Shown here: piece after piece, positions 1 through 64,000 of the stretch
Layout: the number at the start of each line of letters is the position of its first letter
Position numbering within the stretch: the first letter of the stretch is position 1
DNA from: Clostridia bacterium
GTDB taxonomy: Bacteria > Bacillota > Clostridia > Oscillospirales > CAG-272
Length of the DNA: 64,000 bases
Assembly: GCA_017536475.1 (NCBI GenBank)
Contig: JAFXHH010000001.1
Coordinates: 1 to 64,000, forward strand
Direction: 5' to 3'
Program-made: the position numbers and the translations under genes
Notes under the pieces: model-generated
The model's database searches: none
Told to the model about the DNA's origin: nothing
What the model saw: the letters and a program-made list of their open reading frames with translations, nothing else

Positions 1-1
1 A

Positions 2-136
2 AAGCTTGAGACGCAGAACCCGATATATCTGAGGAATTCCGCCGAGGGACTTATCAATTTCCTTGACGAGCTGTTCGGTCAGGACAAGATGACCTTGTGT
101 AAGGACTTTATCCACAGACTGCAGAGAAATGCCTAA
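2..136 (+). CDS. C-terminal end of an unknown protein (partial)
   Basis: The last 44 codons of a reading frame that enters from the left edge and stops at TAA 134-136. The fragment is rich in charged and hydrophobic residues and looks like ordinary coding sequence that ends in an amphipathic helix. It lies 38 bases before the first surface-protein gene on the same strand, with no clear terminator between, so the two may share a transcript. The fragment is too short to assign a family. Confidence 0.5.
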   Translation, partial: KLETQNPIYLRNSAEGLINFLDELFGQDKMTLCKDFIHRLQRNA

Positions 137-174
137 AAAGGCAAAAAATAACATACTGTAAAGAAGTTTTAATT

Positions 175-3021
175 ATGAACAGATCAAAATTGATTATCAT
201 ACTAAGCTCAGCTATACTTTGTGTAGTAACGATATTGTGTGTGATGCTGGTGATGATACTTCCAAGCTTGACCGAGAATACGAACAAACTGATATTTGTC
301 TCTGATAGCCTTGAGAGCTACTACGACGGTAGCGTTTTAAAAGGCGAGAGCTGGTCGATGGTGTCGGGAGAGCTTAAATCGGGACATACGGCACAGGTGA
401 CCCTCGCGGGAAGTCAGCGCTACGTTGGAACGAGTCAAAATCTGATGCAGGTCAGAATCGTTGATTCGAACGGCGCAGACGTAACGTCGGATTACAATAT
501 AGAGTGTGTTCCGGGAACACTGACGGTCAAACCTGTAAATCTCACTATCACAAGCAACTCCAAAACCAAAGTATATGATGGCAAGCCGCTGTCTGACGAC
601 GGATACGTCGTGGTTCCCGCATACACCGTGCCGCCTCAGCACGAGCTGAACGTCGAGGTGACGGGATCTATAACCGAAATCGGTGAAACCGGCAATACTA
701 TATCCCGCGTTTCCGTATATGATTCCACGGGTAAGGACGTTACTTTCAACTTCAATATCATTGTCATCGAGGGCAAGCTTATAGTCACCGATGAAAGCGG
801 GCTTGATATGGGAGACGTTAACCTTGACCTCGACTTCGACGGCATTCCCGATCTCAATATAGATCTTGACGGCGATATGCTTGCCGATCTTAACATAGAT
901 CTTGACGGCGATATGCTTGCCGATTTGGATATAGATCTTGATGGAGATATGCTTGCCGATCTTGATATAGATCTCGACGGCGATATGCTTGCTGATCTCA
1001 ATATGGATCTTAACGGAGATATGATCCCCGACTTGAATCTTGATCTTGACGGCGATATGCTTGCCGATCTTGACATAGATCTTGACGGCGATATGCTTGC
1101 CGATTTGGATATAGATCTTGACGGCGATATGATACCCGATCTGAATCTTGACCTTGATGGCGATATGTTCGCCGATCTTGACATAGATCTTAACGGTGAT
1201 ATGGTCCCCGATTTAAATCTTGACCTTAACGGCGACATGGTCTCCGATCTTAACACGGACATTGACGGAGATATGGTGCCCGATATTAATATAGATCTTG
1301 ACGGAGACGGCAATCCTGACATAAATCTCGATGGTTTTCCGGGCTCGGGTATGCTCGATATAAGCGGAAATATAGGTGCAGGAGCTATTGGAGATCTTGG
1401 CGCGGGAGCAGAGAAGATAGTATGCTATAAGGTCACGGCAGATACCAACGACAAAGTATATCTTAAAATAGCCAATTTCGGAAGCTATAACGGTCAGCAG
1501 TGGGGAACACCCAATCAGTACGGAGAACTTATACTTTCACTCGGATCTGCCGAGTATCTGACGTCTATGGCAATGAATAATGTCGGCAAGGAGCAAAAGA
1601 CGTTAGACATAGAGATAATTAATGGTCAGGCAGTTATGCCGTACTATGCGTATATCCATGGCGCTCCATTTATAAATCAAAGTGACGTCCTTGTTTCGTA
1701 TGACTATGAATACGTTCATTTTGTATACTACAACAGCGGATATGAGAATGCAGTATTGCCCGACGACCTTTTGTGGTACGAGGAGCAGTACAGAAGCTTC
1801 GTTTATAACAATTATCTCGATATAGATGCGGAGACCTACGAATATATGCAGATGATAGCCGAGGCAAACGGTTTTTCATCAAGCGATCCAAACGTAATAC
1901 AAGCCGTGGCTTCGTATATTCAGCATGCGGCAAAGTATGATCTCAAATATGACAGAGCGCTCGATAAGGAAGACAATATAGTAATCAAATTCCTTGATGA
2001 ATATAAATCGGGTATATGTCAGCACTATGCCAGTGCCGCAACGCTTTTGTTCAGAGCTCTTGGAATACCTGCGAGATACACCGTGGGATTCGTTTGTGAT
2101 ACCGTTGCGGGAGAGACCGTAGAGGTCACCGCAATGCAGGCTCACGCTTGGGTCGAGGTCTATATCGACGGCATAGGCTGGATAGCGGTTGAGGTCACGG
2201 GAGGCACGGGTGGTTCGCAAGAAAAGCCTAACAAGATCACCGTAACCCCCGCAGCTTGTGAAAAGAAATACGACGGTCAGCCGCTTTTTGCTGAAAATAA
2301 GATACAGAATACGTTGGTCATTTCGGATTGGATCAGCAAGGGCTATACCTTTGTTCCCGTCGTTTCGGGAGAGAGGACCGAGCCGGGCAAATCCGAGAGC
2401 GTGATCACGGATCTTCAAATATACGATCCCTCGGGACAGAACGTTACCGACCAGTTCGAGATCGAATATAAGACGGGAGTCGTTCACGTATATATTGAAG
2501 AATTCTCCTTTGCGAGCATGGACATTCAGAAAGAGTACGACGGAACGTATCTTGAAGGAAATTCGTGGGACGTTTGGCTTGCGTGCGATAACTTCCCGTC
2601 ATACTATACCTGGGAGGCAAGTTCTTCTATTATTGCAAAGATCAAAAACGTGGGAAGCGTACAAAACTCCTTCAATATAAACGTTTTCAATGAATACGGA
2701 GAAGACGTTACAGATATGTACAAGATAGTAAGGCAGTGCGGAAGGCTGGAAGTAACACCTGTGAGCATTACCGTTACTGCGGGAAGTGCTACGGCGTCTT
2801 ATACGGGTGAGCCGCTCATTTGCAACGATATATTCGTTACAAGCGGAGCATTGGTCGAAGGAGAATATATATTTGATTACGTTGTCGAGGGATCTCAGAC
2901 CGACAGAGGTCGCTCGGATAACATAGTCAAGAGCATCGTAATATACAATTCCAATGGTGAGGACGTAACGGGTAACTACTCGATAGTCTTCCAAAAGGGA
3001 ACGTTGAAAGTAACCAATTAA
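175..3021 (+). CDS. Surface transglutaminase-like protein with MBG repeats and Asp-rich repeats
   Basis: A 948-residue protein. An N-terminal hydrophobic segment (about residues 5-32) anchors or exports it. Two MBG-like beta repeats follow (YDG near the start, DVTxxYNI...GxLxV at the end of each). Then come fourteen 12-residue Asp-rich units (residues 218-385), a transglutaminase-like domain (about 430-680) and three more MBG-like repeats. The putative triad is Cys615 (GICQHYA), His657 (AHAWVEV) and Glu673 (WIAVEVT), where most of the superfamily has Asp. MBG repeats are typical of secreted adhesive proteins. Whether this one cross-links proteins or acts as a protease cannot be told from sequence. 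It is followed 20 bases later by a larger paralogue and probably forms an operon with it. The ribosome site before ATG 175 is weak (AAAGAAG). Confidence 0.8.
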   Translation: MNRSKLIIILSSAILCVVTILCVMLVMILPSLTENTNKLIFVSDSLESYYDGSVLKGESWSMVSGELKSGHTAQVTLAGSQRYVGTSQNLMQVRIVDSNGADVTSDYNIECVPGTLTVKPVNLTITSNSKTKVYDGKPLSDDGYVVVPAYTVPPQHELNVEVTGSITEIGETGNTISRVSVYDSTGKDVTFNFNIIVIEGKLIVTDESGLDMGDVNLDLDFDGIPDLNIDLDGDMLADLNIDLDGDMLADLDIDLDGDMLADLDIDLDGDMLADLNMDLNGDMIPDLNLDLDGDMLADLDIDLDGDMLADLDIDLDGDMIPDLNLDLDGDMFADLDIDLNGDMVPDLNLDLNGDMVSDLNTDIDGDMVPDINIDLDGDGNPDINLDGFPGSGMLDISGNIGAGAIGDLGAGAEKIVCYKVTADTNDKVYLKIANFGSYNGQQWGTPNQYGELILSLGSAEYLTSMAMNNVGKEQKTLDIEIINGQAVMPYYAYIHGAPFINQSDVLVSYDYEYVHFVYYNSGYENAVLPDDLLWYEEQYRSFVYNNYLDIDAETYEYMQMIAEANGFSSSDPNVIQAVASYIQHAAKYDLKYDRALDKEDNIVIKFLDEYKSGICQHYASAATLLFRALGIPARYTVGFVCDTVAGETVEVTAMQAHAWVEVYIDGIGWIAVEVTGGTGGSQEKPNKITVTPAACEKKYDGQPLFAENKIQNTLVISDWISKGYTFVPVVSGERTEPGKSESVITDLQIYDPSGQNVTDQFEIEYKTGVVHVYIEEFSFASMDIQKEYDGTYLEGNSWDVWLACDNFPSYYTWEASSSIIAKIKNVGSVQNSFNINVFNEYGEDVTDMYKIVRQCGRLEVTPVSITVTAGSATASYTGEPLICNDIFVTSGALVEGEYIFDYVVEGSQTDRGRSDNIVKSIVIYNSNGEDVTGNYSIVFQKGTLKVTN
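826..1329 (+). repeat. Fourteen in-frame 36-bp repeats encoding a 12-residue Asp-rich unit
   Basis: Fourteen consecutive units of consensus DLDGDMLADLNI occupy residues 218-385 of the first surface protein. The units differ at many third codon positions while the amino acids stay the same, so the array is old and held by selection on the protein. The first unit (DLDFDGIPD) and the last (DLDGDGNPD) fit the classical DxDxDGxxD calcium loop. The twelve units between carry Met where the loop glycine should be. Confidence 0.9.
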
Positions 3022-3041
3022 CAAGATAAGGGCAGGTTTTT

Positions 3042-6000
3042 ATGCAGTACGATAGTTATCAAAAAAAGATCGATAAGGTAGCCTCGGTGCTGAGGTATAT
3101 CTTAAAGCATATCGTCAAGATATGTATAGCTACAGCCATAGTTATGGCTGCAACTGTAACCGTTCTTGCTACAAAGGGAATAATTATCAGCGAAGGCACC
3201 TGCCCGAAGACTGTCGCTTACGGTGAGGATTTCTCATATAAGGCGAAAGCCTTTCTTTCAGCGGTGGAGTATGAGTACTGTGCTTACGGTACGAGCAATT
3301 GGAGCACTGAAGAGCCATTTTTGCCGGGCAAGTACAGTGTTCGAACGGTGTCCCGTGCGTCGTTTGGTGCAAAGAGATACGGAAAAGCCGAAACCTTTAC
3401 GATCTTACCAAAGGATATCACCGTATATCCGTCTGAGACAAGGGTATACGGAGATAAAACGGTACCTGTGTCCGATCTTGTCACGGGCGACAGCTTTTCA
3501 GCTTGCGATTTTGATATTTTGAGTGTAAATGCCGAAACGCTGGTGGAAACGGTTCGTGCAGACAGCTCAAGTATAATTATAGTTAACGCAAACGGAGACG
3601 ACGTAACCAAAGCGTATAACATTACCGTCGAGACGGGAAAAGTTGACGTAACAAAACGCCCCTTGACCCTGAATATCGGTAGTAAAACGGCAGAATATGA
3701 TGGAAATCCGTTCTATTGTGAGGAATATGAGATAGCCGAGGGAAGTGTAGCCGAGGGTGACCGACTTGAGCTTTCGTTCGACGACTATGCAATGAACGTC
3801 GGTACAGTTTCAAACGATCCTATCATTACTCTGACTGATAAAGACGGTAAGGACGTGAAAAAATTTTACGAGCTGACCGTGCATTACGGAGAACTGACCC
3901 TGACGCCTCGCTATATCACGGTATCCACAAAGGACGGAGAGTATACGTACAACGGAAAAGAGCAGTTCCATTTAGAGCTTGAGGTCTCGGAGGGTGAGCT
4001 TGCGGCGAATCAGTATTTGATGCCGGGTGATGCGACCCCCGTTATAGACGCGGGAGAGTACGATAATGACGTATCGGCACGGATTTTTGATCTGTCGGGC
4101 AGAGAAGTGACGCGCAATTATGTCATTAGTTATGAATACGGAAAGATTACAATAAAAAAGAGACCGATAGTTATCACTACGGTAAGTGAAGAATTTGTCT
4201 ATGACGGTTACACCCATAGCAGAGCCGATGCGTATGGTGATAATCTTGTTGAAGGCCATGCGATTTTTCCGGAGGCTTGGATGGCGGGTTCATCGTCACC
4301 GTATCCTATCCCCTCAATTCAATACGTAGGTTCGATATCCAACACCTTTAGCTGTTTTATATCGGACATGATGCAACGTGACGTTACCGACAACTACGAA
4401 ATAACCTACGAATATGGAATTCTTACCGTTGTTCCGCGTCCTATAATAGTACGCACACAGAGCTACAAAGCTATGTATGACGGTGAGGAGCACAGCGCCG
4501 GCGGAGTGGATATCTTTTTGGATATGGATAGGGATGGAAAGCCTGACGAGTTAAATGATAATATAGATGATTCCTATATCAGTAATTCCCGTCCTGTGAC
4601 ACCGGACTCTTGGGTTGACTTTACTGAACCCGTCGTGTACTACTTCGGTCTGGCACCAACGGATAGCACACTTACTCTTTCACACACGTTTATTACCAAC
4701 GCAGGAACAAAAAAGAACGTATTGGAAATAGACATAGTTAGTTCCTATGGATCAGTTTTGGAAAATTATGATATTATTTACGAGTACGGCACTCTTGAGA
4801 TAACCAAACGTCCGATAACCGTGCAGCCCACCGACGTACAAGTTGTTTATGACGGTAAAACCCACGGAGGAGATGGTGTTTCGCTGACATCGTGGTCGTT
4901 GCCTCTTGTGAGTGGACACAACCTGCAATTTGACGGCACAGTAACAGGCTCGCGCGTTGACGCGGGCACGAGCGCTCTCGTTTTCGAGGGAGATTGCTTT
5001 GTATTCTCGGGTGAAGAGGACGTATCCTACAACTACGATATCACCGTTGAAACGGGATTTGTCGAGATCCTTCCCCGTCCTATATACGTTCAAACGGCAA
5101 GCAGTACAAAGATGTACGACGGCATCCCGCTGACCGACTCCAGATATAGCGTGTGGCATCCGGAATATGATAATGTAGTGCCTTGGTCATCGTGGATTAT
5201 GACCGATGCGGAACCGTTTACGGACGTGATAGCTCCGTTGTATTTTTATCTCGTTGAAGGTCACGAGCTTATTCTTACTACCGACGGTATGATAATCGAC
5301 GTGGGAACGGTTGAGAACACCGTATCCGAGTATAGAATTTTGTCGGGAGATGACGACGTTACTCATAACTACGATATCTACTTTGATTACGGCGAATTGA
5401 AGATCACTCCGAGAACCATAACGGTAGAGACTGCAACTAACACGTGGATGTACGACGATCTTGATCACAGTGATCTTAATTTCGGGGTCATATCCGAGAT
5501 AGATATTCTGGACACGCACACCTTGGAAGTCATCGGTTCTACTTCTATCAGAAACGCAGGAGAGGTGGACAACGTTCTTGATCTTGTGGTGCTCGATCAG
5601 TATGGTTGGGACGTCACCTACAACTACAAGATAACCTATAAATACGGAACGCTTACCGTTACTCCCAAGCCTATAACGGTGCAGACCGACTCAATGTCGT
5701 GGACGTATGAGGACGTGTATTTTTCGTACGAGTCTTACAGTATCACAGACGGAGAGATAATTTGGTATCATAGCTATTGGGCAGTCGAGATTGCAAGCAT
5801 TCGAGACGTGGGCTCGAAGGATAACGTCATCGCCATAGGAATATTCAATGGGGAAGAGGACGTTACGAAGAACTACGACATAACCTACGTTTACGGAACA
5901 ATAAGCGTTATTCCTCGACAGATAACGGTTACGTCTGACTCGCGGTCACGAGCGTATGACGGAACGAGATGGACGCATGGAAAATATACAATATCGGGCG

Positions 6001-7979
6001 AAGGACTCGTACCGTCGCACACGTCAGTGCTCTTGAGCAGCACTTGGATCTGTGAGATATCCTCCGTGCCCAATGAGGTCACAATACTTATATTTAGTCA
6101 AGAGGGCGACGTTACCGAGAATTATGCGATAACGTACGAATACGGAACGCTTGAGGTCTACGAGGGCGAAGATCCCGACGGCTCGGGAGACTCGGGAGAC
6201 TCGGGAGATCCGGATGGCTCGGGAGGCTCGGGCGGTTCGGGTGGTTCCGGAGAGCTTGATCTGAGTGGCGATATAAGCAGCGGACCTCTTGCAGACGGCG
6301 GAGAAGGTGAAGTTGTTCCGTCCTATATAATCTGGTCCACCAAGGATGGCAGAATATATTTGAGAATAAAGAGCTTTGGTGATTATAACGGCGGCGGATT
6401 CAACGAGGCGGTGGAATATCCCGTCCTGATAAACTCCAAATACTCGGCACTGTATCTCTCGTCCATAGCGCTTAAAGAGCGCGGAGACGCGTCTGACGTC
6501 ATCAAGATAAAATGCTTGAGTAGTCAGTACGTTCTTCCGTATTATGTAAATCCGTTTGTTGATGGCCTGTTTCAAACGAGCGACGTGATCGCATCGGGAA
6601 TGTTCAGCGATTACTATGAGCTTGACCTGTATACTCTTGAAGATATTGCGAGCCTGAGCCTTTCGGGTGAATACGCAGATTATGAGAGAGAATACCGCAG
6701 CTTCGTATATCAGAACTATCTCGCCATAGACGACGAGACTCTGAAATATATGCGGGAGCTTATTGCAACACAAGGATTCAGCGCCTCATCGGCAAGCGTG
6801 ATCAACGACGTTGCAAACTATATATCGGGTTCGGCAATATACGATATGGGATACGACAGGACGTTGGATGACAGCGAAAACGTAGTTATTGCATTCCTTG
6901 ATACCTATAAGAGTGGAATATGTCAGCACTACGCCGCATCCGCAGTTATGCTGTATCGTGCGTTGGGCATTCCCGCGAGATATACCGTAGGATATGCCGC
7001 AAACTCAACCGCGAATGAGTGGACCTTGGTCACAGGTATGGAGGCACACGCGTGGGTAGAGGTATACGTTGACGGAATTGGCTGGATAATGGTAGAGGTC
7101 ACGGGATCGGGCAATGATTTCGGAGATATGGAGCCTGAACAGACCGAAGATATGATCACTATAACTCCCCAGTATCAGTATAAGGAGTACGACGGATCCC
7201 CTCTGTACGCAACCAATGAAATATCCGTACCCTTCGAGCTTCAGGAGCTTCTTGATATGGGATACAGCTACAACGTAGTGGTAGTAGGCGAGCAGACCGA
7301 CGTCGGCACGGGCAAGAGCTATATCGAAAGCTTTACTTTGTACGACGAATACGGTAACGACGTCACAGATCAATTCAACATAAAGTATGAATCGGGATCA
7401 TTGGTCGTTGCCTCCTACACGGTAAAGATACTGCTTTATAAGCTTCAAAAATACTACGACGGAACTCCTCTCGTATTGACCAACGAGGATTATGAGATCA
7501 TAACCGAGCTCCCCGAAGGTATGACGCTGGATATAGACATCAACATAAGTCTTACCAATGCGGGATATCTTACTATGTCCGATATAAACAACAACATCGG
7601 CAAGTATATTACGTATACGATATATATGAACGGTGTCCCCGTCAATGATAGCGTTATATTGGTGGTAGACGTATACGAGGGAATGAGCGAGGATTATATA
7701 CCGATCAAAGTGGATCGCCTTGACTTAGAGCTGACGTCGGGAAGCACGTCCAAGAACTTTGATGACGAGGCTCTTGTATACGATAAGGTATATATATCCA
7801 AGGGATCTCTCGCTGAGGGCGATGAGCTTATAGCGCACGCTTCGGGAATGATCGTTGATCGAGGACAGGTGCCGAACGTCATTTTTGAGGATGAGGTTCG
7901 TATCGTCAATAGGTATGGAGAAGACGTTACCGACAATTATAATATCACACTTGTATACGGAACACTTACCGTGTACTAA
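3042..7979 (+). CDS. Giant surface protein with 13 MBG-like repeats and a transglutaminase-like domain
   Basis: A 1645-residue paralogue of the upstream protein. A hydrophobic segment at about residues 25-45 is preceded by Lys/Arg, which fits an uncleaved N-terminal membrane anchor. About ten MBG-like repeats (each opening near YDG and ending DVTxNYxITYEYGxLxV) precede a short Gly/Ser/Asp linker near residue 1050. The transglutaminase-like domain has Cys1294, His1336 and Glu1352. Three further repeats end the protein, and no LPXTG sorting signal is seen. Probable role: a long stalk presenting an enzymatic or adhesive head at the cell surface (inference). A terminator follows 14 bases after the stop. 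Confidence 0.8.
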   Translation: MQYDSYQKKIDKVASVLRYILKHIVKICIATAIVMAATVTVLATKGIIISEGTCPKTVAYGEDFSYKAKAFLSAVEYEYCAYGTSNWSTEEPFLPGKYSVRTVSRASFGAKRYGKAETFTILPKDITVYPSETRVYGDKTVPVSDLVTGDSFSACDFDILSVNAETLVETVRADSSSIIIVNANGDDVTKAYNITVETGKVDVTKRPLTLNIGSKTAEYDGNPFYCEEYEIAEGSVAEGDRLELSFDDYAMNVGTVSNDPIITLTDKDGKDVKKFYELTVHYGELTLTPRYITVSTKDGEYTYNGKEQFHLELEVSEGELAANQYLMPGDATPVIDAGEYDNDVSARIFDLSGREVTRNYVISYEYGKITIKKRPIVITTVSEEFVYDGYTHSRADAYGDNLVEGHAIFPEAWMAGSSSPYPIPSIQYVGSISNTFSCFISDMMQRDVTDNYEITYEYGILTVVPRPIIVRTQSYKAMYDGEEHSAGGVDIFLDMDRDGKPDELNDNIDDSYISNSRPVTPDSWVDFTEPVVYYFGLAPTDSTLTLSHTFITNAGTKKNVLEIDIVSSYGSVLENYDIIYEYGTLEITKRPITVQPTDVQVVYDGKTHGGDGVSLTSWSLPLVSGHNLQFDGTVTGSRVDAGTSALVFEGDCFVFSGEEDVSYNYDITVETGFVEILPRPIYVQTASSTKMYDGIPLTDSRYSVWHPEYDNVVPWSSWIMTDAEPFTDVIAPLYFYLVEGHELILTTDGMIIDVGTVENTVSEYRILSGDDDVTHNYDIYFDYGELKITPRTITVETATNTWMYDDLDHSDLNFGVISEIDILDTHTLEVIGSTSIRNAGEVDNVLDLVVLDQYGWDVTYNYKITYKYGTLTVTPKPITVQTDSMSWTYEDVYFSYESYSITDGEIIWYHSYWAVEIASIRDVGSKDNVIAIGIFNGEEDVTKNYDITYVYGTISVIPRQITVTSDSRSRAYDGTRWTHGKYTISGEGLVPSHTSVLLSSTWICEISSVPNEVTILIFSQEGDVTENYAITYEYGTLEVYEGEDPDGSGDSGDSGDPDGSGGSGGSGGSGELDLSGDISSGPLADGGEGEVVPSYIIWSTKDGRIYLRIKSFGDYNGGGFNEAVEYPVLINSKYSALYLSSIALKERGDASDVIKIKCLSSQYVLPYYVNPFVDGLFQTSDVIASGMFSDYYELDLYTLEDIASLSLSGEYADYEREYRSFVYQNYLAIDDETLKYMRELIATQGFSASSASVINDVANYISGSAIYDMGYDRTLDDSENVVIAFLDTYKSGICQHYAASAVMLYRALGIPARYTVGYAANSTANEWTLVTGMEAHAWVEVYVDGIGWIMVEVTGSGNDFGDMEPEQTEDMITITPQYQYKEYDGSPLYATNEISVPFELQELLDMGYSYNVVVVGEQTDVGTGKSYIESFTLYDEYGNDVTDQFNIKYESGSLVVASYTVKILLYKLQKYYDGTPLVLTNEDYEIITELPEGMTLDIDINISLTNAGYLTMSDINNNIGKYITYTIYMNGVPVNDSVILVVDVYEGMSEDYIPIKVDRLDLELTSGSTSKNFDDEALVYDKVYISKGSLAEGDELIAHASGMIVDRGQVPNVIFEDEVRIVNRYGEDVTDNYNITLVYGTLTVY

Positions 7980-7992
7980 TCCTTTAATCTAC

Positions 7993-8026
7993 AAGGACCG
8001 CAGGCATCAGCCCGCGGTCCTTTCTT
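7993..8026 (+). terminator. Rho-independent terminator
   Basis: A 9-bp GC-rich stem (AAGGACCGC with GCGGTCCTT, 7993-8001 and 8014-8022) has an inner GGC/GCC pairing and is followed by TTTCTT. It closes the surface-protein operon. Confidence 0.8.
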
Positions 8027-8064
8027 GAATAGAAATACTACTATGAAAAAATCTGTATGAGCAG

Positions 8065-8093
8065 TTGACAGATAGAAAATTTTTTGATAAAAT
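8065..8093 (+). promoter_or_regulatory. Sigma-A-type promoter
   Basis: TTGACA (8065-8070), a 17-base spacer and TAAAAT (8088-8093), 46 bases before the lipoprotein start. Confidence 0.75.
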
Positions 8094-8138
8094 GAATTTG
8101 TAGGGAATTAAGTTTATATTGAGATTGGAGGAATACGA

Positions 8139-10484
8139 ATGAAAAAACTGATTTCTGTGTTTCTGGTCCTTGCGATGCTGATCTGCGTTTTCGCATGCTG
8201 CGGCAGCAAGAACGATTCGGATATCGACTCACCGCCTGCTCAGTCAACAGATGGCAGTGGTGAAACTACAGATAGTATAGATGATACCAAAGACACCAAT
8301 GATACAGATGATACCGAAAATAATGACGATCCGATCATTTCTCCTACGCTCCCTGAGGGCTTGAGTGGCATTGATGCAATAAAACTCTTGCTTGCTGATG
8401 AACGCTTGAACGGAAAGCTGATAGAGGACGGCGACAGCATATTTGCGGGTGGAGAAGAGGCTCTGCGTGAGCTTGCTTCTCGCGCAAAGGAAAATCTCAA
8501 TGTGCAGATGCTCACGGTCTCGGGCAGTGCGTCCGCACGTCTCAAGCCGAGCGCTCTTTCGAGCAACGTAGTTAGTCTCGGCGACGCCCCCTCCGAAATG
8601 ACCGAATTTGACGAGTTCAGCCGAAATTACGAAGAATTTGAGCATACGACGAGAGTAATCGTTGATCAGGCAGAGCTTGCCGCGGATATGATCAAATTCG
8701 TAAAGAACTATATTCGTATACTCGATACGTGGGTCGAAAACCCTGCCGTGTATGATCAAGAATTGTATCTGCACGTGGAGGAAAACTCCGAAACCATTTT
8801 CCAAAGACACGCGGACTCGATTACTATTTGTCATCGATATAAGAACGAGCTCGGTGAGGATGTCTATGAGATCTGCACGCAGTCCAGCTTTGATATGCTC
8901 CGCTTTACGTACATAGCAGGCAAAAAATACGAGATGATCTATAGAATGAACGACGGAGCAAGATATCAAGGCATATCGGCCAATAACGACAAGGGTTATT
9001 GGGAAGTGTTTGATATGATCTACGATTCAGGCTGGGTGGAGTATCCGTTTGATACGAACTTCATCATTATGAAGGACGATATCTGCTACAAAGCGGGATA
9101 TAGTCTCCGAGAAGGCTCAAACATCAACTATACTATTACGACCGCTGATAGAAAATCCGATCTGATGCTTATTGGTGAAAATTCTTACACGACGCTTTTC
9201 GATGTAAAGCTCGCAGGATTTGAGGGATATTACGGCGTGGTAAATATCGTTCCCGGAAACATGGGAACCTTAAAGCTGGCAGACGGAACGCTGATCGAAA
9301 CGGGAGAGTTGGATATTTCGAGTTTGAATGATCAGTATACTGCCGCTATCAACGGAATATATGCAAGCGAATCGGCATTCGGGCGCGAGGGCAGCATAAT
9401 TATTACCATCAACGGAGAAGACTCCAAGGTTCGCCGCGAGCTGCTTATGGAGATATTGACAAGCTGGGGCATTAGCTGCAAATACGATATGTCTCATACC
9501 TTTGAGGCGGTAGATCGCGCGGGCAGTGAATTCGTTATGATGCGAAAGTATTTGAAATGGAACGGTCACGACGTTAACACCATGGAAGGATTGCTGGCAG
9601 GTGTGACTGTGGAAAGAGAGCTCTTTGATGAGTTTATTTCCAAGTATGATTCGATCAAGGATGCCCCCGTCGTTCAGATCGGCACCGAGGCGGCAGATCT
9701 TTTGGTACGGTTTGCGCCGATCGCTGATATTACGTGTGGGGAGATCTCAGCTAAAGGCCTCGAGGTCACTGTAAGCGATATTTCGCTCACGGTAAACGAT
9801 ATGCTTCTCTTTGTTGAGGATGAGGAATACAAGATTGCATTTGCAATGAAATCGCTTGACGAAGACGGAGGACTTACGCATATCGAAGTTGATACGGCTG
9901 CCGCGCTTTACGACGGTGCGGATAATCTGACCGTCACGGCGCAAGATCTGACGTTTATGCTTCCGATGCTCTCGCCCGGAGATTATAGTCTTGTTGCGTA
10001 CGTTGCTACCGCAGACGGAATCCGTTCGTCTATGTACACGGAGCTCGGTGTTACGAATATCAGCGACGAAGTGGTTAAGGAGGGCAATGTTCAGGCTACA
10101 GTCAAGTCCGAGGACGGTGTTCTTAAGGTGACCTACATAGAAACTCCGGAGGCAGTTGCCGTTATCGTAAGGGATGAGATCACCCCTTATGCCGAATTCT
10201 ACGAGCTTATGGCTGAAATTGCCTTTAATTATGGAATTCCTTCCGAGGATCTGATCCAAAAGGTTGACCCCGAAACGATGGACGCAACGGCACTTGTCGG
10301 AGATGAGGAAGATATCGAGAGTGGTATCTATATGATCCTTTACACCTCGAATAGCGGCGAAAAGACAGCACAAGGAAAGCTTTACGTCGAGTTCGAGCGC
10401 ATAGAGGCTCCCGAGGAGACCGGAGACGATACCGCTGAGCAGGTGACTTCGGAGGAGACCACAACATCTGACAACGGTCAGTGA
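8139..10484 (+). CDS. Large lipoprotein of unknown function
   Basis: A 781-residue protein with a lipoprotein signal peptide (MKKLISVFLVLAMLICVFAC, lipobox VFAC, acylated Cys20). A Ser/Thr/Asp-rich linker runs from about residue 25 to 65. The body has no motif I recognise. The region around residues 540-640 alternates short strands like an Ig-fold domain, and the tail (about 755-781) is again acidic and Thr-rich. A strong GGAGG lies 9 bases before ATG 8139. The gene has its own promoter and a terminator behind it, so it is monocistronic. It is probably anchored to the outer face of the membrane. No function assigned. Confidence 0.75.
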   Translation: MKKLISVFLVLAMLICVFACCGSKNDSDIDSPPAQSTDGSGETTDSIDDTKDTNDTDDTENNDDPIISPTLPEGLSGIDAIKLLLADERLNGKLIEDGDSIFAGGEEALRELASRAKENLNVQMLTVSGSASARLKPSALSSNVVSLGDAPSEMTEFDEFSRNYEEFEHTTRVIVDQAELAADMIKFVKNYIRILDTWVENPAVYDQELYLHVEENSETIFQRHADSITICHRYKNELGEDVYEICTQSSFDMLRFTYIAGKKYEMIYRMNDGARYQGISANNDKGYWEVFDMIYDSGWVEYPFDTNFIIMKDDICYKAGYSLREGSNINYTITTADRKSDLMLIGENSYTTLFDVKLAGFEGYYGVVNIVPGNMGTLKLADGTLIETGELDISSLNDQYTAAINGIYASESAFGREGSIIITINGEDSKVRRELLMEILTSWGISCKYDMSHTFEAVDRAGSEFVMMRKYLKWNGHDVNTMEGLLAGVTVERELFDEFISKYDSIKDAPVVQIGTEAADLLVRFAPIADITCGEISAKGLEVTVSDISLTVNDMLLFVEDEEYKIAFAMKSLDEDGGLTHIEVDTAAALYDGADNLTVTAQDLTFMLPMLSPGDYSLVAYVATADGIRSSMYTELGVTNISDEVVKEGNVQATVKSEDGVLKVTYIETPEAVAVIVRDEITPYAEFYELMAEIAFNYGIPSEDLIQKVDPETMDATALVGDEEDIESGIYMILYTSNSGEKTAQGKLYVEFERIEAPEETGDDTAEQVTSEETTTSDNGQ

Positions 10485-10502
10485 CAATAGATGTAATTAT
10501 AC

Positions 10503-10532
10503 AAAAATCCCCCGTAACAACGGGGGATTTTT
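10503..10532. terminator. Bidirectional terminator
   Basis: A 12-bp stem (AAAAATCCCCCG with CGGGGGATTTTT) and a 6-base loop, between two convergent genes. A-rich and T-rich flanks let it work on both strands. Confidence 0.85.
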
Positions 10533-10543
10533 GCTTTTGACTG

Positions 10544-11656
10544 TTATTCTTTAAATACCTTTTTTACCGCTTCGAGATATCCGTATCCGTAGAGATCATC
10601 GGGCTCAAGGTAGCTGGTTTCGGTCCACTCGTTCCACGAGTTCACCGTAACAAGAGGGACTCTGTCGGAATGGCTGTCGATATATTCCTTCGCCATCCGC
10701 AAGCCCTTCTCAACGTTTTCGGGTGTGTTGTTTATTACAATGTTTTTGTAGAATTTGCGGAAACGGGGATTGTTGTCCCATCCGCAGGAGATATGCGGGA
10801 AATAGGGAACCGAGTAGTCCTTATCGATACGCTCCCACTCCTTCTTAACGTCGGCAAGAATGTTTATGTAGTCGCGGCAAACGTCGGTAAAATGCACGAA
10901 CTGATAGTGAGTGGCGCTGTCCGCGCCGAGCAGGGAAACGAGATCGCAGGTCGAGCCCTGCATATTGGAGTCAAATCCACTTAAATTGACCGCATGCTCG
11001 CCCCATATCGTGATCTGAAGATGCAGATCGGGGAATCCCGCCTTTTTTACTTCATCGCGGAACCAAGCGAGTGCTTCCTGAGTTTTTTCAATGCCGCCGA
11101 GACCCGAAACGAGATTGTTCACGTCGTAGATCATAAAAACGGGGCAGCCGTCGATCTTATAGTAGTTAGGCTGGCAGAAATATCTGGTGATAACTCGTGT
11201 TGCTACCGTCTCGAACGCCTTGCGCCCGACCGCGCCCTCCCAGATGACCGTATCGCCGAAATCGTCGGAAAGATCGATATTCCAGTAGTTGTTCGCGTCG
11301 TGGTTCGCCCACATCAGATAAAATTTCATTTTTTCGCGGTTTTCCGCCTTGAGAAAGCCGTCGTTGAGACAGTTTTCAAGGAAGGGACGGTTGTCGAACC
11401 AGTACCAATCGTAAATAAATACGTTGACACCGTGCGCCGTCGCCTGATCGATCTGAAACCTCATCACCTCGGGGTCAGCCTCGTTCTGATAGCCCCAGAG
11501 AGGCTTTCTGCTCCAATAATATCCGTTCTCCTTGGGGGCGGAATTTTTGACCGACTGCCACTCGCCCATGCCTTCCTTCCAAAACATTCTTGTGCGAGGC
11601 TCATCGCCCGTATACGCAGGCCAGATATATGCCGCTACGTCGTAATTCTTTGTCAT
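10544..11656 (-). CDS. WbsX/GH99-like glycan-acting protein
   Basis: A 370-residue protein of the WbsX / glycoside hydrolase 99-like group. It opens with the family pattern VAAYIWPAY, has YDWYWF near residue 100 and ends with NSWNEWTETSYLEPD, a conserved motif of the group. A second upstream ATG exists (11689), but GGAGA lies 7 bases before ATG 11656, and the family opening begins there. There is no signal peptide, so it should be cytoplasmic. Relatives occur in glycan biosynthesis and degradation loci. The substrate cannot be predicted, and it stands alone here. Confidence 0.7.
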   Translation of the reverse strand: MTKNYDVAAYIWPAYTGDEPRTRMFWKEGMGEWQSVKNSAPKENGYYWSRKPLWGYQNEADPEVMRFQIDQATAHGVNVFIYDWYWFDNRPFLENCLNDGFLKAENREKMKFYLMWANHDANNYWNIDLSDDFGDTVIWEGAVGRKAFETVATRVITRYFCQPNYYKIDGCPVFMIYDVNNLVSGLGGIEKTQEALAWFRDEVKKAGFPDLHLQITIWGEHAVNLSGFDSNMQGSTCDLVSLLGADSATHYQFVHFTDVCRDYINILADVKKEWERIDKDYSVPYFPHISCGWDNNPRFRKFYKNIVINNTPENVEKGLRMAKEYIDSHSDRVPLVTVNSWNEWTETSYLEPDDLYGYGYLEAVKKVFKE

Positions 11657-11743
11657 AATCTGTCTCCGTTCTGCCTCAAATAGCGGCAATTTTATTTTGC
11701 AGTAATTTATGTAAAAACATTTTGATGCGATTAAATTTACTTG

Positions 11744-11770
11744 ACTCGCTCCCGTCAGAATGGCGAGCGA
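11744..11770 (-). terminator. Possible terminator hairpin
   Basis: Directly after the stop of the 190-residue gene (read on the minus strand) is a stem TCGCTC...GAGCGA-type pairing with one mismatch. The run of T that follows is weak, so termination here is only likely. Confidence 0.4.
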
Positions 11771-12343
11771 TTATTGTTCATCTTTGTAGATATATGTTTT
11801 TGAACTGAAAAGCAAAATGATCTTGTTTGGCGAATCATTAAAGGAAACGGTAAAAAAGCTATCTCCGGGCAAAGAGAATTCTGCAGCTGCCCCCAACCTT
11901 GTGTTTTTGTATTCTTCGACGTTTGCTATAAATGTTTTTCCGCTTTCAAATTGGAAGATATGGTTCAAATGAGATTTGTTTCCAAATAACGTATGTGTTC
12001 CGCCATATATCAAAAACTGTATAATGCTTAAATGGTTGTCTTTGATCTCTTTAAGAACGTCTTCAACAACAGTAAAATCTCCGCGTCTTGCCTTGATGAG
12101 CTTCAAAAGAGCACGCACAAAGAAAAAAGCACAAATAATATAAAAAATTGCGTTGATAAGACCTACGATCAGTTTTATTGCTTGTGATGTGTTTGAGGAG
12201 GAAAGCAAGAGCAAGGACATCATTCCCAGAACGATCGCGCCTAAAATGCACATTAACAATGAGCCGATCATAGACCGCTTGGCTTCATACGCCAATTTTT
12301 TCAAAATAGTCTGTCTTGTAAGAATTTCTCTTTCGTCTTTCAT
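11771..12343 (-). CDS. Small membrane protein of unknown function
   Basis: A 190-residue protein. A charged N-terminus (about 25 residues) is followed by two transmembrane segments (about 27-49 and 58-80), then a Lys/Arg-rich turn and a soluble C-terminal domain of about 105 residues. The layout resembles small PH-like or DUF membrane proteins, but I recognise no family. GGAGG lies 8 bases before ATG 12343, and a consensus promoter sits upstream. It is transcribed alone, divergently from the tRNA region's + side. Confidence 0.65.
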   Translation of the reverse strand: MKDEREILTRQTILKKLAYEAKRSMIGSLLMCILGAIVLGMMSLLLLSSSNTSQAIKLIVGLINAIFYIICAFFFVRALLKLIKARRGDFTVVEDVLKEIKDNHLSIIQFLIYGGTHTLFGNKSHLNHIFQFESGKTFIANVEEYKNTRLGAAAEFSLPGDSFFTVSFNDSPNKIILLFSSKTYIYKDEQ

Positions 12344-12374
12344 TGAATTATCCTCCAGGGGTTGTCATTGAAAT

Positions 12375-12403
12375 ATTATAGCACTTTATGAATATATTGT
12401 CAA
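12375..12403 (-). promoter_or_regulatory. Consensus sigma-A promoter
   Basis: Read on the minus strand: TTGACA (12403-12398), exactly 17 bases, TATAAT (12380-12375). It drives the 190-residue membrane protein. Its -35 box abuts the tRNA-3'-end-like repeat that starts at 12404. Confidence 0.85.
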
Positions 12404-12528
12404 GTGCGGGTAAAAGGACTTCGAACCCATACACTCGCCTACGGGAACCCCCAAAAACTCGCGTTGCTCGTTTCGGAGAACCCCTATGGGCGAGGTGGAA
12501 GATTCAAGTGAGACTTCTCACCCATACG
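12404..12528. repeat. tRNA-Leu 3'-end copy and folded element
   Basis: Positions 12404-12421 repeat exactly the 18 bases that form the acceptor and T-arm end of the tRNA-Leu(CAG) gene (12568-12585). The following approximately 100 bases are not coding. They can fold through CTCGCC (near 12434) with GGGCGAG (near 12490) into a long imperfect hairpin. The arrangement resembles a degraded tRNA gene or the scar of an insertion at a tRNA 3' end. No integrase is present. Confidence 0.5.
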
Positions 12529-12566
12529 AAAAATACGCAGCAGGGTAAACCCTACTGCGTATTTTT
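12529..12566 (-). terminator. Terminator of the tRNA-Leu operon
   Basis: An AT-flanked hairpin (AAAATACGCAG with CTGCGTATTTT, plus an inner AGGGT/ACCCT pairing) directly after the CCA end of tRNA-Leu(CAG), with a T run on the minus strand. Confidence 0.75.
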
Positions 12567-12652
12567 GGTGCGGGTAAAAGGACTTGAACCTTCACGAAGT
12601 CGCCCCCACTAGAACCTGAATCTAGCGCGTCTGCCAATTCCGCCATACCCGC
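12566..12652 (-). tRNA. tRNA-Leu (anticodon CAG)
   Basis: An 87-base cloverleaf with encoded CCA. Acceptor GCGGGTA pairs with TACCCGC. The anticodon stem CTAGA/TCTAG holds loop TTCAGGT, giving CAG. The long variable arm and GGTTCAAGTCC T-arm are typical of type II tRNA-Leu. Confidence 0.95.
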
Positions 12653-12656
12653 GTTT

Positions 12657-12688
12657 GCGGGTTGGCGGAATAGTCCGCGCATACCCGC
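12657..12688 (-). other. Spacer hairpin between the two tRNA-Leu genes
   Basis: GCGGGT (12657-12662) pairs with ACCCGC (12683-12688), with an inner GCGGA/TCCGC helix around an ATAG loop. It lies in the precursor between the two tRNAs. It may guide processing or be a remnant of the tRNA-Leu 5' end, which shares GCGGGTATG. Confidence 0.45.
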
Positions 12689-12718
12689 GTATGAAAGGGA
12701 ACCTTTTTGCTCCCCCCT

Positions 12719-12803
12719 TGGTGCGAGAAACGGGACTTGAACCCGTACGGTGTAAACCACACGCCCCTCAAACGTGCGCGTCTGCCAGTTCCGCCACTCT
12801 CGC
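12719..12803 (-). tRNA. tRNA-Leu (anticodon GAG)
   Basis: An 85-base type II tRNA with encoded CCA. Acceptor GCGAGAG, D-arm GGCGGAACTGGCAGACGC, anticodon loop TTGAGGG giving GAG, long variable arm, T-arm GGGTTCAAGTCCC. First gene of the tRNA-Leu operon. Confidence 0.95.
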
Positions 12804-12815
12804 GTTTGCTTTTCG

Positions 12816-12856
12816 GGTTGCTACGCAACCTCGGTCTGCCAAGTGCTACGCACTTG
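12816..12856 (-). other. Twin hairpins in the tRNA-Leu operon leader
   Basis: Two perfect hairpins with the same three-base loop lie in the approximately 110-base leader between the promoter and the first tRNA. They are GGTTGC-TAC-GCAACC (12816-12830) and CAAGTGC-TAC-GCACTTG (12840-12856). Function unknown; processing signals or decayed tRNA sequence are possible. Confidence 0.5.
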
Positions 12857-12919
12857 AGATCCCGCCGTCGCACCGCGATCCTCTTAATGAAAATGCGCCT
12901 TTTTCGCGACAACGCAAAC

Positions 12920-12948
12920 ATTATACATCATAAGAGACTTTTTGTCAA
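12920..12948 (-). promoter_or_regulatory. Consensus promoter of the tRNA-Leu operon
   Basis: Minus strand: TTGACA (12948-12943), 17 bases, TATAAT (12925-12920). A perfect match to the vegetative consensus, as expected for stable RNA. Confidence 0.9.
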
Positions 12949-13026
12949 TAGTTTTTTAGAAAAAAGTGTAAAAATTATTGTCATTTATTCTTCATGAGTG
13001 AAGTCCGTTCATTACGCACAATTCTC

Positions 13027-13055
13027 TTGACTTCCGTACAAAAATGATTTATAAT
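13027..13055 (+). promoter_or_regulatory. Sigma-A-type promoter
   Basis: TTGACT (13027-13032), 17-base spacer, TATAAT (13050-13055), 45 bases before the lipoprotein start at 13101. Confidence 0.85.
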
Positions 13056-13100
13056 GATGATGTAATATTCTCGCGAGTGAATTCCCGAAGGAGAAAAACT

Positions 13101-16100
13101 ATGAAAAAATGTGTTCTTGGACTTTCTGCAATTATTTTGGTGCTTTGTATGTGTATTGCTATTCTTGCGTCTTGCGGAAAAGGCGGCAAAGAGGAAACGA
13201 CTTCCGATATTCCAAACGAGGGGACAACGACGGGCAAAGCCGAGGATAAGACCACCGCAGGCACGACGGAATTACAAGAAACGACAGTGCTTGAGGAAAT
13301 ACCTACCGACGTCACAAGTGAGGCAACGACGGCAGACAAAAACGAAGATAAGACCACCGACAGTACGACGGAATTGCGAGAAACGACGGTGCTTGAGGAA
13401 ATGCCTACTGACGTCACGAGCGAGGGAACTACAGTAGAAAAAAACGAGGATCAGACAACAGAGGGAACGACGGAGATCGATCGTCCTGCAGTGCCCGAGG
13501 AAACGGCGGAGATCGATCGTCCTGCAGTGCCCGAGGGAACGACGGAGATCGATCGTCCTGCGATACCCGAGGAAACGGCAGAAATCGAGGAAACTACTGC
13601 TATTGTGGAAACGCCCGATGAGGAGATTGTCCTTGACGACGATGACGGAGAGCTCATACTTATGGCAGACAGGCTTGCCAATGGGGTGCAGACCTATTAC
13701 GAGCACGGCGGCAGAGATTTTTTTGTGGTCGAAAACACGAATATGATGTTGAATTTTGCTGTTTCGAGCAATTATGACAATCAGGTTTCGTCGCTGACCG
13801 ATAAGTCGGGAAATGCTTATATTAACGACACTATGGACGTTTTCGTAAGAATGACGGATGGATCCACTTACTATTCTTCGGGTGCGATGACGTCAGCCTC
13901 CACGAACATCTATCGACTTGGATACTATTACTATGAAAATCGAATAGAGAATCTTTCATTCGTTGGAAGAAGCAACATAGATGCGTCAATAGTCTGCAAC
14001 CACATGGCAGCTGCAGCCAACGATCATCTTTCGGTCGTCTCCCAAAATTCTGCCCAGAACGTTGTCGTTATGAAGGTCGAAAATTCGGTAGATCCGTTCT
14101 TTATGATCAATAACATCAATATGTCTGCGGATAAATACAAATACGTAGAGATAACGCTGAAAGCAAATAGCGGAATATCCTCGTCGGCAGGCATTTACGT
14201 CATAGCAGGCTCCAAAAACGGATATAACGCTGAGCAACAAACGTCTTTCAATATTATTCCCGATGGCAAATATCATACGTACGTCGTTGCACTCGGCGGC
14301 TTGCCCGACTACACGGGAAGCCTTAAGGGAGTAAGATTCGATATAGGAGGCACTAAAGGCGCAACCTTCGAGGTCGGCGGAGTAAGAATGCTTGGAATGA
14401 ATTACACCGCGCCCGATAACCTTTCTCTCTGCAGATCATTTTTGAGCTATTCGGATAAGCTCCATCACGTTATACAGGTAGCTGCATCCAAGCAGACCTC
14501 AAACGTTGCCGAGGTCGGAATGCTCACGACCATACCAACAGATAGAGTCAAGCAGCTCGTAGTCAAGGATAAAAACGGTCTTCATTACGACCTTGCTGAA
14601 GCGATAGATTGGGCGAGCACCGAGTACGTAGGATTTCTTATCGACGGAGTTGGAGCGTTCGGATATATTCTTCCGTACGATGCTTCGGGTGGAAATATAA
14701 AGGTCGTTAAGAACGGTCAAAATTACCTCGTGGAGCAGACCAAGTCGGTCAAAAATAACACTATAAAGCCGTCGTCACAGGGCAGTGAAAATTCCAACGA
14801 TTTCTTTATGGGACAACGCATTTACACCGACACGGAGAAGACTCTTGACACCTTTATTTACGAGGCGGAATGTGAAAGACATCCTCTGACCGAGGAAAAC
14901 TTCATAATTAAGGGCAAGATCATTTCCGACGCGAATTTTGCGGGATATAACGCGCTCCGAGGCTGTTACGTTCTGAATATAACCAAGAGTACTCATTTCA
15001 GTGAGGCGTATTACAATTATCCAAACGCGCAGTTCGGCGTGGAATTTATCGTCAAGGGTGATGACAAGGACCGCACCGTCTACCTGATGACTGCATCCCC
15101 TAACGGAGGGCTTGAGTGCGCGGTGCTTCTTGACGAGAAGCAAATGCTGCTGCCGATTCCGATCGAGGTCTGTAAAAACTTCAAGGGAGATGGAGAGAAC
15201 ACAATATTTATGTTGGATGACACCGCGTACGGTGAGGCTATCGTTCCTTTGATAGTAAAGGCAAGCTCTGAGGACACCTTCACCTTCCTGAACCTTTATC
15301 AGAACTGGGGACTTTTCCCACTCAAGCAGCTATCGTCGATACAGTTCTTCCAGCCATATTATCATCTTTCCACGGGTGTAACCGAAACTAACTGCATCGT
15401 TCCTTATTCGAGCGAGGGAATTCTTCTGCCCGACCACAGAGCGATGTCTGCTCCTCTTTGGGAAACACAGCCGCAGCACACCAATAGCGGATACCACAAT
15501 TTTGTCAAATATTATCTCCCCAACGGTACGCTCGTTACAAGCCAGCACGTGCAGACCGATATCTCCTCGTACGGTCCTACGTATTCGGATATGACCGACG
15601 TGATGATAACGACCGATGAGAAAATTAAATTCACGTACAATCACATGGAGATGCCTCAGACCGATGAGAACAGGACATACTATCAGATAAAGATAGACGT
15701 CCTTGAGGATCTGACGATCGAGAGCTTCAGGGAGGATTTCTGCATTTACAGCGTCGGCTCAAACGACGTTACGGGATACTATACGCAGGTCGGATACCTC
15801 GATGAGAATAACGTAAGCCGCGTAGTCAACGCGAATTTGACCGACACCGCGGTCGAGTACCGTCTCGGCAGCAAATTTCCGTATTTTACCTTTATGAATA
15901 TGGCGGGCTATTCCAACTCCACGGGCTATTGTAACGTTTCAATTCTCGTGTATGACGCAGAGGCGGTCATCAACGGGGAAGAGACCGAATGTCGTTTCGT
16001 CCTCAGGAATACCAAGGGCGTTCTGACTCTCACGCTTGATCTCGATAAGGTCGAGCTTAAATCGGGCGACAGTATCACGATAAACGGCATACTGCTCCCA

Positions 16101-17177
16101 TGGGGCTCGCAGAAAAGCGTATACGACGGGTCTAACGGACTTGCTCCCGACCAGAATCTGAGAAACGTAATAAAAGACTCCTTTGTTGATCCTCTCAAGG
16201 CAACTGCGAAAGAGAACTGCGAGACCGTGTCGTACAGTGATGGCATCTTCCTCCCCGAGCTCCTCACAACCAATGGCAAGAGCGCGACCTTCACGCTTTC
16301 GGGCGGTAATAATAACGTTGCGGTGAGGATATACGGCTTTAAAACCCTGACCGTGCCTTACGTAGAGGAATACGTAAACGGCAGCTGGGTAGAGTATAAG
16401 CTTTCGTCGGCAAATGCGCCCGATGCATACGGATACGGCTTTGAGTACGATGGATATAGCGTATATTACGATGGAGATAAGACCTATTCTTATTCGTTCG
16501 TCGCCTCGCTTAACAACGGCGCTCCAAGAACCTTCCGAATTACCGTCGACGGCGAGTTTAAGGGTTGGGAAAACGGCTCGTCAGGCGGTAACGAAAGCTT
16601 CACGGACGAAAAGGGAACCGAAAAGCTCACCGTGTACGTTTCTCCGAATGATGTGTGCAATCTCACCGGCATAATCGGCTGTAAGGCAAGGGTCTTCGGA
16701 GATGACGAATATTACGTCAGATTTACCGCGCAGGGCGCTCCCGAAAGCTATGCCATATTCTATACTGATCCGACGGGAAGCGTAGCAACGGGAAAGTATA
16801 TGGTGGTCAAATACAGAGTTCCCAAAACCGTTACAAGCATGGCATCCTCGTTCGAGCTTTTTGTGAGCACGCAAAATGAAGAACCCACAGGGAATGGCAG
16901 GTTTGTGTCGCCTAAGATAGCTCACGACGGTCAATGGCACATAATGGTGCTTGATATGACCCAGAGCGCTACCTTTACGTCAAAAAACGGAAAATATTAT
17001 GCAAAGCACGCAAGACTCGATATGATCAACGGTCAATACGGCGTCAATACGTATGTCGATATTGCTTATTTGGGTCTGACAGACGAGCTTTCTGATCTCG
17101 ACGAGCTTATGCAAAATGCCGCAACCGTTACGCTCGTTGATGCAAACGGAGCTGCTACAAGGCTTGATCCTCAGTAA
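13101..17177 (+). CDS. Very large lipoprotein with Thr/Glu repeat stalk
   Basis: A 1358-residue protein. Lipoprotein signal peptide with lipobox LASC (Cys at about residue 27). A Thr/Glu/Pro-rich low-complexity stalk follows to about residue 175, containing two 34-residue and three 12-residue repeats. The long body (about 180-1340) is rich in Tyr, Asn and Gly with strand-like segments. Around residues 315-435 it looks like a beta-sandwich carbohydrate-binding module (YVEITLKANSG, GVRFDIGGTKG). No catalytic motif recognised. An in-frame upstream ATG at 13044 overlaps the promoter, so ATG 13101 with AAGGAG 7 bases before it is preferred. Probably a surface glycan-binding or structural lipoprotein (inference). 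Followed by a terminator. Confidence 0.75.
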   Translation: MKKCVLGLSAIILVLCMCIAILASCGKGGKEETTSDIPNEGTTTGKAEDKTTAGTTELQETTVLEEIPTDVTSEATTADKNEDKTTDSTTELRETTVLEEMPTDVTSEGTTVEKNEDQTTEGTTEIDRPAVPEETAEIDRPAVPEGTTEIDRPAIPEETAEIEETTAIVETPDEEIVLDDDDGELILMADRLANGVQTYYEHGGRDFFVVENTNMMLNFAVSSNYDNQVSSLTDKSGNAYINDTMDVFVRMTDGSTYYSSGAMTSASTNIYRLGYYYYENRIENLSFVGRSNIDASIVCNHMAAAANDHLSVVSQNSAQNVVVMKVENSVDPFFMINNINMSADKYKYVEITLKANSGISSSAGIYVIAGSKNGYNAEQQTSFNIIPDGKYHTYVVALGGLPDYTGSLKGVRFDIGGTKGATFEVGGVRMLGMNYTAPDNLSLCRSFLSYSDKLHHVIQVAASKQTSNVAEVGMLTTIPTDRVKQLVVKDKNGLHYDLAEAIDWASTEYVGFLIDGVGAFGYILPYDASGGNIKVVKNGQNYLVEQTKSVKNNTIKPSSQGSENSNDFFMGQRIYTDTEKTLDTFIYEAECERHPLTEENFIIKGKIISDANFAGYNALRGCYVLNITKSTHFSEAYYNYPNAQFGVEFIVKGDDKDRTVYLMTASPNGGLECAVLLDEKQMLLPIPIEVCKNFKGDGENTIFMLDDTAYGEAIVPLIVKASSEDTFTFLNLYQNWGLFPLKQLSSIQFFQPYYHLSTGVTETNCIVPYSSEGILLPDHRAMSAPLWETQPQHTNSGYHNFVKYYLPNGTLVTSQHVQTDISSYGPTYSDMTDVMITTDEKIKFTYNHMEMPQTDENRTYYQIKIDVLEDLTIESFREDFCIYSVGSNDVTGYYTQVGYLDENNVSRVVNANLTDTAVEYRLGSKFPYFTFMNMAGYSNSTGYCNVSILVYDAEAVINGEETECRFVLRNTKGVLTLTLDLDKVELKSGDSITINGILLPWGSQKSVYDGSNGLAPDQNLRNVIKDSFVDPLKATAKENCETVSYSDGIFLPELLTTNGKSATFTLSGGNNNVAVRIYGFKTLTVPYVEEYVNGSWVEYKLSSANAPDAYGYGFEYDGYSVYYDGDKTYSYSFVASLNNGAPRTFRITVDGEFKGWENGSSGGNESFTDEKGTEKLTVYVSPNDVCNLTGIIGCKARVFGDDEYYVRFTAQGAPESYAIFYTDPTGSVATGKYMVVKYRVPKTVTSMASSFELFVSTQNEEPTGNGRFVSPKIAHDGQWHIMVLDMTQSATFTSKNGKYYAKHARLDMINGQYGVNTYVDIAYLGLTDELSDLDELMQNAATVTLVDANGAATRLDPQ
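13242..13445 (+). repeat. Two 102-bp repeats in the lipoprotein stalk
   Basis: Two 34-codon units (EDKTT...TTEL.ETTVLEE.PTDVTSE), with a partial third beginning at 13446. They encode the Thr/Glu-rich stalk. Confidence 0.85.
13467..13574 (+). repeat. Three 36-bp repeats in the lipoprotein stalk
   Basis: Three units of 12 codons (TTEIDRPAVPEE) with near-identical DNA, followed by a partial unit. The high DNA identity suggests recent expansion and likely length variation between strains. Confidence 0.9.
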
Positions 17178-17220
17178 TAATGACCGTTTTGAACGGAATT
17201 TACAAAAAATTAACATTTTC

Positions 17221-17250
17221 AAGAGGCTGTTAAAAACGGCCTCTTTTTTT
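17221..17250 (+). terminator. Rho-independent terminator
   Basis: AAGAGGC pairs with GCCTCTT (plus inner pairing around TTAAAAA), followed by a run of eight T. Separates the lipoprotein from the polysaccharide locus. Confidence 0.9.
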
Positions 17251-17293
17251 GCCTCAAAAAGCTTAAAATATTGTGCAAAAAACCTATTTTGCC

Positions 17294-17322
17294 TTGACAT
17301 AAGGACATATATATGATATAAT
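17294..17322 (+). promoter_or_regulatory. Consensus promoter of the polysaccharide locus
   Basis: TTGACA (17294-17299), 17 bases, TATAAT (17317-17322). It places the transcript start near 17329, which rules out ATG 17326 as the first start codon and supports GTG 17359. Confidence 0.9.
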
Positions 17323-17358
17323 ATTATGAATTATAATGTTTTTAAGGAGAATATCCAA

Positions 17359-17994
17359 GTGTATAAACGTGTCGTTAAAAGGATCATAGATCTTATTCTC
17401 GCAACGGTGGGTATTATTATCCTGTCATTGCCGATGCTGCTAATAGCGATTGCCATTAAAATTGATAGCAAAGGACCTGTTATTTTCAAACAAAAAAGAG
17501 TTGGAATACATAAAAAGCATTTTATGATCCTCAAATTCCGTACGATGCGTACCGATACCCCCCACGACGCTCCCACGCACGAGCTGTCTGACCCGAAAAA
17601 GTGGATAACCAAGGTCGGTGGTTTCTTGAGGAAGACGTCTCTTGACGAACTCCCTCAGCTCTTTAACATCTGGATAGGGAATATGTCTGTAATTGGTCCT
17701 CGCCCGGCGCTCTGGAATCAGTTTGACCTGATAGATGAGCGTGATAAGTACGGCGCAAACGACGTTCGCCCGGGCCTTACTGGTTGGGCACAGATAAACG
17801 GCCGCGATGAGCTTGAAATCGACGTTAAGGCAAAACTCGACGGCGAATACGTGGAGAAAATGAGCTTTGGATTCGACGTGAAATGCTTTTTCGGCACAGT
17901 AAAGAGCGTTATGAAGTCGGACGGTGTCGTTGAGGGCGGCACGGGAGAGATGAAGAAGGAGGCCGAAGCGTCCAAGGATGGCGCAGAGGTATAA
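17359..17994 (+). CDS. Initiating undecaprenyl-phosphate sugar-phosphate transferase
   Basis: A 211-residue monotopic phosphoglycosyl transferase of the bacterial sugar transferase family (short PglC/WcaJ-C-terminal type). It transfers a sugar-1-phosphate from a UDP-sugar to undecaprenyl phosphate, starting the glycan repeat. It shows an N-terminal membrane-inserting helix with KRIIDLILA, then IDSKGPVIFKQKRVG, KFRTM, the KTSLDELPQL segment with the catalytic Asp-Glu, SVIGPRPAL and RPGLTGWAQINGRDEL. GTG 17359 is chosen because AAGGAGA lies 9 bases upstream and the earlier ATG overlaps the promoter. First gene of the locus; the next gene follows at once. Confidence 0.92.
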   Translation: MYKRVVKRIIDLILATVGIIILSLPMLLIAIAIKIDSKGPVIFKQKRVGIHKKHFMILKFRTMRTDTPHDAPTHELSDPKKWITKVGGFLRKTSLDELPQLFNIWIGNMSVIGPRPALWNQFDLIDERDKYGANDVRPGLTGWAQINGRDELEIDVKAKLDGEYVEKMSFGFDVKCFFGTVKSVMKSDGVVEGGTGEMKKEAEASKDGAEV

Positions 17995-18004
17995 CGGTAA
18001 GATT

Positions 18005-18838
18005 ATGGCTCTCAAGCTTATGTATATTACAAATCGCCCCGAGATCGCGATCATTGCCCAAAGATGTGGGGTTGACCGTATTTTTGTCGATATGGAGCGT
18101 ATCGGAAAGGAAAAAAGACAGCCGGGCGACACCGTAAAGTCTTCACACACGGTTGAGGATGTAATAAAAGTCAAATCGGTTTTGACTACCTCGGAGCTTT
18201 TGGTGCGTGTGAATCCCATTTGCGAGAATGTAGAGGGATTTTGCGGATCTGCAGCCGAGATCGAAGCGGTAATTGCCGCCGGTGCAGACGTAATTATGCT
18301 TCCGATGGCGAAGACGGTCGACGAGGTTAAAATCTTTGCAGAGCACGTAAAGGGAAGAGCAAAAACAATGCTCCTGCTCGAAACTGCAGAGGCGGCGGAA
18401 AAGATAAGAGAGATGCTCGATTTAGGTGTTATAGACGAGGTGCATATCGGTCTTAACGATCTTCATCTGTCTTTGGGCAAAAAATTTATGTTTGAACTCT
18501 TGACAGATGGCACGGTCGAGAGACTGTGCGAAATCATATCAGAGTACGGATTGCCGTACGGATTTGGCGGTATTGCAAGACTGGGATACGGTATGCTGCC
18601 GTCCGAATACGTTATCGCCGAGCATTACAGGCTTGGTTCGCAGTCGGCTATCCTTTCGCGTAGCTTCGCCAACGTAAATAAAATGTCGGAGCTCGATGAG
18701 ATAGAAGGACTGTTCGAGCTTGAAACCGAAAACATCCGCAAGTACGAGAAAGCACTGATGTCTTACACCCCCGAAATGTTTGAAAAGAACAGGCTTGAAA
18801 CGGTGCGACTTGTGGATCAGATCTGCAGATCAATTTGA
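18005..18838 (+). CDS. HpcH/HpaI-family aldolase of the polysaccharide locus
   Basis: A 277-residue TIM-barrel protein of the class II HpcH/HpaI aldolase / citrate lyase beta family. Such enzymes cleave or form bonds at pyruvate-like 2-keto acids using a metal. Expected landmarks are present: VDME near residue 26, the Arg in LLVRVNP, AGADVIMLP, Glu in LLLETAEA and Asp in HIGLNDLHLSLG. An in-frame ATG at 17978 overlaps the previous gene, but its ribosome site is too far away. ATG 18005 is adopted with moderate confidence. The substrate is unknown. Close relatives recur in capsule loci, so it probably makes a precursor for a glycan substituent (inference). Confidence 0.8.
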   Translation: MALKLMYITNRPEIAIIAQRCGVDRIFVDMERIGKEKRQPGDTVKSSHTVEDVIKVKSVLTTSELLVRVNPICENVEGFCGSAAEIEAVIAAGADVIMLPMAKTVDEVKIFAEHVKGRAKTMLLLETAEAAEKIREMLDLGVIDEVHIGLNDLHLSLGKKFMFELLTDGTVERLCEIISEYGLPYGFGGIARLGYGMLPSEYVIAEHYRLGSQSAILSRSFANVNKMSELDEIEGLFELETENIRKYEKALMSYTPEMFEKNRLETVRLVDQICRSI

Positions 18839-18912
18839 GGATGAACGGAAACAACTCACCGGAAGGAATATTTATCGTATAATGCCGCAACGAGAGACGA
18901 ACGGAGATTATA

Positions 18913-20094
18913 ATGTCTACTGATAAAAGAATAAAGATCGGCGTCCTGACCACCATATCGAAGACGATGGATTGGTTCATAGTCGATTCGATGAGAAATC
19001 TTGCTAAAAACGGATACGACGTAACCCTTATCTCCAATATGGAGGACGGCTTTGCCGAAAGGAACTCCGACTATGCCAAGTGCATTCATCTGCCTATGAG
19101 CAGAGGAGCAAGCGTTAAGGATCTCTTCAAAAGCACTCGCGCGTTGAAGAAAATTTTCAAAGAAGAAGGGTTTGACGTGCTGTACTACACCTCGCCAAAT
19201 GCGTCTATGTACGCGGCGTTGGCAGGCAAGTCGGCAAAGGTCAAAATAAGAATATACAGCCAGTGCGGAATAAGATACGTTTCGTTTGGCGGACTTAAGA
19301 GATTTATTTTCAAGACGGTCGAGAAGCTGACCTGCCGCTACTCTACTCATATAAGAGCGCAAAGCCCTAAGAATATGCAATTTGCGATCGATGAGGGGCT
19401 TTGCAGATCAGACAAAATTTCGGTAGTGGGTATCGGCGGCACGATCGGAGTGGAGCTTGATAAATGTCGCGCCTTCGACCACACGGAAAAGAAGGCAGAG
19501 CTTCGCGAAAAATACGGCATACCTCAGGATGCCTTCGTTTACGGATACGTCGGCAGAGTAAACTCGGACAAGGGAATTAACGAACTTATAGAAGCATTCA
19601 AGACGGTATCTGCCGAGAAAAAGGATACATGGCTCGTGCTTGTCGGTATGCTTGACGATGCCAATCCCATAACCGCAGAAAATTTCAATTTTGCAAAAAG
19701 CAGTGAAAACATCGTGTTGACGGGCAACGTTCCCTCAAACGAGGTGTACTATCATATGTCAATGTTCGACGTGCTGACTCACCCGACCTACCGCGAGGGA
19801 TTTGGCAAGGTGCTTCAGGAAGCAATGGGCGTAGGCATACCGATAATTACGACAAACGTCCCCGGACCTTCCGAGGTGGTCGAAAATAATGTTTCGGGCA
19901 TTCTGTGCGAGGTCAAAAGCCCCGAATCTCTTGCTGAAAAGATGCTTTTGCTCTATGACAATGCAGAATTACGCGAAGATCTTGTAAAAGCGGGACTTGC
20001 AAGAGCCGAAAAATACTTTGACAGACCGATAATGCTAAATAACATTCTCGTCGATATGAACGGGATAACGAAAAATGTCAAGGAGATTGTGTAA
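18913..20094 (+). CDS. Glycosyltransferase family 4
   Basis: A 393-residue GT-B glycosyltransferase. The N-terminal acceptor half starts IKIGVLTTI. The C-terminal half has YVGRVNSDKGI (about residue 215) and the EX7E motif EGFGKVLQE followed by GVGIPIITT. It would add a sugar from an NDP-sugar to the lipid-linked repeat on the inner membrane face. GGAG lies 6 bases before ATG. Its stop overlaps the next start by one base, so the two are translationally coupled. Donor and linkage cannot be read from sequence. Confidence 0.9.
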   Translation: MSTDKRIKIGVLTTISKTMDWFIVDSMRNLAKNGYDVTLISNMEDGFAERNSDYAKCIHLPMSRGASVKDLFKSTRALKKIFKEEGFDVLYYTSPNASMYAALAGKSAKVKIRIYSQCGIRYVSFGGLKRFIFKTVEKLTCRYSTHIRAQSPKNMQFAIDEGLCRSDKISVVGIGGTIGVELDKCRAFDHTEKKAELREKYGIPQDAFVYGYVGRVNSDKGINELIEAFKTVSAEKKDTWLVLVGMLDDANPITAENFNFAKSSENIVLTGNVPSNEVYYHMSMFDVLTHPTYREGFGKVLQEAMGVGIPIITTNVPGPSEVVENNVSGILCEVKSPESLAEKMLLLYDNAELREDLVKAGLARAEKYFDRPIMLNNILVDMNGITKNVKEIV

Positions 20095-21068
20095 TGCAAT
20101 TCAGTGTAATTTTACCGATATACAACGTTGAAAAATATCTTGCAGAATGTATCGAAAGTGTTTTATCTCAAAGCTTTAAGGATTATGAGCTTATTCTTGT
20201 TGACGACGGCTCAAAGGATAGCAGCGGACGAATATGCGATGAATATGCACAAAAGGATAGCAGGATCAAGGTCTTGCATAAGGAAAACGGAGGATTGTCC
20301 GATGCGAGAAATTACGGAACCGAAAGAGCTTCGGGAGATTATATCGTTTACATAGATAGCGATGATTACGTTGTATCAACCGAATTCCTTTCGGATTTGA
20401 GCATGAAAATCGAGGATACCCATAGCGACGTTGTGCTGTATAAGTATTCAAAATTTTTTGATGATACCAAGGCTCTTGCCGACTGTACTTTTTCTTTGAG
20501 TTTTGCGGAGAAAATAAATGATCCCGACGAGCTTCTATACGAGCTTGTCAAGCACGACGCCTATTACGGAATGGCATGGGTAAAGGCGTTCCGTCGAGAG
20601 CTTGTAGAAAAAAATGACATAAAATTTCAAAAGGGTCTTCTTGGCGAGGATATGGATTGGTATTTTGACATTGTGCTCTGCGCCAAGACCTACTCAGCAA
20701 TAGATCGATCCTATATCGCGTACAGACAGCGCAGCGGCTCGATAACGTCCTCTCATAGGCTGAAAAATCTCACGGATTTTATCGACATACTTGAAAAGTG
20801 GAGCGATAAGATAGAAAATGCAGATATAAGCGAAAAAAAACGCGCGGCACTTATGGGAGCATTGGCAAAATATTATTCCAATCTGCTCATAACATATACC
20901 AGACTTAAGGATTCGAGCAAAAAGAATTATAAAAAGCAAATAAAAGAGTTGTCACATCTACTGAATCACGGTATCAGCAGCCGCCCAATGCAAATGAAAA
21001 AGGTGTATAGGCTTGCGGGTTTTCGCGGTGTCGTAGCTATGCTGAAAATTTACGATAAAATAAAGTAA
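20094..21068 (+). CDS. Glycosyltransferase family 2
   Basis: A 324-residue GT-A glycosyltransferase. FSVILPIYNVEKYL at the N-terminus, VDDGSKDSSG, ENGGLSDARN and the metal-binding DSDD (about residue 90) are all present, with LGEDMDW further on. The Arg/Lys-rich C-terminal part fits membrane association. The start is TAATG-overlapped with the previous gene, and AAGGAG lies about 9 bases upstream. Probably adds one sugar of the repeat unit. Confidence 0.92.
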   Translation: MQFSVILPIYNVEKYLAECIESVLSQSFKDYELILVDDGSKDSSGRICDEYAQKDSRIKVLHKENGGLSDARNYGTERASGDYIVYIDSDDYVVSTEFLSDLSMKIEDTHSDVVLYKYSKFFDDTKALADCTFSLSFAEKINDPDELLYELVKHDAYYGMAWVKAFRRELVEKNDIKFQKGLLGEDMDWYFDIVLCAKTYSAIDRSYIAYRQRSGSITSSHRLKNLTDFIDILEKWSDKIENADISEKKRAALMGALAKYYSNLLITYTRLKDSSKKNYKKQIKELSHLLNHGISSRPMQMKKVYRLAGFRGVVAMLKIYDKIK

Positions 21069-21080
21069 TAGAGGACTTAT

Positions 21081-22391
21081 ATGGAAAACAAGCTTCCCAA
21101 GGTGTTGTCGATATCTCTCAGCACCTGGAGAAAAGATAGCGGAATACATACTCAAACGGATCTTTTTAAATATTACGATCCCGACAGGGTAGCACAGATA
21201 TACACAAAGTCGGATCTTCCCAATACTCCGGTTTGTAACAGCTTTTTCAGAATCTCGGAGAACGAGGTAATAAAAAGCGTTTATAAGCGTAAGGCAGTAG
21301 GTTGCCGAGTTTATAACGGGGCTGATGCGGATGATGCCACAAAAAAGGCGATTGAAGAGGAAAAAACGCTTTACGCAAAGGCGCACAAGAAGAAATCATG
21401 GTTTATGACGCTTGCGCGCGAGGCAGTATGGTGGTTGGGAAAATGGAAGACAAAGGAGCTCGATAAATTCATTGAGGAGGAGGCTCCCGATGTTTACTTC
21501 GTCCCTATATACCCCGTAGCTTATATGGGTAGACTCCAGCTTCATATTCTGAAGAAGTATCCAAGGCCTTACGTGTGCTATTTGGCAGATGATAACTACA
21601 CATACAGATCCTGCGGAGCGAACCCGTTGGCGTATATACACCGTTTTTTGCTTCGCCGCGTGGTCAAAAAGCTTGCGACAAACTGTACGGAAATGTTTAC
21701 CATTACCAAGACCGAGGCGGACGAGACCGATGAATGCTTTGGCACGAAAAGTATAGTTTTGACTAAGGGTATTGATTTTGAGGGAAGAGAATACTCGGAC
21801 AAGCCTGTATCAACGCCTGTAAAAATGGTCTACACCGGCAATCTGCTCATCGGGCGCGCAGCCTCTCTTGTCGAGATATCAAAAGCTATGGCGAATATCA
21901 ACAGGGACGGGGAAAAAGTGACTCTGGACATATATTCCGCGACCACTCCCAACGAAAAAACATTGTCGTATCTGAATTCAAACGGATGTCATTTTAGAGG
22001 TCGTGTGCCTAAGAGTGAAGTTGATGGAATACAGGAAAGCGCCGATATTGTTATCTTCGTTGAGTCACTTGAGAAGAAGCATAGAATGGACGCGCGTTTG
22101 TCATTCTCAACTAAGCTGACAGACTATTTCAAAAACGGAAAATGTATTTTTGCAATCGGGGATAAAGAGATTGCGCCAATCATTTACCTGAAGGAGAATG
22201 ATTGCGCGGTAATCGCAAATGAATACGCCGAGATAGAGCATTGCTTGCGGCTTCTCATTGACAATCCCGAAAAGATAAGCGAGTATTCCAAAAAATCCTA
22301 CGATTGCGGTTTTAAAAATCACAATTCGAAGGATATCGAAAGAATTTTTGTTGAGACGTTTGTAAAAGCGGCTACTAGTAGTAACAAATAG
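21081..22391 (+). CDS. GT-B-type glycosyltransferase, divergent
   Basis: A 436-residue protein with a two-domain GT-B layout. The N-terminal half has PDVYFVPIYP and YVCYLADDNYTYR. The C-terminal half has KMVYTGNLLIGR (about 249), RGRVPKSEVDGIQESADIVI and FSTKLTDYFKNGKCIFAIG, where the last segment stands in the EX7E position with a Lys. The divergence makes donor prediction impossible. ATG preceded by GAGG at 6 bases. Lies 12 bases after the GT2 gene. Confidence 0.75.
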   Translation: MENKLPKVLSISLSTWRKDSGIHTQTDLFKYYDPDRVAQIYTKSDLPNTPVCNSFFRISENEVIKSVYKRKAVGCRVYNGADADDATKKAIEEEKTLYAKAHKKKSWFMTLAREAVWWLGKWKTKELDKFIEEEAPDVYFVPIYPVAYMGRLQLHILKKYPRPYVCYLADDNYTYRSCGANPLAYIHRFLLRRVVKKLATNCTEMFTITKTEADETDECFGTKSIVLTKGIDFEGREYSDKPVSTPVKMVYTGNLLIGRAASLVEISKAMANINRDGEKVTLDIYSATTPNEKTLSYLNSNGCHFRGRVPKSEVDGIQESADIVIFVESLEKKHRMDARLSFSTKLTDYFKNGKCIFAIGDKEIAPIIYLKENDCAVIANEYAEIEHCLRLLIDNPEKISEYSKKSYDCGFKNHNSKDIERIFVETFVKAATSSNK

Positions 22392-22409
22392 AAAAGGAAT
22401 AATTGGAAA

Positions 22410-23621
22410 GTGAAGAGAATTGCGATTTTTAATGACTATCAGCTTCCTCTACCAGCAATTAGAGGGGGATCTGTTCCAACTTTAACAAATTTTATTTTAG
22501 AACAAAATGAAAAAGAGCAAAAATTTGAAATTGACGTTTACTCGTGTCATGATGAGAATGCGCTTGTAGAGTCGAAAAAATATAATTATGCTCGGTTTAT
22601 TTATTCCAAAGACGCAAATAAGGTGCGCTTTGTAACAAATTTAAAGTTTGTTTTGAAGACCAAATTGCATTTCCCATTTGACTTATCTGCGATACCATTG
22701 CCCAAATCTGCAAAACAACACTTTATGCAAGAAAAATATGATGTTGTTTACATAAACGGATATATCCGTGGTGCAATACCCATTATCAATATCGCGAAAG
22801 AAAAAGGCTCGGCTATTATTGTACATCATCATGTTGTTACCGATGTGTTGAACGAGCCTACAATACCGGGCAAAGAAATTGTTGATAAGAGTGACCGCCT
22901 GCTTTTTGTTAGTGAATTTGCTGCAAACTATGCTCGTGTCGGGCGCGAAAAAGAAAACTCAAAAATGGGGGTTCTTTTGAACGCCATTGACACTAATAGG
23001 TTCAAATTTAAAGACAAATTCTGCGTTCGCAAGGAAATAAGAGACAAGTTCGGTATTAGTGAAAATGATATAGTGATTTTGTTTGTGGGCAGAATGGTTG
23101 AGGGCAAAGGTGCTCTTGAGTTGATTAAAGGATTTAACGAAGCTGATCTTGGAGCTTCGGTTAAGTTAATGATTGTGGGGGGAGCGACGTATAGCTCTAA
23201 AAAGGTTACGCCTTATATTCAAAAATGCTTTGATGAGGCAAAAAAGAATGACAATATAATTTTTACAGGTTATATAGATTATTCCGATATTCCCAAATAC
23301 TATGCAGCATCGGACATCTCCACGCTGATTTCTTGCTGTGATGAAGCGGCAGGACTCGTGGGAATAGAATCAATGGCGGCGGGGCTTCCCATAATAACTA
23401 CCGATCGAGGTGGGATTGGTGAATATGTTGCCGAAAATTGCAAAATTGTCACACAGGACGATGATTATTTAGTTCAAAACATTACTAAGGCTATTACGAC
23501 GTTAGTACAAAATGAGGACATGAGAAATAAAATGGGTTCGGCTGGTCTCGAAAGATCTAAGATCTTTGATAAGGCAACGTATTATGTCAAATTTGCAGAA
23601 ATTGTAGAAAGTATTAATTAA
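22410..23621 (+). CDS. Glycosyltransferase family 4, AT-rich
   Basis: A 403-residue GT-B glycosyltransferase. IAIFNDYQLP at the start, HHHVVTDV (about 139), ILFVGRMVEGKGALELI (about 223) and EAAGLVGIESMAAGLPIITT carrying EX7E. The start codon is GTG 22410, with only a weak ribosome site (AAAAGGAA, rather far). Base composition is clearly more AT-rich than the two genes before it, which suggests a separate origin within the mosaic locus. Confidence 0.88.
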   Translation: MKRIAIFNDYQLPLPAIRGGSVPTLTNFILEQNEKEQKFEIDVYSCHDENALVESKKYNYARFIYSKDANKVRFVTNLKFVLKTKLHFPFDLSAIPLPKSAKQHFMQEKYDVVYINGYIRGAIPIINIAKEKGSAIIVHHHVVTDVLNEPTIPGKEIVDKSDRLLFVSEFAANYARVGREKENSKMGVLLNAIDTNRFKFKDKFCVRKEIRDKFGISENDIVILFVGRMVEGKGALELIKGFNEADLGASVKLMIVGGATYSSKKVTPYIQKCFDEAKKNDNIIFTGYIDYSDIPKYYAASDISTLISCCDEAAGLVGIESMAAGLPIITTDRGGIGEYVAENCKIVTQDDDYLVQNITKAITTLVQNEDMRNKMGSAGLERSKIFDKATYYVKFAEIVESIN

Positions 23622-23676
23622 CAAAATAAACACAAAAGTGTTAATAAATTTTGGTTTTTAATTGTTATTGCGGTAT

Positions 23677-24639
23677 ATGATAGATTTTGAAAACAGAAAA
23701 AAAGAGGCTTTGGAAGCTTTGACAGAACACGGTGTTCCCCAAAATCACGCTGAAATAGTAGCTGATTGCTTTGTGACCGCCGATCTTTACGGAGTCACAA
23801 GCCACGGCGTGTCAATACTTCCTTCGCATATTCAGAGAATAGAGCGCGGCGGGTATAATTTGAATCCTGATATTAAGGTTATAAAAGAAACTGCGGCGTT
23901 TGCCGTTATCGACGGCGACAATGCTATGGGTCCTGTAAGCGCGACATTCTGTATGGACTACGCTGTTGAAAAGTGCAGATCAAGCGGGGTTTTTACGGTC
24001 TTCAGCCGTAACAACAACACCTTCGGTCCCGCATTCTACTATTCGCTGAAAGCGGCTGAGAAGGGCTGTATTGCATTTATTTGCTCCAATAGTCCCGCAC
24101 AGATGGCTCCCGTCGGCGGCAAAGACAAGATGCTTGGCACAAATCCTTTTTCGATAGTATTCCCCATACCCGACAGCGACCCCATAATCATAGATATGGC
24201 AACCAGCGTTGTGGCAAAGTCAAAATTCAAGGAATACAAGGCGGAAGGCAAGCCTTTGCCTGAGGGGTGGGCGCTTGATAAGGACGGCAATCCCACGACC
24301 GATGCAGACGAAGGCATGGCGGGATTTGTTCAGCCTATGGCAGGCTTCAAAGGATATGCTATCTCAATGCTGATAGATATCGTGTCGGGAGTACTCTCGG
24401 GTGCGGCATATCTTGATAAAGTCGGTCGCTTTTATAGCGAGGGCAGCTGCAGCATGAACGTAGGTTTTTATTTAACCGCCATAGATCCTCAAGTCGTGTG
24501 CGGAGAAGACTATGACACGGAAATAAAGGCTTATGAAGAGAGACTCAAGAACTCTGCCTGCGCGGACGGACAAAGGATTGTTCTTCCGGGCGAGGACAGA
24601 ATAGTGAATAAAAATAAGATAACAGACGGTTCAAAATGA
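23677..24639 (+). CDS. Ldh_2-family (malate/L-lactate-type) oxidoreductase, catalytic His replaced
   Basis: A 320-residue member of the Ldh_2 family, NAD(P)-dependent reductases of 2-keto acids that are usually 330-360 residues long. It has SHGV near residue 48, APVGGKDKMLGTNPFSI, IIIDMATSVVAKSK, LPEGWALDKDGNPTTDADE and the Gly-rich MAGFKGYAIS. The family's usual (S/N)HFG histidine is replaced: here NNNTFGPAFYY, with Thr115. No Shine-Dalgarno is evident. TTG 23662 is an alternative start, but ATG 23677 suits the family better. It overlaps the next gene by ATGA. May reduce a keto acid made by the aldolase in this locus, or be repurposed (inference). Confidence 0.8.
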   Translation: MIDFENRKKEALEALTEHGVPQNHAEIVADCFVTADLYGVTSHGVSILPSHIQRIERGGYNLNPDIKVIKETAAFAVIDGDNAMGPVSATFCMDYAVEKCRSSGVFTVFSRNNNTFGPAFYYSLKAAEKGCIAFICSNSPAQMAPVGGKDKMLGTNPFSIVFPIPDSDPIIIDMATSVVAKSKFKEYKAEGKPLPEGWALDKDGNPTTDADEGMAGFVQPMAGFKGYAISMLIDIVSGVLSGAAYLDKVGRFYSEGSCSMNVGFYLTAIDPQVVCGEDYDTEIKAYEERLKNSACADGQRIVLPGEDRIVNKNKITDGSK

Positions 24640-25841
24640 AAGTATTACAAATAAATGCCACGTACGGATACGGAAGCACGGGACTCATAATGCGTGATAT
24701 TGGAGACGCTTTGAGATCTTCGGGGAATGAGGTGTTCTTTGCCTATCAATCCTCAAAAGCTCCCGTTGAAAATGGCTACCGTATTGGTAACATAGTTGAT
24801 TGGAAGGTACACGCACTCCTTTGCCGAATGTTTGGTAAGCAGGGATATTATTCAAAGCTTGCAACTCGCAAATTTTTGAAACATTTGGATAAGATTGCTC
24901 CCGATGTAGTTCATCTTCACAATTTGCACAGCAATTATATCAATCTGAATATGCTGTTGCAATATCTCGCTAAAAAGAATATTCCCACAGTCATAACTAT
25001 GCACGATTGCTGGTATTTTACGGGCAAATGCTTCCACTACGTTGACGTAAAATGCTCAAAATTTACAAGCGGATGCGGAAATTGCCCCAAGAAGAGTGCC
25101 CCTCCCAAAAGTCTGGTATTTGATCCGTCTGCGAAAGTGCTCAAGGATCGAAAAAAATATCTTTCTTCGATCCCGAGACTGAAAATAGTTGGGTGCAGCG
25201 AATGGATCTGTAATGAAGCCAAAAAGGGAATTATGAAGGGCTTTGACATTACTACTATCCGCAATGGAGTAGATACGGATATATTCAAAAGCAGAGATAA
25301 ACAAGCTTTGAAGAAAAAATTCGGCCTTGAAGACAAATTTGTAATAATGGGAATGGCAAACAAATGGCTTTTGCCGTCTAATTCTGATTTTTGGGAAAAG
25401 ATCATAGCGAGCTTGTCTGAAAACGATAAAGCCGTGATCGTCGGGTGCACGGATACTCAAAAGTCATTGCTTGAAAGATACTCAGACCGTGTCATTTCCG
25501 TAGGGTTTGTGTCAGACCGCAGGGAATTGGCTGAATATTACGCTATGTCGGACGTTTTTGTGAACGTCACACACGCCGACACGCTGCCTACGGTAAATAT
25601 GGAAAGTATTTGTTGCGGCACCCCTGTTGTAACCTACGATAGCTGTGGAAGTCCCGAACTCGTGCTTGAAGGCTGCGGCTACGTAGTACCCGAAAACGAC
25701 GTTGATGAAATTATAAATAAAATTGAGCTTGTCAAAAAAGAAGGATGCGCGAGCTGTGCTGAAATCGGGAAGAGAAGCTTTGATAAAAAAATGTGTTACG
25801 AAGGCTATATTGACGTGTATCGCGAAATTATCAAGCCTTAG
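24636..25841 (+). CDS. Glycosyltransferase family 4, WcaC-like
   Basis: A 401-residue GT-B glycosyltransferase resembling colanic-acid WcaC. It shows NATYGYGSTGLI with RDIG, HLHNLHSNYINL (about 92), TMHDCWYFTGKC with a cluster of Cys residues (about 120-155), and DTLPTVNMESICCGTPVV near residue 320. The Cys cluster with HD is typical of this subgroup and might bind a metal. Translation is coupled to the previous gene by an ATGA overlap. Confidence 0.88.
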   Translation: MKVLQINATYGYGSTGLIMRDIGDALRSSGNEVFFAYQSSKAPVENGYRIGNIVDWKVHALLCRMFGKQGYYSKLATRKFLKHLDKIAPDVVHLHNLHSNYINLNMLLQYLAKKNIPTVITMHDCWYFTGKCFHYVDVKCSKFTSGCGNCPKKSAPPKSLVFDPSAKVLKDRKKYLSSIPRLKIVGCSEWICNEAKKGIMKGFDITTIRNGVDTDIFKSRDKQALKKKFGLEDKFVIMGMANKWLLPSNSDFWEKIIASLSENDKAVIVGCTDTQKSLLERYSDRVISVGFVSDRRELAEYYAMSDVFVNVTHADTLPTVNMESICCGTPVVTYDSCGSPELVLEGCGYVVPENDVDEIINKIELVKKEGCASCAEIGKRSFDKKMCYEGYIDVYREIIKP

Positions 25842-25853
25842 TTGGAGGATATA

Positions 25854-26948
25854 ATGCTGATTTATATTGCAGTAGCTCTGTTTCCTCTTCTTGTCGGTAC
25901 GTATTATAACGCGAGGATCGGAAGATATCTGACAGAAGAAGAAACAATATCAAAAAAATACCTTCGCAAGAGGTGGACTTGGCTATTGGTAGCGGCTTTA
26001 CCTATGTTTGCGCTGATAGCATTCAGAGGTGAGTATATAGGCGCGGATACTCGGGGTTATTTAAGGTTTTTCAACGAAATGATTGATACACCTTGGAATA
26101 AAATGTTTGTTTTGAATAATTCCGGATATGAATTTGAGCCTGGATTTATTGTATTTGAAAAGTTGATAACGCTTATAACTCACAATTCAAATGTATATCA
26201 AGTTATTTACAGCTCAATATATCTTTTGGCTGTAACGACTTTTGCCAATCAGCTTGAAAAAGCAAATTTTTCCTTCTTGTACTTTTTCGTAACGTTTGGA
26301 ATATATACGTTTATGTTCACAGGAGTGCGCCAATGTCTTGCGATGTGTATGTGCTTGTTTTCGTATAAATTTATTAAGGAACGAAAGCTTATACCGTTTT
26401 TGTTGCTATTGATATTGGCATTCTTGTTTCACAAGAGTGCGATATTGTTTATTGCCGCATACTTCATCTATGGCAGAAAAATTGGTTGGATAAATACTGC
26501 GATTTATGTAGGCTTCGCGGCGATGGCATATATTTATATAGATGTAATCCAGAATTGGTTCAATGATACGCTTGATTATGAATATGGAGTAGAAGAAACA
26601 AATAGCGGATTTATATTCTTTGCTGTAATAGCTATTGTCACAGCGTTTTCATTCTTCACTGTGCTTTATTACAAAAAGAAAACGCCTGAATCCGTAGGGC
26701 TTTTGAATATTGGCGTTATTACTTTGGTTCTATGGCTTTTAAGATTAGCTACCAGAGTTGCGGAACGCCCAAGCTTTTATTTTATGTTTTTCTCGGCGGC
26801 AATGCTTTGTTATGCTCTTGAAGTGCCGCCAAAGAGCAGAGACAGGATAATATATAAGATCTTGATATATTCGGCGTTTATGATTTTATTTGTTTATAGA
26901 CTCATAACAAATTTTTATACGATGATACCGTATGTATCCTTCTTCTAA
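25854..26948 (+). CDS. EpsG-family polysaccharide polymerase
   Basis: A 364-residue polytopic membrane protein of the EpsG family, the Wzy-like polymerases that join lipid-linked repeats outside the membrane. About ten hydrophobic segments are visible. The family signature FRGEYIGADTRGYL (about residues 58-71), the EFEPGF motif and the TGVRQCLA motif are present. The start is ATG 25854, because GGAGG lies 4 bases upstream; the TTG 12 bases earlier overlaps that ribosome site. It begins an AT-rich block. It is the only polymerase in the locus. Confidence 0.9.
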   Translation: MLIYIAVALFPLLVGTYYNARIGRYLTEEETISKKYLRKRWTWLLVAALPMFALIAFRGEYIGADTRGYLRFFNEMIDTPWNKMFVLNNSGYEFEPGFIVFEKLITLITHNSNVYQVIYSSIYLLAVTTFANQLEKANFSFLYFFVTFGIYTFMFTGVRQCLAMCMCLFSYKFIKERKLIPFLLLLILAFLFHKSAILFIAAYFIYGRKIGWINTAIYVGFAAMAYIYIDVIQNWFNDTLDYEYGVEETNSGFIFFAVIAIVTAFSFFTVLYYKKKTPESVGLLNIGVITLVLWLLRLATRVAERPSFYFMFFSAAMLCYALEVPPKSRDRIIYKILIYSAFMILFVYRLITNFYTMIPYVSFF

Positions 26949-26968
26949 TAAACATTCAGGAGATTCTT

Positions 26969-27946
26969 ATGCGAGACAAAAAGATAAGTATTATTGTTCC
27001 CATATACAATATGGAAAAATATCTTAAACGATGTGTAGATTCGATATTAACACAGACATACACGAATCTTGAGATCATATTGGTGGATGACGGCTCCTCA
27101 GATTCGTCTTCCGAGATATGTGACCAATATGCCGAGCAGGATAGCCGTGTTAAAGTAGTACATAAGACTAATGGAGGACTTTCATCGGCGCGAAATGCAG
27201 GACTTGACATCGCTACTGGAGATTACATTGGCTTTGTGGACAGCGATGACTTTATATCCGATAAAATGTACGAGGTCCTTCTTACGATAATAGAGGATAA
27301 GGGTGTCAGAATATCAGGAGTTGATGGCTTTTGCTTTTGCCGAGACGAGCAGCTTTCAATGGCTAATATAGGCAAGAGTGAAACTCTTACTTGTTGTGAT
27401 TACTTAAGTTATGCTACGGGACTTTTAACAAGAACTTCCAATTCTTCTGTTTGCAGTAAATTGTTTGATGCGAAGCTCTTTACTTGTCGTCGCTTTGAAG
27501 AGGGAAAATTAAACGAGGATTCACTTTTATTGTTTTACCTTCTTATGGAAGATAAGTGTGATTATGCATATACCAATATGAGCCATTATTATTACTTTCG
27601 TCGCGAAGGAAGTATTTGTAATCAACACTTTGGCAACGTATATTCAAGTTTAGTTGAAAACAATCTTGAAATTGAGAAATATGTAATTGAGGAAGACATC
27701 AAAATTTCCAAAGAGGCAAATGATGCTGTGCTATACGCCTGTGCGATATATCTTATACTGATACCGCACTACAGATATTTGAAAAAGGAGAAGTTTACCG
27801 AAAAGGTCCTATGTGAAGCCAAAAGAAGACGAAAAACTATTTTGACATCAAATCTACGAAAAAGGGACAGATATGTGCTTTTTGCCTTTACATTTTTCCC
27901 GAGATTAACAAAATGGTTTATAGATCTTAAGAGAAAAAACAAATAA
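26969..27946 (+). CDS. Glycosyltransferase family 2
   Basis: A 325-residue GT-A glycosyltransferase with ISIIVPIYNMEKYL, LVDDGSSDSSSEICDQ, NGGLSSARNAG and DSDD (about residue 90). A positively charged C-terminal tail ends the protein. AGGAG lies 8 bases before ATG. Similar in layout to the GT2 enzymes at 20094 and 31320, but clearly a separate sequence. Confidence 0.92.
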   Translation: MRDKKISIIVPIYNMEKYLKRCVDSILTQTYTNLEIILVDDGSSDSSSEICDQYAEQDSRVKVVHKTNGGLSSARNAGLDIATGDYIGFVDSDDFISDKMYEVLLTIIEDKGVRISGVDGFCFCRDEQLSMANIGKSETLTCCDYLSYATGLLTRTSNSSVCSKLFDAKLFTCRRFEEGKLNEDSLLLFYLLMEDKCDYAYTNMSHYYYFRREGSICNQHFGNVYSSLVENNLEIEKYVIEEDIKISKEANDAVLYACAIYLILIPHYRYLKKEKFTEKVLCEAKRRRKTILTSNLRKRDRYVLFAFTFFPRLTKWFIDLKRKNK

Positions 27947-27962
27947 AATATTGGAGAAATAT

Positions 27963-28949
27963 ATGTATTATGTGACAAATATGCTTGCAAAACCCAAAAA
28001 GGTGCGAACAAGCCAAATGAATTCGGTGCAGAATATTGATAAAGCCTTAGAAATATATATAAAAAATGCGTTTGTATGTCTCTACTCTGTAAAACAGTAT
28101 AATTCCAATGTTAATTGCATATTTTTTGTGGATTTTGATCTTGGTGATGAGTGGAGTAACCTGTTTAAAAAATACGGTATCACAGTTAGCTATGTAAAAT
28201 TCGGTGATTTTTCCATAGGGGATCAATTCAACTGGGGAATAGTTCAATATAGATATGACGTTATTAATAAGTTGTGTGAAATTATGAATGATGACGATCA
28301 GGTTATTATGCTCGATACCGATGTAGTTTGTGTTGGTAGTCTCGATAATATATTCAAAGAAATTGAGCATCGTCTCTGTTTATTTGACGTGCAACACTCG
28401 CTTGACGCAAGAGACCGAAGAAGTATTCTGAATAATTATTTAAAAATATATCCGAATGAGAGCCATTGTGAGCTAATCCACTATGGCGGAGAGTTTATAG
28501 GTGCTCGTAAGAGTGATCTGGTGAAAGTGTTGGATGAATCAGCCAAAGTCATAGGTCTTGGTAACTCTACAATGGGGCTTGTAAACTTTAATGACGAGCA
28601 TATTACTTCCATAGCAGTCGACAACTTGAAAAAGCAAGGATTAATAGTCAATAATGCCAATGCGTATATATATCGATATTGGACAAGCTATAATTTTCGT
28701 TGTCCGAATTTTTATCTGGCATCCACCAACTATTACTATAATCCTGTAGTTCTTTGGCATCTTCCTGTAGAAAAGAAGTTCGGAATTATGAAGGTGTACC
28801 AGTACATCATTAAACGAAAAACAATGCCATCCACGAAAAAAATGGCAGCATGGTTTGGCTTTCCCAAGATTACGAGAACACATATGGTAAGTTACTTTTT
28901 TGTACGCGTATTTGACTATCTGAAGAATAATTTTTCAAAAAACACCTAA
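27963..28949 (+). CDS. Probable GT-A glycosyltransferase (GT8-like)
   Basis: A 328-residue protein. IMLDTDVVCVGSLDNIF (about residues 115-130) carries a DxD metal site typical of GT8-like retaining transferases. YGGEFIGARKSDL and FNDEHITS are in the places where that fold binds donor and acceptor. The start is ATG 27963, since GGAG lies 7 bases upstream and the earlier TTG overlaps it. AT-rich. Donor unknown. Confidence 0.75.
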   Translation: MYYVTNMLAKPKKVRTSQMNSVQNIDKALEIYIKNAFVCLYSVKQYNSNVNCIFFVDFDLGDEWSNLFKKYGITVSYVKFGDFSIGDQFNWGIVQYRYDVINKLCEIMNDDDQVIMLDTDVVCVGSLDNIFKEIEHRLCLFDVQHSLDARDRRSILNNYLKIYPNESHCELIHYGGEFIGARKSDLVKVLDESAKVIGLGNSTMGLVNFNDEHITSIAVDNLKKQGLIVNNANAYIYRYWTSYNFRCPNFYLASTNYYYNPVVLWHLPVEKKFGIMKVYQYIIKRKTMPSTKKMAAWFGFPKITRTHMVSYFFVRVFDYLKNNFSKNT

Positions 28950-28984
28950 AATATAAAAAATCATTATAGGGAACCATAGAAGAG

Positions 28985-30124
28985 ATGAAGATTGCTTTTT
29001 TCTCGAATTTTTTAAATCACCATCAGTTGCCGTTGTGCGAGGCTTTTTGTCGCACAGAAGGTATAGAGTTTAAGTTTGTTGCGTGTGAAAAAATTCCTGA
29101 TGACAGGATAAAAATGGGATACGAGGATATGAACGCGAAATATCCGTTTGTTCTTCGTGCTTACGAGGACTCGGCGGCAGCAGAAAAGATAGCGTTGGAA
29201 TACGACGCGGTTATTTTCGGTGCATGTCCAACAAATTACATAGCTCTCCGAATGGAAGAGAATAAGCTTTCCTTCCGTTTCTGCGAAAGATCACTGAAAA
29301 AAGGAACATGGCGTCGTTTTATTCCGAGAACTCGTAGAAAGATATATGAGGGATATACCAAGTATAAAAAGAAAAAACTTTATATTTTAGGAGCAAGCTC
29401 TTACGCCGCATCAGATCTGGCTCTTTGCGGATTCGATAAGAAAAAATGCTTCCAGTGGGGATATTTCCCTGCGGTTTACGAAAAGGATCTTGAAGCTGTT
29501 TTTTGCGGAAAGCGTGAAAACAAGGTGCCCGAGATACTTTATGCGGGCAGACTCTTACCGCTTAAGCATGTTCTTGATACTGTTAAGGCGGTGCATAATC
29601 TCAAAAAGCAGAATATTGAGGCGCACTTTACCATTGTCGGTGAGGGCGAGAGCGCTGAGGGGATAAAGAAGTACGTTGAAAAATACGACCTCTCGGACAG
29701 GGTGGATATGTTGCCCTTTACGTCTCCCGAGAGAGTCAGAGAATATATGGACAGAGCTGATATTTTCGTTTTCTCCAGCAATTTTTATGAGGGCTGGGGA
29801 GCTGTGGTCAACGAGGCTATGAACAGTGCCTGTGCCTTGGTGGTCAGCCATGCGGTTGGCTCGGCGGCATATCTGATACGAAGCGGTGAGAATGGCTACG
29901 TATATAAGTTTGCCGACGTTGGCGAGCTTATGGAAAAGCTTAAGGCTCTTGTAAACGACAGAGAATTGAGAGAAAGCTTCGGAAGTGAAGCCTATAAGAC
30001 GATCACGGAGCTTTGGACGGCTGAAGTTGCTGCCGAGAGGTTTATCGAGCTTTGTAAAGCAATAGAGCGAGACGAGGACTACCGTTCACTTTATGTGAGT
30101 GGACCTTGCAGCGCGGTGAAATAA
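28985..30124 (+). CDS. Glycosyltransferase family 4
   Basis: A 379-residue GT-B glycosyltransferase. MKIAFFSNFLNHHQLPLCEA is a typical N-terminus. LYAGRLLPLKHVLDTV (about 183), VGEGESAEGI and EGWGAVVNEAMNSACALVVSH with EX7E are present. The ribosome site before ATG is weak. GC content is closer to the start of the locus than the AT-rich genes just before it. Confidence 0.9.
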   Translation: MKIAFFSNFLNHHQLPLCEAFCRTEGIEFKFVACEKIPDDRIKMGYEDMNAKYPFVLRAYEDSAAAEKIALEYDAVIFGACPTNYIALRMEENKLSFRFCERSLKKGTWRRFIPRTRRKIYEGYTKYKKKKLYILGASSYAASDLALCGFDKKKCFQWGYFPAVYEKDLEAVFCGKRENKVPEILYAGRLLPLKHVLDTVKAVHNLKKQNIEAHFTIVGEGESAEGIKKYVEKYDLSDRVDMLPFTSPERVREYMDRADIFVFSSNFYEGWGAVVNEAMNSACALVVSHAVGSAAYLIRSGENGYVYKFADVGELMEKLKALVNDRELRESFGSEAYKTITELWTAEVAAERFIELCKAIERDEDYRSLYVSGPCSAVK

Positions 30125-30142
30125 CTTTATTAAGGATTACAT

Positions 30143-31303
30143 ATGAAAATATTCATTTCACTATCCGACACGTGTGTCGGCGGTGTCACGACTGCTGCTG
30201 TGAATTTAGCTAATGAGTTGGTGTCTCGCGGCCACAAGGTTTTCTTCCTCGATATGTCTAGAGAAAATGCCTGTGCAGACCGTCTGAGAGATGGCGTCAA
30301 GCTACCTGCTCTTAAGGGAAAGTCAAGACTTTGGAACATTGGTCTCGAAAATATAAAACAAGCACGAGGATTAAAAAAGCTTGGCATACTTGCTCTCGGG
30401 TTTATAAAAAAGCTGACTATACGTTCAGGGCTTTGGTATAAGCTGATCTTTTCAAAATTCAATAAGGGTGAGAGCTTTGACGTGGCAATCGCTTTCCGTC
30501 AGTGCGCTCCTTGCTATTCCTTTGTGTTAAATAAGGTCAATGCGAAGAGAAAAATGGGATTTGTTCACGGTGAGCTGACATATATGGGCGACATATCCTC
30601 GTGGAAAAAGTATATGCCGAGCTTTGATAAGATCGCTTACGTTTCAAATGCAGTAAGAGAGCAATTCGTTGCAAAATATCCCGAGCTTGATAAAAATGCT
30701 TGTACCGTGTATAACACTTTTGACGTTGAGCAAATAAAAAGGCTTGCCGAAGATGAATGTGACTTGTTTTTTGATGAAAGCAAGGTCAATATTGTTACGG
30801 TGGCGAGGATAGATAATGCCTTTAAGCAGACTCAATGGATAGTTGAGATCTGTAAAAGATTGAAAAACGAGACCGACACGCCTTTTCATTGGTATGTGGT
30901 TGGCAACGGCCCCGATTTTGACAAAACTTTGGCTCTTTCAAAGGAGCAGGAAACAGACGATGTGCTGACATTCGTGGGGAATAAAAATAATCCTTATACA
31001 TACATAAAACAAAGCGATTTTACAGTGCTGACCTCAAAGTCGGAGTCGTACGGGCTTGTGGTTGTCGAATCACTTATATTACAAAGACCTGTCGTTGTTG
31101 CTGAGTATCCTGCAGTTTATGAAATAATTGAAGATGGAAAGCATGGCCTTATTGCGAAGCAGAACGTGGATAGCATTTCGGACTGCGTTTGTAAAATGAT
31201 AGACGATCGTGACGGAATAAGAGATAAATGTGAGGCTTATCTTGCAGCTTTGATGATTAATAATGATACTGCTTACAGTCAATTTTTAAAGGCTGTCGAG
31301 TAA
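30143..31303 (+). CDS. Glycosyltransferase family 4
   Basis: A 386-residue GT-B glycosyltransferase. It has GGVTTAAVNLANEL (about residue 13), GFVHGELTYMGD (about 140), VNIVTVARIDNAFKQ (about 216), WYVVGNGPD and ESYGLVVVESLILQRPVVVAE carrying EX7E. AAGGA before ATG at 7 bases. Eighteen bases after the previous gene. Confidence 0.9.
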   Translation: MKIFISLSDTCVGGVTTAAVNLANELVSRGHKVFFLDMSRENACADRLRDGVKLPALKGKSRLWNIGLENIKQARGLKKLGILALGFIKKLTIRSGLWYKLIFSKFNKGESFDVAIAFRQCAPCYSFVLNKVNAKRKMGFVHGELTYMGDISSWKKYMPSFDKIAYVSNAVREQFVAKYPELDKNACTVYNTFDVEQIKRLAEDECDLFFDESKVNIVTVARIDNAFKQTQWIVEICKRLKNETDTPFHWYVVGNGPDFDKTLALSKEQETDDVLTFVGNKNNPYTYIKQSDFTVLTSKSESYGLVVVESLILQRPVVVAEYPAVYEIIEDGKHGLIAKQNVDSISDCVCKMIDDRDGIRDKCEAYLAALMINNDTAYSQFLKAVE

Positions 31304-31319
31304 TTAAGGAGAAATAAGG

Positions 31320-32417
31320 TTGAATAGTGCGCTTGTTAGTATTATCGTGCCTGTATACAGGGTGGAATATTGGCTGCCTAAGTGTATAAAAAGTCTTTTG
31401 GCACAGACTTATAAAAATATTGAGATCATTCTTGTTGATGACGGTTCTCCAGATAAAAGTGGAACAATTTGCGACAAATTTGCCAAAAAAGACAGCAGAA
31501 TTAAGGTAATACATAAAGAAAACGGCGGTGTCTCTTCCGCAAGAAACGCCGGCATTGACGCGGCAGAGGGAGAATACATCTGTTTTGTCGATTCGGACGA
31601 TTGGCTGTCTGAGGATGCCATTGAAACCCTATATGCCGAGTTTTTGAAAAATAACGTTCAGATCGTTATAGCCAATATGATCACTGTTGGCAAAAGAAAT
31701 GGGTTATTTAGGTTAGTTAATAAAGAAAGGATCATTTCATTTAATGACCCTGATAATTTGTTTTTGGATCTGTATCAGGAAAGTTCATTGGGCGGTCTTG
31801 TTAATAAATTGTTCGTGGCTTCACTTATCAAGGATAATACCATAAGACTAAAAGAGGGAATGAAGTTTGGAGAAGACGTTTTGTTCCTTTTGGAGTGCTT
31901 CAAGCATTGTAGCGCGATCTCATTGATAGAAAAACCGATTTATTACTATAACAGATTGGTGTCTGAGTCTGCGATTACCCGTTATTATCCCGAGCTGACC
32001 GACTGGATGCTTGTGCTTACTGAGGCAAGGCATGACCTGGTTAATGAAAAAGGGGAGCAGTACAAAAACGGATTGTTGTATGTTGCCAAAACAGCATTGA
32101 TAGATTTTGAATATATCATAAATTGTACTTGCCTAAAAAAGATACCCAAGACTGAGGCGATAAAGATATTTGAAAAAGCTTATGATGCTTTTAAGCCGTA
32201 TTTTTATCCCGATTTGTTAAAGGCTGGAACGGTAGAATATTGCATTTATGATAGAATTATTGAAAAATATTGTAAAACGTCTGATTTTTGTGGACTTTAT
32301 CAAAAAACACAACAGAAATATATTTTACATCCACAAAAATTGAAAGGTAGATTGAAGAGCATTTTAGCAAAAGGATATTTTTCTTTGAAACGACGGATGT
32401 ACAAATATATTTTGTAA
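31320..32417 (+). CDS. Glycosyltransferase family 2
   Basis: A 365-residue GT-A glycosyltransferase: VSIIVPVYRVEYWL, LVDDGSPDKSG, ENGGVSSARNAG and DSDDW (about residue 89). TTG start at 31320, with AAGGAG 8 bases upstream. The C-terminal third is Lys-rich and AT-rich in codon use. Immediately upstream of the flippase gene. Confidence 0.9.
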   Translation: MNSALVSIIVPVYRVEYWLPKCIKSLLAQTYKNIEIILVDDGSPDKSGTICDKFAKKDSRIKVIHKENGGVSSARNAGIDAAEGEYICFVDSDDWLSEDAIETLYAEFLKNNVQIVIANMITVGKRNGLFRLVNKERIISFNDPDNLFLDLYQESSLGGLVNKLFVASLIKDNTIRLKEGMKFGEDVLFLLECFKHCSAISLIEKPIYYYNRLVSESAITRYYPELTDWMLVLTEARHDLVNEKGEQYKNGLLYVAKTALIDFEYIINCTCLKKIPKTEAIKIFEKAYDAFKPYFYPDLLKAGTVEYCIYDRIIEKYCKTSDFCGLYQKTQQKYILHPQKLKGRLKSILAKGYFSLKRRMYKYIL

Positions 32418-32438
32418 GAAACGGAAGGATTAGATACA

Positions 32439-33905
32439 ATGGCTGAAGACAAGAGCGGTTTAAAAGATAAAGCTTTTAAAGGCTTGTTTTGGAAATTTTC
32501 TGAGAGAGCACTGGTGCAGATAGTATCTCTTATAGTATCTATAGTGTTGGCAAGATTGTTAACACCCGATGATTACAGCGTGGTAGGAATTGTTGGGGTA
32601 TTTTATGCTTTTGCGAACGTTTTAATATCCGCCGGATTCAACTCTGCACTGATTCAAAAAAAGGACGCAATCGTAGAGGATTATTCGGGAGTTTTGTGGA
32701 TAAGCCTTGGTGCAGCGGTTGTTATGTACGGTATAATATTTTTTGCCGCACCGTATATAGCTCGGCTGTATGAAAAAGAGATCTTGACGCTGATCTTCAG
32801 AATAATGGGATTGTCGTTTATAATCAACGCCTTTAAATCGGTCTTGTGTGCTCGCATATCAAATCAGCTTCAGTTTAAAAAATTTTTTTGGTCGACCTTT
32901 ATCGGCACCGCTGCGTCTGCGGTAATAGGAATCACAATGGCTTTAAAGGGCTTTGGACCTTGGGCGCTGGTAGGACAGCAGATGTCCAATTCAATAATTG
33001 ATACTTTGATACTAACCTTTACCACAAAGATCAAATACGTTTTCCGCGGCTCAACGAAAAATATCCCCTCTCTTTTTAATTATGGCTGGAAAATATGGGC
33101 TTCGGGAATAATACATACGATATATCAGGAGATAAACCCCTTGATTATCGGTTTGAAATATTCAGGTGCGGATCTTGCTTACTATTCAAAGGGGGGGACA
33201 TTTCCCGGAATAGTAAATTCGACCTTGTGCGATACCGTGTCTGCTGTTATGTTCCCGGTCATGTCAAAGATGCAAGAGGAAAAAGACGCTTTGCTTAAAT
33301 ATACACGACAGTTTATAAGCGGGGCATCATTTCTGATATTTCCTATGATGTTGGGATTTTTAGCGGTTTCGGAGAATTTTGTAAGAGTTGTGCTGACCGA
33401 TAAGTGGCTTCCTGCCGTTATTTATATGCAAATTTTTTGCATAGTATATATGTTCAATATTATCCATACAGGGAATCTTCAGGTGATAAGAGCACTGGGT
33501 AGAAGTGACGTAACACTTATAATGGAGATAATAAAAAAATTCTCTTATGCCGTAGTAATTTTGTTGTTTGTACTGTTTTCAAATGGACCTGAGATGCTTG
33601 CGGTGGCGTCGATAGTGAACACGTTGATCGCAACGGTAATAAACACTGTGCCGAATGTAAAATTTATAGGATATAAGATGAGGTATCAGCTGTACGATCT
33701 TTTACCCAATCTGATAACGTCGATAATAATGTGTGTATGTGTATTGTTGATAGGCAGATTGGAGCTTAATATCTATCTTTTGCTTTTCATTCAGGTGTTT
33801 TCCGGAGTGGTTATATATTTAACATTGAATATATTGATAAGAAATCCTAACCTCAAGTTTGCGGTCAACACGGTAAAAGGTTTCTTGAAGCGTAAAAATG
33901 TTTAA
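32439..33905 (+). CDS. Wzx-type polysaccharide flippase (WzxC-like)
   Basis: A 488-residue membrane protein of the MATE/MVF polysaccharide exporter group. About 14 hydrophobic helices are visible. It has the N-terminal GLFWKFSERALVQIVSLI and ARLLTPDDYSVVG typical of WzxC-like exporters. It would flip the lipid-linked repeat outward for EpsG-type polymerisation. The only flippase in the locus. Confidence 0.92.
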   Translation: MAEDKSGLKDKAFKGLFWKFSERALVQIVSLIVSIVLARLLTPDDYSVVGIVGVFYAFANVLISAGFNSALIQKKDAIVEDYSGVLWISLGAAVVMYGIIFFAAPYIARLYEKEILTLIFRIMGLSFIINAFKSVLCARISNQLQFKKFFWSTFIGTAASAVIGITMALKGFGPWALVGQQMSNSIIDTLILTFTTKIKYVFRGSTKNIPSLFNYGWKIWASGIIHTIYQEINPLIIGLKYSGADLAYYSKGGTFPGIVNSTLCDTVSAVMFPVMSKMQEEKDALLKYTRQFISGASFLIFPMMLGFLAVSENFVRVVLTDKWLPAVIYMQIFCIVYMFNIIHTGNLQVIRALGRSDVTLIMEIIKKFSYAVVILLFVLFSNGPEMLAVASIVNTLIATVINTVPNVKFIGYKMRYQLYDLLPNLITSIIMCVCVLLIGRLELNIYLLLFIQVFSGVVIYLTLNILIRNPNLKFAVNTVKGFLKRKNV

Positions 33906-33914
33906 GAGGAAAAG

Positions 33915-35048
33915 ATGAAAATAAGTCGTATTATAAAAATATTAAAGAACAATTTTACACCACTAAAAAATGTGATCTTGTTTGAAAGTATTCCTGACGT
34001 ATCAGATAATACCAAAGCGGTCTTTGATGAAATGATAAAAAGGGAATTGAACCGAAAATACAAGCTTGTTTGGATTGTTTCGGGTAATAGCCATAGATTC
34101 AAGAATTACGATAATGTTTTCTATCTTGATGAGAACGATCCGAAGCAAAAGCGCCAGATTCAAAAGCTGATGATAAGCGCTAAATGTATGATCTGCTGTA
34201 ACAGATTTTTGCCAAGAATGAGATGGGGACAAAAAACCTTCTATCTTTCTCACGGAACAACGGTTAAAAGTGTCAAGAGTTATTATACCATTCCGGATAG
34301 AATTGATTATTTTATAGTAACTTCTGAAAATGTGATGGATTTACAGTCATACGAATTGAATTTTGATAAATCAAGGACCATTCCTTTAGGATTTCCAAGG
34401 AATGATGCTTTGACAAAATCAAATTTAGATGTAAAGGGTTATTTACATACTCATTGTAAAAAGGTGATAGTGTGGTATCCTACTTTTCGTCAGCACAAAG
34501 GTGGGCTGAAAAGTGCGTCTGATGTGACTTTGCCAATACTTCACAACGAAGAGTTAGCAGTTGAACTAAACAAATCAGCAATTGAAAATGATGTGTTAAT
34601 TGTTTTGAAACCGCATTTTGCTCAAGATGTTACTTATATTAAGGATATGAAGCTTAGTAATATCAGATTTATTGGAGAAGATTTCTTTGAAGAAAATAAT
34701 ATTTGCTCTTATGAATTTGTTGCCGGTTGTGATGCTTTGATAACCGATTATTCTTCAATATATTTTGATTATACCCTTTGCAATAAACCGATAGCGGTTA
34801 TTTGGGAAGATATTGAAGAATATAGTAAAAATCCCGGATTGATTGATAATTACGAGTATTATTTAAGAGGTGCTGAAAAGCTTTATACGTTAGATGATTT
34901 AAAGGCATTTGTCGCAAGGTTAGCTGATGGAACAGATCTGTTGAAAGATGAAAGAAATAGCGTTATGAGAGAGGTAAATATATCAAATGATGGAAAAAAC
35001 TCAGAACGAGTTGTGAATTTCATTATGGATAAATTGAGAATAACTTGA
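33915..35048 (+). CDS. CDP-glycerol glycerophosphotransferase family protein
   Basis: A 377-residue cytoplasmic GT-B-like transferase of the TagB/TagF family, which transfers glycerol phosphate from CDP-glycerol to a glycan or polymer. Conserved parts: YLSHGTTVKS (about 112), PLGFPRNDAL (about 155), WYPTFRQHKGG, LKPHFAQD and CDALITDYSSIYFDY near residue 280. Strongly AT-rich (about 30% GC in the hand-counted line 34681-34740). It sits directly before the phosphonate genes and could use CDP-glycerol or a CMP-activated phosphonate as donor (inference). Confidence 0.88.
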   Translation: MKISRIIKILKNNFTPLKNVILFESIPDVSDNTKAVFDEMIKRELNRKYKLVWIVSGNSHRFKNYDNVFYLDENDPKQKRQIQKLMISAKCMICCNRFLPRMRWGQKTFYLSHGTTVKSVKSYYTIPDRIDYFIVTSENVMDLQSYELNFDKSRTIPLGFPRNDALTKSNLDVKGYLHTHCKKVIVWYPTFRQHKGGLKSASDVTLPILHNEELAVELNKSAIENDVLIVLKPHFAQDVTYIKDMKLSNIRFIGEDFFEENNICSYEFVAGCDALITDYSSIYFDYTLCNKPIAVIWEDIEEYSKNPGLIDNYEYYLRGAEKLYTLDDLKAFVARLADGTDLLKDERNSVMREVNISNDGKNSERVVNFIMDKLRIT

Positions 35049-35199
35049 GGCAATAATGTATAAGCTTATTACTTACGGAACATTTTGAATTTACATTATG
35101 TACATATAAATCTTTCAAGGAAAGCAAAACAACTTGGAAATATCTACTACAAAGATTAAAAGAGATTCAAAAAATAATAAAAATATAGAGGTTTAAATT
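35049..35199 (+). other. AT-rich gap at a composition boundary
   Basis: A 151-base non-coding gap between the AT-rich transferase gene and the GC-richer phosphonate genes, the longest gap inside the locus. Apart from GAGG before the next ATG, I see no convincing promoter or terminator. It probably marks a recombination junction. Confidence 0.4.
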
Positions 35200-37209
35200 A
35201 TGAAAGCATTAATTTTGAATTCCGGCCTTGGTCGCCGCATGGGTGTACTTACAAGCGAACACCCCAAATGCATGACAGAAATCTCTGCAAGGGATACCAT
35301 ACTTTCGCGTCAGCTCAAGCTGATCGCAGAAGCGGGAATAAAAGAAGTAGTTATGACCACGGGATATTTCGACGAGATACTCGTGAACTACTGTCACTCG
35401 TTGAATCTTCCGTTGAACTACACCTTTGTAAACAATCCCGTTTACGACAAGACCAACTACATCTATTCGATCTATTGTGCAAAGGATCATCTTCGCGACG
35501 AGGATATCGTGCTGATGCACGGCGACCTTGTTTTCGAATCTGAGGTCTTTGACAAGGTGATCGCAAGTGAGAACAGCTGTATGACCGTCAGCTCGACTCT
35601 GCCTTTGCCCGAAAAGGATTTCAAGGCAGTAATAGGCGAGGGAAGAGTTACGGCGGTGGGAATAGAGTTCTTTGCCGACGCTATGGCGGCTCAGCCTCTC
35701 TACAAGCTTTGCAAGGACGATTGGAACGTATGGCTTGACGAGATCTGCGCGTTCTGTGAGAGCGACAACCGCAAGTGCTATGCTGAAAACGCATTTAATA
35801 AGGTGTCGGACAAGTGCCATATCTATCCTCTTGACGTGAAGGACTCTCTCTGCGGAGAGATCGACACTCCCGAGGATTTGGCGGTAGTATCCAAGCAGAT
35901 CGCGGAGCTTGAAAACAGAATCGTTTATATGTGCTTTTCCACCGATATGATCCACTCGGGACACATCGCCATTATCAAGAAGGCGCAAAAGCTTGGTAAG
36001 CTTGTCATCGGTGTTCTTTCCGACGAGGCGGTTGCCTCCTACAAGCGTTTCCCCCTGATGCCATACGAGGAGAGAAAGTCTCTCGTTGAGAATATAAACG
36101 GTGTCGCTATGGTTATTGAACAGAAGGAGCTCAGCTATGCCGAGAACATCAAGGCCTTGAAGCCCGCATACGTGGTTCACGGTGACGATTGGCGCGAGGG
36201 CTTCCAGAGACCCATTCGCGACGAGGTCGTGGAGCTTCTTTCGGAATATGGCGGCAAGCTGGTAGAGTACCCTTATTCGAAGACTGATACCTATCTGGAG
36301 ATGGAAAAGCTCTCGAGAGCAAAGCTTTCTATGCCCGACATGCGCCGCGGCAGACTGAAAAAGCTCATTGGAATGAAAGGTCTTGTTACCGCGATGGAGG
36401 CACACAGCGGAATCACGGGACTTATCGTTGAAAACACCAAGGTTTTGCAGGACGGCAAGACATATCAGTTCGACGCTATGTGGGTATCCAGCCTTTGCGA
36501 CAGTACCGCAAAGGGCAAGCCCGACATCGAGCTCGTTGATATGACCTCTCGTTTCCGCACTATTGACGATATTATGGAAGTCACCACAAAGCCGATCATC
36601 TTCGACGGTGACACTGGCGGACTTACCGAGCACTTTGTTTATACCGTAAAGACGCTTGAGAGAATGGGCGTTTCCATGGTAATCATCGAGGACAAAACGG
36701 GACTTAAAAAGAACTCGCTCTTCGGTACAGAGGTTCAGCAGACTCAGGACAGCATCGAGAACTTCTGCGAGAAGATAAAGGCAGGTAAGAAGGCACAGAA
36801 GACGAAGGAATTTATGATCTGTGCGCGAATCGAGTCACTTATTCTCGAGAGAGGAATGGAAGACGCGCTTGAAAGAGCCTTTGCGTTCTCGGGAGCAGGT
36901 GCCGACGCGATCATGATACACAGCCGCAAGAAAGATCCTGCGGAGATCTTCGAATTTGTTGAGAAATTCCGCGAGAAGAATCAGGCGACGCCTATCGTCG
37001 TAGTCCCCACCTCGTTCAACGCGGTAACCGAGCAGGAGTTCAAGCAGAGGGGTGTAAACGTTGTTATTTATGCGAACCAGCTGACCAGAAGCGGATTCCC
37101 CGCAATGCAGAAGACTGCTACGACGATCCTCGAGAACCACCGTGCAAAAGAAGCAGACGATATGTGTATGTCTATCAAGGAGATCATCACCCTCATTCCC
37201 GAGGAATGA
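35200..37209 (+). CDS. aepX: Three-domain fusion: sugar-type nucleotidyltransferase, TagD-like cytidylyltransferase, PEP mutase
   Basis: A 669-residue protein. Residues 1-237 form an NTP_transferase domain (LicC/PntC-like; GLGRRMG near residue 10, HPKCM, HGD near 107). Residues 240-375 form a TagD-like cytidylyltransferase with H252-S-G-H255. Residues 380-669 form PEP mutase (isocitrate lyase superfamily), with FDGDTGG (468-474) and EDKTGLKKNS (497-506), the hallmark mutase loop. PEP mutase converts phosphoenolpyruvate to phosphonopyruvate, making the C-P bond. Cytidylyltransferase domains on PEP mutases are known to activate phosphonates as CMP esters for attachment to glycans. Two such domains on one enzyme is unusual. 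Genes for the next two steps follow directly. Confidence 0.9.
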   Translation: MKALILNSGLGRRMGVLTSEHPKCMTEISARDTILSRQLKLIAEAGIKEVVMTTGYFDEILVNYCHSLNLPLNYTFVNNPVYDKTNYIYSIYCAKDHLRDEDIVLMHGDLVFESEVFDKVIASENSCMTVSSTLPLPEKDFKAVIGEGRVTAVGIEFFADAMAAQPLYKLCKDDWNVWLDEICAFCESDNRKCYAENAFNKVSDKCHIYPLDVKDSLCGEIDTPEDLAVVSKQIAELENRIVYMCFSTDMIHSGHIAIIKKAQKLGKLVIGVLSDEAVASYKRFPLMPYEERKSLVENINGVAMVIEQKELSYAENIKALKPAYVVHGDDWREGFQRPIRDEVVELLSEYGGKLVEYPYSKTDTYLEMEKLSRAKLSMPDMRRGRLKKLIGMKGLVTAMEAHSGITGLIVENTKVLQDGKTYQFDAMWVSSLCDSTAKGKPDIELVDMTSRFRTIDDIMEVTTKPIIFDGDTGGLTEHFVYTVKTLERMGVSMVIIEDKTGLKKNSLFGTEVQQTQDSIENFCEKIKAGKKAQKTKEFMICARIESLILERGMEDALERAFAFSGAGADAIMIHSRKKDPAEIFEFVEKFREKNQATPIVVVPTSFNAVTEQEFKQRGVNVVIYANQLTRSGFPAMQKTATTILENHRAKEADDMCMSIKEIITLIPEE

Positions 37210-37229
37210 TTTTCTGAAAGGAAAATATT

Positions 37230-38348
37230 GTGAAACAAAGAATTATCGAGGGTAAAGCCTCATATCAGCAAATTGGCAAAGTAATAGGCGAGCTGGAAGC
37301 AAAAAAAATCCTGCTCGTCTATACCGAGCCCGTAAAATATCTTCCCGTTTGGGAATATATTCACGCTCTTGAAACTCCCGCAGTAGAGTTCTGCGAGTTT
37401 ACCTCCAACCCAAAATATGAGGAGGTAGAGGCAGGTGTGGAGCTGTTTAATCGCGAAAAGTGCGACGCTATCGTTGCTATTGGCGGCGGAAGTGCCATCG
37501 ACGTGGCGAAGTGTATCAAGCTTTATTGCAAAATGTCCAAGGACACCGTATATCTGAAGCAGGAATACACCGACACACAGGTGCCCCTTATCGCTATGCC
37601 CACTACCGCGGGCACGGGAAGTGAATCGACGCCTTTTGCCGTTATATATTACGAGGGCGTGAAGCAGTCCGTAAAGCATGCGAGCATTATTCCCGACGTG
37701 GCGGTGCTTGACGGCGACGTTTTGACGGGACTTCCCGTATATCAGAAAAAATGCACCGTTCTCGACGCGCTCTGTCAGGCGATAGAGTCCTGGTGGTCGG
37801 TCTATTCCACCGACGAGAGCAAGGCATACTCGAAGAGAGCTATCGAGAAGATAATGGCAAACGTTTTTGAGTACGTTGAGGAGAATACCGAGAGGGCAAG
37901 GGACGAGATAATGTCGGCGGCAAACCTTGCGGGCAGAGCAATTTGCATAACCGCAACCACCGCCCCTCACGCTATGAGCTATAAGGTGACCTCACTCTAC
38001 GGTTTCCCGCACGGTCACGCGGTTGCGGTGAATCTGCACAGGGTTTGGAGATATATGCTTGAAAATCCTCAAAATTGTGTCGATAAACGTGGAGTTGACT
38101 ATCTTTTTGCCACGTTTAAAGATATAGGAAACGCTATGGGATATGGCAATGCCGAGGAGGCTTGCCTTGGATTTGAGCAGATGCTTGAGCGTCTTGATAT
38201 ACGCGATCCGAAGGATGAATGTAAGGAGAGTGCGGCGCGTATATTGACCGATGCCGTCAACGTTGAAAGACTTGGAAACAACCCCGTGCGCCTTGACAAA
38301 GACGCGATCTATAAGATATATATGGAGATACTGAAAGATGAAGCTTGA
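37230..38348 (+). CDS. Iron-containing alcohol dehydrogenase, probable phosphonoacetaldehyde reductase
   Basis: A 372-residue group III (Fe) alcohol dehydrogenase. GGGSAIDVAK (about 87-96) and PTTAGTGSESTPFAV (about 130) bind NAD(P). The metal site is represented by HAMSYK and the FPHGHAVA histidines. Next to PEP mutase and phosphonopyruvate decarboxylase, its likely reaction is phosphonoacetaldehyde plus NAD(P)H to 2-hydroxyethylphosphonate. GTG start with AAAGGA 7 bases upstream. The gene end overlaps the decarboxylase start by 11 bases. No aminotransferase is nearby, which favours hydroxyethyl- over aminoethylphosphonate. Confidence 0.88.
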   Translation: MKQRIIEGKASYQQIGKVIGELEAKKILLVYTEPVKYLPVWEYIHALETPAVEFCEFTSNPKYEEVEAGVELFNREKCDAIVAIGGGSAIDVAKCIKLYCKMSKDTVYLKQEYTDTQVPLIAMPTTAGTGSESTPFAVIYYEGVKQSVKHASIIPDVAVLDGDVLTGLPVYQKKCTVLDALCQAIESWWSVYSTDESKAYSKRAIEKIMANVFEYVEENTERARDEIMSAANLAGRAICITATTAPHAMSYKVTSLYGFPHGHAVAVNLHRVWRYMLENPQNCVDKRGVDYLFATFKDIGNAMGYGNAEEACLGFEQMLERLDIRDPKDECKESAARILTDAVNVERLGNNPVRLDKDAIYKIYMEILKDEA

Positions 38349-39444
38349 TTTTTTAAAGGAATTTGAATTTTTCACGGGTGTGCCCGATTCACAGCTTAAG
38401 CCCCTGTGCAACTATCTGATGGCGACTTACGGTATATCGGACAAGCACGTGATTGCCGCAAACGAGGGCAACGCGGTCGGACTTGCCGCAGGATATCATC
38501 TTGCAACGGGTAAGGTGCCCGTAGTCTATATGCAGAACAGCGGACTTGGCAATATTATCAACCCCGTCGCGTCGCTTATGAACGACAAGGTATACGGAAT
38601 TCCTTGCGTGTTTATCGTCGGTTGGCGCGGAGAGCCGGGAGTTCACGACGAGCCCCAGCATATCTATCAGGGAGAAGTTACCGTAAAGCTCCTTGAGGAT
38701 ATGGATATAGCTACGTTTATTATCGGCAAGGATACGACCGAGGACGAGATTTCGGCAAAGATGACCGAGTTCAAGACTATTTTGGCAAAGGGCAAGCAGG
38801 TCGCATTCGTGGTTCGCAAGGGCGCGCTTGAATTCGACGGAAAGGTCAAATATACCAATGATAACAAAATGGTGCGCGAGGAGATAATCGAGCACATAGC
38901 AACCGTTAGTGATACCGACGTTGTGGTATCCACGACTGGAAAAGCGTCAAGAGAGCTTTTTGAGATAAGAGAAAGACGCGGACAGACTCACGGATCGGAT
39001 TTTCTCACCGTCGGATCAATGGGACATTCTTCCTCTATCGCTTTGGCTATCGCTCGTCAGAAGCCCGACCGTAAGGTTTGGATAATCGACGGCGACGGAG
39101 CGCTCCTTATGCATATGGGTTCTATGGCTTTGCTTGGCGCGAACGCTCCCAAAAACGTAGTGCACGTGGTCATTAATAACGGTGCTCACGAGACGGTCGG
39201 CGGTATGCCTACCGTCGCTGAGAAGATAGATCTTTGTAAAATTGCGGATGGTTGCGGATATCCCAATTTCGTTTCGGTAGATAGCTTTGAGGCTCTCGAC
39301 GAGGCGCTTCGTGCAGCAAAGGGTAGAGACGAGCTTTCGTTTATCGAGGTCAAGTGCTCTATCGGTGCAAGAGACGATCTCGGCAGACCGACTACTACCG
39401 CGAAAGAGAACAAAGAAAACTTTATGAAGTATTTGGAAGGCTGA
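38338..39444 (+). CDS. aepY: Phosphonopyruvate decarboxylase
   Basis: A 368-residue thiamine diphosphate enzyme that decarboxylates phosphonopyruvate to phosphonoacetaldehyde, pulling the unfavourable mutase reaction forward. FFTGVPDSQLKPL at the N-terminus and Glu43 in AANEGNAVG (cofactor-activating Glu) are present. GWRGEPGVHDEPQH and the ThDP motif DGDGALLMHMG (251-261) ending in INN complete the pattern. The last ten codons and stop belong to a 37-bp repeat copied again at 40756. Overlaps the reductase gene by 11 bases. Confidence 0.93.
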   Translation: MKLDFLKEFEFFTGVPDSQLKPLCNYLMATYGISDKHVIAANEGNAVGLAAGYHLATGKVPVVYMQNSGLGNIINPVASLMNDKVYGIPCVFIVGWRGEPGVHDEPQHIYQGEVTVKLLEDMDIATFIIGKDTTEDEISAKMTEFKTILAKGKQVAFVVRKGALEFDGKVKYTNDNKMVREEIIEHIATVSDTDVVVSTTGKASRELFEIRERRGQTHGSDFLTVGSMGHSSSIALAIARQKPDRKVWIIDGDGALLMHMGSMALLGANAPKNVVHVVINNGAHETVGGMPTVAEKIDLCKIADGCGYPNFVSVDSFEALDEALRAAKGRDELSFIEVKCSIGARDDLGRPTTTAKENKENFMKYLEG

Positions 39445-39452
39445 TATTATGG
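39416..39452 (+). repeat. 37-bp direct repeat, copy 1
   Basis: Contains the last codons of aepY, its stop and an ATG. Identical over all 37 bases to 40756-40792. The two copies bracket the glycosyltransferase gene at 39557. Confidence 0.95.
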
Positions 39453-39556
39453 ATGGTTTTTCCAAAAGTGTTCCTTAAGTGAACGAAACGTTACTTGTTA
39501 AGTGGTAATGAATAAAACTATATGAATTATATCCTTCTAATTTAATGGAGAGTTAA
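39453..39556 (+). other. Short non-coding junction after the repeat
   Basis: 104 AT-rich bases. The ATG inside repeat copy 1 would open only a nine-codon frame (MDGFSKSVP, then stop), which looks like the decayed start of another gene. GGAGAG before ATG 39557 is the only functional site seen. Confidence 0.5.
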
Positions 39557-40723
39557 ATGAAATCAATAAAATATATTGCGTATTACAATACAGACGATAA
39601 TCTTGAAGAGAGAGTGGTTTTTCCATCTGCCAGCTCAAAAATTAATACTATTTCAAGAGCAATAGGTGAAAAAGGGCTGAAGGTTGACATCATATCCAGC
39701 AGCAATACAACGAGTACAAAAAGCAATAGTTCTAGAAAAGTCAAGCATATATCGGACAATATACGTTTGATTTTGTTAAAGGGTTACCGTCGCGGAGGGA
39801 AAATTCGAAATAAGTACTCAGGATTGATGTTTAAGCTTTCGTTTGGGCTATATTGTTGGAAAAATATAAAAAAAGGTGACACGGTTATCGTATATCATTC
39901 TTTGAATTATATCGGGCTGATTAAGTGGCTGAAAAAATGCAAAAAAATCAAGTTGATATTGGAAGTTGAAGAAATATACGGCGACGTATCTAATTCGATT
40001 GAATCACGAAAAATAGAATATTCTTTGTTCCCACTTGCTGATGCATATATTTTTTCAACAGCTATGTTGAATCGAAAGATAAATACTGAAAACAAACCGA
40101 ATGTAATCATAAACGGAACTTACGATTTGGCAAAGGAAATGAATGTTGAACGTACCGACAAATGTATAAGGTGCGTTTACGCAGGTACATTAGATAAAAT
40201 AAAGGGCGGTGCATATAAGGCCGTCCAGAGTGCTGAATTTTTGGATAATCGTTTTGAAATATGTATTGTAGGACGAGGCAGTGACGAAGAGAAGAGTTAT
40301 CTAAATGAATTAATTGCAAGTAATAATGCTGTGAGTGATTGCAAAGCGGTGTATGATGGAGAAAAGCGAGGAGACGATTTCTTTAGATATTTACAGGAGT
40401 GTCAGATTGGACTAAGCACGCAAAATACGGAAGAAGAATACAATAATACCTCATTCCCATCAAAAGTTTTGACATATTTTTCAAATGGCTTGCGTGTTGT
40501 TGCTGGCCGATGTGAAAATATTGAAACGTCAGATATTGGTGATATGATTTACTATTATGACGGAAACGATCCCAAGGAAATTGCTAATGCCATTAAATCA
40601 ATTAACTTTGACGATACATACAATCCAAAAGAACGTCTGATAAGCTTAAAAGATCGTTTCGGCAAGGAAATGTTTCACCTTATTATGTTTCTTGAGGGTA
40701 AAAATAAGAACATAAAAGATTAA
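39557..40723 (+). CDS. Glycosyltransferase family 4-like, inserted gene
   Basis: A 388-residue GT-B-type glycosyltransferase. IKYIAYYNTDDN at the start, ILEVEEIYGDVS (about 135), CVYAGTLDKIKGGAY (about 211), ICIVGRGSDEE (about 235) and TSFPSKVLTYFSNGLRVVAG near residue 300 are present. Clearly more AT-rich than the genes on both sides, and flanked by a 37-bp direct repeat that splits aepY from capE. It is therefore a later insertion into the locus and probably alters the glycan repeat. GGAGAG lies 5 bases before ATG. Confidence 0.85.
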   Translation: MKSIKYIAYYNTDDNLEERVVFPSASSKINTISRAIGEKGLKVDIISSSNTTSTKSNSSRKVKHISDNIRLILLKGYRRGGKIRNKYSGLMFKLSFGLYCWKNIKKGDTVIVYHSLNYIGLIKWLKKCKKIKLILEVEEIYGDVSNSIESRKIEYSLFPLADAYIFSTAMLNRKINTENKPNVIINGTYDLAKEMNVERTDKCIRCVYAGTLDKIKGGAYKAVQSAEFLDNRFEICIVGRGSDEEKSYLNELIASNNAVSDCKAVYDGEKRGDDFFRYLQECQIGLSTQNTEEEYNNTSFPSKVLTYFSNGLRVVAGRCENIETSDIGDMIYYYDGNDPKEIANAIKSINFDDTYNPKERLISLKDRFGKEMFHLIMFLEGKNKNIKD

Positions 40724-40755
40724 TTTATTACAGATAAATTGCAAAAATAAACAAA

Positions 40756-40792
40756 AAAACTTTATGAAGTATTTGGAAGGCTGATATTATGG
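40756..40792 (+). repeat. 37-bp direct repeat, copy 2
   Basis: A second copy of the aepY 3' end including its stop, followed by the start codon of capE. It supplies the capE ribosome site (GGAAGG) and start. Confidence 0.95.
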
Positions 40793-41835
40793 GACTTTTT
40801 ACAGGTAAAACGCTTCTTATAACGGGCGGAACGGGCTCTTTTGGAAATGCCGTACTTAACCGCTTTATCGACACCGACATTGGCGAGATCCGTATCTTCT
40901 CGCGCGATGAGAAAAAGCAGGACGATATGCGCCACTACTTTCAGGCAACCAAGCCCGCGGTCGCTGAAAAGATCAAATTTTATATCGGCGACGTGCGTGA
41001 TATCCAAAGCGTAAAAAACGCGATGCACGGAGTTGACTACATATTCCACGCGGCAGCGCTCAAGCAGGTGCCCTCGTGCGAATTCTTCCCAATTGAAGCG
41101 GTTAAAACCAATGTCCTCGGTACAGAGAACGTATTGACTGCTGCTATTGACGCAGGTGTAAAGAATATCGTTTGCCTTTCGACCGACAAGGCGGCATATC
41201 CTGTAAACGCTATGGGAACGAGTAAGGCGATGATGGAAAAGGTCATCGTTGCAAAGTCGAGAACGGTCAGCCCCGAGAAGACCAAGATCTGCTGCACGAG
41301 ATACGGCAACGTAATGTGCTCGCGCGGCTCTGTAATTCCGCTTTGGATCGAGCAGATCAAAGCAGGGAACCCGATCACGATCACCGATCCCACTATGACG
41401 AGATTTATTATGTCGCTTGAGGAAGCTGTAGATCTCGTGCTCTTTGCATTCGAGCACGGCGAAAGCGGAGATATTCTCGTTCAGAAGGCGCCCGCTTGTA
41501 CCATCAAGACTCAGGCGGAGGCAGTCTGCGGGCTTTTCGGTGGTGATAAGGAAAATATCAAGGTCATCGGTATCCGCCACGGCGAAAAGATGTATGAGAC
41601 ACTGCTCACCAACGAGGAGTGCTCGAATGCAATCGACCTCGGTAACTTCTACCGCGTTCCTTGCGACAAGAGAGGATTGAACTACGACAAATATTTCAAC
41701 CAGGGCAACACCGAGAGAAATACGCTCACCGAGTTCAATTCTCATAATACTCAACTGCTTAACGTAGAAGAAACCAAGGCAAAGATAGCATCTCTCGCCT
41801 ATATTCAGGAAGAGATCGCGAAAATGGGTAAATAA
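40789..41835 (+). CDS. capE: UDP-GlcNAc 4,6-dehydratase/5-epimerase (CapE/FnlA/WbjB)
   Basis: A 348-residue extended SDR enzyme. It catalyses the first step from UDP-GlcNAc toward UDP-L-FucNAc. LITGGTGSFGNAV binds NAD(P). FSRDEKKQDDMRHYF, AAALKQVPSCEFFP and STDKAAYPVNAMGTSK are typical of the family. As in CapE relatives, Met replaces the usual SDR tyrosine before GTSK. Its ribosome site lies in the 37-bp repeat. Three bases separate it from capF. Confidence 0.92.
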   Translation: MGLFTGKTLLITGGTGSFGNAVLNRFIDTDIGEIRIFSRDEKKQDDMRHYFQATKPAVAEKIKFYIGDVRDIQSVKNAMHGVDYIFHAAALKQVPSCEFFPIEAVKTNVLGTENVLTAAIDAGVKNIVCLSTDKAAYPVNAMGTSKAMMEKVIVAKSRTVSPEKTKICCTRYGNVMCSRGSVIPLWIEQIKAGNPITITDPTMTRFIMSLEEAVDLVLFAFEHGESGDILVQKAPACTIKTQAEAVCGLFGGDKENIKVIGIRHGEKMYETLLTNEECSNAIDLGNFYRVPCDKRGLNYDKYFNQGNTERNTLTEFNSHNTQLLNVEETKAKIASLAYIQEEIAKMGK

Positions 41836-41838
41836 ACT

Positions 41839-43038
41839 ATGAAAATACTTGTAACGGGCGCTGGTGGCTTCGTTGGGAAAAACCTGACTGAAGCGCTCAA
41901 AAACATAAGAGACGGTAAGGATAGAACTCACCCCGAGCTTTCGGTGGAAGAGCTTTATCTTTACGATATTGACTCCGAGGAATCGTTGCTTGAGGAAGCC
42001 TGCGAAAAAGCCGACTTCGTCTTCAACCTCGCGGGAGTCAACCGTCCGCAAAAGAGCGAGGAGTTTATGCAGGGCAATTTCGGCTTTGCGTCCAAGCTTC
42101 TCGATACTCTGAAAAAATATAACAATAAATGCCCCGTGATGCTTTCGTCGTCTATTCAGGCGACCCTTATCGGTCGCTACGACAGTGACTACGGCAGAAG
42201 CAAAAGGGCGGGGGAGGATCTGTTCTTCTCCTACGCCACCGAAACGGGCGCGAAGGTACTTGTTTACCGATTTCCAAACCTTTTCGGTAAGTGGTGCAGA
42301 CCGAATTATAACAGTGCCGTGGCAACCTTTTGCCACAATATAGCGAACGATCTGCCTATAACCGTCAACGATCCCAAAATTATGCTCGAATTGCTCTATA
42401 TCGACGACCTCGTTGACGAAATGATCGCCGCGCTTGAGGGCAAAGAGCATCGTTGCGAGTTTGACGGCATCGACACGGTCCTTTGCGACAAGGGAAGCTT
42501 TTGCGCCGTTCCCACAACGCATAAGGTTACGCTTGGCGAGATAGTTGAATTGCTTGAAGACTTCCGTGATCAGCCGAAAACCCTCGTTATGCCCGAGATC
42601 CCCAATAATAGCTTCGCAAAGAAGCTTTACAGCACGTATCTGTCGTATTTGCCGCGTGAAAAGGTCTCTTTTCCGTTGAAGATGAACGTCGATGCGCGCG
42701 GAAGCTTCACCGAGCTTTTGAAAACCGACAAATGCGGTCAGTTCTCGGTAAATATCTCAAAGCCGAGCATCACGAAGGGTCAGCATTGGCATAACACGAA
42801 GTGGGAATTCTTTATTGTGGTCAGCGGACGCGGACTGATACAAATGCGCAGGATCGGCTCGGACGAGGTACTTAATTTCGAGGTCTCGGGCGAGAAGATC
42901 GAGGCGGTGCACATGCTCCCGGGCTATACCCATAACATAATAAATCTGTCGGACACCGATGACCTCGTCACACTTATGTGGGCAAACGAGCAGTTCGACC
43001 CGACAAGACCTGATACGTTTTTTGAGGTGGTAGAATGA
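41839..43038 (+). CDS. capF: Bifunctional 3-epimerase/4-reductase (CapF/FnlB/WbjC)
   Basis: A 399-residue two-domain protein. The N-terminal SDR (VTGAGGFVGKNL, YGRSKRAGED, LYIDDLVDE) acts as reductase. The C-terminal cupin domain (about 285-395; KGQHWHNTKWEFFIVVSG) acts as epimerase. It catalyses the middle steps to UDP-L-FucNAc. Stop and next start overlap as ATGA. Confidence 0.93.
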   Translation: MKILVTGAGGFVGKNLTEALKNIRDGKDRTHPELSVEELYLYDIDSEESLLEEACEKADFVFNLAGVNRPQKSEEFMQGNFGFASKLLDTLKKYNNKCPVMLSSSIQATLIGRYDSDYGRSKRAGEDLFFSYATETGAKVLVYRFPNLFGKWCRPNYNSAVATFCHNIANDLPITVNDPKIMLELLYIDDLVDEMIAALEGKEHRCEFDGIDTVLCDKGSFCAVPTTHKVTLGEIVELLEDFRDQPKTLVMPEIPNNSFAKKLYSTYLSYLPREKVSFPLKMNVDARGSFTELLKTDKCGQFSVNISKPSITKGQHWHNTKWEFFIVVSGRGLIQMRRIGSDEVLNFEVSGEKIEAVHMLPGYTHNIINLSDTDDLVTLMWANEQFDPTRPDTFFEVVE

Positions 43039-44219
43039 ATATAAAACTTGATTACAGCGACGTAAAATTCCAAGACAACGGTAAGCTGAAGCTGCTTATC
43101 ATCGTAGGCACACGCCCCGAGATAATTCGTCTTTCGGCGGTCATAAATAAGTGCCGCAAATATTTTGACTGTATCCTCGCGCACACGGGTCAGAATTACG
43201 ATTATAACCTCAACGGAGTCTTCTTCAAGGATCTGAAGCTTGACGCGCCCGAGGTATATATGGACGCGGTTGGCGACGATCTTGGCGAAACCGTTGGCAA
43301 TATCATCAACTGCTCTTATAAGTTGATGAACGCGATCAAGCCCGATGCGCTGCTCGTTCTCGGTGACACTAATTCATGCCTCTCTGCGATCGCCGCAAAG
43401 AGACTCCACATCCCGATCTTCCACATGGAAGCGGGAAACAGATGCAAGGACGAGTGTCTGCCTGAGGAGACCAACCGCCGCATCGTAGACATAATCTCGG
43501 ACGTAAATCTTGCATATTCCGAGCAGGCGAGAACATATCTGCACGAGTGCGGTCTGCCCAAGGAAAGAACCTATGTCACGGGCTCGCCTATGTCAGAGGT
43601 CTTGCGCGCAAATCTTGACGAGATCAGAGCAAGCGATATCCACGCGCGCCTCGGTCTCGAGAAGAAAAAATATATTCTCCTCTCGGCACACCGAGAAGAG
43701 AATATCGACACCGAAAAGAACTTTTTGTCGCTCTTCACCGCGATCAACAAGATGGCGGAGAAATACGATATGCCCGTGCTCTATTCCTGCCATCCGAGAA
43801 GCAAAAAGCGTCTTGAAAACAGTGGATTTAAGCTTGATAAGCGTGTGATCTGCCATGAGCCTCTCGGCTTCCACGACTACAACTGTCTGCAGATGAACGC
43901 ATTTGCAGTCGTTTCCGACAGCGGCACGCTCCCCGAGGAAAGCTCGTTCTTTACAAGCGTCGGCAATCCCTTTCCTGCGGTCTGCATAAGAACCTCGACC
44001 GAGCGCCCCGAGGCGCTTGATAAGGCGTGCTTTATTCTTGCGGGTATCGACGAAAATTCGCTTTTGCAAGCGGTCGACACCGCGGTTGAAATGACCGCGC
44101 AGGGCGACTACGGCATACCCGTGCCTACCTACACCGACGAGATCGTTTCGACCAAGGTGGTAAAAATTATTCAGTCCTATACGGGTGTGGTAAACAAGAT
44201 GGTTTGGAGAAAATTCTGA
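43035..44219 (+). CDS. capG: UDP-N-acetyl sugar 2-epimerase (CapG/FnlC/WbjD)
   Basis: A 394-residue WecB-like non-hydrolysing 2-epimerase. It converts UDP-L-PneNAc (2-acetamido-2,6-dideoxy-L-talose) to UDP-L-FucNAc. IIVGTRPEIIRLSAV, HTGQNYDYNLN, VLGDTNSCLSA, HMEAGNRCKDECLPEETNRR and SDSGTLPEES are diagnostic. Completes the trio with capE and capF, so FucNAc is very likely a glycan component. Confidence 0.93.
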   Translation: MNIKLDYSDVKFQDNGKLKLLIIVGTRPEIIRLSAVINKCRKYFDCILAHTGQNYDYNLNGVFFKDLKLDAPEVYMDAVGDDLGETVGNIINCSYKLMNAIKPDALLVLGDTNSCLSAIAAKRLHIPIFHMEAGNRCKDECLPEETNRRIVDIISDVNLAYSEQARTYLHECGLPKERTYVTGSPMSEVLRANLDEIRASDIHARLGLEKKKYILLSAHREENIDTEKNFLSLFTAINKMAEKYDMPVLYSCHPRSKKRLENSGFKLDKRVICHEPLGFHDYNCLQMNAFAVVSDSGTLPEESSFFTSVGNPFPAVCIRTSTERPEALDKACFILAGIDENSLLQAVDTAVEMTAQGDYGIPVPTYTDEIVSTKVVKIIQSYTGVVNKMVWRKF

Positions 44220-44250
44220 CGGAATCAAGCAAATGAAAGGAGGCTTGGAT

Positions 44251-45423
44251 ATGAGCAATAGAATATTTGATCTTTTGACGTCGTGTCTGGGCAACGTCCT
44301 TTTCGGTCGCAAGCTTGCAATCGATCGAATCCCTACGCCACAAGAGCTTGATGCCCTTTACAAGCTTTCAAAAAGGCACGATATGGCGCATATTGTCGGT
44401 ATATCTTTGGCGAAAGCAGGGATGCTTGAAAACGCCCCCGAGATAGCCGAGAAATTCGAAAAGGAGCAATATCTGGCAGTCTTCCGCTACGAAAACTTCA
44501 AATATGAAACCGACAGGCTCTGCAAGACCTTCGACGAACAAAAAATACCTTATATCTTACTCAAGGGTGCGCTCATTCGGGACTTTTATCCTGAACCCTG
44601 GATGCGTACGAGCTGTGATCTTGACGTTCTTGTCAAGGAGGAGGATCTGGACATCGCTATTAAGGCACTGACCGAAAAGCTCGGATACAAGGTCGACGGG
44701 AACAAAAATTTTCACGACGTAGATCTGTTTTCGGAAAGTGGAGTTCACCTTGAGCTTCATTTCAATGTGAAAGAAAATATTCCCGATCTTGATAAAGTGC
44801 TCTCAAGAGTCTGGGAATATGCGAAAAAAGTCGAAGAAAGCTCTGAAAGATTTGTTGTTACAAATGAGTTTTTGCTGTATCACCTGATAGCTCACGCAAC
44901 GTATCATTTTGTGGGTGGCGGTTGCGGAGTCCGTCCCCTGACCGATATATATCTGCTCCGAAATAAGCTTGAATATGACGAAGGCGTATTGGAGCAGCTT
45001 TGTGAGGAAAGTGAGATCGGCAAGTTCTATTCGGCAGTCTGCAGACTTTGCGAATGTTGGTTTGAGGGAGCAGAGCACATCGTTCTGACCGACGAGATGC
45101 AGAAATTTATTCTGCAAGGCGGAGCGTATGGCACAAGGAAGGCACATATTGCGGCGAGGCAGGAGGCAAGAGGGGGAAAGGGCGGATACGCTATGTCGCG
45201 TATTTTCGCACCCTACGACGTCCTTAAGCAAAGATATCCCAAGCTTCGCGGACGTGCCCAGATGCCCATATATCAGGTTCGCAGATGGATCGACGTCGCT
45301 CGGGACGGCGGCGTTAAAAGATCTGCGATGGAATTAAAAATAAACAATTCCTTAGACATAGAAACTGTAAAGACCGTTAAGACGCTTATGAAACAGCTCG
45401 AGCTTGATAAGCATATAAAATAA
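44251..45423 (+). CDS. Nucleotidyltransferase family protein (NTP_transf_5-like)
   Basis: A 390-residue protein with the signature ILLKGALIRDFYPEPWMRTSCDLDVLV (two stretches near residues 104-130), the Pol-beta-type nucleotidyltransferase core with a DxD (DLD). A mostly helical C-terminal part contains HLIAHATYHF. An in-frame ATG at 44233 lies in the ribosome site, so ATG 44251 with AGGAGG 8 bases upstream is preferred. Such proteins are common at ends of capsule loci, with function unproven. Last gene of the locus before the terminator. Confidence 0.75.
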   Translation: MSNRIFDLLTSCLGNVLFGRKLAIDRIPTPQELDALYKLSKRHDMAHIVGISLAKAGMLENAPEIAEKFEKEQYLAVFRYENFKYETDRLCKTFDEQKIPYILLKGALIRDFYPEPWMRTSCDLDVLVKEEDLDIAIKALTEKLGYKVDGNKNFHDVDLFSESGVHLELHFNVKENIPDLDKVLSRVWEYAKKVEESSERFVVTNEFLLYHLIAHATYHFVGGGCGVRPLTDIYLLRNKLEYDEGVLEQLCEESEIGKFYSAVCRLCECWFEGAEHIVLTDEMQKFILQGGAYGTRKAHIAARQEARGGKGGYAMSRIFAPYDVLKQRYPKLRGRAQMPIYQVRRWIDVARDGGVKRSAMELKINNSLDIETVKTVKTLMKQLELDKHIK

Positions 45424-45427
45424 ACGC

Positions 45428-45465
45428 AAAAAAGGTTGTCGCATTTGCGACAACCTTTTTTGTTT
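45428..45465. terminator. Bidirectional terminator
   Basis: A 13-bp stem (AAAGGTTGTCGCA with TGCGACAACCTTT), two-base loop and T/A tracts on both sides, between convergent genes. Ends the polysaccharide locus and the uracil permease transcript. Confidence 0.92.
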
Positions 45466-45480
45466 ATTTGGTTTTATCAA

Positions 45481-46905
45481 TTAGTTCTGTTTTCTGGACT
45501 TGTTGACCATAATGTTAACAAGAATACCGAGTATAAGAGCGCAAGCAATGCTGGTGATTGTAACCTTGCCGAAGGTAAGGGAAAGACCGCCGATACCGGC
45601 AATAAGAATTACCGAAACGGTGAAAAGGTTTGCGTTGTGCTCAAGATCAACGTTCTTTATCATCTTAAGTCCGGATACTGCGATAAATCCATACAGAGCC
45701 ATACAAACGCCGCCCATTACGCAAGAGGGAATGGTGTTAACGAATGCAACGAAGGGAGCAAGGAAGGAGATAGCAATAGCTCCTACTGCTGCGGTGAGAA
45801 TGGTAACGACCGAAGCATTTCCGGTAATAGCAACACAACCAACGCTCTCGCCGTAGGTGGTATTGGGGCATCCTCCGAAGATAGCGCCTGCCATAGATCC
45901 TACACCGTCACCGAGAAGGGTTCTGTGAAGACCGGGCTCTTCGAGAAGGTCGGTTTCAATGATAGAAGAAATGTTCTTGTGGTCAGCAAGATGCTCTGCG
46001 AATACAACGAATGCAACGGGAACGTATGCTACAGCAACGGTTGCAATATATGTTCCATTAAGCTCGCTGAAGCCGCCGAGAGCTGTAACGAAGGTGAACT
46101 CGGGAATGGTAATGAAGGTGTGGAGACCTACACCGCCGTCAACGAGTGCCTGGAATGGAGCAAAATTGATAACCTTAAGGGCATCAATGCTTGCAACGGT
46201 ACCGATAACGGTAAAGACAGTTGCGACGGCATATCCGGAAAGGATACCGAGAATAAAGGGAATAAGGCGAACCATCTTCTTGCCGTATACCGAGCAGATG
46301 ATAGTAACCGCAAGGGTCACAAGACCGCAAATAAGAGCAACGAAAGGTGAGCAAAGCATTACCGAAGAAGATACCTTCTCAACGACAGGAATGCCGTTCT
46401 CGCCAAGCTTGGCAACCAGCTCGATAACCTCCTTAGTTACGTTACCCTTTGTAAGATCACCGATCGCATTTCCCGCGAGAGAAAGACCGATAATGGTAAC
46501 CGTGGGGCCGATAACGACTGCGGGCATGAGCTTATTGATCCACTTAACGCCTGCAAACTTTACTACGATAGCGATTATCACATAAACAAGACCGGCGAAG
46601 ATCGCACCGAGAATAAGTCCAAGGTAACCGAGCGCCATAGATACGCCGCCGGCAAAGGCAGCAGCCATAGAACCGAGGAATGCAAAGGAAGAACCAAGGA
46701 ATACAGGGCTCTTGAACTTTGTGAAAAGAAGATAAACGATGGTACCAACGCCTGCTCCAAAGAGAGCTGCGACGGAACTCATACCATGACCGATGATGAC
46801 GGGAACAACGAGAGTAGCCGCCATAATTGCGAGGAGTTGCTGGATAGCAAAGACGATAACCTGAGAAAACTTCGGCTTGTCCTTTACGCCGTAGATGAGT
46901 TTCAT
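45481..46905 (-). CDS. uraA: Uracil/xanthine permease (NCS2 family)
   Basis: A 474-residue nucleobase symporter with about 12-14 membrane helices. VVPVIIGHG early, FGGCPNTTYGESVGCVAITG near residue 280 and CVMGGVCMALYG are NCS2 hallmarks. It imports uracil or a related base with protons. The frame extends upstream, but GGAGG lies 8 bases before ATG 46905, and the extension covers the leader hairpin. A promoter and leader inverted repeat precede it. Monocistronic. Confidence 0.92.
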   Translation of the reverse strand: MKLIYGVKDKPKFSQVIVFAIQQLLAIMAATLVVPVIIGHGMSSVAALFGAGVGTIVYLLFTKFKSPVFLGSSFAFLGSMAAAFAGGVSMALGYLGLILGAIFAGLVYVIIAIVVKFAGVKWINKLMPAVVIGPTVTIIGLSLAGNAIGDLTKGNVTKEVIELVAKLGENGIPVVEKVSSSVMLCSPFVALICGLVTLAVTIICSVYGKKMVRLIPFILGILSGYAVATVFTVIGTVASIDALKVINFAPFQALVDGGVGLHTFITIPEFTFVTALGGFSELNGTYIATVAVAYVPVAFVVFAEHLADHKNISSIIETDLLEEPGLHRTLLGDGVGSMAGAIFGGCPNTTYGESVGCVAITGNASVVTILTAAVGAIAISFLAPFVAFVNTIPSCVMGGVCMALYGFIAVSGLKMIKNVDLEHNANLFTVSVILIAGIGGLSLTFGKVTITSIACALILGILVNIMVNKSRKQN

Positions 46906-46931
46906 AAAGAATCCTCCATTTATGAAATTAT

Positions 46932-46984
46932 TTTTTGTGTGGACCCCGTTGAAAAAACAAAATTCGACAAACTCCACACAAAAA
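46932..46984 (-). promoter_or_regulatory. Leader inverted repeat of the uracil permease
   Basis: TTTTTGTGTGGA (46932-46943) and its exact complement TCCACACAAAAA (46973-46984) enclose a 29-base loop. They fill the 5' leader between the predicted start of transcription and the ribosome site. It does not match the purine or PyrR-type elements that I know. Confidence 0.6.
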
Positions 46985-46985
46985 C

Positions 46986-47014
46986 ATTGTACCACATTTT
47001 TAACAGCTTGTAAA
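46986..47014 (-). promoter_or_regulatory. Promoter of the uracil permease
   Basis: Minus strand TTTACA (47014-47009), 17 bases, TACAAT (46991-46986). Confidence 0.75.
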
Positions 47015-47131
47015 TAGAATGCGAAAATATTGTTACTGCTCCAAACGTAGAAAAAAGGCTTCGATTTCTGTGCAGTTTGCCAAAAAGCGTTAAAAATGCT
47101 CTAAAAATGATGAAATAAAATGCATTTGCGA

Positions 47132-47160
47132 TTGACAATCGCGGCAAAAAGGTATATAAT
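47132..47160 (+). promoter_or_regulatory. Consensus promoter
   Basis: TTGACA (47132-47137), 17 bases, TATAAT (47155-47160), upstream of the RpiR-type regulator. Puts the transcript start near 47167. Confidence 0.88.
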
Positions 47161-47213
47161 TATAAAATGTACTGTTGTGCCCAAAAATAACGCGGAAAGG
47201 TACGGAAAAAAGA

Positions 47214-48077
47214 TTGAAAAACGATATTTTAAAGCTGATAGAGGCTAACAAAGGCAATTTTTCCAAGGGACAGAAGCAAATAGCCTCTTACGTCAGCGAG
47301 CATTATGATAAAGCGGCTTATATGACCGCCGCAAAGCTCGGACGCGAGGTGGGAGTTTCGGAATCTACCGTCGTGCGTTTCGTTATGGAGCTGGGCTTTG
47401 AGGGCTATCCCGAATTCCAGCGCTCGTTGCGCTCTCTTATTCGGTCGCGTTTGACCGCGGTGCAGAGAATCGAGGTTACGAACAGTCTTATAGGCGAGGG
47501 CGATGTGCTTGATACAGTGCTTTGCTCGGATATAGAAAAAATAAAAAGAACGTTGGAGGGAATCGACAAGAGCGCCTTCAATGCCGCAGTAAAGAACATA
47601 AACGACGCCAGGACTCTTTATATTATCGGTATGCGCGCCTCGTCATATCTTGCGGGATTGTTTAATTATAGCCTTCGTATGCTTTCAGATAATGTACGTT
47701 TCATACAGACCACCTCGGGAAGTGAGACGTTTGAGCAGATGATGAATATCGGAGAGGGTGACGCGCTTTTCGCTATCAGCTTTCCTCGCTATTCGCAGAG
47801 CATAATCAAGGGAGTCGAGTTTGCTAAGCGAGCAGGTGCTGACGTTATTGCGCTTACCGATAGTGAGAACTCTCCTTTAGCGGCTCATGCGGATCAGCTT
47901 CTTGTTGCACAGAGCGATATGGCATCCTTTGCCGACTCTCTCGTAGCGCCGATGTCGGTTATCAACGCACTTATAGTAGCAGTTACACGAGAGCGCAGCG
48001 AAGAATTCTCGGAACGACTCCGCCGTCTTGAAACGGTGTGGGATGAATACAACGTCTATAATAACACCGATAAGTAA
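47214..48077 (+). CDS. MurR/RpiR-family transcriptional regulator
   Basis: A 287-residue regulator. The N-terminal HTH (AAKLGREVGVSESTVVRFVMELGF, two adjacent stretches near residues 40-60) is followed by a SIS sugar-phosphate-binding domain (about 115-250; LYIIGMRASSYLAG, FAISFPRYSQSIIKGVEFA). It would sense a phosphosugar and control sugar genes. TTG 47214 is preferred because TTG 47175 lies only about 8 bases after the predicted transcript start. The ribosome site is weak (CGGA at 8 bases). Its target operon is not evident. Confidence 0.85.
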   Translation: MKNDILKLIEANKGNFSKGQKQIASYVSEHYDKAAYMTAAKLGREVGVSESTVVRFVMELGFEGYPEFQRSLRSLIRSRLTAVQRIEVTNSLIGEGDVLDTVLCSDIEKIKRTLEGIDKSAFNAAVKNINDARTLYIIGMRASSYLAGLFNYSLRMLSDNVRFIQTTSGSETFEQMMNIGEGDALFAISFPRYSQSIIKGVEFAKRAGADVIALTDSENSPLAAHADQLLVAQSDMASFADSLVAPMSVINALIVAVTRERSEEFSERLRRLETVWDEYNVYNNTDK

Positions 48078-48078
48078 T

Positions 48079-49329
48079 ATGTCAAAAGAGCTGAGTATCA
48101 ATAAAACCGTAGCCGTCGTCGGAGGCGGGGCCGCGGGAATGATGGCGGCGATTCACGCCGCGTATAGCGGAGCAGAGGTGATCTTGTTCGAGAAGAACGA
48201 CCGCCTCGGCAGAAAGCTTCGCATAACGGGAAAGGGTCGTTGCAACGTGACCAATGATTGTTCGACAAATGAGTTTCTCACAAACGTTCCTACCAATCCG
48301 CGCTTTTTATATACGGCGCTCAATCGCTTTTCCACCGCCGACACTATGGACTTCTTCGAAGGCTGCGGAGTGCCGCTTAAGACCGAGAGAGGTCGCAGAG
48401 TTTTTCCCGTGTCGGATAAGGCGGCAGACATAGTCAATGCACTTGCCGACCGTTGCCGCGATTGCGGCGTTATGGTCGTGCACGATAAAGTTACATCGGT
48501 AGAGATCGATGATGGCAGGGTCGTTGGAGTAAAGACCGGTACAAAGAGCTATCAGTGCGACAGCGTTATCGTTTGCACGGGTGGCAGATCTTATAGCGGA
48601 ACAGGCTCGGACGGAGACGGATACAGATTTGCAAGAGATGCGGGACATACCGTTACCGCGCTTCGCCCGTCACTCGTGCCTATCGTTGCCGACACAAATC
48701 TGTGCGCGAGAATGCAGGGGCTGTCGCTCAAAAACGTCGCCCTGAAAATAGCTCGCAGAGATAACGGAAAGGTCGTATACGACGATTTCGGCGAGATGAT
48801 GTTTACTCATTTCGGCATGACGGGACCGATGGTGCTGTCTGCCTCGGCGCATATTCCTGATATAGAAAAGGGAATATACGACGCGGTCATAGATCTCAAG
48901 CCCGCGCTTGACGAGGCGGCGCTCGACGCGAGGATCAGATCCGATTTTATCAAATACAATAATAAGGATTTTATCAATTCTCTGGGCGACCTTTTGCCGC
49001 TTAAGGCGATCGAGCCGATCGTCGATATCTGTGGTATAGACCCGAGAAAAAAGGTCAATTCGGTCACAAAGGAAGAGAGAAGAAGACTCCTCGAGGCGAT
49101 CAAATATATGAGAATCCCGCTTTTGCGTTTCCGATCCATCGAGGAGGCGATAATAACCAAGGGCGGAGTCGCCGTGAACGAAATAAATCCCAAAACTATG
49201 GAGTCAAAGATTATTTCGGGACTCTATTTTGCAGGCGAGGTGCTTGACCTCGATGCGTACACGGGCGGCTTTAATCTGCAGATAGCCTTTTCCACCGCAG
49301 TCGTTGCGGGAGAGCATGCCGCAGAATAA
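48079..49329 (+). CDS. HI0933/YhiN-family FAD-binding oxidoreductase
   Basis: A 416-residue flavoprotein. VAVVGGGAAGMMAAI binds FAD, with GRKLRITGKGRCNVTN near residue 52, SYSGTGSDGDGY, MMFTHFGMTGPM and the C-terminal GEVLDLDAYTGGFNLQIAF. The family is often called aminoacetone oxidase-like or BaiN-like; its physiological reaction is unsettled. ATG 48079 begins one base after the previous stop; an upstream in-frame ATG would overlap that gene. No strong ribosome site, so coupled translation is likely. Gene order with cmk and plsC is common in Clostridia. Confidence 0.88.
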   Translation: MSKELSINKTVAVVGGGAAGMMAAIHAAYSGAEVILFEKNDRLGRKLRITGKGRCNVTNDCSTNEFLTNVPTNPRFLYTALNRFSTADTMDFFEGCGVPLKTERGRRVFPVSDKAADIVNALADRCRDCGVMVVHDKVTSVEIDDGRVVGVKTGTKSYQCDSVIVCTGGRSYSGTGSDGDGYRFARDAGHTVTALRPSLVPIVADTNLCARMQGLSLKNVALKIARRDNGKVVYDDFGEMMFTHFGMTGPMVLSASAHIPDIEKGIYDAVIDLKPALDEAALDARIRSDFIKYNNKDFINSLGDLLPLKAIEPIVDICGIDPRKKVNSVTKEERRRLLEAIKYMRIPLLRFRSIEEAIITKGGVAVNEINPKTMESKIISGLYFAGEVLDLDAYTGGFNLQIAFSTAVVAGEHAAE

Positions 49330-49356
49330 TCAATAAATTTAAGGAGCAGATAAATA

Positions 49357-50049
49357 ATGAAAAAGATTGCAGTTGCCATTGACGGACCCGGCGGCGCGGG
49401 CAAATCCACTATTTCCAAGGAGATAGCAAAAAGACTCGGCATAATTTACGTTGATACGGGAGCGCTCTACCGCACGGTCGGATACTATGCAAGAGAGCGC
49501 GGACTTTCGGTTGATGACGCAAAGGTAAGCGATAAGATCACGCCAATGCTCGACGGTATAAATATCGAGATCAAATACGTAGACGGCGCACAGCACGTCA
49601 TTCTCAACGGCGAGGATCTCGGCGATAAGATCAGACAGCCCGACATTTCGATGTACGCGTCGGCGTGCTCGTCGGTCGGAAACGTACGCGCGTTCTTGCT
49701 TGAAACTCAAAAGAAGCTTGCAAGAGAGAACAGCGTTATTATGGACGGCAGAGATATAGGTACGGTCATTCTCCCCGATGCCGACGTCAAGATCTTTCTG
49801 ACCGCTTCGGAGCAGGCAAGAGCAACCAGACGCTATAAGGAGCTTATCGCAAAGGGTGCCGAGGTCAAGTACCAGGACGTCCTTAGTGAGCTCGTCGAGC
49901 GCGATCGCGCCGACAGCAGCCGTGACGTCGCACCTCTCAAGCCCGCCGACGATGCACATCTTTTTGATAATTCCGATTACGATTTTGAGCAGTCGGTGGA
50001 ATACATCATCAAAGTTATAACTGAAAAAACGGGAGTAACAAGAAATTGA
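49357..50049 (+). CDS. cmk: Cytidylate kinase
   Basis: A 230-residue P-loop kinase phosphorylating CMP/dCMP. DGPGGAGKSTISK (about residues 8-20), YVDTGALYR, MDGRDIGTVILPDADVKIFL and RDRADSSRDVAPL are diagnostic. AAGGAG lies 11 bases before ATG. Its stop overlaps the plsC start (TTGA). CMP recycling may also matter for the capsule locus, which probably makes CMP-linked donors. Confidence 0.95.
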   Translation: MKKIAVAIDGPGGAGKSTISKEIAKRLGIIYVDTGALYRTVGYYARERGLSVDDAKVSDKITPMLDGINIEIKYVDGAQHVILNGEDLGDKIRQPDISMYASACSSVGNVRAFLLETQKKLARENSVIMDGRDIGTVILPDADVKIFLTASEQARATRRYKELIAKGAEVKYQDVLSELVERDRADSSRDVAPLKPADDAHLFDNSDYDFEQSVEYIIKVITEKTGVTRN

Positions 50050-50690
50050 AAAGTAAGGTTTACAGCGGATTTGTGAAGGTCCTCGGGCCTCTGATCCGAT
50101 TTATCTTCAGATTGCACTATCACGGCCTTGAAAACGAGCCCTCCGCCGAGGAAGGACCGTACATTATGATCTGCAATCATATCTCAAACGCTGACCCCGT
50201 GTTCTTGTGTGCCGCGGGAACCAAGCAGCAGCCTCATTATATGGCTAAGAAGGAGCTTTTCAAGGTGCCGCTTCTCAATAAGCTCGTCGCGGCTCTCGGA
50301 GCATACCCCGTAGACCGTAAAAAAGCTGACGTGTCGGCGATCAAGAAAACGATCGCGATGCTCAAAGAGGGCAAGTGCATCGGAATCTTTCCGCAAGGAC
50401 ACAGAGAAAAGGGAAAAACGCCACGTGAGGCAAACCTGAAGAACGGCGCGGCTATGATAGAGACTCGCGCTCAGGTGTCGATCCTGCCGTGCTATATAAG
50501 AACCAAGAAAAACAAATTTGCCTTCTTCCGCAGAGTTGACGTTTATTACGGAAAGCCGATAAAATTCGAGGAGCTTGGCTACGATCCCGACGCCGCAGGC
50601 GAATACACGAGAATAAGCAACGCTATGTTCGAGCGAGTCTGCGAGCTTTATGATAAAGCCGAAGCGGAGGACGGAAAGCGTGGAAAATAA
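50046..50690 (+). CDS. plsC: 1-acyl-sn-glycerol-3-phosphate acyltransferase
   Basis: A 214-residue phospholipid acyltransferase. NHISNADP holds the HX4D catalytic motif (about residue 43), GAYPVDRKKAD is motif II and FPQGHREKGK stands for motif III (usually FPEGTR). TTG start overlapping the cmk stop; GGGAG upstream. Its end overlaps the ispH start. Confidence 0.92.
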   Translation: MKSKVYSGFVKVLGPLIRFIFRLHYHGLENEPSAEEGPYIMICNHISNADPVFLCAAGTKQQPHYMAKKELFKVPLLNKLVAALGAYPVDRKKADVSAIKKTIAMLKEGKCIGIFPQGHREKGKTPREANLKNGAAMIETRAQVSILPCYIRTKKNKFAFFRRVDVYYGKPIKFEELGYDPDAAGEYTRISNAMFERVCELYDKAEAEDGKRGK

Positions 50691-52737
50691 CGTAAAGAAG
50701 GTCACTGTTGCAAAGAACGCGGGCTTTTGCTTCGGGGTAGCACGGGCAGCGGATCAGGTCGAAAGGGAAATAAAAAACGCCCCCAAGGGCGAGCGAATAT
50801 TCACCCTCGGCAAGCTGATACACAACGACGTTTATAACGCGCGTCTTGCTTCAGACGGCGTTGGTTTGGCAGAGATAGACGATGTTGAACGACTCTCTAA
50901 CGAGGCGAGCGAAAGCGCGCCCGTTAAGATCTTCGTCCGCGCTCACGGCATCCCGAGAGAGACCGAGGAGCTTTTGAGCAGATGTGCCGAGAAAAATCCC
51001 CATTTTTCATTCGTGGACTGCACCTGTGTCTTCGTTCAGAAGATACATAAAATCGTCGCACAGCACAACGATCCCGAGGGGCTTTTGCTCGTGCTCGGTT
51101 CAAAGGATCACCCCGAGGTAAAGGGCTTTTGCAGTCGGTTTGACGGTGAGGTATTTACTTTCGAAAAAGCAGAGGAGCTTGAGGCTGCGGTAGCCGAAAA
51201 AAAGGTCGGCACTAATTGCACAAAAGCAACAATTTTGGTGGCTCAAACCACGCAAAATTTGGGCGAATGGGAGAAAACAAAAAAATTTACAAAAAAGGTA
51301 TATACAAATCCTTTAATTTTTGATACAATATGTAATGTTACGGAAAAAAGACAGATCGAAGCAGCACAGTTATCACGAGATAACGATTTTATGATCGTTA
51401 TCGGTAGCAAAGGAAGCTCGAATTCGGCAAAGTTATATTCAATATGCCGTGCCGAATGCGAAAACACCGTTATGATAGAGACCGCAGATGAGCTGAAACA
51501 GTATTTTCCGTTTAACCACGAAAACGTGGGAATCGTAGCGGGAGCGTCTACCCCGCACGATATAATTAAGGAGGTAGAAAAGACCATGACCAAAGAGAAT
51601 TTTGCAGAACTTCTCGAGACATCTTTCAAAACTTTAAATACAGGAGATACTGTTACCGGATACGTAACCGCAGTTAACGACAGCGAGATCCAGCTCGACA
51701 TCGGCGCTAAAGTCACAGGCATTATCAAAGCAGATAAGATAACAGACGATCCTTCTGCAAAGCTGACCGAGATGTTCAAGATCGGTGATGCCGTTGAGGC
51801 ATTCGTAGTTCGCGTAAGCGACGTTGAGGGATTCGCTACTCTTGACAAGAAGAGAGTTGATTCCGACAAGAACTGGGGCAAGATCGTTGCCGCTAAGGAA
51901 GCAGGCGAGATCCTTGAGGGTACCGTAATCGAGACCGTTAAGGGCAACGTTGGTGTTATCGTCCTCGTTGACGGCAGCACTCGCGTATTCGTTCACGCAT
52001 CCCAGACAGGTACACCCAAGAACAGCGATCTTTCCGCTATGATCGGACAGACCGTAAGACTCAGACTTACTGAGGTTGAAAACAAGAAGGCAAAGGGCTC
52101 CATCAGCTCCGTGCTCCGCGAGGAGAGAAAGAAGGCTGAGGCAGAGTTCTGGGCAAACATCGAAGAGGGCAAGCAGTACACCGGTAAGGTTAAGAGCATG
52201 ACCAGCTTCGGCGCATTCGTAGACCTCGGCGGTGTTGACGGTATGGTTCACACCAGCGAGCTCTCTTGGAAGAGAGTTAAGTCTCCTGCAGACGTAGTTG
52301 CTATCGGCGACGAGATCACTGTTACCGTTAAGAGCTTCGACGCAGAGAAGAAGAGAATTTCTCTTACATACAAGACTGAGGAGAGCAATCCTTGGACCAT
52401 CTTCAAGACCAACTACGCAGTTGACGATATCGTTTCCGTTAAGATCGTAAGCATGATGCCCTTCGGTGCATTTGCAGAGATCGTTGACGGTGTTGACGGA
52501 CTCATTCACATCTCGCAGATCTCCATGACCAAGATCGCAAAGCCCGCTGACGTTCTTGAGATCGGTCAGACCGTTGATGCGAAGATCGTTGAGATCGACG
52601 ACGAGAAGAAGAAGGTAAGCCTTTCTATCAGAGTTCTCCTTGAGGAAGCTAAGGCTCTCGCTGAGGCTATGCCCGAGGAAGAGGCTGCTGAGGCAGTTGA
52701 GGCTGAAGAAGTTGTAGAAGCAACCGACGCTGAATAA
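50680..52737 (+). CDS. ispH: Fusion of HMB-PP reductase (IspH) with four S1 RNA-binding repeats
   Basis: A 685-residue fusion known from Clostridia. Residues 1-300 are IspH, the [4Fe-4S] enzyme ending the MEP isoprenoid pathway: NAGFCFGVARA (Cys17), IHNDVYN, VRAHGIPR, DCTCVF, SKDHPEVKGF, AQTTQN and ICNVTEKRQ. Residues 303-660 contain four S1 domains (for example SFGAFVDLGGVDGMVH and PFGAFAEIVDGVDGLIH), followed by an Ala/Glu-rich tail. GTG 50680 with GGAGG about 9 bases upstream is preferred over the ATG at 50650. Codon use shifts to a highly expressed style at the S1 part, and a perfect ribosome site with ATG 51586 lies exactly at the junction. Confidence 0.93.
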   Translation: MENNVKKVTVAKNAGFCFGVARAADQVEREIKNAPKGERIFTLGKLIHNDVYNARLASDGVGLAEIDDVERLSNEASESAPVKIFVRAHGIPRETEELLSRCAEKNPHFSFVDCTCVFVQKIHKIVAQHNDPEGLLLVLGSKDHPEVKGFCSRFDGEVFTFEKAEELEAAVAEKKVGTNCTKATILVAQTTQNLGEWEKTKKFTKKVYTNPLIFDTICNVTEKRQIEAAQLSRDNDFMIVIGSKGSSNSAKLYSICRAECENTVMIETADELKQYFPFNHENVGIVAGASTPHDIIKEVEKTMTKENFAELLETSFKTLNTGDTVTGYVTAVNDSEIQLDIGAKVTGIIKADKITDDPSAKLTEMFKIGDAVEAFVVRVSDVEGFATLDKKRVDSDKNWGKIVAAKEAGEILEGTVIETVKGNVGVIVLVDGSTRVFVHASQTGTPKNSDLSAMIGQTVRLRLTEVENKKAKGSISSVLREERKKAEAEFWANIEEGKQYTGKVKSMTSFGAFVDLGGVDGMVHTSELSWKRVKSPADVVAIGDEITVTVKSFDAEKKRISLTYKTEESNPWTIFKTNYAVDDIVSVKIVSMMPFGAFAEIVDGVDGLIHISQISMTKIAKPADVLEIGQTVDAKIVEIDDEKKKVSLSIRVLLEEAKALAEAMPEEEAAEAVEAEEVVEATDAE
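51301..51329 (+). promoter_or_regulatory. Possible internal promoter before the S1 module
   Basis: TATACA (51301-51306), 17 bases, TACAAT (51324-51329), inside an unusually AT-rich stretch of the IspH region, 257 bases before the internal start. The -35 box matches only 4 of 6 consensus bases. Confidence 0.3.
51568..51588 (+). promoter_or_regulatory. Internal ribosome site and start codon for the S1 module
   Basis: AAGGAGG (51568-51574), 11 bases, then in-frame ATG (51586-51588), exactly where IspH ends and the first S1 domain begins. It would yield a separate 383-residue S1 protein. Confidence 0.55.
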
Positions 52738-52754
52738 TTTTCAGATGATTATAT

Positions 52755-52804
52755 GGTGAGAGGGTCTTCTTTGTAAAGAAGACCCTCTCCCCATACCTCT
52801 CACC
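52755..52804 (+). terminator. Hairpin after ispH-S1 with two alternative folds
   Basis: A 15-bp stem (52758-52772 with 52775-52789) follows the stop but lacks a T tract. The bases GGTGAGAGG (52755-52763) can instead pair with CCTCTCACC (52796-52804), which excludes the first stem. It could end or process the transcript. Confidence 0.5.
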
Positions 52805-52875
52805 CGAGAAACTTTGATGAATTTTGGCAAAAAATATGGTGTTATAAAAAATATAAAAAATTTTCGAAAAAACTA

Positions 52876-52904
52876 TTGCATTTTATAAAGAGTTGTAGTA
52901 TAAT
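52876..52904 (+). promoter_or_regulatory. Promoter of tRNA-Val
   Basis: TTGCAT (52876-52881), 17 bases, TATAAT (52899-52904), 17 bases before the tRNA. Confidence 0.8.
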
Positions 52905-52920
52905 AGATAAGTCGACATAC

Positions 52921-52997
52921 GGAGGCATAGCTCAGTTGGTTAGAGTACTTGCTTGACATGCAAGGGGTCGTAGATTCGAGTTCTACTGTCTCCACCA
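52921..52997 (+). tRNA. tRNA-Val (anticodon GAC)
   Basis: A 77-base cloverleaf with encoded CCA. Acceptor GGAGGCA, anticodon stem CTTGC/GCAAG with loop TTGACAT giving GAC, T-arm with TTCGAGT. Confidence 0.95.
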
Positions 52998-52998
52998 A

Positions 52999-53037
52999 AA
53001 CAAAAGACAGAGGTTTTATACCTCTGTCTTTTGTTTT
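52999..53037 (+). terminator. Terminator of tRNA-Val
   Basis: A long stem ACAAAAGACAGAGG with CCTCTGTCTTTTGT, 7-base loop, then TTTT, directly after the CCA end. Confidence 0.9.
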
Positions 53038-53276
53038 GGCAGAAAACACAAGAAACGAAGAATCTCTCAAACGCTTGCGTTTGATCGTTTTGCGCTCAAT
53101 GTGCGTTCCGCCGCAAATTCAGAGTTGATTTTTTTTGCATTATGTCAATTAAAATAAAACAAAACACAGCAAATTGCCCATCTATTAACATACAGTTAAC
53201 AAAGCAGTGATAAAATAAACAATAGAAACGCATATTTAAGTCAAAAATGCGAATAAAATCGAAGAAGGGTAAAATT
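53038..53276 (+). other. Non-coding gap before degV
   Basis: 239 bases of AT-rich sequence with no gene. TTAACA boxes near 53186 and 53197 and an AT-rich block near 53206 may form a weak promoter, but none matches well. Confidence 0.4.
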
Positions 53277-54143
53277 ATGTCAGAGAAAGTTCTTATTATA
53301 AGCGACAGCACGGCGGATCTCAGCAATGAGCTTATAGAAAAATATGGAATTAAGATCATTCCCTTGAATGTTACCGTAGGCGAAAAGGAATATACCGACG
53401 GAGTTGATATCAACCCCGATATGATATACGAAAATTACGAAAAGACGGGTCAACTCCCCAAGACTGCGGCAATAAATATCGCAACGTTCACGGATATTTT
53501 TGAAAAATATACGGGTGAAGGCTATTCGATCGTCGTCTTCACAATAAGCGGAGAAATGTCCGCAACTCAGAGCAACGCGCGCATCGCCGCAAGCGATTTT
53601 GAGAACGTGCACGTGGTCGATACGAGAAATCTTTCAACGGGCGGCGGACTTTTGGTTCTTACTGCGGCAGAGCTTGCCGAGCAGGGAAAGAGCGCCAAGG
53701 AGATAGCCGACGAATGTACTCGTCTTGCAAGCTACGTTGACGCATCGTTCGTTATCGACAGTCTTGAATTTTTGCACAAGGGCGGCAGATGCTCGGCTCT
53801 TGCGGCTCTTGGAGCAAATCTGCTCCAGCTCAAGCCCTGCATTACCGTTAAGGACGGCAAAATGGGAGTAAATAAAAAGTACCGCGGCAAGTTTGCGGCC
53901 GTTCTCCCCACGTATATTGCTGACCGTATGGGCGACGCAAGCGATATCAATATTGACAAGGTGTTCGTCACTCACGCAGGTTGTGATCCCCAGATCATCG
54001 ACCTCTGTGTCAACAAGGTCAAGGAGATCGCGTCCGAAGCTAACGTTATGATCACCCGCGCGGGCTGTACCGTTTCCTCCCACTGCGGAAGAAACACTCT
54101 CGGAGTGCTCTTTATAAAGAAAACCCCCGTTTCTGCTGAATAA
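53277..54143 (+). CDS. DegV-family fatty-acid-binding protein
   Basis: A 288-residue DegV protein. These bind fatty acids and present them to the FakA kinase. SDSTADLSNE near the N-terminus, the mid-protein FTISGEMSATQSNAR, VDTRNLSTGGG, DSLEFLHKGGRCS and the C-terminal THAGCDPQ are typical. The frame extends to an ATG at 53247, but GAAGGG 9 bases before ATG 53277 and family length support the later start. No FakA gene in the window. Confidence 0.9.
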   Translation: MSEKVLIISDSTADLSNELIEKYGIKIIPLNVTVGEKEYTDGVDINPDMIYENYEKTGQLPKTAAINIATFTDIFEKYTGEGYSIVVFTISGEMSATQSNARIAASDFENVHVVDTRNLSTGGGLLVLTAAELAEQGKSAKEIADECTRLASYVDASFVIDSLEFLHKGGRCSALAALGANLLQLKPCITVKDGKMGVNKKYRGKFAAVLPTYIADRMGDASDINIDKVFVTHAGCDPQIIDLCVNKVKEIASEANVMITRAGCTVSSHCGRNTLGVLFIKKTPVSAE

Positions 54144-54198
54144 AGCCAAATCACAAGCCTCTTCTTGCGTTCCCCAATAAATTATTATGGAGAATTAT

Positions 54199-56160
54199 AT
54201 GAAAAAGACTGCGTATTCTGTCGAACAGCTAAAGCTTCTCAATGTTTTGTCTCGTGAATATCCCTCTATACGGTCTGTGAGTTCGTCCATCATAAATCTC
54301 AATGCCACGGCAAATCTGCCCAAAGGCACGGAGCATTTTATGAGTGACCTTCACGGAGAGGCAGAGGCATTTAATCATATAATGAATAATTGCTCGGGAG
54401 TCATCAGAGAAAAGGTGGACGGCTTGTTCTATCGCTCGATGTCCGAGAATGAAAGACGAGAGCTTTGTACACTCATATATTATCCGACCGAAAAGATAAG
54501 CGAGCTTCACGAAGCGGGAAAGGATACTGACGATTGGTACAGTCTGACGTTATATCGCTTGGTTGACCTTGCTCGCTCGGTAGCGTCGAAATATACTCGC
54601 GCGAAGGTGCGTGATGCACTGCCCGAGGAGTTTCAGTACGTCATAGATGAGCTCTTGCATACCAGCGGCGAGGAGCATAATAAGCAGGAATATTACAGGC
54701 ATATTATGTCGACGATTATCGATATCGGACAAGGTGAGGCGTTCGTTGAGGCGCTTTGCGGACTCATCAAGCGAATGGCTGTGGATTGTCTTCACGTTGT
54801 CGGAGATATATACGACAGAGGCCCTCGCGCAGATGAGATACTCGATATGCTGATGGAACACCATAATATCGATATCCAATGGGGAAACCACGACATCGTA
54901 TGGATGGGGGCTGCGGCAGGAAGCCCCGCTTGTATCGCTACGGTGCTAAACTCCGCGATACAGTATAATACCCTGTCATTGATAGAAAACACGTACGGTA
55001 TCAGTCTGCGTGATCTTATAGGATACGCGCAGGAGACTTATAAGAACTGTACGTGGTTTATGCCGAGAAATCCCGACGACAAGTACTATATTAAGAATAG
55101 TATGGATAATTTGTCGAAGGCACACAAGGCTATCGCTATAATTCTGTTCAAGCTTGAGGGACAGTTGATAATGAGACATCCCGAATACGAGATGAACGAT
55201 AGACTTCTGCTTGATAAGATCGACCACGAAAAGCATACGGTAAATATAGACGGAGTAGATTACCCCCTGAACGATTACCATTTCCCGACTATAGATCCTT
55301 GTGATCCGTATGCGCTCTCTCCCGAAGAAGAGAGTCTGATGGCGTCACTCGTAAATTCATTCAAGCATAGCAAAGCACTCAATAAGCATATCGAATTTAT
55401 GTACCGCGTGGGCGGAATCTACAAAATACATAACAATAATCTTCTTTATCACGGCTGTATTCCTATGACCGAGGACGGTCAGCTTGAGAAGATCTCGATC
55501 TTTGGAAAAGAAGATATGTCGGGCAAGACGTATATGGATGCTTGCGACCGTATGGCGCGCAAGGCATATTATAACGGCGATGAAAGATCTCTTGATTTTA
55601 TGTACTATTTGTGGTGCGGAAGAAAGAGCCCCTTGTTTGGCAAAGAGAAGATAACTACATTCGAGCGCTATTTTGTGTCCGACGAGCATGTGTGGAAAGA
55701 AAAGCGCAATCCCTATTATAGTTACATAGATAATTTTGATGCGGTCTGCAGGATACTCGACGAATTCGGACTCGACAGAAACGAGTCGCATTTGATAAAC
55801 GGTCACATTCCCGTTAGAAGTGGTGAAAATCCCATAAAGGCAAACGGAAGGTATATCCTTATAGACGGTGGCTTCTGCAAAGCGTACCATAAGACCACGG
55901 GAATTGCGGGCTATACGCTCATATATTCGTCCAGAGGGCTCAGACTCGTGTCTCACGGTCAGTTTGACGGCAAGACGAAGGCTCTTAAGGAAAATAAGGA
56001 TATAATTGCCGCGCAGGACGTAGTTTTCGAGATGATGAAGGTGAGAAAGCTCGTAAGAGATACCGACGAGGGCAAAAAGATACTTAGTCGAATGGACGAT
56101 ATGAAAATGCTCTTGAATGCATATCTTGAGGGCGCGGTTCAACAACGCGGAAGAAACTGA
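54199..56160 (+). CDS. fbp: Fructose-1,6-bisphosphatase, class III
   Basis: A 653-residue class III FBPase, a Firmicutes gluconeogenic enzyme of the calcineurin-like metallophosphatase fold. SDLHGEAEAF, VGDIYDRGPRADEIL and WGNHDIVWMGA carry the metal ligands. GHIPVR and DGGFCKAYH are near the C-terminus. ATG 54199 is preferred: GGAG lies 6 bases upstream and overlaps the earlier ATG at 54187. Monocistronic with a clear terminator. Confidence 0.95.
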   Translation: MKKTAYSVEQLKLLNVLSREYPSIRSVSSSIINLNATANLPKGTEHFMSDLHGEAEAFNHIMNNCSGVIREKVDGLFYRSMSENERRELCTLIYYPTEKISELHEAGKDTDDWYSLTLYRLVDLARSVASKYTRAKVRDALPEEFQYVIDELLHTSGEEHNKQEYYRHIMSTIIDIGQGEAFVEALCGLIKRMAVDCLHVVGDIYDRGPRADEILDMLMEHHNIDIQWGNHDIVWMGAAAGSPACIATVLNSAIQYNTLSLIENTYGISLRDLIGYAQETYKNCTWFMPRNPDDKYYIKNSMDNLSKAHKAIAIILFKLEGQLIMRHPEYEMNDRLLLDKIDHEKHTVNIDGVDYPLNDYHFPTIDPCDPYALSPEEESLMASLVNSFKHSKALNKHIEFMYRVGGIYKIHNNNLLYHGCIPMTEDGQLEKISIFGKEDMSGKTYMDACDRMARKAYYNGDERSLDFMYYLWCGRKSPLFGKEKITTFERYFVSDEHVWKEKRNPYYSYIDNFDAVCRILDEFGLDRNESHLINGHIPVRSGENPIKANGRYILIDGGFCKAYHKTTGIAGYTLIYSSRGLRLVSHGQFDGKTKALKENKDIIAAQDVVFEMMKVRKLVRDTDEGKKILSRMDDMKMLLNAYLEGAVQQRGRN

Positions 56161-56167
56161 AAACGAT

Positions 56168-56197
56168 AAAAAAGCACTTGCTCGCAAGTGCTTTTTT
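56168..56197 (+). terminator. Rho-independent terminator
   Basis: AAAAAAGCACTTGC-TC-GCAAGTGCTTTTTT: a 14-bp stem with two-base loop and T run after fbp. Confidence 0.95.
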
Positions 56198-56247
56198 GTT
56201 GCTCCGAAAAGTATTTTCAATGCCGATTTTTCCAAATCTTATTGATT

Positions 56248-56275
56248 TTGACCAAATAATGTGATATCATATTAT
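56248..56275 (+). promoter_or_regulatory. Probable promoter of the glycoside hydrolase operon
   Basis: TTGACC (56248-56253), 16 bases, TATTAT (56270-56275). Transcription would begin near 56283, just before the leader peptide frame. Confidence 0.6.
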
Positions 56276-56303
56276 AAAGTCAAGGCTACAAAAGGAGTCA
56301 AGC

Positions 56304-56406
56304 GTGAAAGTTACTTCTATTTTTACATTGAAGTATGCTTTTTCACGCGCGAATTTTGCCTTTGTGGCAAAATTCATCGATTACTATTTGTGCCGCCGTT
56401 GGCGGC
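56304..56406 (+). promoter_or_regulatory. Structured leader RNA, copy A
   Basis: Three hairpins can form. P1 pairs the first bases (GTGAAA, 56304-56309) with TTTCAC (56341-56346), and ACTTC (56313-56317) with GAAGT (56330-56334). P2 is GAATTTTGCC (56351-56360) with GGCAAAATTC (56366-56375). P3 is GCCGCC-GTT-GGCGGC (56392-56406), just before the ribosome site. P1 and P2 recur in copy B with compatible or compensatory changes. Confidence 0.55.
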
Positions 56407-56420
56407 GGAATGGAGATTAA
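56304..56420 (+). CDS. Leader peptide frame A, paired with 63266
   Basis: A 38-codon frame from GTG 56304, with AAAGGAG 6 bases upstream, stopping at TAA one base before the hydrolase ATG. The peptide shares MKVT, (K/R)YAFSRA, FAF, AK and DY with the frame at 63266, in the same register without gaps to codon 28. Differences between the two are mostly non-synonymous, so conservation seems to act on DNA or RNA rather than on the peptide. It may be a true small protein, a regulatory leader, or a repeat that happens to be open. Confidence 0.5.
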   Translation: MKVTSIFTLKYAFSRANFAFVAKFIDYYLCRRWRRNGD

Positions 56421-56421
56421 A

Positions 56422-58293
56422 ATGAAAAATCCAACTTGGCAAAGACCGAAAACCACAAAAGCATATCTGCATAGACCGCTATCCGAGAGAATAGCTCTGC
56501 TTTGTCCCGATTTCAAGATACTCGATCTTCCGCTTCAGGACAACGGTATTCACGTAGGTCAGCTTGGCGTTGGCTTGCTCGTTCTGCACGGCGACGAGAT
56601 GGTCGGATTTGATCTCGACGAAACCAAGTATCGCCCCGTCGAGTGCGGTCTGCCGATATACGAGGTCATAAATCGCGGCGAGTGCTTGACCAAGGTCGAG
56701 GCATTCGCAGGCAGTGAGCGAAATCCTACAATATATTTCAAGGTAACGCTTGTCAATGATACGATGGAAACTGTGCAGAGCAGTATTGGACTTATGGCGC
56801 GCTCGGGTCAGGAAAAATATATGGTCAATCAGCATCAGGAGGGATATTGCCCCTACCGCCCCAACGAAAAGAATTGGTATATGCTGAAGCGGACGTGGAA
56901 CAAGATATCAGACAACCTTGCGGCAAGCGATATGGGATATCTTTGTGTCAAGTGCGACGCCGAGTGGGTGGATCACTCGAAAAACGGCCATAGCTTTGCT
57001 GCCGCAGACTATTTCCGAGTTGATTATAGCCTTGAGGCAGGCGAGAGTATGTCGTTCACGGGCGCTCTGCGCGCAAAAGAGGAGATATCCGATTTCGATT
57101 ACGATATAAAACGTGCCGAGGCGGTCGAATTTTGGTGTCAGACGGCCGAAAAGATAACCAATCTCCCGAATACCGACGACGAAAGATATCTCGGCGTATA
57201 CAAGCATTGTGCCGTTCAGTGTATGCAGATGATCTCGCGCTACGAGGGTCAGGAGACTATCACGGTACGTCAGGGAGACATCGCACGCTTCGTTTGGCCC
57301 TACGAGGGCGCGCAGGTGCTTGTAAATCTCGAGCGCGCGGGCATAACCGAATACAGCGCTGACGCTTACCGTGGATATTTTGACCGTTGGCTCGTCAAGG
57401 ACGGCGAGGATAAGGGCAAGATCGGAAGTACTGCGGGCTGGGATAACTTTACAGGCTCGGTAATATGGGGACTCTCGGAGCACCTCAAAAACGTAAACAG
57501 CAGAGAAGAATTTGAAGAATTTTTGCCGTATCTTGTGGATATGCGCGATTGGATAGAAAGAAAGAGAATGTCGCCGAGAGAGAACGGCTACGAGCGTCTA
57601 TTCCCCGCGGGAGTAGGTAGCGACTGGGCGGAAAGAGGACAGTTCTGGACGTTCACCGATAGCCATAACTGTATGGCGTTGCGCTCGATGTGCGAGGCGC
57701 TTAAGATGTACGGCTCGGATGAATACAAGCCTACCAAGGAAATGTACGACGATTACTGCAAGACTATCTGTGACATTCGCGACGAGCTCTTCAGCGGTCA
57801 CGAAAACGACGAAATATATATCCTTCCTCACATGCTTGGAATACCCTTTGAGGACAGCGAAAACTACAGCTATTATACCGACGGTGCACCGTATTTGCTC
57901 TACACGGGCTTTATCGAACCGGGAAGCGAGATCCAAAAGAAAATGGAGGCATTCTTCATCAAGCGCGGTCAGTTTGAAAAGGGACTCACGGGCAGAATGA
58001 CGAGCTGTGCAAGTATGTGGGACGAAGCCTACTTCGGCGGCTACGGTGACGTGTGGTACACCATGCAGAGTGAGACCTATTGGATAAAGGCTTGGGTCGC
58101 ATGCGGCGAATACGAAAAAGCCAGGGAATCACTTGACGCGATGCTCTATTACGGAATGACCGAGGAGCACATCGTTGCAGAGCGTTATTGCTCGATAAAC
58201 CCTTGGTATAACCCTTGGCAGCCCAACGGAAGCGGCTCGTCACGAGTGATCGAGATGATGCTTACGTTTTTCGGCAAAAAAGCTGAATTTTAG
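56422..58293 (+). CDS. Probable (alpha/alpha)6-barrel glycoside hydrolase
   Basis: A 623-residue protein. The N-terminal 250 residues are a beta-sandwich (LGVGLLVLHGDEMVGFDLDE, SMSFTGALRAKEE). The rest is helical with Trp-rich turns (GSTAGWDNFTGSVIWG, SDWAERGQFWTFTDSHNCMA, INPWYNPWQPNGSG), as in six-hairpin glycosidases. No exact GH family is assigned. No signal peptide, so cytoplasmic. ATG 56422 is chosen because GGAG is 6 bases upstream; the frame's earlier ATG at 56335 falls inside the leader element. Nine bases separate it from the next hydrolase gene, so the two form an operon. Confidence 0.7.
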   Translation: MKNPTWQRPKTTKAYLHRPLSERIALLCPDFKILDLPLQDNGIHVGQLGVGLLVLHGDEMVGFDLDETKYRPVECGLPIYEVINRGECLTKVEAFAGSERNPTIYFKVTLVNDTMETVQSSIGLMARSGQEKYMVNQHQEGYCPYRPNEKNWYMLKRTWNKISDNLAASDMGYLCVKCDAEWVDHSKNGHSFAAADYFRVDYSLEAGESMSFTGALRAKEEISDFDYDIKRAEAVEFWCQTAEKITNLPNTDDERYLGVYKHCAVQCMQMISRYEGQETITVRQGDIARFVWPYEGAQVLVNLERAGITEYSADAYRGYFDRWLVKDGEDKGKIGSTAGWDNFTGSVIWGLSEHLKNVNSREEFEEFLPYLVDMRDWIERKRMSPRENGYERLFPAGVGSDWAERGQFWTFTDSHNCMALRSMCEALKMYGSDEYKPTKEMYDDYCKTICDIRDELFSGHENDEIYILPHMLGIPFEDSENYSYYTDGAPYLLYTGFIEPGSEIQKKMEAFFIKRGQFEKGLTGRMTSCASMWDEAYFGGYGDVWYTMQSETYWIKAWVACGEYEKARESLDAMLYYGMTEEHIVAERYCSINPWYNPWQPNGSGSSRVIEMMLTFFGKKAEF

Positions 58294-58302
58294 GAGATTT
58301 TT

Positions 58303-61300
58303 ATGAAACCAAGCGATAAAATAAAGCAAGAATTTATCTCGCCGTCGGCAGAATACCGTGGCAAGCCGTTCTGGTCGTGGAATGGGGAATTGCGTGGCGA
58401 GGAGCTTGTCCGTCAGGCACATATTATGAAGGAAATGGGACTCGGCGGATACTTTATGCACTCGCGCGCGGGACTTATAACCGAGTATCTCGGTGACGAA
58501 TGGTTTGATCTGATAAATCAGGTCGCTGACGCCGCCGAGGCGGACGGAATGGAGGCTTGGCTCTACGACGAGGACAGATGGCCGTCGGGCTCTGCGGGAG
58601 GAAAGGTCACCGTCGACCCGCAGTACCGTATGAAGTCGCTTTACGTCTACGAATCGGATATTGACAGAGTAGTGTGGGACGAGCAATCGATATCTTTGTT
58701 CGTTGCCAAAATTGACGGAATAAATATCTGGACGTACGAAAAACTTGACAAGATCACCTCGACGGATAAAGCTACAAAGGCACTTACCGAAGCCGTTGAA
58801 AGACTGTCGGACACTTGCGCCGATCTGCCCGGAAAATGGCGAGCGCTCCGCTTTGCCATCGTGCCTGATCCGTGCAACTCAAACTACAACGGAACGACCT
58901 ACATAGATACGATGAGCCGCAAGGCGACCGACAAATTTATCGAAATGACCCACGAGGAGTATAAAAAGCGTTGCGGGGACCGTCTCGGCAGAAGCATCAA
59001 GGGCATTTTTACCGACGAGCCGCATCGCGGCCACTGCCTTGACAATCGCAGGGAAGTCGACGGAGTCATTTCCTGCGCGATGTGCTGGACCGACGATATT
59101 TTCGAGGAATTCCGCCGCCGCTACGGATACGATCCCGAGCCGATGATACCCGAGCTTTTCTATCGCCCGAGGGCAGAGAAGGTTGCTCCGATAAAGCTAA
59201 ATTATATCGACCTTGCCGATTCGCTTTTCCTTGAGCGCTTTGCCAAGCCGATCAACGATTGGTGTGAGAAGAACGGAATTATATTCACGGGCCACGTGCT
59301 CCACGAGGACAGCCTTATGAATCAGACCGTTCCCGAGGGCTCGCTCATGCGCTTTTACGAATATATGGGATATCCGGGAATAGACTGTCTTTCCGAGCAT
59401 AACCGCTGCTATTGGATAGTCAAGCAGTTATCGTCTGCGGCACGTCAGCTCGGCAAAAAATGGCTACTTTCGGAGCTTTACGGATGCACGGGCTGGCAGT
59501 TCAACTTCAAGTCGCACAAGGCAGTCGGAGATTGGCAGGCTTTGTTCGGAATAAATCTACGATGTCAGCATCTGTCGTGGTACACTATGGAGGGCGAATC
59601 CAAGAGAGATTACCCCGCGTCGATATTGCATCAGTCGCCGTGGTATAAGGATTATTCCAAGGTCGAGGACTATTTCGCACGCTTTGGACTCGTTATGTCA
59701 GAGGGAGAAGCCGACTGTGACGTTTTGCTTCTCAATCCAATCGAGTCGCTCTGGTGTCAGGCGTATATGGGATGGTCGAATTGGATATACAACGTCTCAC
59801 AGGACGTCGCACCGTATGAGCAGAGATATGAACGTATCTTCCATTTTCTTGCCGACAATCAGGTAGATTTTGACTACGGCGAGGAAGAAATGATGTCGCG
59901 TATGGCATCGGTAGAGCTTGCTGAGGACGGCAAGCCGATCTTAAGGGTCGGAAAAGCCCAGTATCGCGTAGTGATAGTGACGAATATGCTGACTATAAGA
60001 CCCACCACCATTGCGTTGCTTAAAAGCTTTATGGAGCAGGGAGGAAAGGTCATATTTGCAGGCGACGTTCCCGCATACGTCGATGCAGTAGCATCCGACG
60101 AGCCCGAAAAGCTTGCAAATTGTGTCGGCGCTATAAAAGTAGGCTTTGACGAACAAGAAATAGTTACGGCAGTGCGCGCAAACAGCCTCGCTTGCATCAA
60201 TGTCACTAATGTAGACGGAAATACCGAAAGATCGGTCTTTGCCCAAGTGAGAAAAGGCTTTGGCGAGGACGGATATGCCGTTGTCGTTCTAAATACGGAT
60301 AGAGAATCTCCAAAAGAAAAGCTGACGCTCGCGCTCTCCGTACCGAAGAACTATTACGTTGAAGAATGGGATCTTGAAACGGGCGAGAGATTTGACGCGT
60401 CGATCGCTTCAAAGTATGACGGCGGAGAGATCAGCGTTTACTTTGATCTCGAGGCGGCAGGGACGAAATGCTTTGTTTTCACTCCTGAAAAGGAGGATCT
60501 TAAGGCGCTCAATGCTTGGGATACCGTGGCAGAGGCTACGATAACCGGAGACTTCGAATATATCGCTGACGAGCCGAACGTCTGCGTGCTCGACTGGGTA
60601 AAATGGCGTTGGAAAGATGGAGAGTGGCATAGCGAGACCGAGGTCTTGCGTGCAGACCGCGAGATACGCTCGGATATCGGCATAGAATGGCGCGGGGGAG
60701 AGATGATCCAGCCTTGGTATGCCAAGCTAAACGACACGAAAAAATACGGTGAGCTTCAGCTTGAATACGAATTTTACGTTGACACATTGCCGGATGGAGA
60801 GATGTTTCTTGCAGGAGAGCGACCCGAATTCAATTTCTATAAGATCAACGGAGTCAGCCCCAAAAACGAGGATATAAACGACTTTTGGATAGACGATTGC
60901 TTCAAGCGCATGGTGATTCCCGAGGGTACGTTGAAGATCGGTAAAAATACTGTAACGGTCGATGTGGCCTTTATGCGTACTACTAACGTCGAGGCTTTGT
61001 ATCTCGTCGGAGATTTCGGTGTGAAGACCGAGGGAAGAAAGAGAAGCCTTACCGTGTCGCCCAAGCTTATCGGATGTGAAAACTACGCAAGCTACGATAT
61101 GCCGTTTTACACGGGGAGCATCACTTATCATCTTACCGCAGAGCACTATGCAGACGTTCTGGGCGCAGACGGCAATGAAGCTGACCGAATAGTCATTTCT
61201 CCCGAGCATTTTACGGGTAGCTGCGTCAAGGTGACGGCACTCGGCAAGACGACGGTTCTCGGTTGGGATCCGTACGAGGCAGACGTGACCGAAGCATATC

Positions 61301-61497
61301 GCACAGGCGCGCCTATCGACGTTACGGTGGTCGGCACGCGCCGAAATTTGTTCGGACCGTTGCATCAGTATCCCGCTATCGTGGGGGCTTATGGTCCGGG
61401 CAACTTTGTGACCGACGGTGACGCTTGGACAGATGATTACAGCCTTATCGACAGCGGACTTACAGGCATTGTGTTTAAAGCACAGAGCAAAAAATAA
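58303..61497 (+). CDS. Large glycosyl hydrolase, GH106-like (alpha-L-rhamnosidase type)
   Basis: A 1064-residue protein. The opening KPFWSWNGELRGEELVRQ, then GGYFMHSRAGLITEYL and AWLYDEDRWPSGSAGGKV (about 87-105), is the pattern of the GH106/GH-like family. A TIM-barrel core continues to about residue 460 (GIFTDEPHRGHC, GHVLHEDSLMNQ). It is followed by a Rossmann-like region, beta-sandwiches and a C-terminal galactose-binding-like module (NTVTVDVAFMRTTNVEALY). No signal peptide. GGAG 8 bases before ATG. With the upstream hydrolase it likely processes imported rhamnose-type oligosaccharides (inference). Confidence 0.75.
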   Translation: MKPSDKIKQEFISPSAEYRGKPFWSWNGELRGEELVRQAHIMKEMGLGGYFMHSRAGLITEYLGDEWFDLINQVADAAEADGMEAWLYDEDRWPSGSAGGKVTVDPQYRMKSLYVYESDIDRVVWDEQSISLFVAKIDGINIWTYEKLDKITSTDKATKALTEAVERLSDTCADLPGKWRALRFAIVPDPCNSNYNGTTYIDTMSRKATDKFIEMTHEEYKKRCGDRLGRSIKGIFTDEPHRGHCLDNRREVDGVISCAMCWTDDIFEEFRRRYGYDPEPMIPELFYRPRAEKVAPIKLNYIDLADSLFLERFAKPINDWCEKNGIIFTGHVLHEDSLMNQTVPEGSLMRFYEYMGYPGIDCLSEHNRCYWIVKQLSSAARQLGKKWLLSELYGCTGWQFNFKSHKAVGDWQALFGINLRCQHLSWYTMEGESKRDYPASILHQSPWYKDYSKVEDYFARFGLVMSEGEADCDVLLLNPIESLWCQAYMGWSNWIYNVSQDVAPYEQRYERIFHFLADNQVDFDYGEEEMMSRMASVELAEDGKPILRVGKAQYRVVIVTNMLTIRPTTIALLKSFMEQGGKVIFAGDVPAYVDAVASDEPEKLANCVGAIKVGFDEQEIVTAVRANSLACINVTNVDGNTERSVFAQVRKGFGEDGYAVVVLNTDRESPKEKLTLALSVPKNYYVEEWDLETGERFDASIASKYDGGEISVYFDLEAAGTKCFVFTPEKEDLKALNAWDTVAEATITGDFEYIADEPNVCVLDWVKWRWKDGEWHSETEVLRADREIRSDIGIEWRGGEMIQPWYAKLNDTKKYGELQLEYEFYVDTLPDGEMFLAGERPEFNFYKINGVSPKNEDINDFWIDDCFKRMVIPEGTLKIGKNTVTVDVAFMRTTNVEALYLVGDFGVKTEGRKRSLTVSPKLIGCENYASYDMPFYTGSITYHLTAEHYADVLGADGNEADRIVISPEHFTGSCVKVTALGKTTVLGWDPYEADVTEAYRTGAPIDVTVVGTRRNLFGPLHQYPAIVGAYGPGNFVTDGDAWTDDYSLIDSGLTGIVFKAQSKK

Positions 61498-61514
61498 ATA
61501 TGTTTTTATAATCA

Positions 61515-61540
61515 GGAGCAAGGACGTGTGTCCTTGCTCC
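61515..61540 (+). terminator. Rho-independent terminator
   Basis: GGAGCAAGGAC-GTGT-GTCCTTGCTCC, an 11-bp stem, followed by a T-rich stretch. Ends the hydrolase operon. Confidence 0.85.
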
Positions 61541-61609
61541 ATTTCGCTTTTTTTGGAATAAAAATGTTCAATTTGTATAAAAATCTTATAATTTGTTTGT
61601 ATTTTTCTA

Positions 61610-61638
61610 TTGAATTTTTTGCTATTTAATGATATAAT
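61610..61638 (+). promoter_or_regulatory. Promoter of malQ
   Basis: TTGAAT (61610-61615), 17 bases, TATAAT (61633-61638). Confidence 0.8.
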
Positions 61639-61732
61639 CATTAATGGACGTATAAAGTGAGTCTTTTCGGCTATATGATACGACTAAAAAATAACGCAAA
61701 ATTCAAACGACGTTTTAGGAGGATCGTTTTTT

Positions 61733-63223
61733 ATGAATGATACTAAAAATTTCGGATTTAAACATAAGGCGGGAGTGATCATGCCCGTCAGCAGTCTGCC
61801 CTCAAAGTACGGTATCGGCAGCTTTGGCAAGGCGGCACATGATTTCATTGATTTTCTCGACGCTACAGGGCAAAAATGCTGGCAGGTGCTGCCTCTTAAC
61901 CCCACGTCCTATGGTGACAGTCCGTATCAGTCGCCCTCGTCTGTTGCAGGAAACCCCTATTTTGTAGACCTTGATATTCTCGCGAAAAAAGGACTTTTGT
62001 TCAAGGAAGAGCTTGAAGCGCAGAAAAACGATTCTGAAAAAATAGATTACGGAAGGCTCTTTAACGTAAGATATTTTGCTCTCCGTATGGCGCACTTCCG
62101 CTTCAAGCCCGATGCGGAATATAAGAAATTCGTAAAGAATAATGCCTCGTGGCTCGAGAACTACGCACTCTTTATGGCGCTCAAGACGCGCTACAACTAT
62201 TGCCAGTGGACCTATTGGGATGAGGAGCACAGAAACTACCAAAAGGCGATCACCCACAAAGCTGAATTTGAAGAGGAAATGTCATTTTGGCGCTGGGTAC
62301 AGTATGAATTCGCGGCTCAATGGAAGGAGATCGTTCGCCACGCTCACGAAAAGGGAATAATGATCATCGGAGACATGCCGATATACGTAGCTCACGACAG
62401 TATGGACGTCTGGGCGGCTCCCGAGCAGTTCTTGCTTGACGAAAATTATAATCCCACGGTAGTAGCAGGCTGTCCCCCCGACGGATTTTCTCCCGACGGA
62501 CAGCTTTGGGGCAACCCGATATATAACTGGGAGCTTATGGAGAAGGACGGTTTTTCGTGGTGGATCGATAGAGTCAGATCGGCATTCAAGCTCTACGACA
62601 TTCTCCGAATAGACCACTTCCGCGGCTTTGCGGGATACTATAACGTGCCTTACGGTGAGACTACTGCGAGAAACGGAAAATGGGATTCCGCGCCAGGAAT
62701 CGCGCTCTTCCGCGCGATTGCCGAAAAATATCCAAAGGCGAAGATCATCGCGGAGGATCTTGGATTTATTACCGAGGACGTGCGTGAGCTTCTTACCGAC
62801 ACGGGCTTTCCCGGAATGAAGATGCTCCACTTCGCGTTCTACGACGAGGACAGCGAGTATCTGCCGAGAATGTTTGAGACCAAGAATTGCGTAGTATATG
62901 CCTCCTCCCACGATTCCGACTGTACTTATACGTGGGTAAGGAATCTTTCGGATGACGCTAAAAAGAGATTTAACGAGGAATGTCCTCACACCAAGGGACA
63001 GAGCCGCACGTACGATCTTATCGAATTTGCATTCAACAGCATCGCGAACCTTGCGGTAGTTCCCATGCAGGATTATCTTGAGCTTTCCAACGAGGAGGGA
63101 AGAATGAACACTCCCTCTACAGCAACGGGCAACTGGGCTTGGAGAATAAGCCCGCGATACAATACGGCAAAGCTCAGAGAAAGGATGCTCGATCTTGCCA
63201 CCAAGACGAAGCGTAACAAATAA
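61733..63223 (+). CDS. malQ: 4-alpha-glucanotransferase (amylomaltase, GH77)
   Basis: A 496-residue GH77 enzyme that transfers maltosyl units between alpha-1,4-glucans. AGVIMPVSSLPSKYGIGSFG opens the protein. DILRIDHFRGFAGYY carries the catalytic Asp, KIIAEDLGFITEDV the acid/base Glu, and YASSHDSDC the third carboxylate (family usually THDND). AGGAGG lies 10 bases before ATG. No terminator follows, so transcription probably continues through the second leader element into the pullulanase gene. Together they degrade glycogen or starch. Confidence 0.95.
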   Translation: MNDTKNFGFKHKAGVIMPVSSLPSKYGIGSFGKAAHDFIDFLDATGQKCWQVLPLNPTSYGDSPYQSPSSVAGNPYFVDLDILAKKGLLFKEELEAQKNDSEKIDYGRLFNVRYFALRMAHFRFKPDAEYKKFVKNNASWLENYALFMALKTRYNYCQWTYWDEEHRNYQKAITHKAEFEEEMSFWRWVQYEFAAQWKEIVRHAHEKGIMIIGDMPIYVAHDSMDVWAAPEQFLLDENYNPTVVAGCPPDGFSPDGQLWGNPIYNWELMEKDGFSWWIDRVRSAFKLYDILRIDHFRGFAGYYNVPYGETTARNGKWDSAPGIALFRAIAEKYPKAKIIAEDLGFITEDVRELLTDTGFPGMKMLHFAFYDEDSEYLPRMFETKNCVVYASSHDSDCTYTWVRNLSDDAKKRFNEECPHTKGQSRTYDLIEFAFNSIANLAVVPMQDYLELSNEEGRMNTPSTATGNWAWRISPRYNTAKLRERMLDLATKTKRNK

Positions 63224-63265
63224 AAAAATCCAAAGATTAATATTTGTTGAAGAATGGAAGCCTGC

Positions 63266-63359
63266 ATGAAGGTTACTTTCGCTTCAATAGTGAGGTATGC
63301 TTTTTCACGCGCGGATTTTGCCTTTGGGGCAAAATCAAACGATTATTCTGTAGCAGAAT
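63266..63359 (+). promoter_or_regulatory. Structured leader RNA, copy B
   Basis: Same fold as copy A. The P1 pairings are kept through G-U pairs. P2 is GATTTTGCC with GGCAAAATC, where one base pair has changed from A-T (56352/56374) to G-C (63314/63336). P3 is ATTCTG-TAG-CAGAAT (63345-63359), unrelated in sequence to P3 of copy A but in the same place, before the ribosome site. Confidence 0.55.
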
Positions 63360-63373
63360 GGAGGCCTATATGA
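63266..63373 (+). CDS. Leader peptide frame B, paired with 56304
   Basis: A 35-codon frame from ATG 63266, with TGGAAG 5 bases upstream. Its TGA overlaps the pullulanase ATG as ATGA, so the two would be translationally coupled. It shares MKVT, RYAFSRA, FAF, AK and DY with the frame at 56304. The C-terminal parts differ completely. Real small protein or regulatory leader; see the paired entry. Confidence 0.5.
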   Translation: MKVTFASIVRYAFSRADFAFGAKSNDYSVAEWRPI

Positions 63374-64000
63374 AAAAGACATTTCGTTACGTATCCCTGA
63401 TCCTCGCGTTGTTAATGATAATATCGGTCGGCTTGACCGCATGTGATACGTCGGTCGGAGATGCAGGTGAAACGACCACGTCGAAGCCCGAGGACAACGT
63501 GCCCAAGGATGAATATAATCTTCCTTTGGAGGACGGATACAATCAACTTACTTTTTATTGGACCTATAATGGCACTTATGAAAACTGCGATATGTGGATC
63601 TGGTGGGGAGACAAAGCAGGTCAAGGCTACGTTTTTCACGAATGTGAGTACGGTGCCAAGGTCGTCATCAACGTTCCTGAGGATGTAGAGCAGGTTGGAT
63701 TTATTGTACGTAGGGATTGCTCCGACCCGGGCGGAAGCTCGTGGGGAAGCGCCACCAAGGATTTTGAGGAGGACAGATTTGCCACGATCGAGGGCAAGGA
63801 GACCGTCATCTATTTGAAATCGGGCGTTCAGGATCAATTCAAAAGCTATGATGGAGGAAAAACTCTCGTAATGATAAGAGGATTTAAATTAGCAGGAATG
63901 GCAGACGAGCGAAAGATCAGCTACAGCATAACGCCCGCCGCTACTATTTCGAGTTGCGATCAGGTAAAGGTGTATCAGGGAGATCGCGAGATCAAGGTAA
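63370..64000 (+). CDS. Lipoprotein type I pullulanase with CBM41 (N-terminal part)
   Basis: At least 210 codons, running off the right edge. Lipoprotein signal peptide with lipobox LTAC (Cys25), then a short Thr/Glu linker. A CBM41-type starch-binding module follows (LTFYWTYNGTYENCDMWIWW, VGFIVRRDC, DRFATI), as found at the N-terminus of pullulanases. The next part (ISYSITPAATISS) resembles the linker domain before the catalytic barrel. It would debranch alpha-1,6 links of starch or glycogen at the cell surface. The catalytic domain is not visible, so the call rests on CBM41 and the malQ neighbour. Confidence 0.75.
   Translation, partial: MKKTFRYVSLILALLMIISVGLTACDTSVGDAGETTTSKPEDNVPKDEYNLPLEDGYNQLTFYWTYNGTYENCDMWIWWGDKAGQGYVFHECEYGAKVVINVPEDVEQVGFIVRRDCSDPGGSSWGSATKDFEEDRFATIEGKETVIYLKSGVQDQFKSYDGGKTLVMIRGFKLAGMADERKISYSITPAATISSCDQVKVYQGDREIKV

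What the first reader, a model, noticed from the sequence alone, without database searches (positions are those of the whole stretch)
56304..56421. Leader cassette shared by two carbohydrate operons: small peptide plus covarying RNA fold
Seen: 56304-56421 and 63266-63369 are related cassettes that run from one start codon to the next (118 and 104 bases). Both open a 35-38 codon frame with its own ribosome site, sharing MKVT...YAFSRA.FAF.AK..DY, and ending at or over the next start codon. Both fold into three hairpins. In P2 one pair changed from A-T to G-C, and in P1 two changes keep pairing as G-U. Nearly all codon differences are non-synonymous, which argues for RNA- or DNA-level constraint. 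One copy precedes a glycoside hydrolase, the other a pullulanase, so a sugar-responsive leader, a translational coupler or a small mobile cassette are all possible. I know no described element with this form.
Basis: partly seen in the sequence, partly recalled or inferred. Interest (0 to 1): 0.75.

Follow-up and report, generated by a model that had tools for sequence, protein, structure and literature searches.

The report
Start-codon-targeting IS110 mini-transposons
The 'leader cassette' is one of about 46 copies of a tiny mobile DNA element that lands between a gene's ribosome-binding site and its start codon and brings a spare ribosome-binding site; it is the stripped-down relative of RNA-guided (IS110, bridge-RNA) jumping genes whose guides are set to gene start sites.

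Summary
The two cassettes are real and related, but they are not leader-peptide genes or a sugar leader. They belong to a dispersed family: 46 covariance-model hits in this 1.9-Mb genome and hits in 24 of 71 sampled genera of its family. Essentially every copy examined sits directly before a start codon, in one orientation, ahead of unrelated genes (recA, groEL, rbfA, dapA, a glycerol-kinase-like gene). Orthologous empty sites in sister genomes show insertion between the native Shine-Dalgarno (SD), which is kept upstream, and the start codon; the element supplies a new SD at its 3' end. The peptide frame is open in only 4 of 40 copies. The same ends bound 1.64-kb autonomous elements in Lachnospiraceae and in the window's own family. 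These carry an IS110 DEDD transposase, TA cores, and an internal non-coding guide whose sequence (TTANNATG) equals the copy's own start-codon flank in 23 of 25 cases (shuffled mean 4.0, maximum 14). A same-genus deletion derivative (L362) links IS110 to the mini-elements. I conclude: non-autonomous derivatives of bridge-RNA IS110 elements programmed for translation start sites. No mobilising transposase was found in the window's own genome; the reason for the conserved hairpins is inferred.

The parts
56290..56297 (+). native SD-like sequence AAAAGGAG left upstream of the insertion (copy 1)
   Evidence: an SD-like motif is found within 16 nt upstream of 32 of 40 copies
56302..56419 (+). copy 1 of the IS110-derived mini-element, from GCGTGAAA to the TA before AAATG
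   Evidence: CM hit 56302-56424, 141 bits; boundaries inferred from empty sites and from TA cores of autonomous relatives
56302..56309 (+). P1 5' arm GCGTGAAA = left end of the element; contains the false GTG start
   Evidence: A1 columns 1-8
56341..56348 (+). P1 3' arm TTTCACGC
56351..56375 (+). P2 hairpin GAATTTTGCC...GGCAAAATTC
   Evidence: the homologous helix covaries across genera
56392..56406 (+). P3 hairpin GCCGCC...GGCGGC, part of the conserved right end
   Evidence: right end shared with IS110 autonomous elements
56412..56415 (+). SD (GGAG) supplied by the element
   Evidence: invariant columns in A1
56422..58293 (+). gene translated from the element-supplied SD (623 aa; an earlier in-frame ATG at 56335 lies inside the element)
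   Evidence: no Pfam family at E 1e-5
63264..63369 (+). copy 2 of the mini-element, P3 largely lost
   Evidence: CM hit 63264-63372, 86 bits
63370..64000 (+). start of a pullulanase-like gene (886 aa, runs beyond the window) downstream of copy 2
   Evidence: Pfam Alpha-amylase, CBM_48, PUD

Best explanation
The cassette is a non-autonomous mini-element (about 118 nt) of an IS110-family, bridge-RNA-guided lineage whose target is the bacterial translation start site. An IS110 DEDD/serine recombinase with its bridge RNA, supplied in trans, mobilises a donor bounded by (TA)GCGTGAAAG on the left and the GCCGCC..GGCGGC hairpin + GGAATGGAGAT(TA) on the right. It inserts the donor between a gene's SD and its ATG, in one orientation. 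The native SD stays upstream; the element's right end supplies a new SD at the right spacing, so the gene stays translatable. The donor junction (SD-TA-GCGTGAAA) itself looks like a start site, which explains the false leader peptide and the tandem copies. Shown: dispersal, position, orientation, empty sites, shared ends with IS110 elements, and guide-flank identity in the autonomous elements. Inferred: mobilisation in trans, identity of the recombinase in this genus, and a role for P1 in hiding the false GTG start.
For: 46 CM hits in own genome; 29 of 118 family genomes and 24 of 71 genera positive. Of 40 own copies, 36 end exactly on the start codon of an ORF of at least 60 aa, 2 are first units of tandem pairs, and 2 lie a few nt off a start; all 21 matches inspected in other genomes end on an ATG with an open frame of at least 60 codons. 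Empty orthologous sites: e.g. glpK-like GGTGAAATAATATG empty versus GGTGAAATA[GCGTG...GGAGAC]TAATATG occupied; in G010 7 of 18 orthologous starts lack it, and 0 of 21 in G005/G007/G008 have it. About 1.64-kb elements with the same ends encode PF01548 + PF02371 transposases, relatives of IS621 and ISCro4 in the PDB. TA flanks the left end in 15 of 15. Guide equals own flank in 23 of 25, permutation p < 5e-6; five of five in a second IS110 group share 9-10 nt. Elements with the window-type left end AGCGTGAAAG and IS110 genes occur in the same family (L351, L352), and a same-genus deletion derivative keeps an IS110 C-terminal remnant (L362). Published IS110/IS1111 systems move mini-donors with recombinase and RNA given in trans (PMC11208160, PMC11187229).
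Against: No IS110 transposase in the window's own MAG, and in the family close transposases are not enriched in genomes with mini-elements (2 of 9 versus 29 of 118 overall); MAGs often lose multi-copy IS, but this is a gap. In the window's genus the left dinucleotide is CA more often than TA (19 versus 9 of 40), so a TA core is not cleanly duplicated there. The mini-element interior does not match its own flank, so it has no guide of its own. End recognition alone does not explain why P1 and P2 covary.
Confidence: 0.87

Rival explanations
1. A conserved cis-regulatory leader (riboswitch-like or leader peptide) that controls the downstream gene in response to a sugar or another signal.
For: Always in the 5' UTR next to the SD, conserved fold with compensatory changes.
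Against: Downstream genes are functionally unrelated; orthologous genes lack it in sister species; peptide frame broken in 36 of 40; tandem copies; no Rfam match; shared ends with IS110 elements.
Confidence: 0.04
2. A small palindromic repeat of the REP/ERIC/MITE kind moved by another enzyme (for example a Y1 REP transposase or an IS630-type TA-targeting transposase), with the IS110 elements as later users of the same ends.
For: Short, palindromic, TA at many insertion points; no IS110 gene in the own MAG.
Against: No Y1 transposase in the own genome; no terminal inverted repeats as in IS630-type MITEs; both ends and the target match IS110 elements whose guides encode that target; deletion intermediate with an IS110 remnant. 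IS630-type genes were not searched for.
Confidence: 0.06
3. Mini-elements that began as IS110 derivatives but are now domesticated: host selection keeps the hairpins + SD as a translation-tuning 5' UTR module, and movement has stopped in this genus. (This is a later stage of the best explanation rather than a denial of it.)
For: No recombinase found in the MAG; stems covary; the other full-length copies are only about 75-88% identical to the window copy, so no very recent burst.
Against: Presence/absence differs at many start sites between genomes whose genes are 90-99% identical.
Confidence: 0.3

Closest known systems
IS110-family insertion sequences with bridge RNA / seekRNA (IS621, ISCro4, ISEc21)
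   Same: Autonomous relatives carry DEDD_Tnp_IS110 + Transposase_20, the non-coding region lies 5' of tnp as in the IS110 group, a dinucleotide core flanks both ends, and an internal guide matches the target.
   Different: The published targets that I read about are REP sequences, attC sites and short linear targets (PMC11208160, PMC11187229); here the guide is set to SD-TA-NNATG start sites and the element end supplies a replacement SD. The window copies carry neither recombinase nor guide.
Bacterial MITEs and small palindromic repeats (Correia/NEMIS, RUP, BOX, ERIC, REP)
   Same: Short, non-coding, palindromic, high copy, orthologous empty sites, some tandem copies.
   Different: No terminal inverted repeats; fixed orientation and fixed position at start codons; linked to IS110, not IS630/IS5 or Y1 transposases. 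Comparison with these classes rests on general knowledge, not on a search here.
Bridge-RNA mini-donors made in the laboratory
   Same: Ends-only donors are mobilised when recombinase and RNA are given in trans (PMC11208160: 22-bp donor; PMC11187229: mini IS).
   Different: Here nature appears to have made such mini-donors, about 60-160 nt long, in dozens of copies per genome.

Membership tests
IS110-family element (autonomous relatives) | DEDD (RuvC-like) + Transposase_20 recombinase | tested here: met
   PF01548 1.3e-19 and PF02371 8e-20; IS621 and ISCro4 hits in PDB
IS110-family element (autonomous relatives) | Long non-coding region upstream of tnp that encodes a guide matching the target | tested here: met
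   285-296 bp between tnp start and the right end; guide equals flank in 23 of 25, 5 of 5 in a second group share 9-10 nt
IS110-family element (autonomous relatives) | Same core dinucleotide at both element-flank junctions | tested here: met
   TA directly left of the element in 15 of 15; TA in the right junction (GGAGATTA or GGAGATTTA) in all
IS110-derived non-autonomous element (window copies) | Ends homologous to an autonomous partner | tested here: met
   Left AGCGTGAAAG and right end TTACTATTTGTGCCGCC...GGCGGCGGAATGGAGATTA shared
IS110-derived non-autonomous element (window copies) | Insertion into otherwise intact target, shown by empty sites | tested here: met
   deoB, glpK, rbfA, dapA, recA, groEL and others
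IS110-derived non-autonomous element (window copies) | Identical core on both sides | tested here: inconclusive
   Left dinucleotide CA 19, TA 9, other 12 of 40; right mostly TA
IS110-derived non-autonomous element (window copies) | Recombinase partner present in the same genome | tested here: not met
   No PF01548 or PF02371 gene in own MAG; the MAG is 98% complete by markers but repeated IS are often lost from MAGs
IS110-derived non-autonomous element (window copies) | Mobilised in trans by an IS110 recombinase and bridge RNA | not testable with these tools
   needs a transposition assay
Known structured RNA / riboswitch | Match to an Rfam family | tested here: not met
   No match at E up to 1 over the element in 14 loci
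REP element with RAYT | Y1 transposase partner in the genome | tested here: not met
   0 matches to PF01797
Small-peptide leader gene | Conserved open frame | tested here: not met
   Open in 4 of 40 copies

The most novel reading that the evidence does not exclude
A lineage of bridge-RNA recombinases has evolved natural guides for a generic functional site, the bacterial translation start (SD-TA-NNATG), with a built-in replacement ribosome-binding site and a hairpin that hides the false start made by its own left end. Its ends-only derivatives act as portable 5' UTRs that have inserted ahead of dozens of genes per genome, essential ones included, across many Clostridia.
Probability: 0.5. Interest if true: 0.88.

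Novelty: new variant of a known kind. Interest (0 to 1): 0.74.

Why it matters
Bridge RNAs were described in 2024 and few natural target logics are known. Here the target is the start site of genes in general, so the element can land in front of almost any gene, recA and groEL included, and leave it with a working SD. That is a strategy for high copy number at low cost, and it gives a natural data set of guide-target pairs. It also means that 5' UTRs of dozens of genes per genome in common gut Clostridia are element-derived, and that short 'leader peptides' predicted there are artefacts.

Tried and rejected
Leader peptide: rejected, frame broken in 36 of 40. Rfam element: none. REP/RAYT: no Y1 transposase. 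Retro-insertion, suggested to me by copies that keep only the right end: dropped once IS110 ends and internal-deletion derivatives (L257, L272, L287, L362) were seen. A guide inside the mini-element: tested against its own flanks, no excess over shuffles. IS110 genes G007:C20 (L340) and G004:C79 (L350): a different subfamily or a fragment without these ends. Correlation of transposase presence with mini-element presence over 118 genomes: none seen. Ten literature searches found no IS110 element described as targeting SD/start codons; subscription papers and preprints are not held.

Full report
1. What is there. The cassette at 56304-56421 is one member of a dispersed family. The consensus is GCGTGAAA-[about 30 nt]-TTTCACGC (P1), GAATTTTGCC-loop-GGCAAAATTC (P2), ATCGATTACTATTTGTG, GCCGCC-loop-GGCGGC (P3), GGAATGGAGATTA, NNATG. 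In the 23 own-genome copies 95.6% of cells pair and 7 pairs show changes on both sides (shuffles 1.4, sd 1.0). In 17 longer variants from other genera 30 cells have both sides changed (shuffles 12.3, sd 2.9; best slid register 16), with P2 arms as different as AATTCGACC/GGTCGAATT, AAACTTCACC/GGTGAAGTTT and AAACAAACGC/GCGTTTGTTT.

2. Where copies lie. Of 40 own-genome copies inspected, 36 end exactly on the start codon of an ORF of at least 60 aa; two are the first unit of a tandem pair and two lie a few nt off a start. BLAST, which does not require the 3' end, found no copies elsewhere. The 21 matches inspected from other genomes (one from another species of the genus, 20 from other genera of the family) all end on an ATG that opens a frame of at least 60 codons. 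One exception in G084 (L206) is followed by a short broken frame. Downstream genes include recA, groEL, rbfA, dapA, a FGGY kinase, a metalloenzyme-superfamily phosphomutase-like protein and a pullulanase-like protein, so there is no common pathway. The leader frame is open in 4 of 40 copies only.

3. It inserts. The 5' ends of 22 downstream genes were located in six same-genus genomes and their upstream regions fetched. Occupied and empty alleles are clear. glpK-like: GGTGAAATAATATG is empty in G009/G010 and occupied as GGTGAAATA-GCGTG...GGAGAC-TAATATG in the window's genome. rbfA: GGCAGGAGGATTATATG empty in G004/G009, occupied in G000/G010. deoB, dapA, L006, L036, L039 and L040 behave alike. 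By model score 7 of 18 start sites lack the element in G010 and 0 of 21 have it in the more distant G005/G007/G008. The native SD remains upstream (SD-like motif in 32 of 40) and the element's GGAG takes over next to the ATG. Tandem copies sit between a copy's own SD and the ATG (L034, L038, L181, L198, L209, L217).

4. What moves it. A pattern for the right end hits at least 119 genome contigs, many of them Lachnospiraceae, isolates included. In those loci the same end closes three kinds of element: 1.64-kb elements with an antisense gene of about 420 codons, non-autonomous elements of about 265 nt, and very short ones in which the left end is fused almost directly to the right end (L257, L287). 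The gene is an IS110-family transposase (PF01548, PF02371), with IS621 and ISCro4 as PDB relatives. All 15 elements with a readable left flank have TA|[GC]TGTGAAAG, usually just after an SD, and GGAGAT(T)TA at the right. Nearly all have, between the transposase start and the right end, CACTGATTANNATGCTGTC. Its TTANNATG equals the copy's own start-codon flank in 23 of 25 cases (permutation mean 4.0, maximum 14 in 200,000). A second IS110 group (44-48% protein identity) at start codons shows the same in 5 of 5 with another motif, CATAANNATG or similar. This is what a bridge-RNA target guide should do (PMC11208160, PMC11187229).

5. Link to the window. In the window's GTDB family, L351 and L352 are IS110 elements with the window-type left end (TTAGCGTGAAAGTAATG, TATAGCGTGAAAG); L352 also shows the right end (GCAGAATGGAGATTAATATG) at an SD/ATG site. 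In the same genus, G007 carries a deletion derivative of roughly 0.37 kb in which AGCGTGAAAG, an IS110 C-terminal remnant (NPTDLFKVDMPESLKEKQ) and the right end lie between an SD and an ATG (L362). The window copies are therefore best read as further-reduced members.

6. Limits. The own MAG has no PF01548, PF02371 or PF01797 match. Transposase and mini-elements are not correlated across 118 family genomes; short-read MAGs drop repeated IS, but this is not proof. In this genus the left dinucleotide is CA more often than TA. The mini-element has no guide of its own, so it must be moved in trans, which is inferred. Why P1 and P2 are conserved is not shown; P1 pairs the false GTG start created by the left end, so hiding it is a plausible role.

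7. Known or new. Bridge-RNA IS110 elements are known; the two founding papers, searched for these terms, mention no start-site targets or MITE-like derivatives, and ten literature searches found none. The class is thus a new variant of a known kind.

Noticed in passing
L027:735-905 (G000:C3, upstream of dapA): Lysine riboswitch (RF00168, 86.7 bits) upstream of dapA; the mini-element lies between it and the start codon.
   Followed up: no
L029, L035, L076 (P1 loop); L028, L049, L101 (P3 loop): Other small palindromic repeats (ACCGCAAGACGTAG...CCTGTGCGGTAA; ACGGGGTTCYC...GGGGTTTCCCGT) are nested in the loops of the element; a sequence similar to the second lies beside an IS110 gene of another subfamily in L340.
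   Followed up: no
L337, L338 (IMG/VR contigs): Two predicted viral contigs carry the autonomous IS110 element at a start site, a possible vehicle between hosts.
   Followed up: no
L243, L264, L268, L276, L297, L241: A separate family of about 265-nt non-autonomous elements with the same right end and start-site position in Lachnospiraceae.
   Followed up: partly
L219-L297, contig ends: Many pattern matches lie within 150 nt of a contig end, so these elements seem to break MAG assemblies.
   Followed up: no
window 56335-56421: Gene callers may start the downstream gene at the in-frame ATG at 56335 inside the element (ORF listing does), adding about 29 element-derived residues.
   Followed up: no
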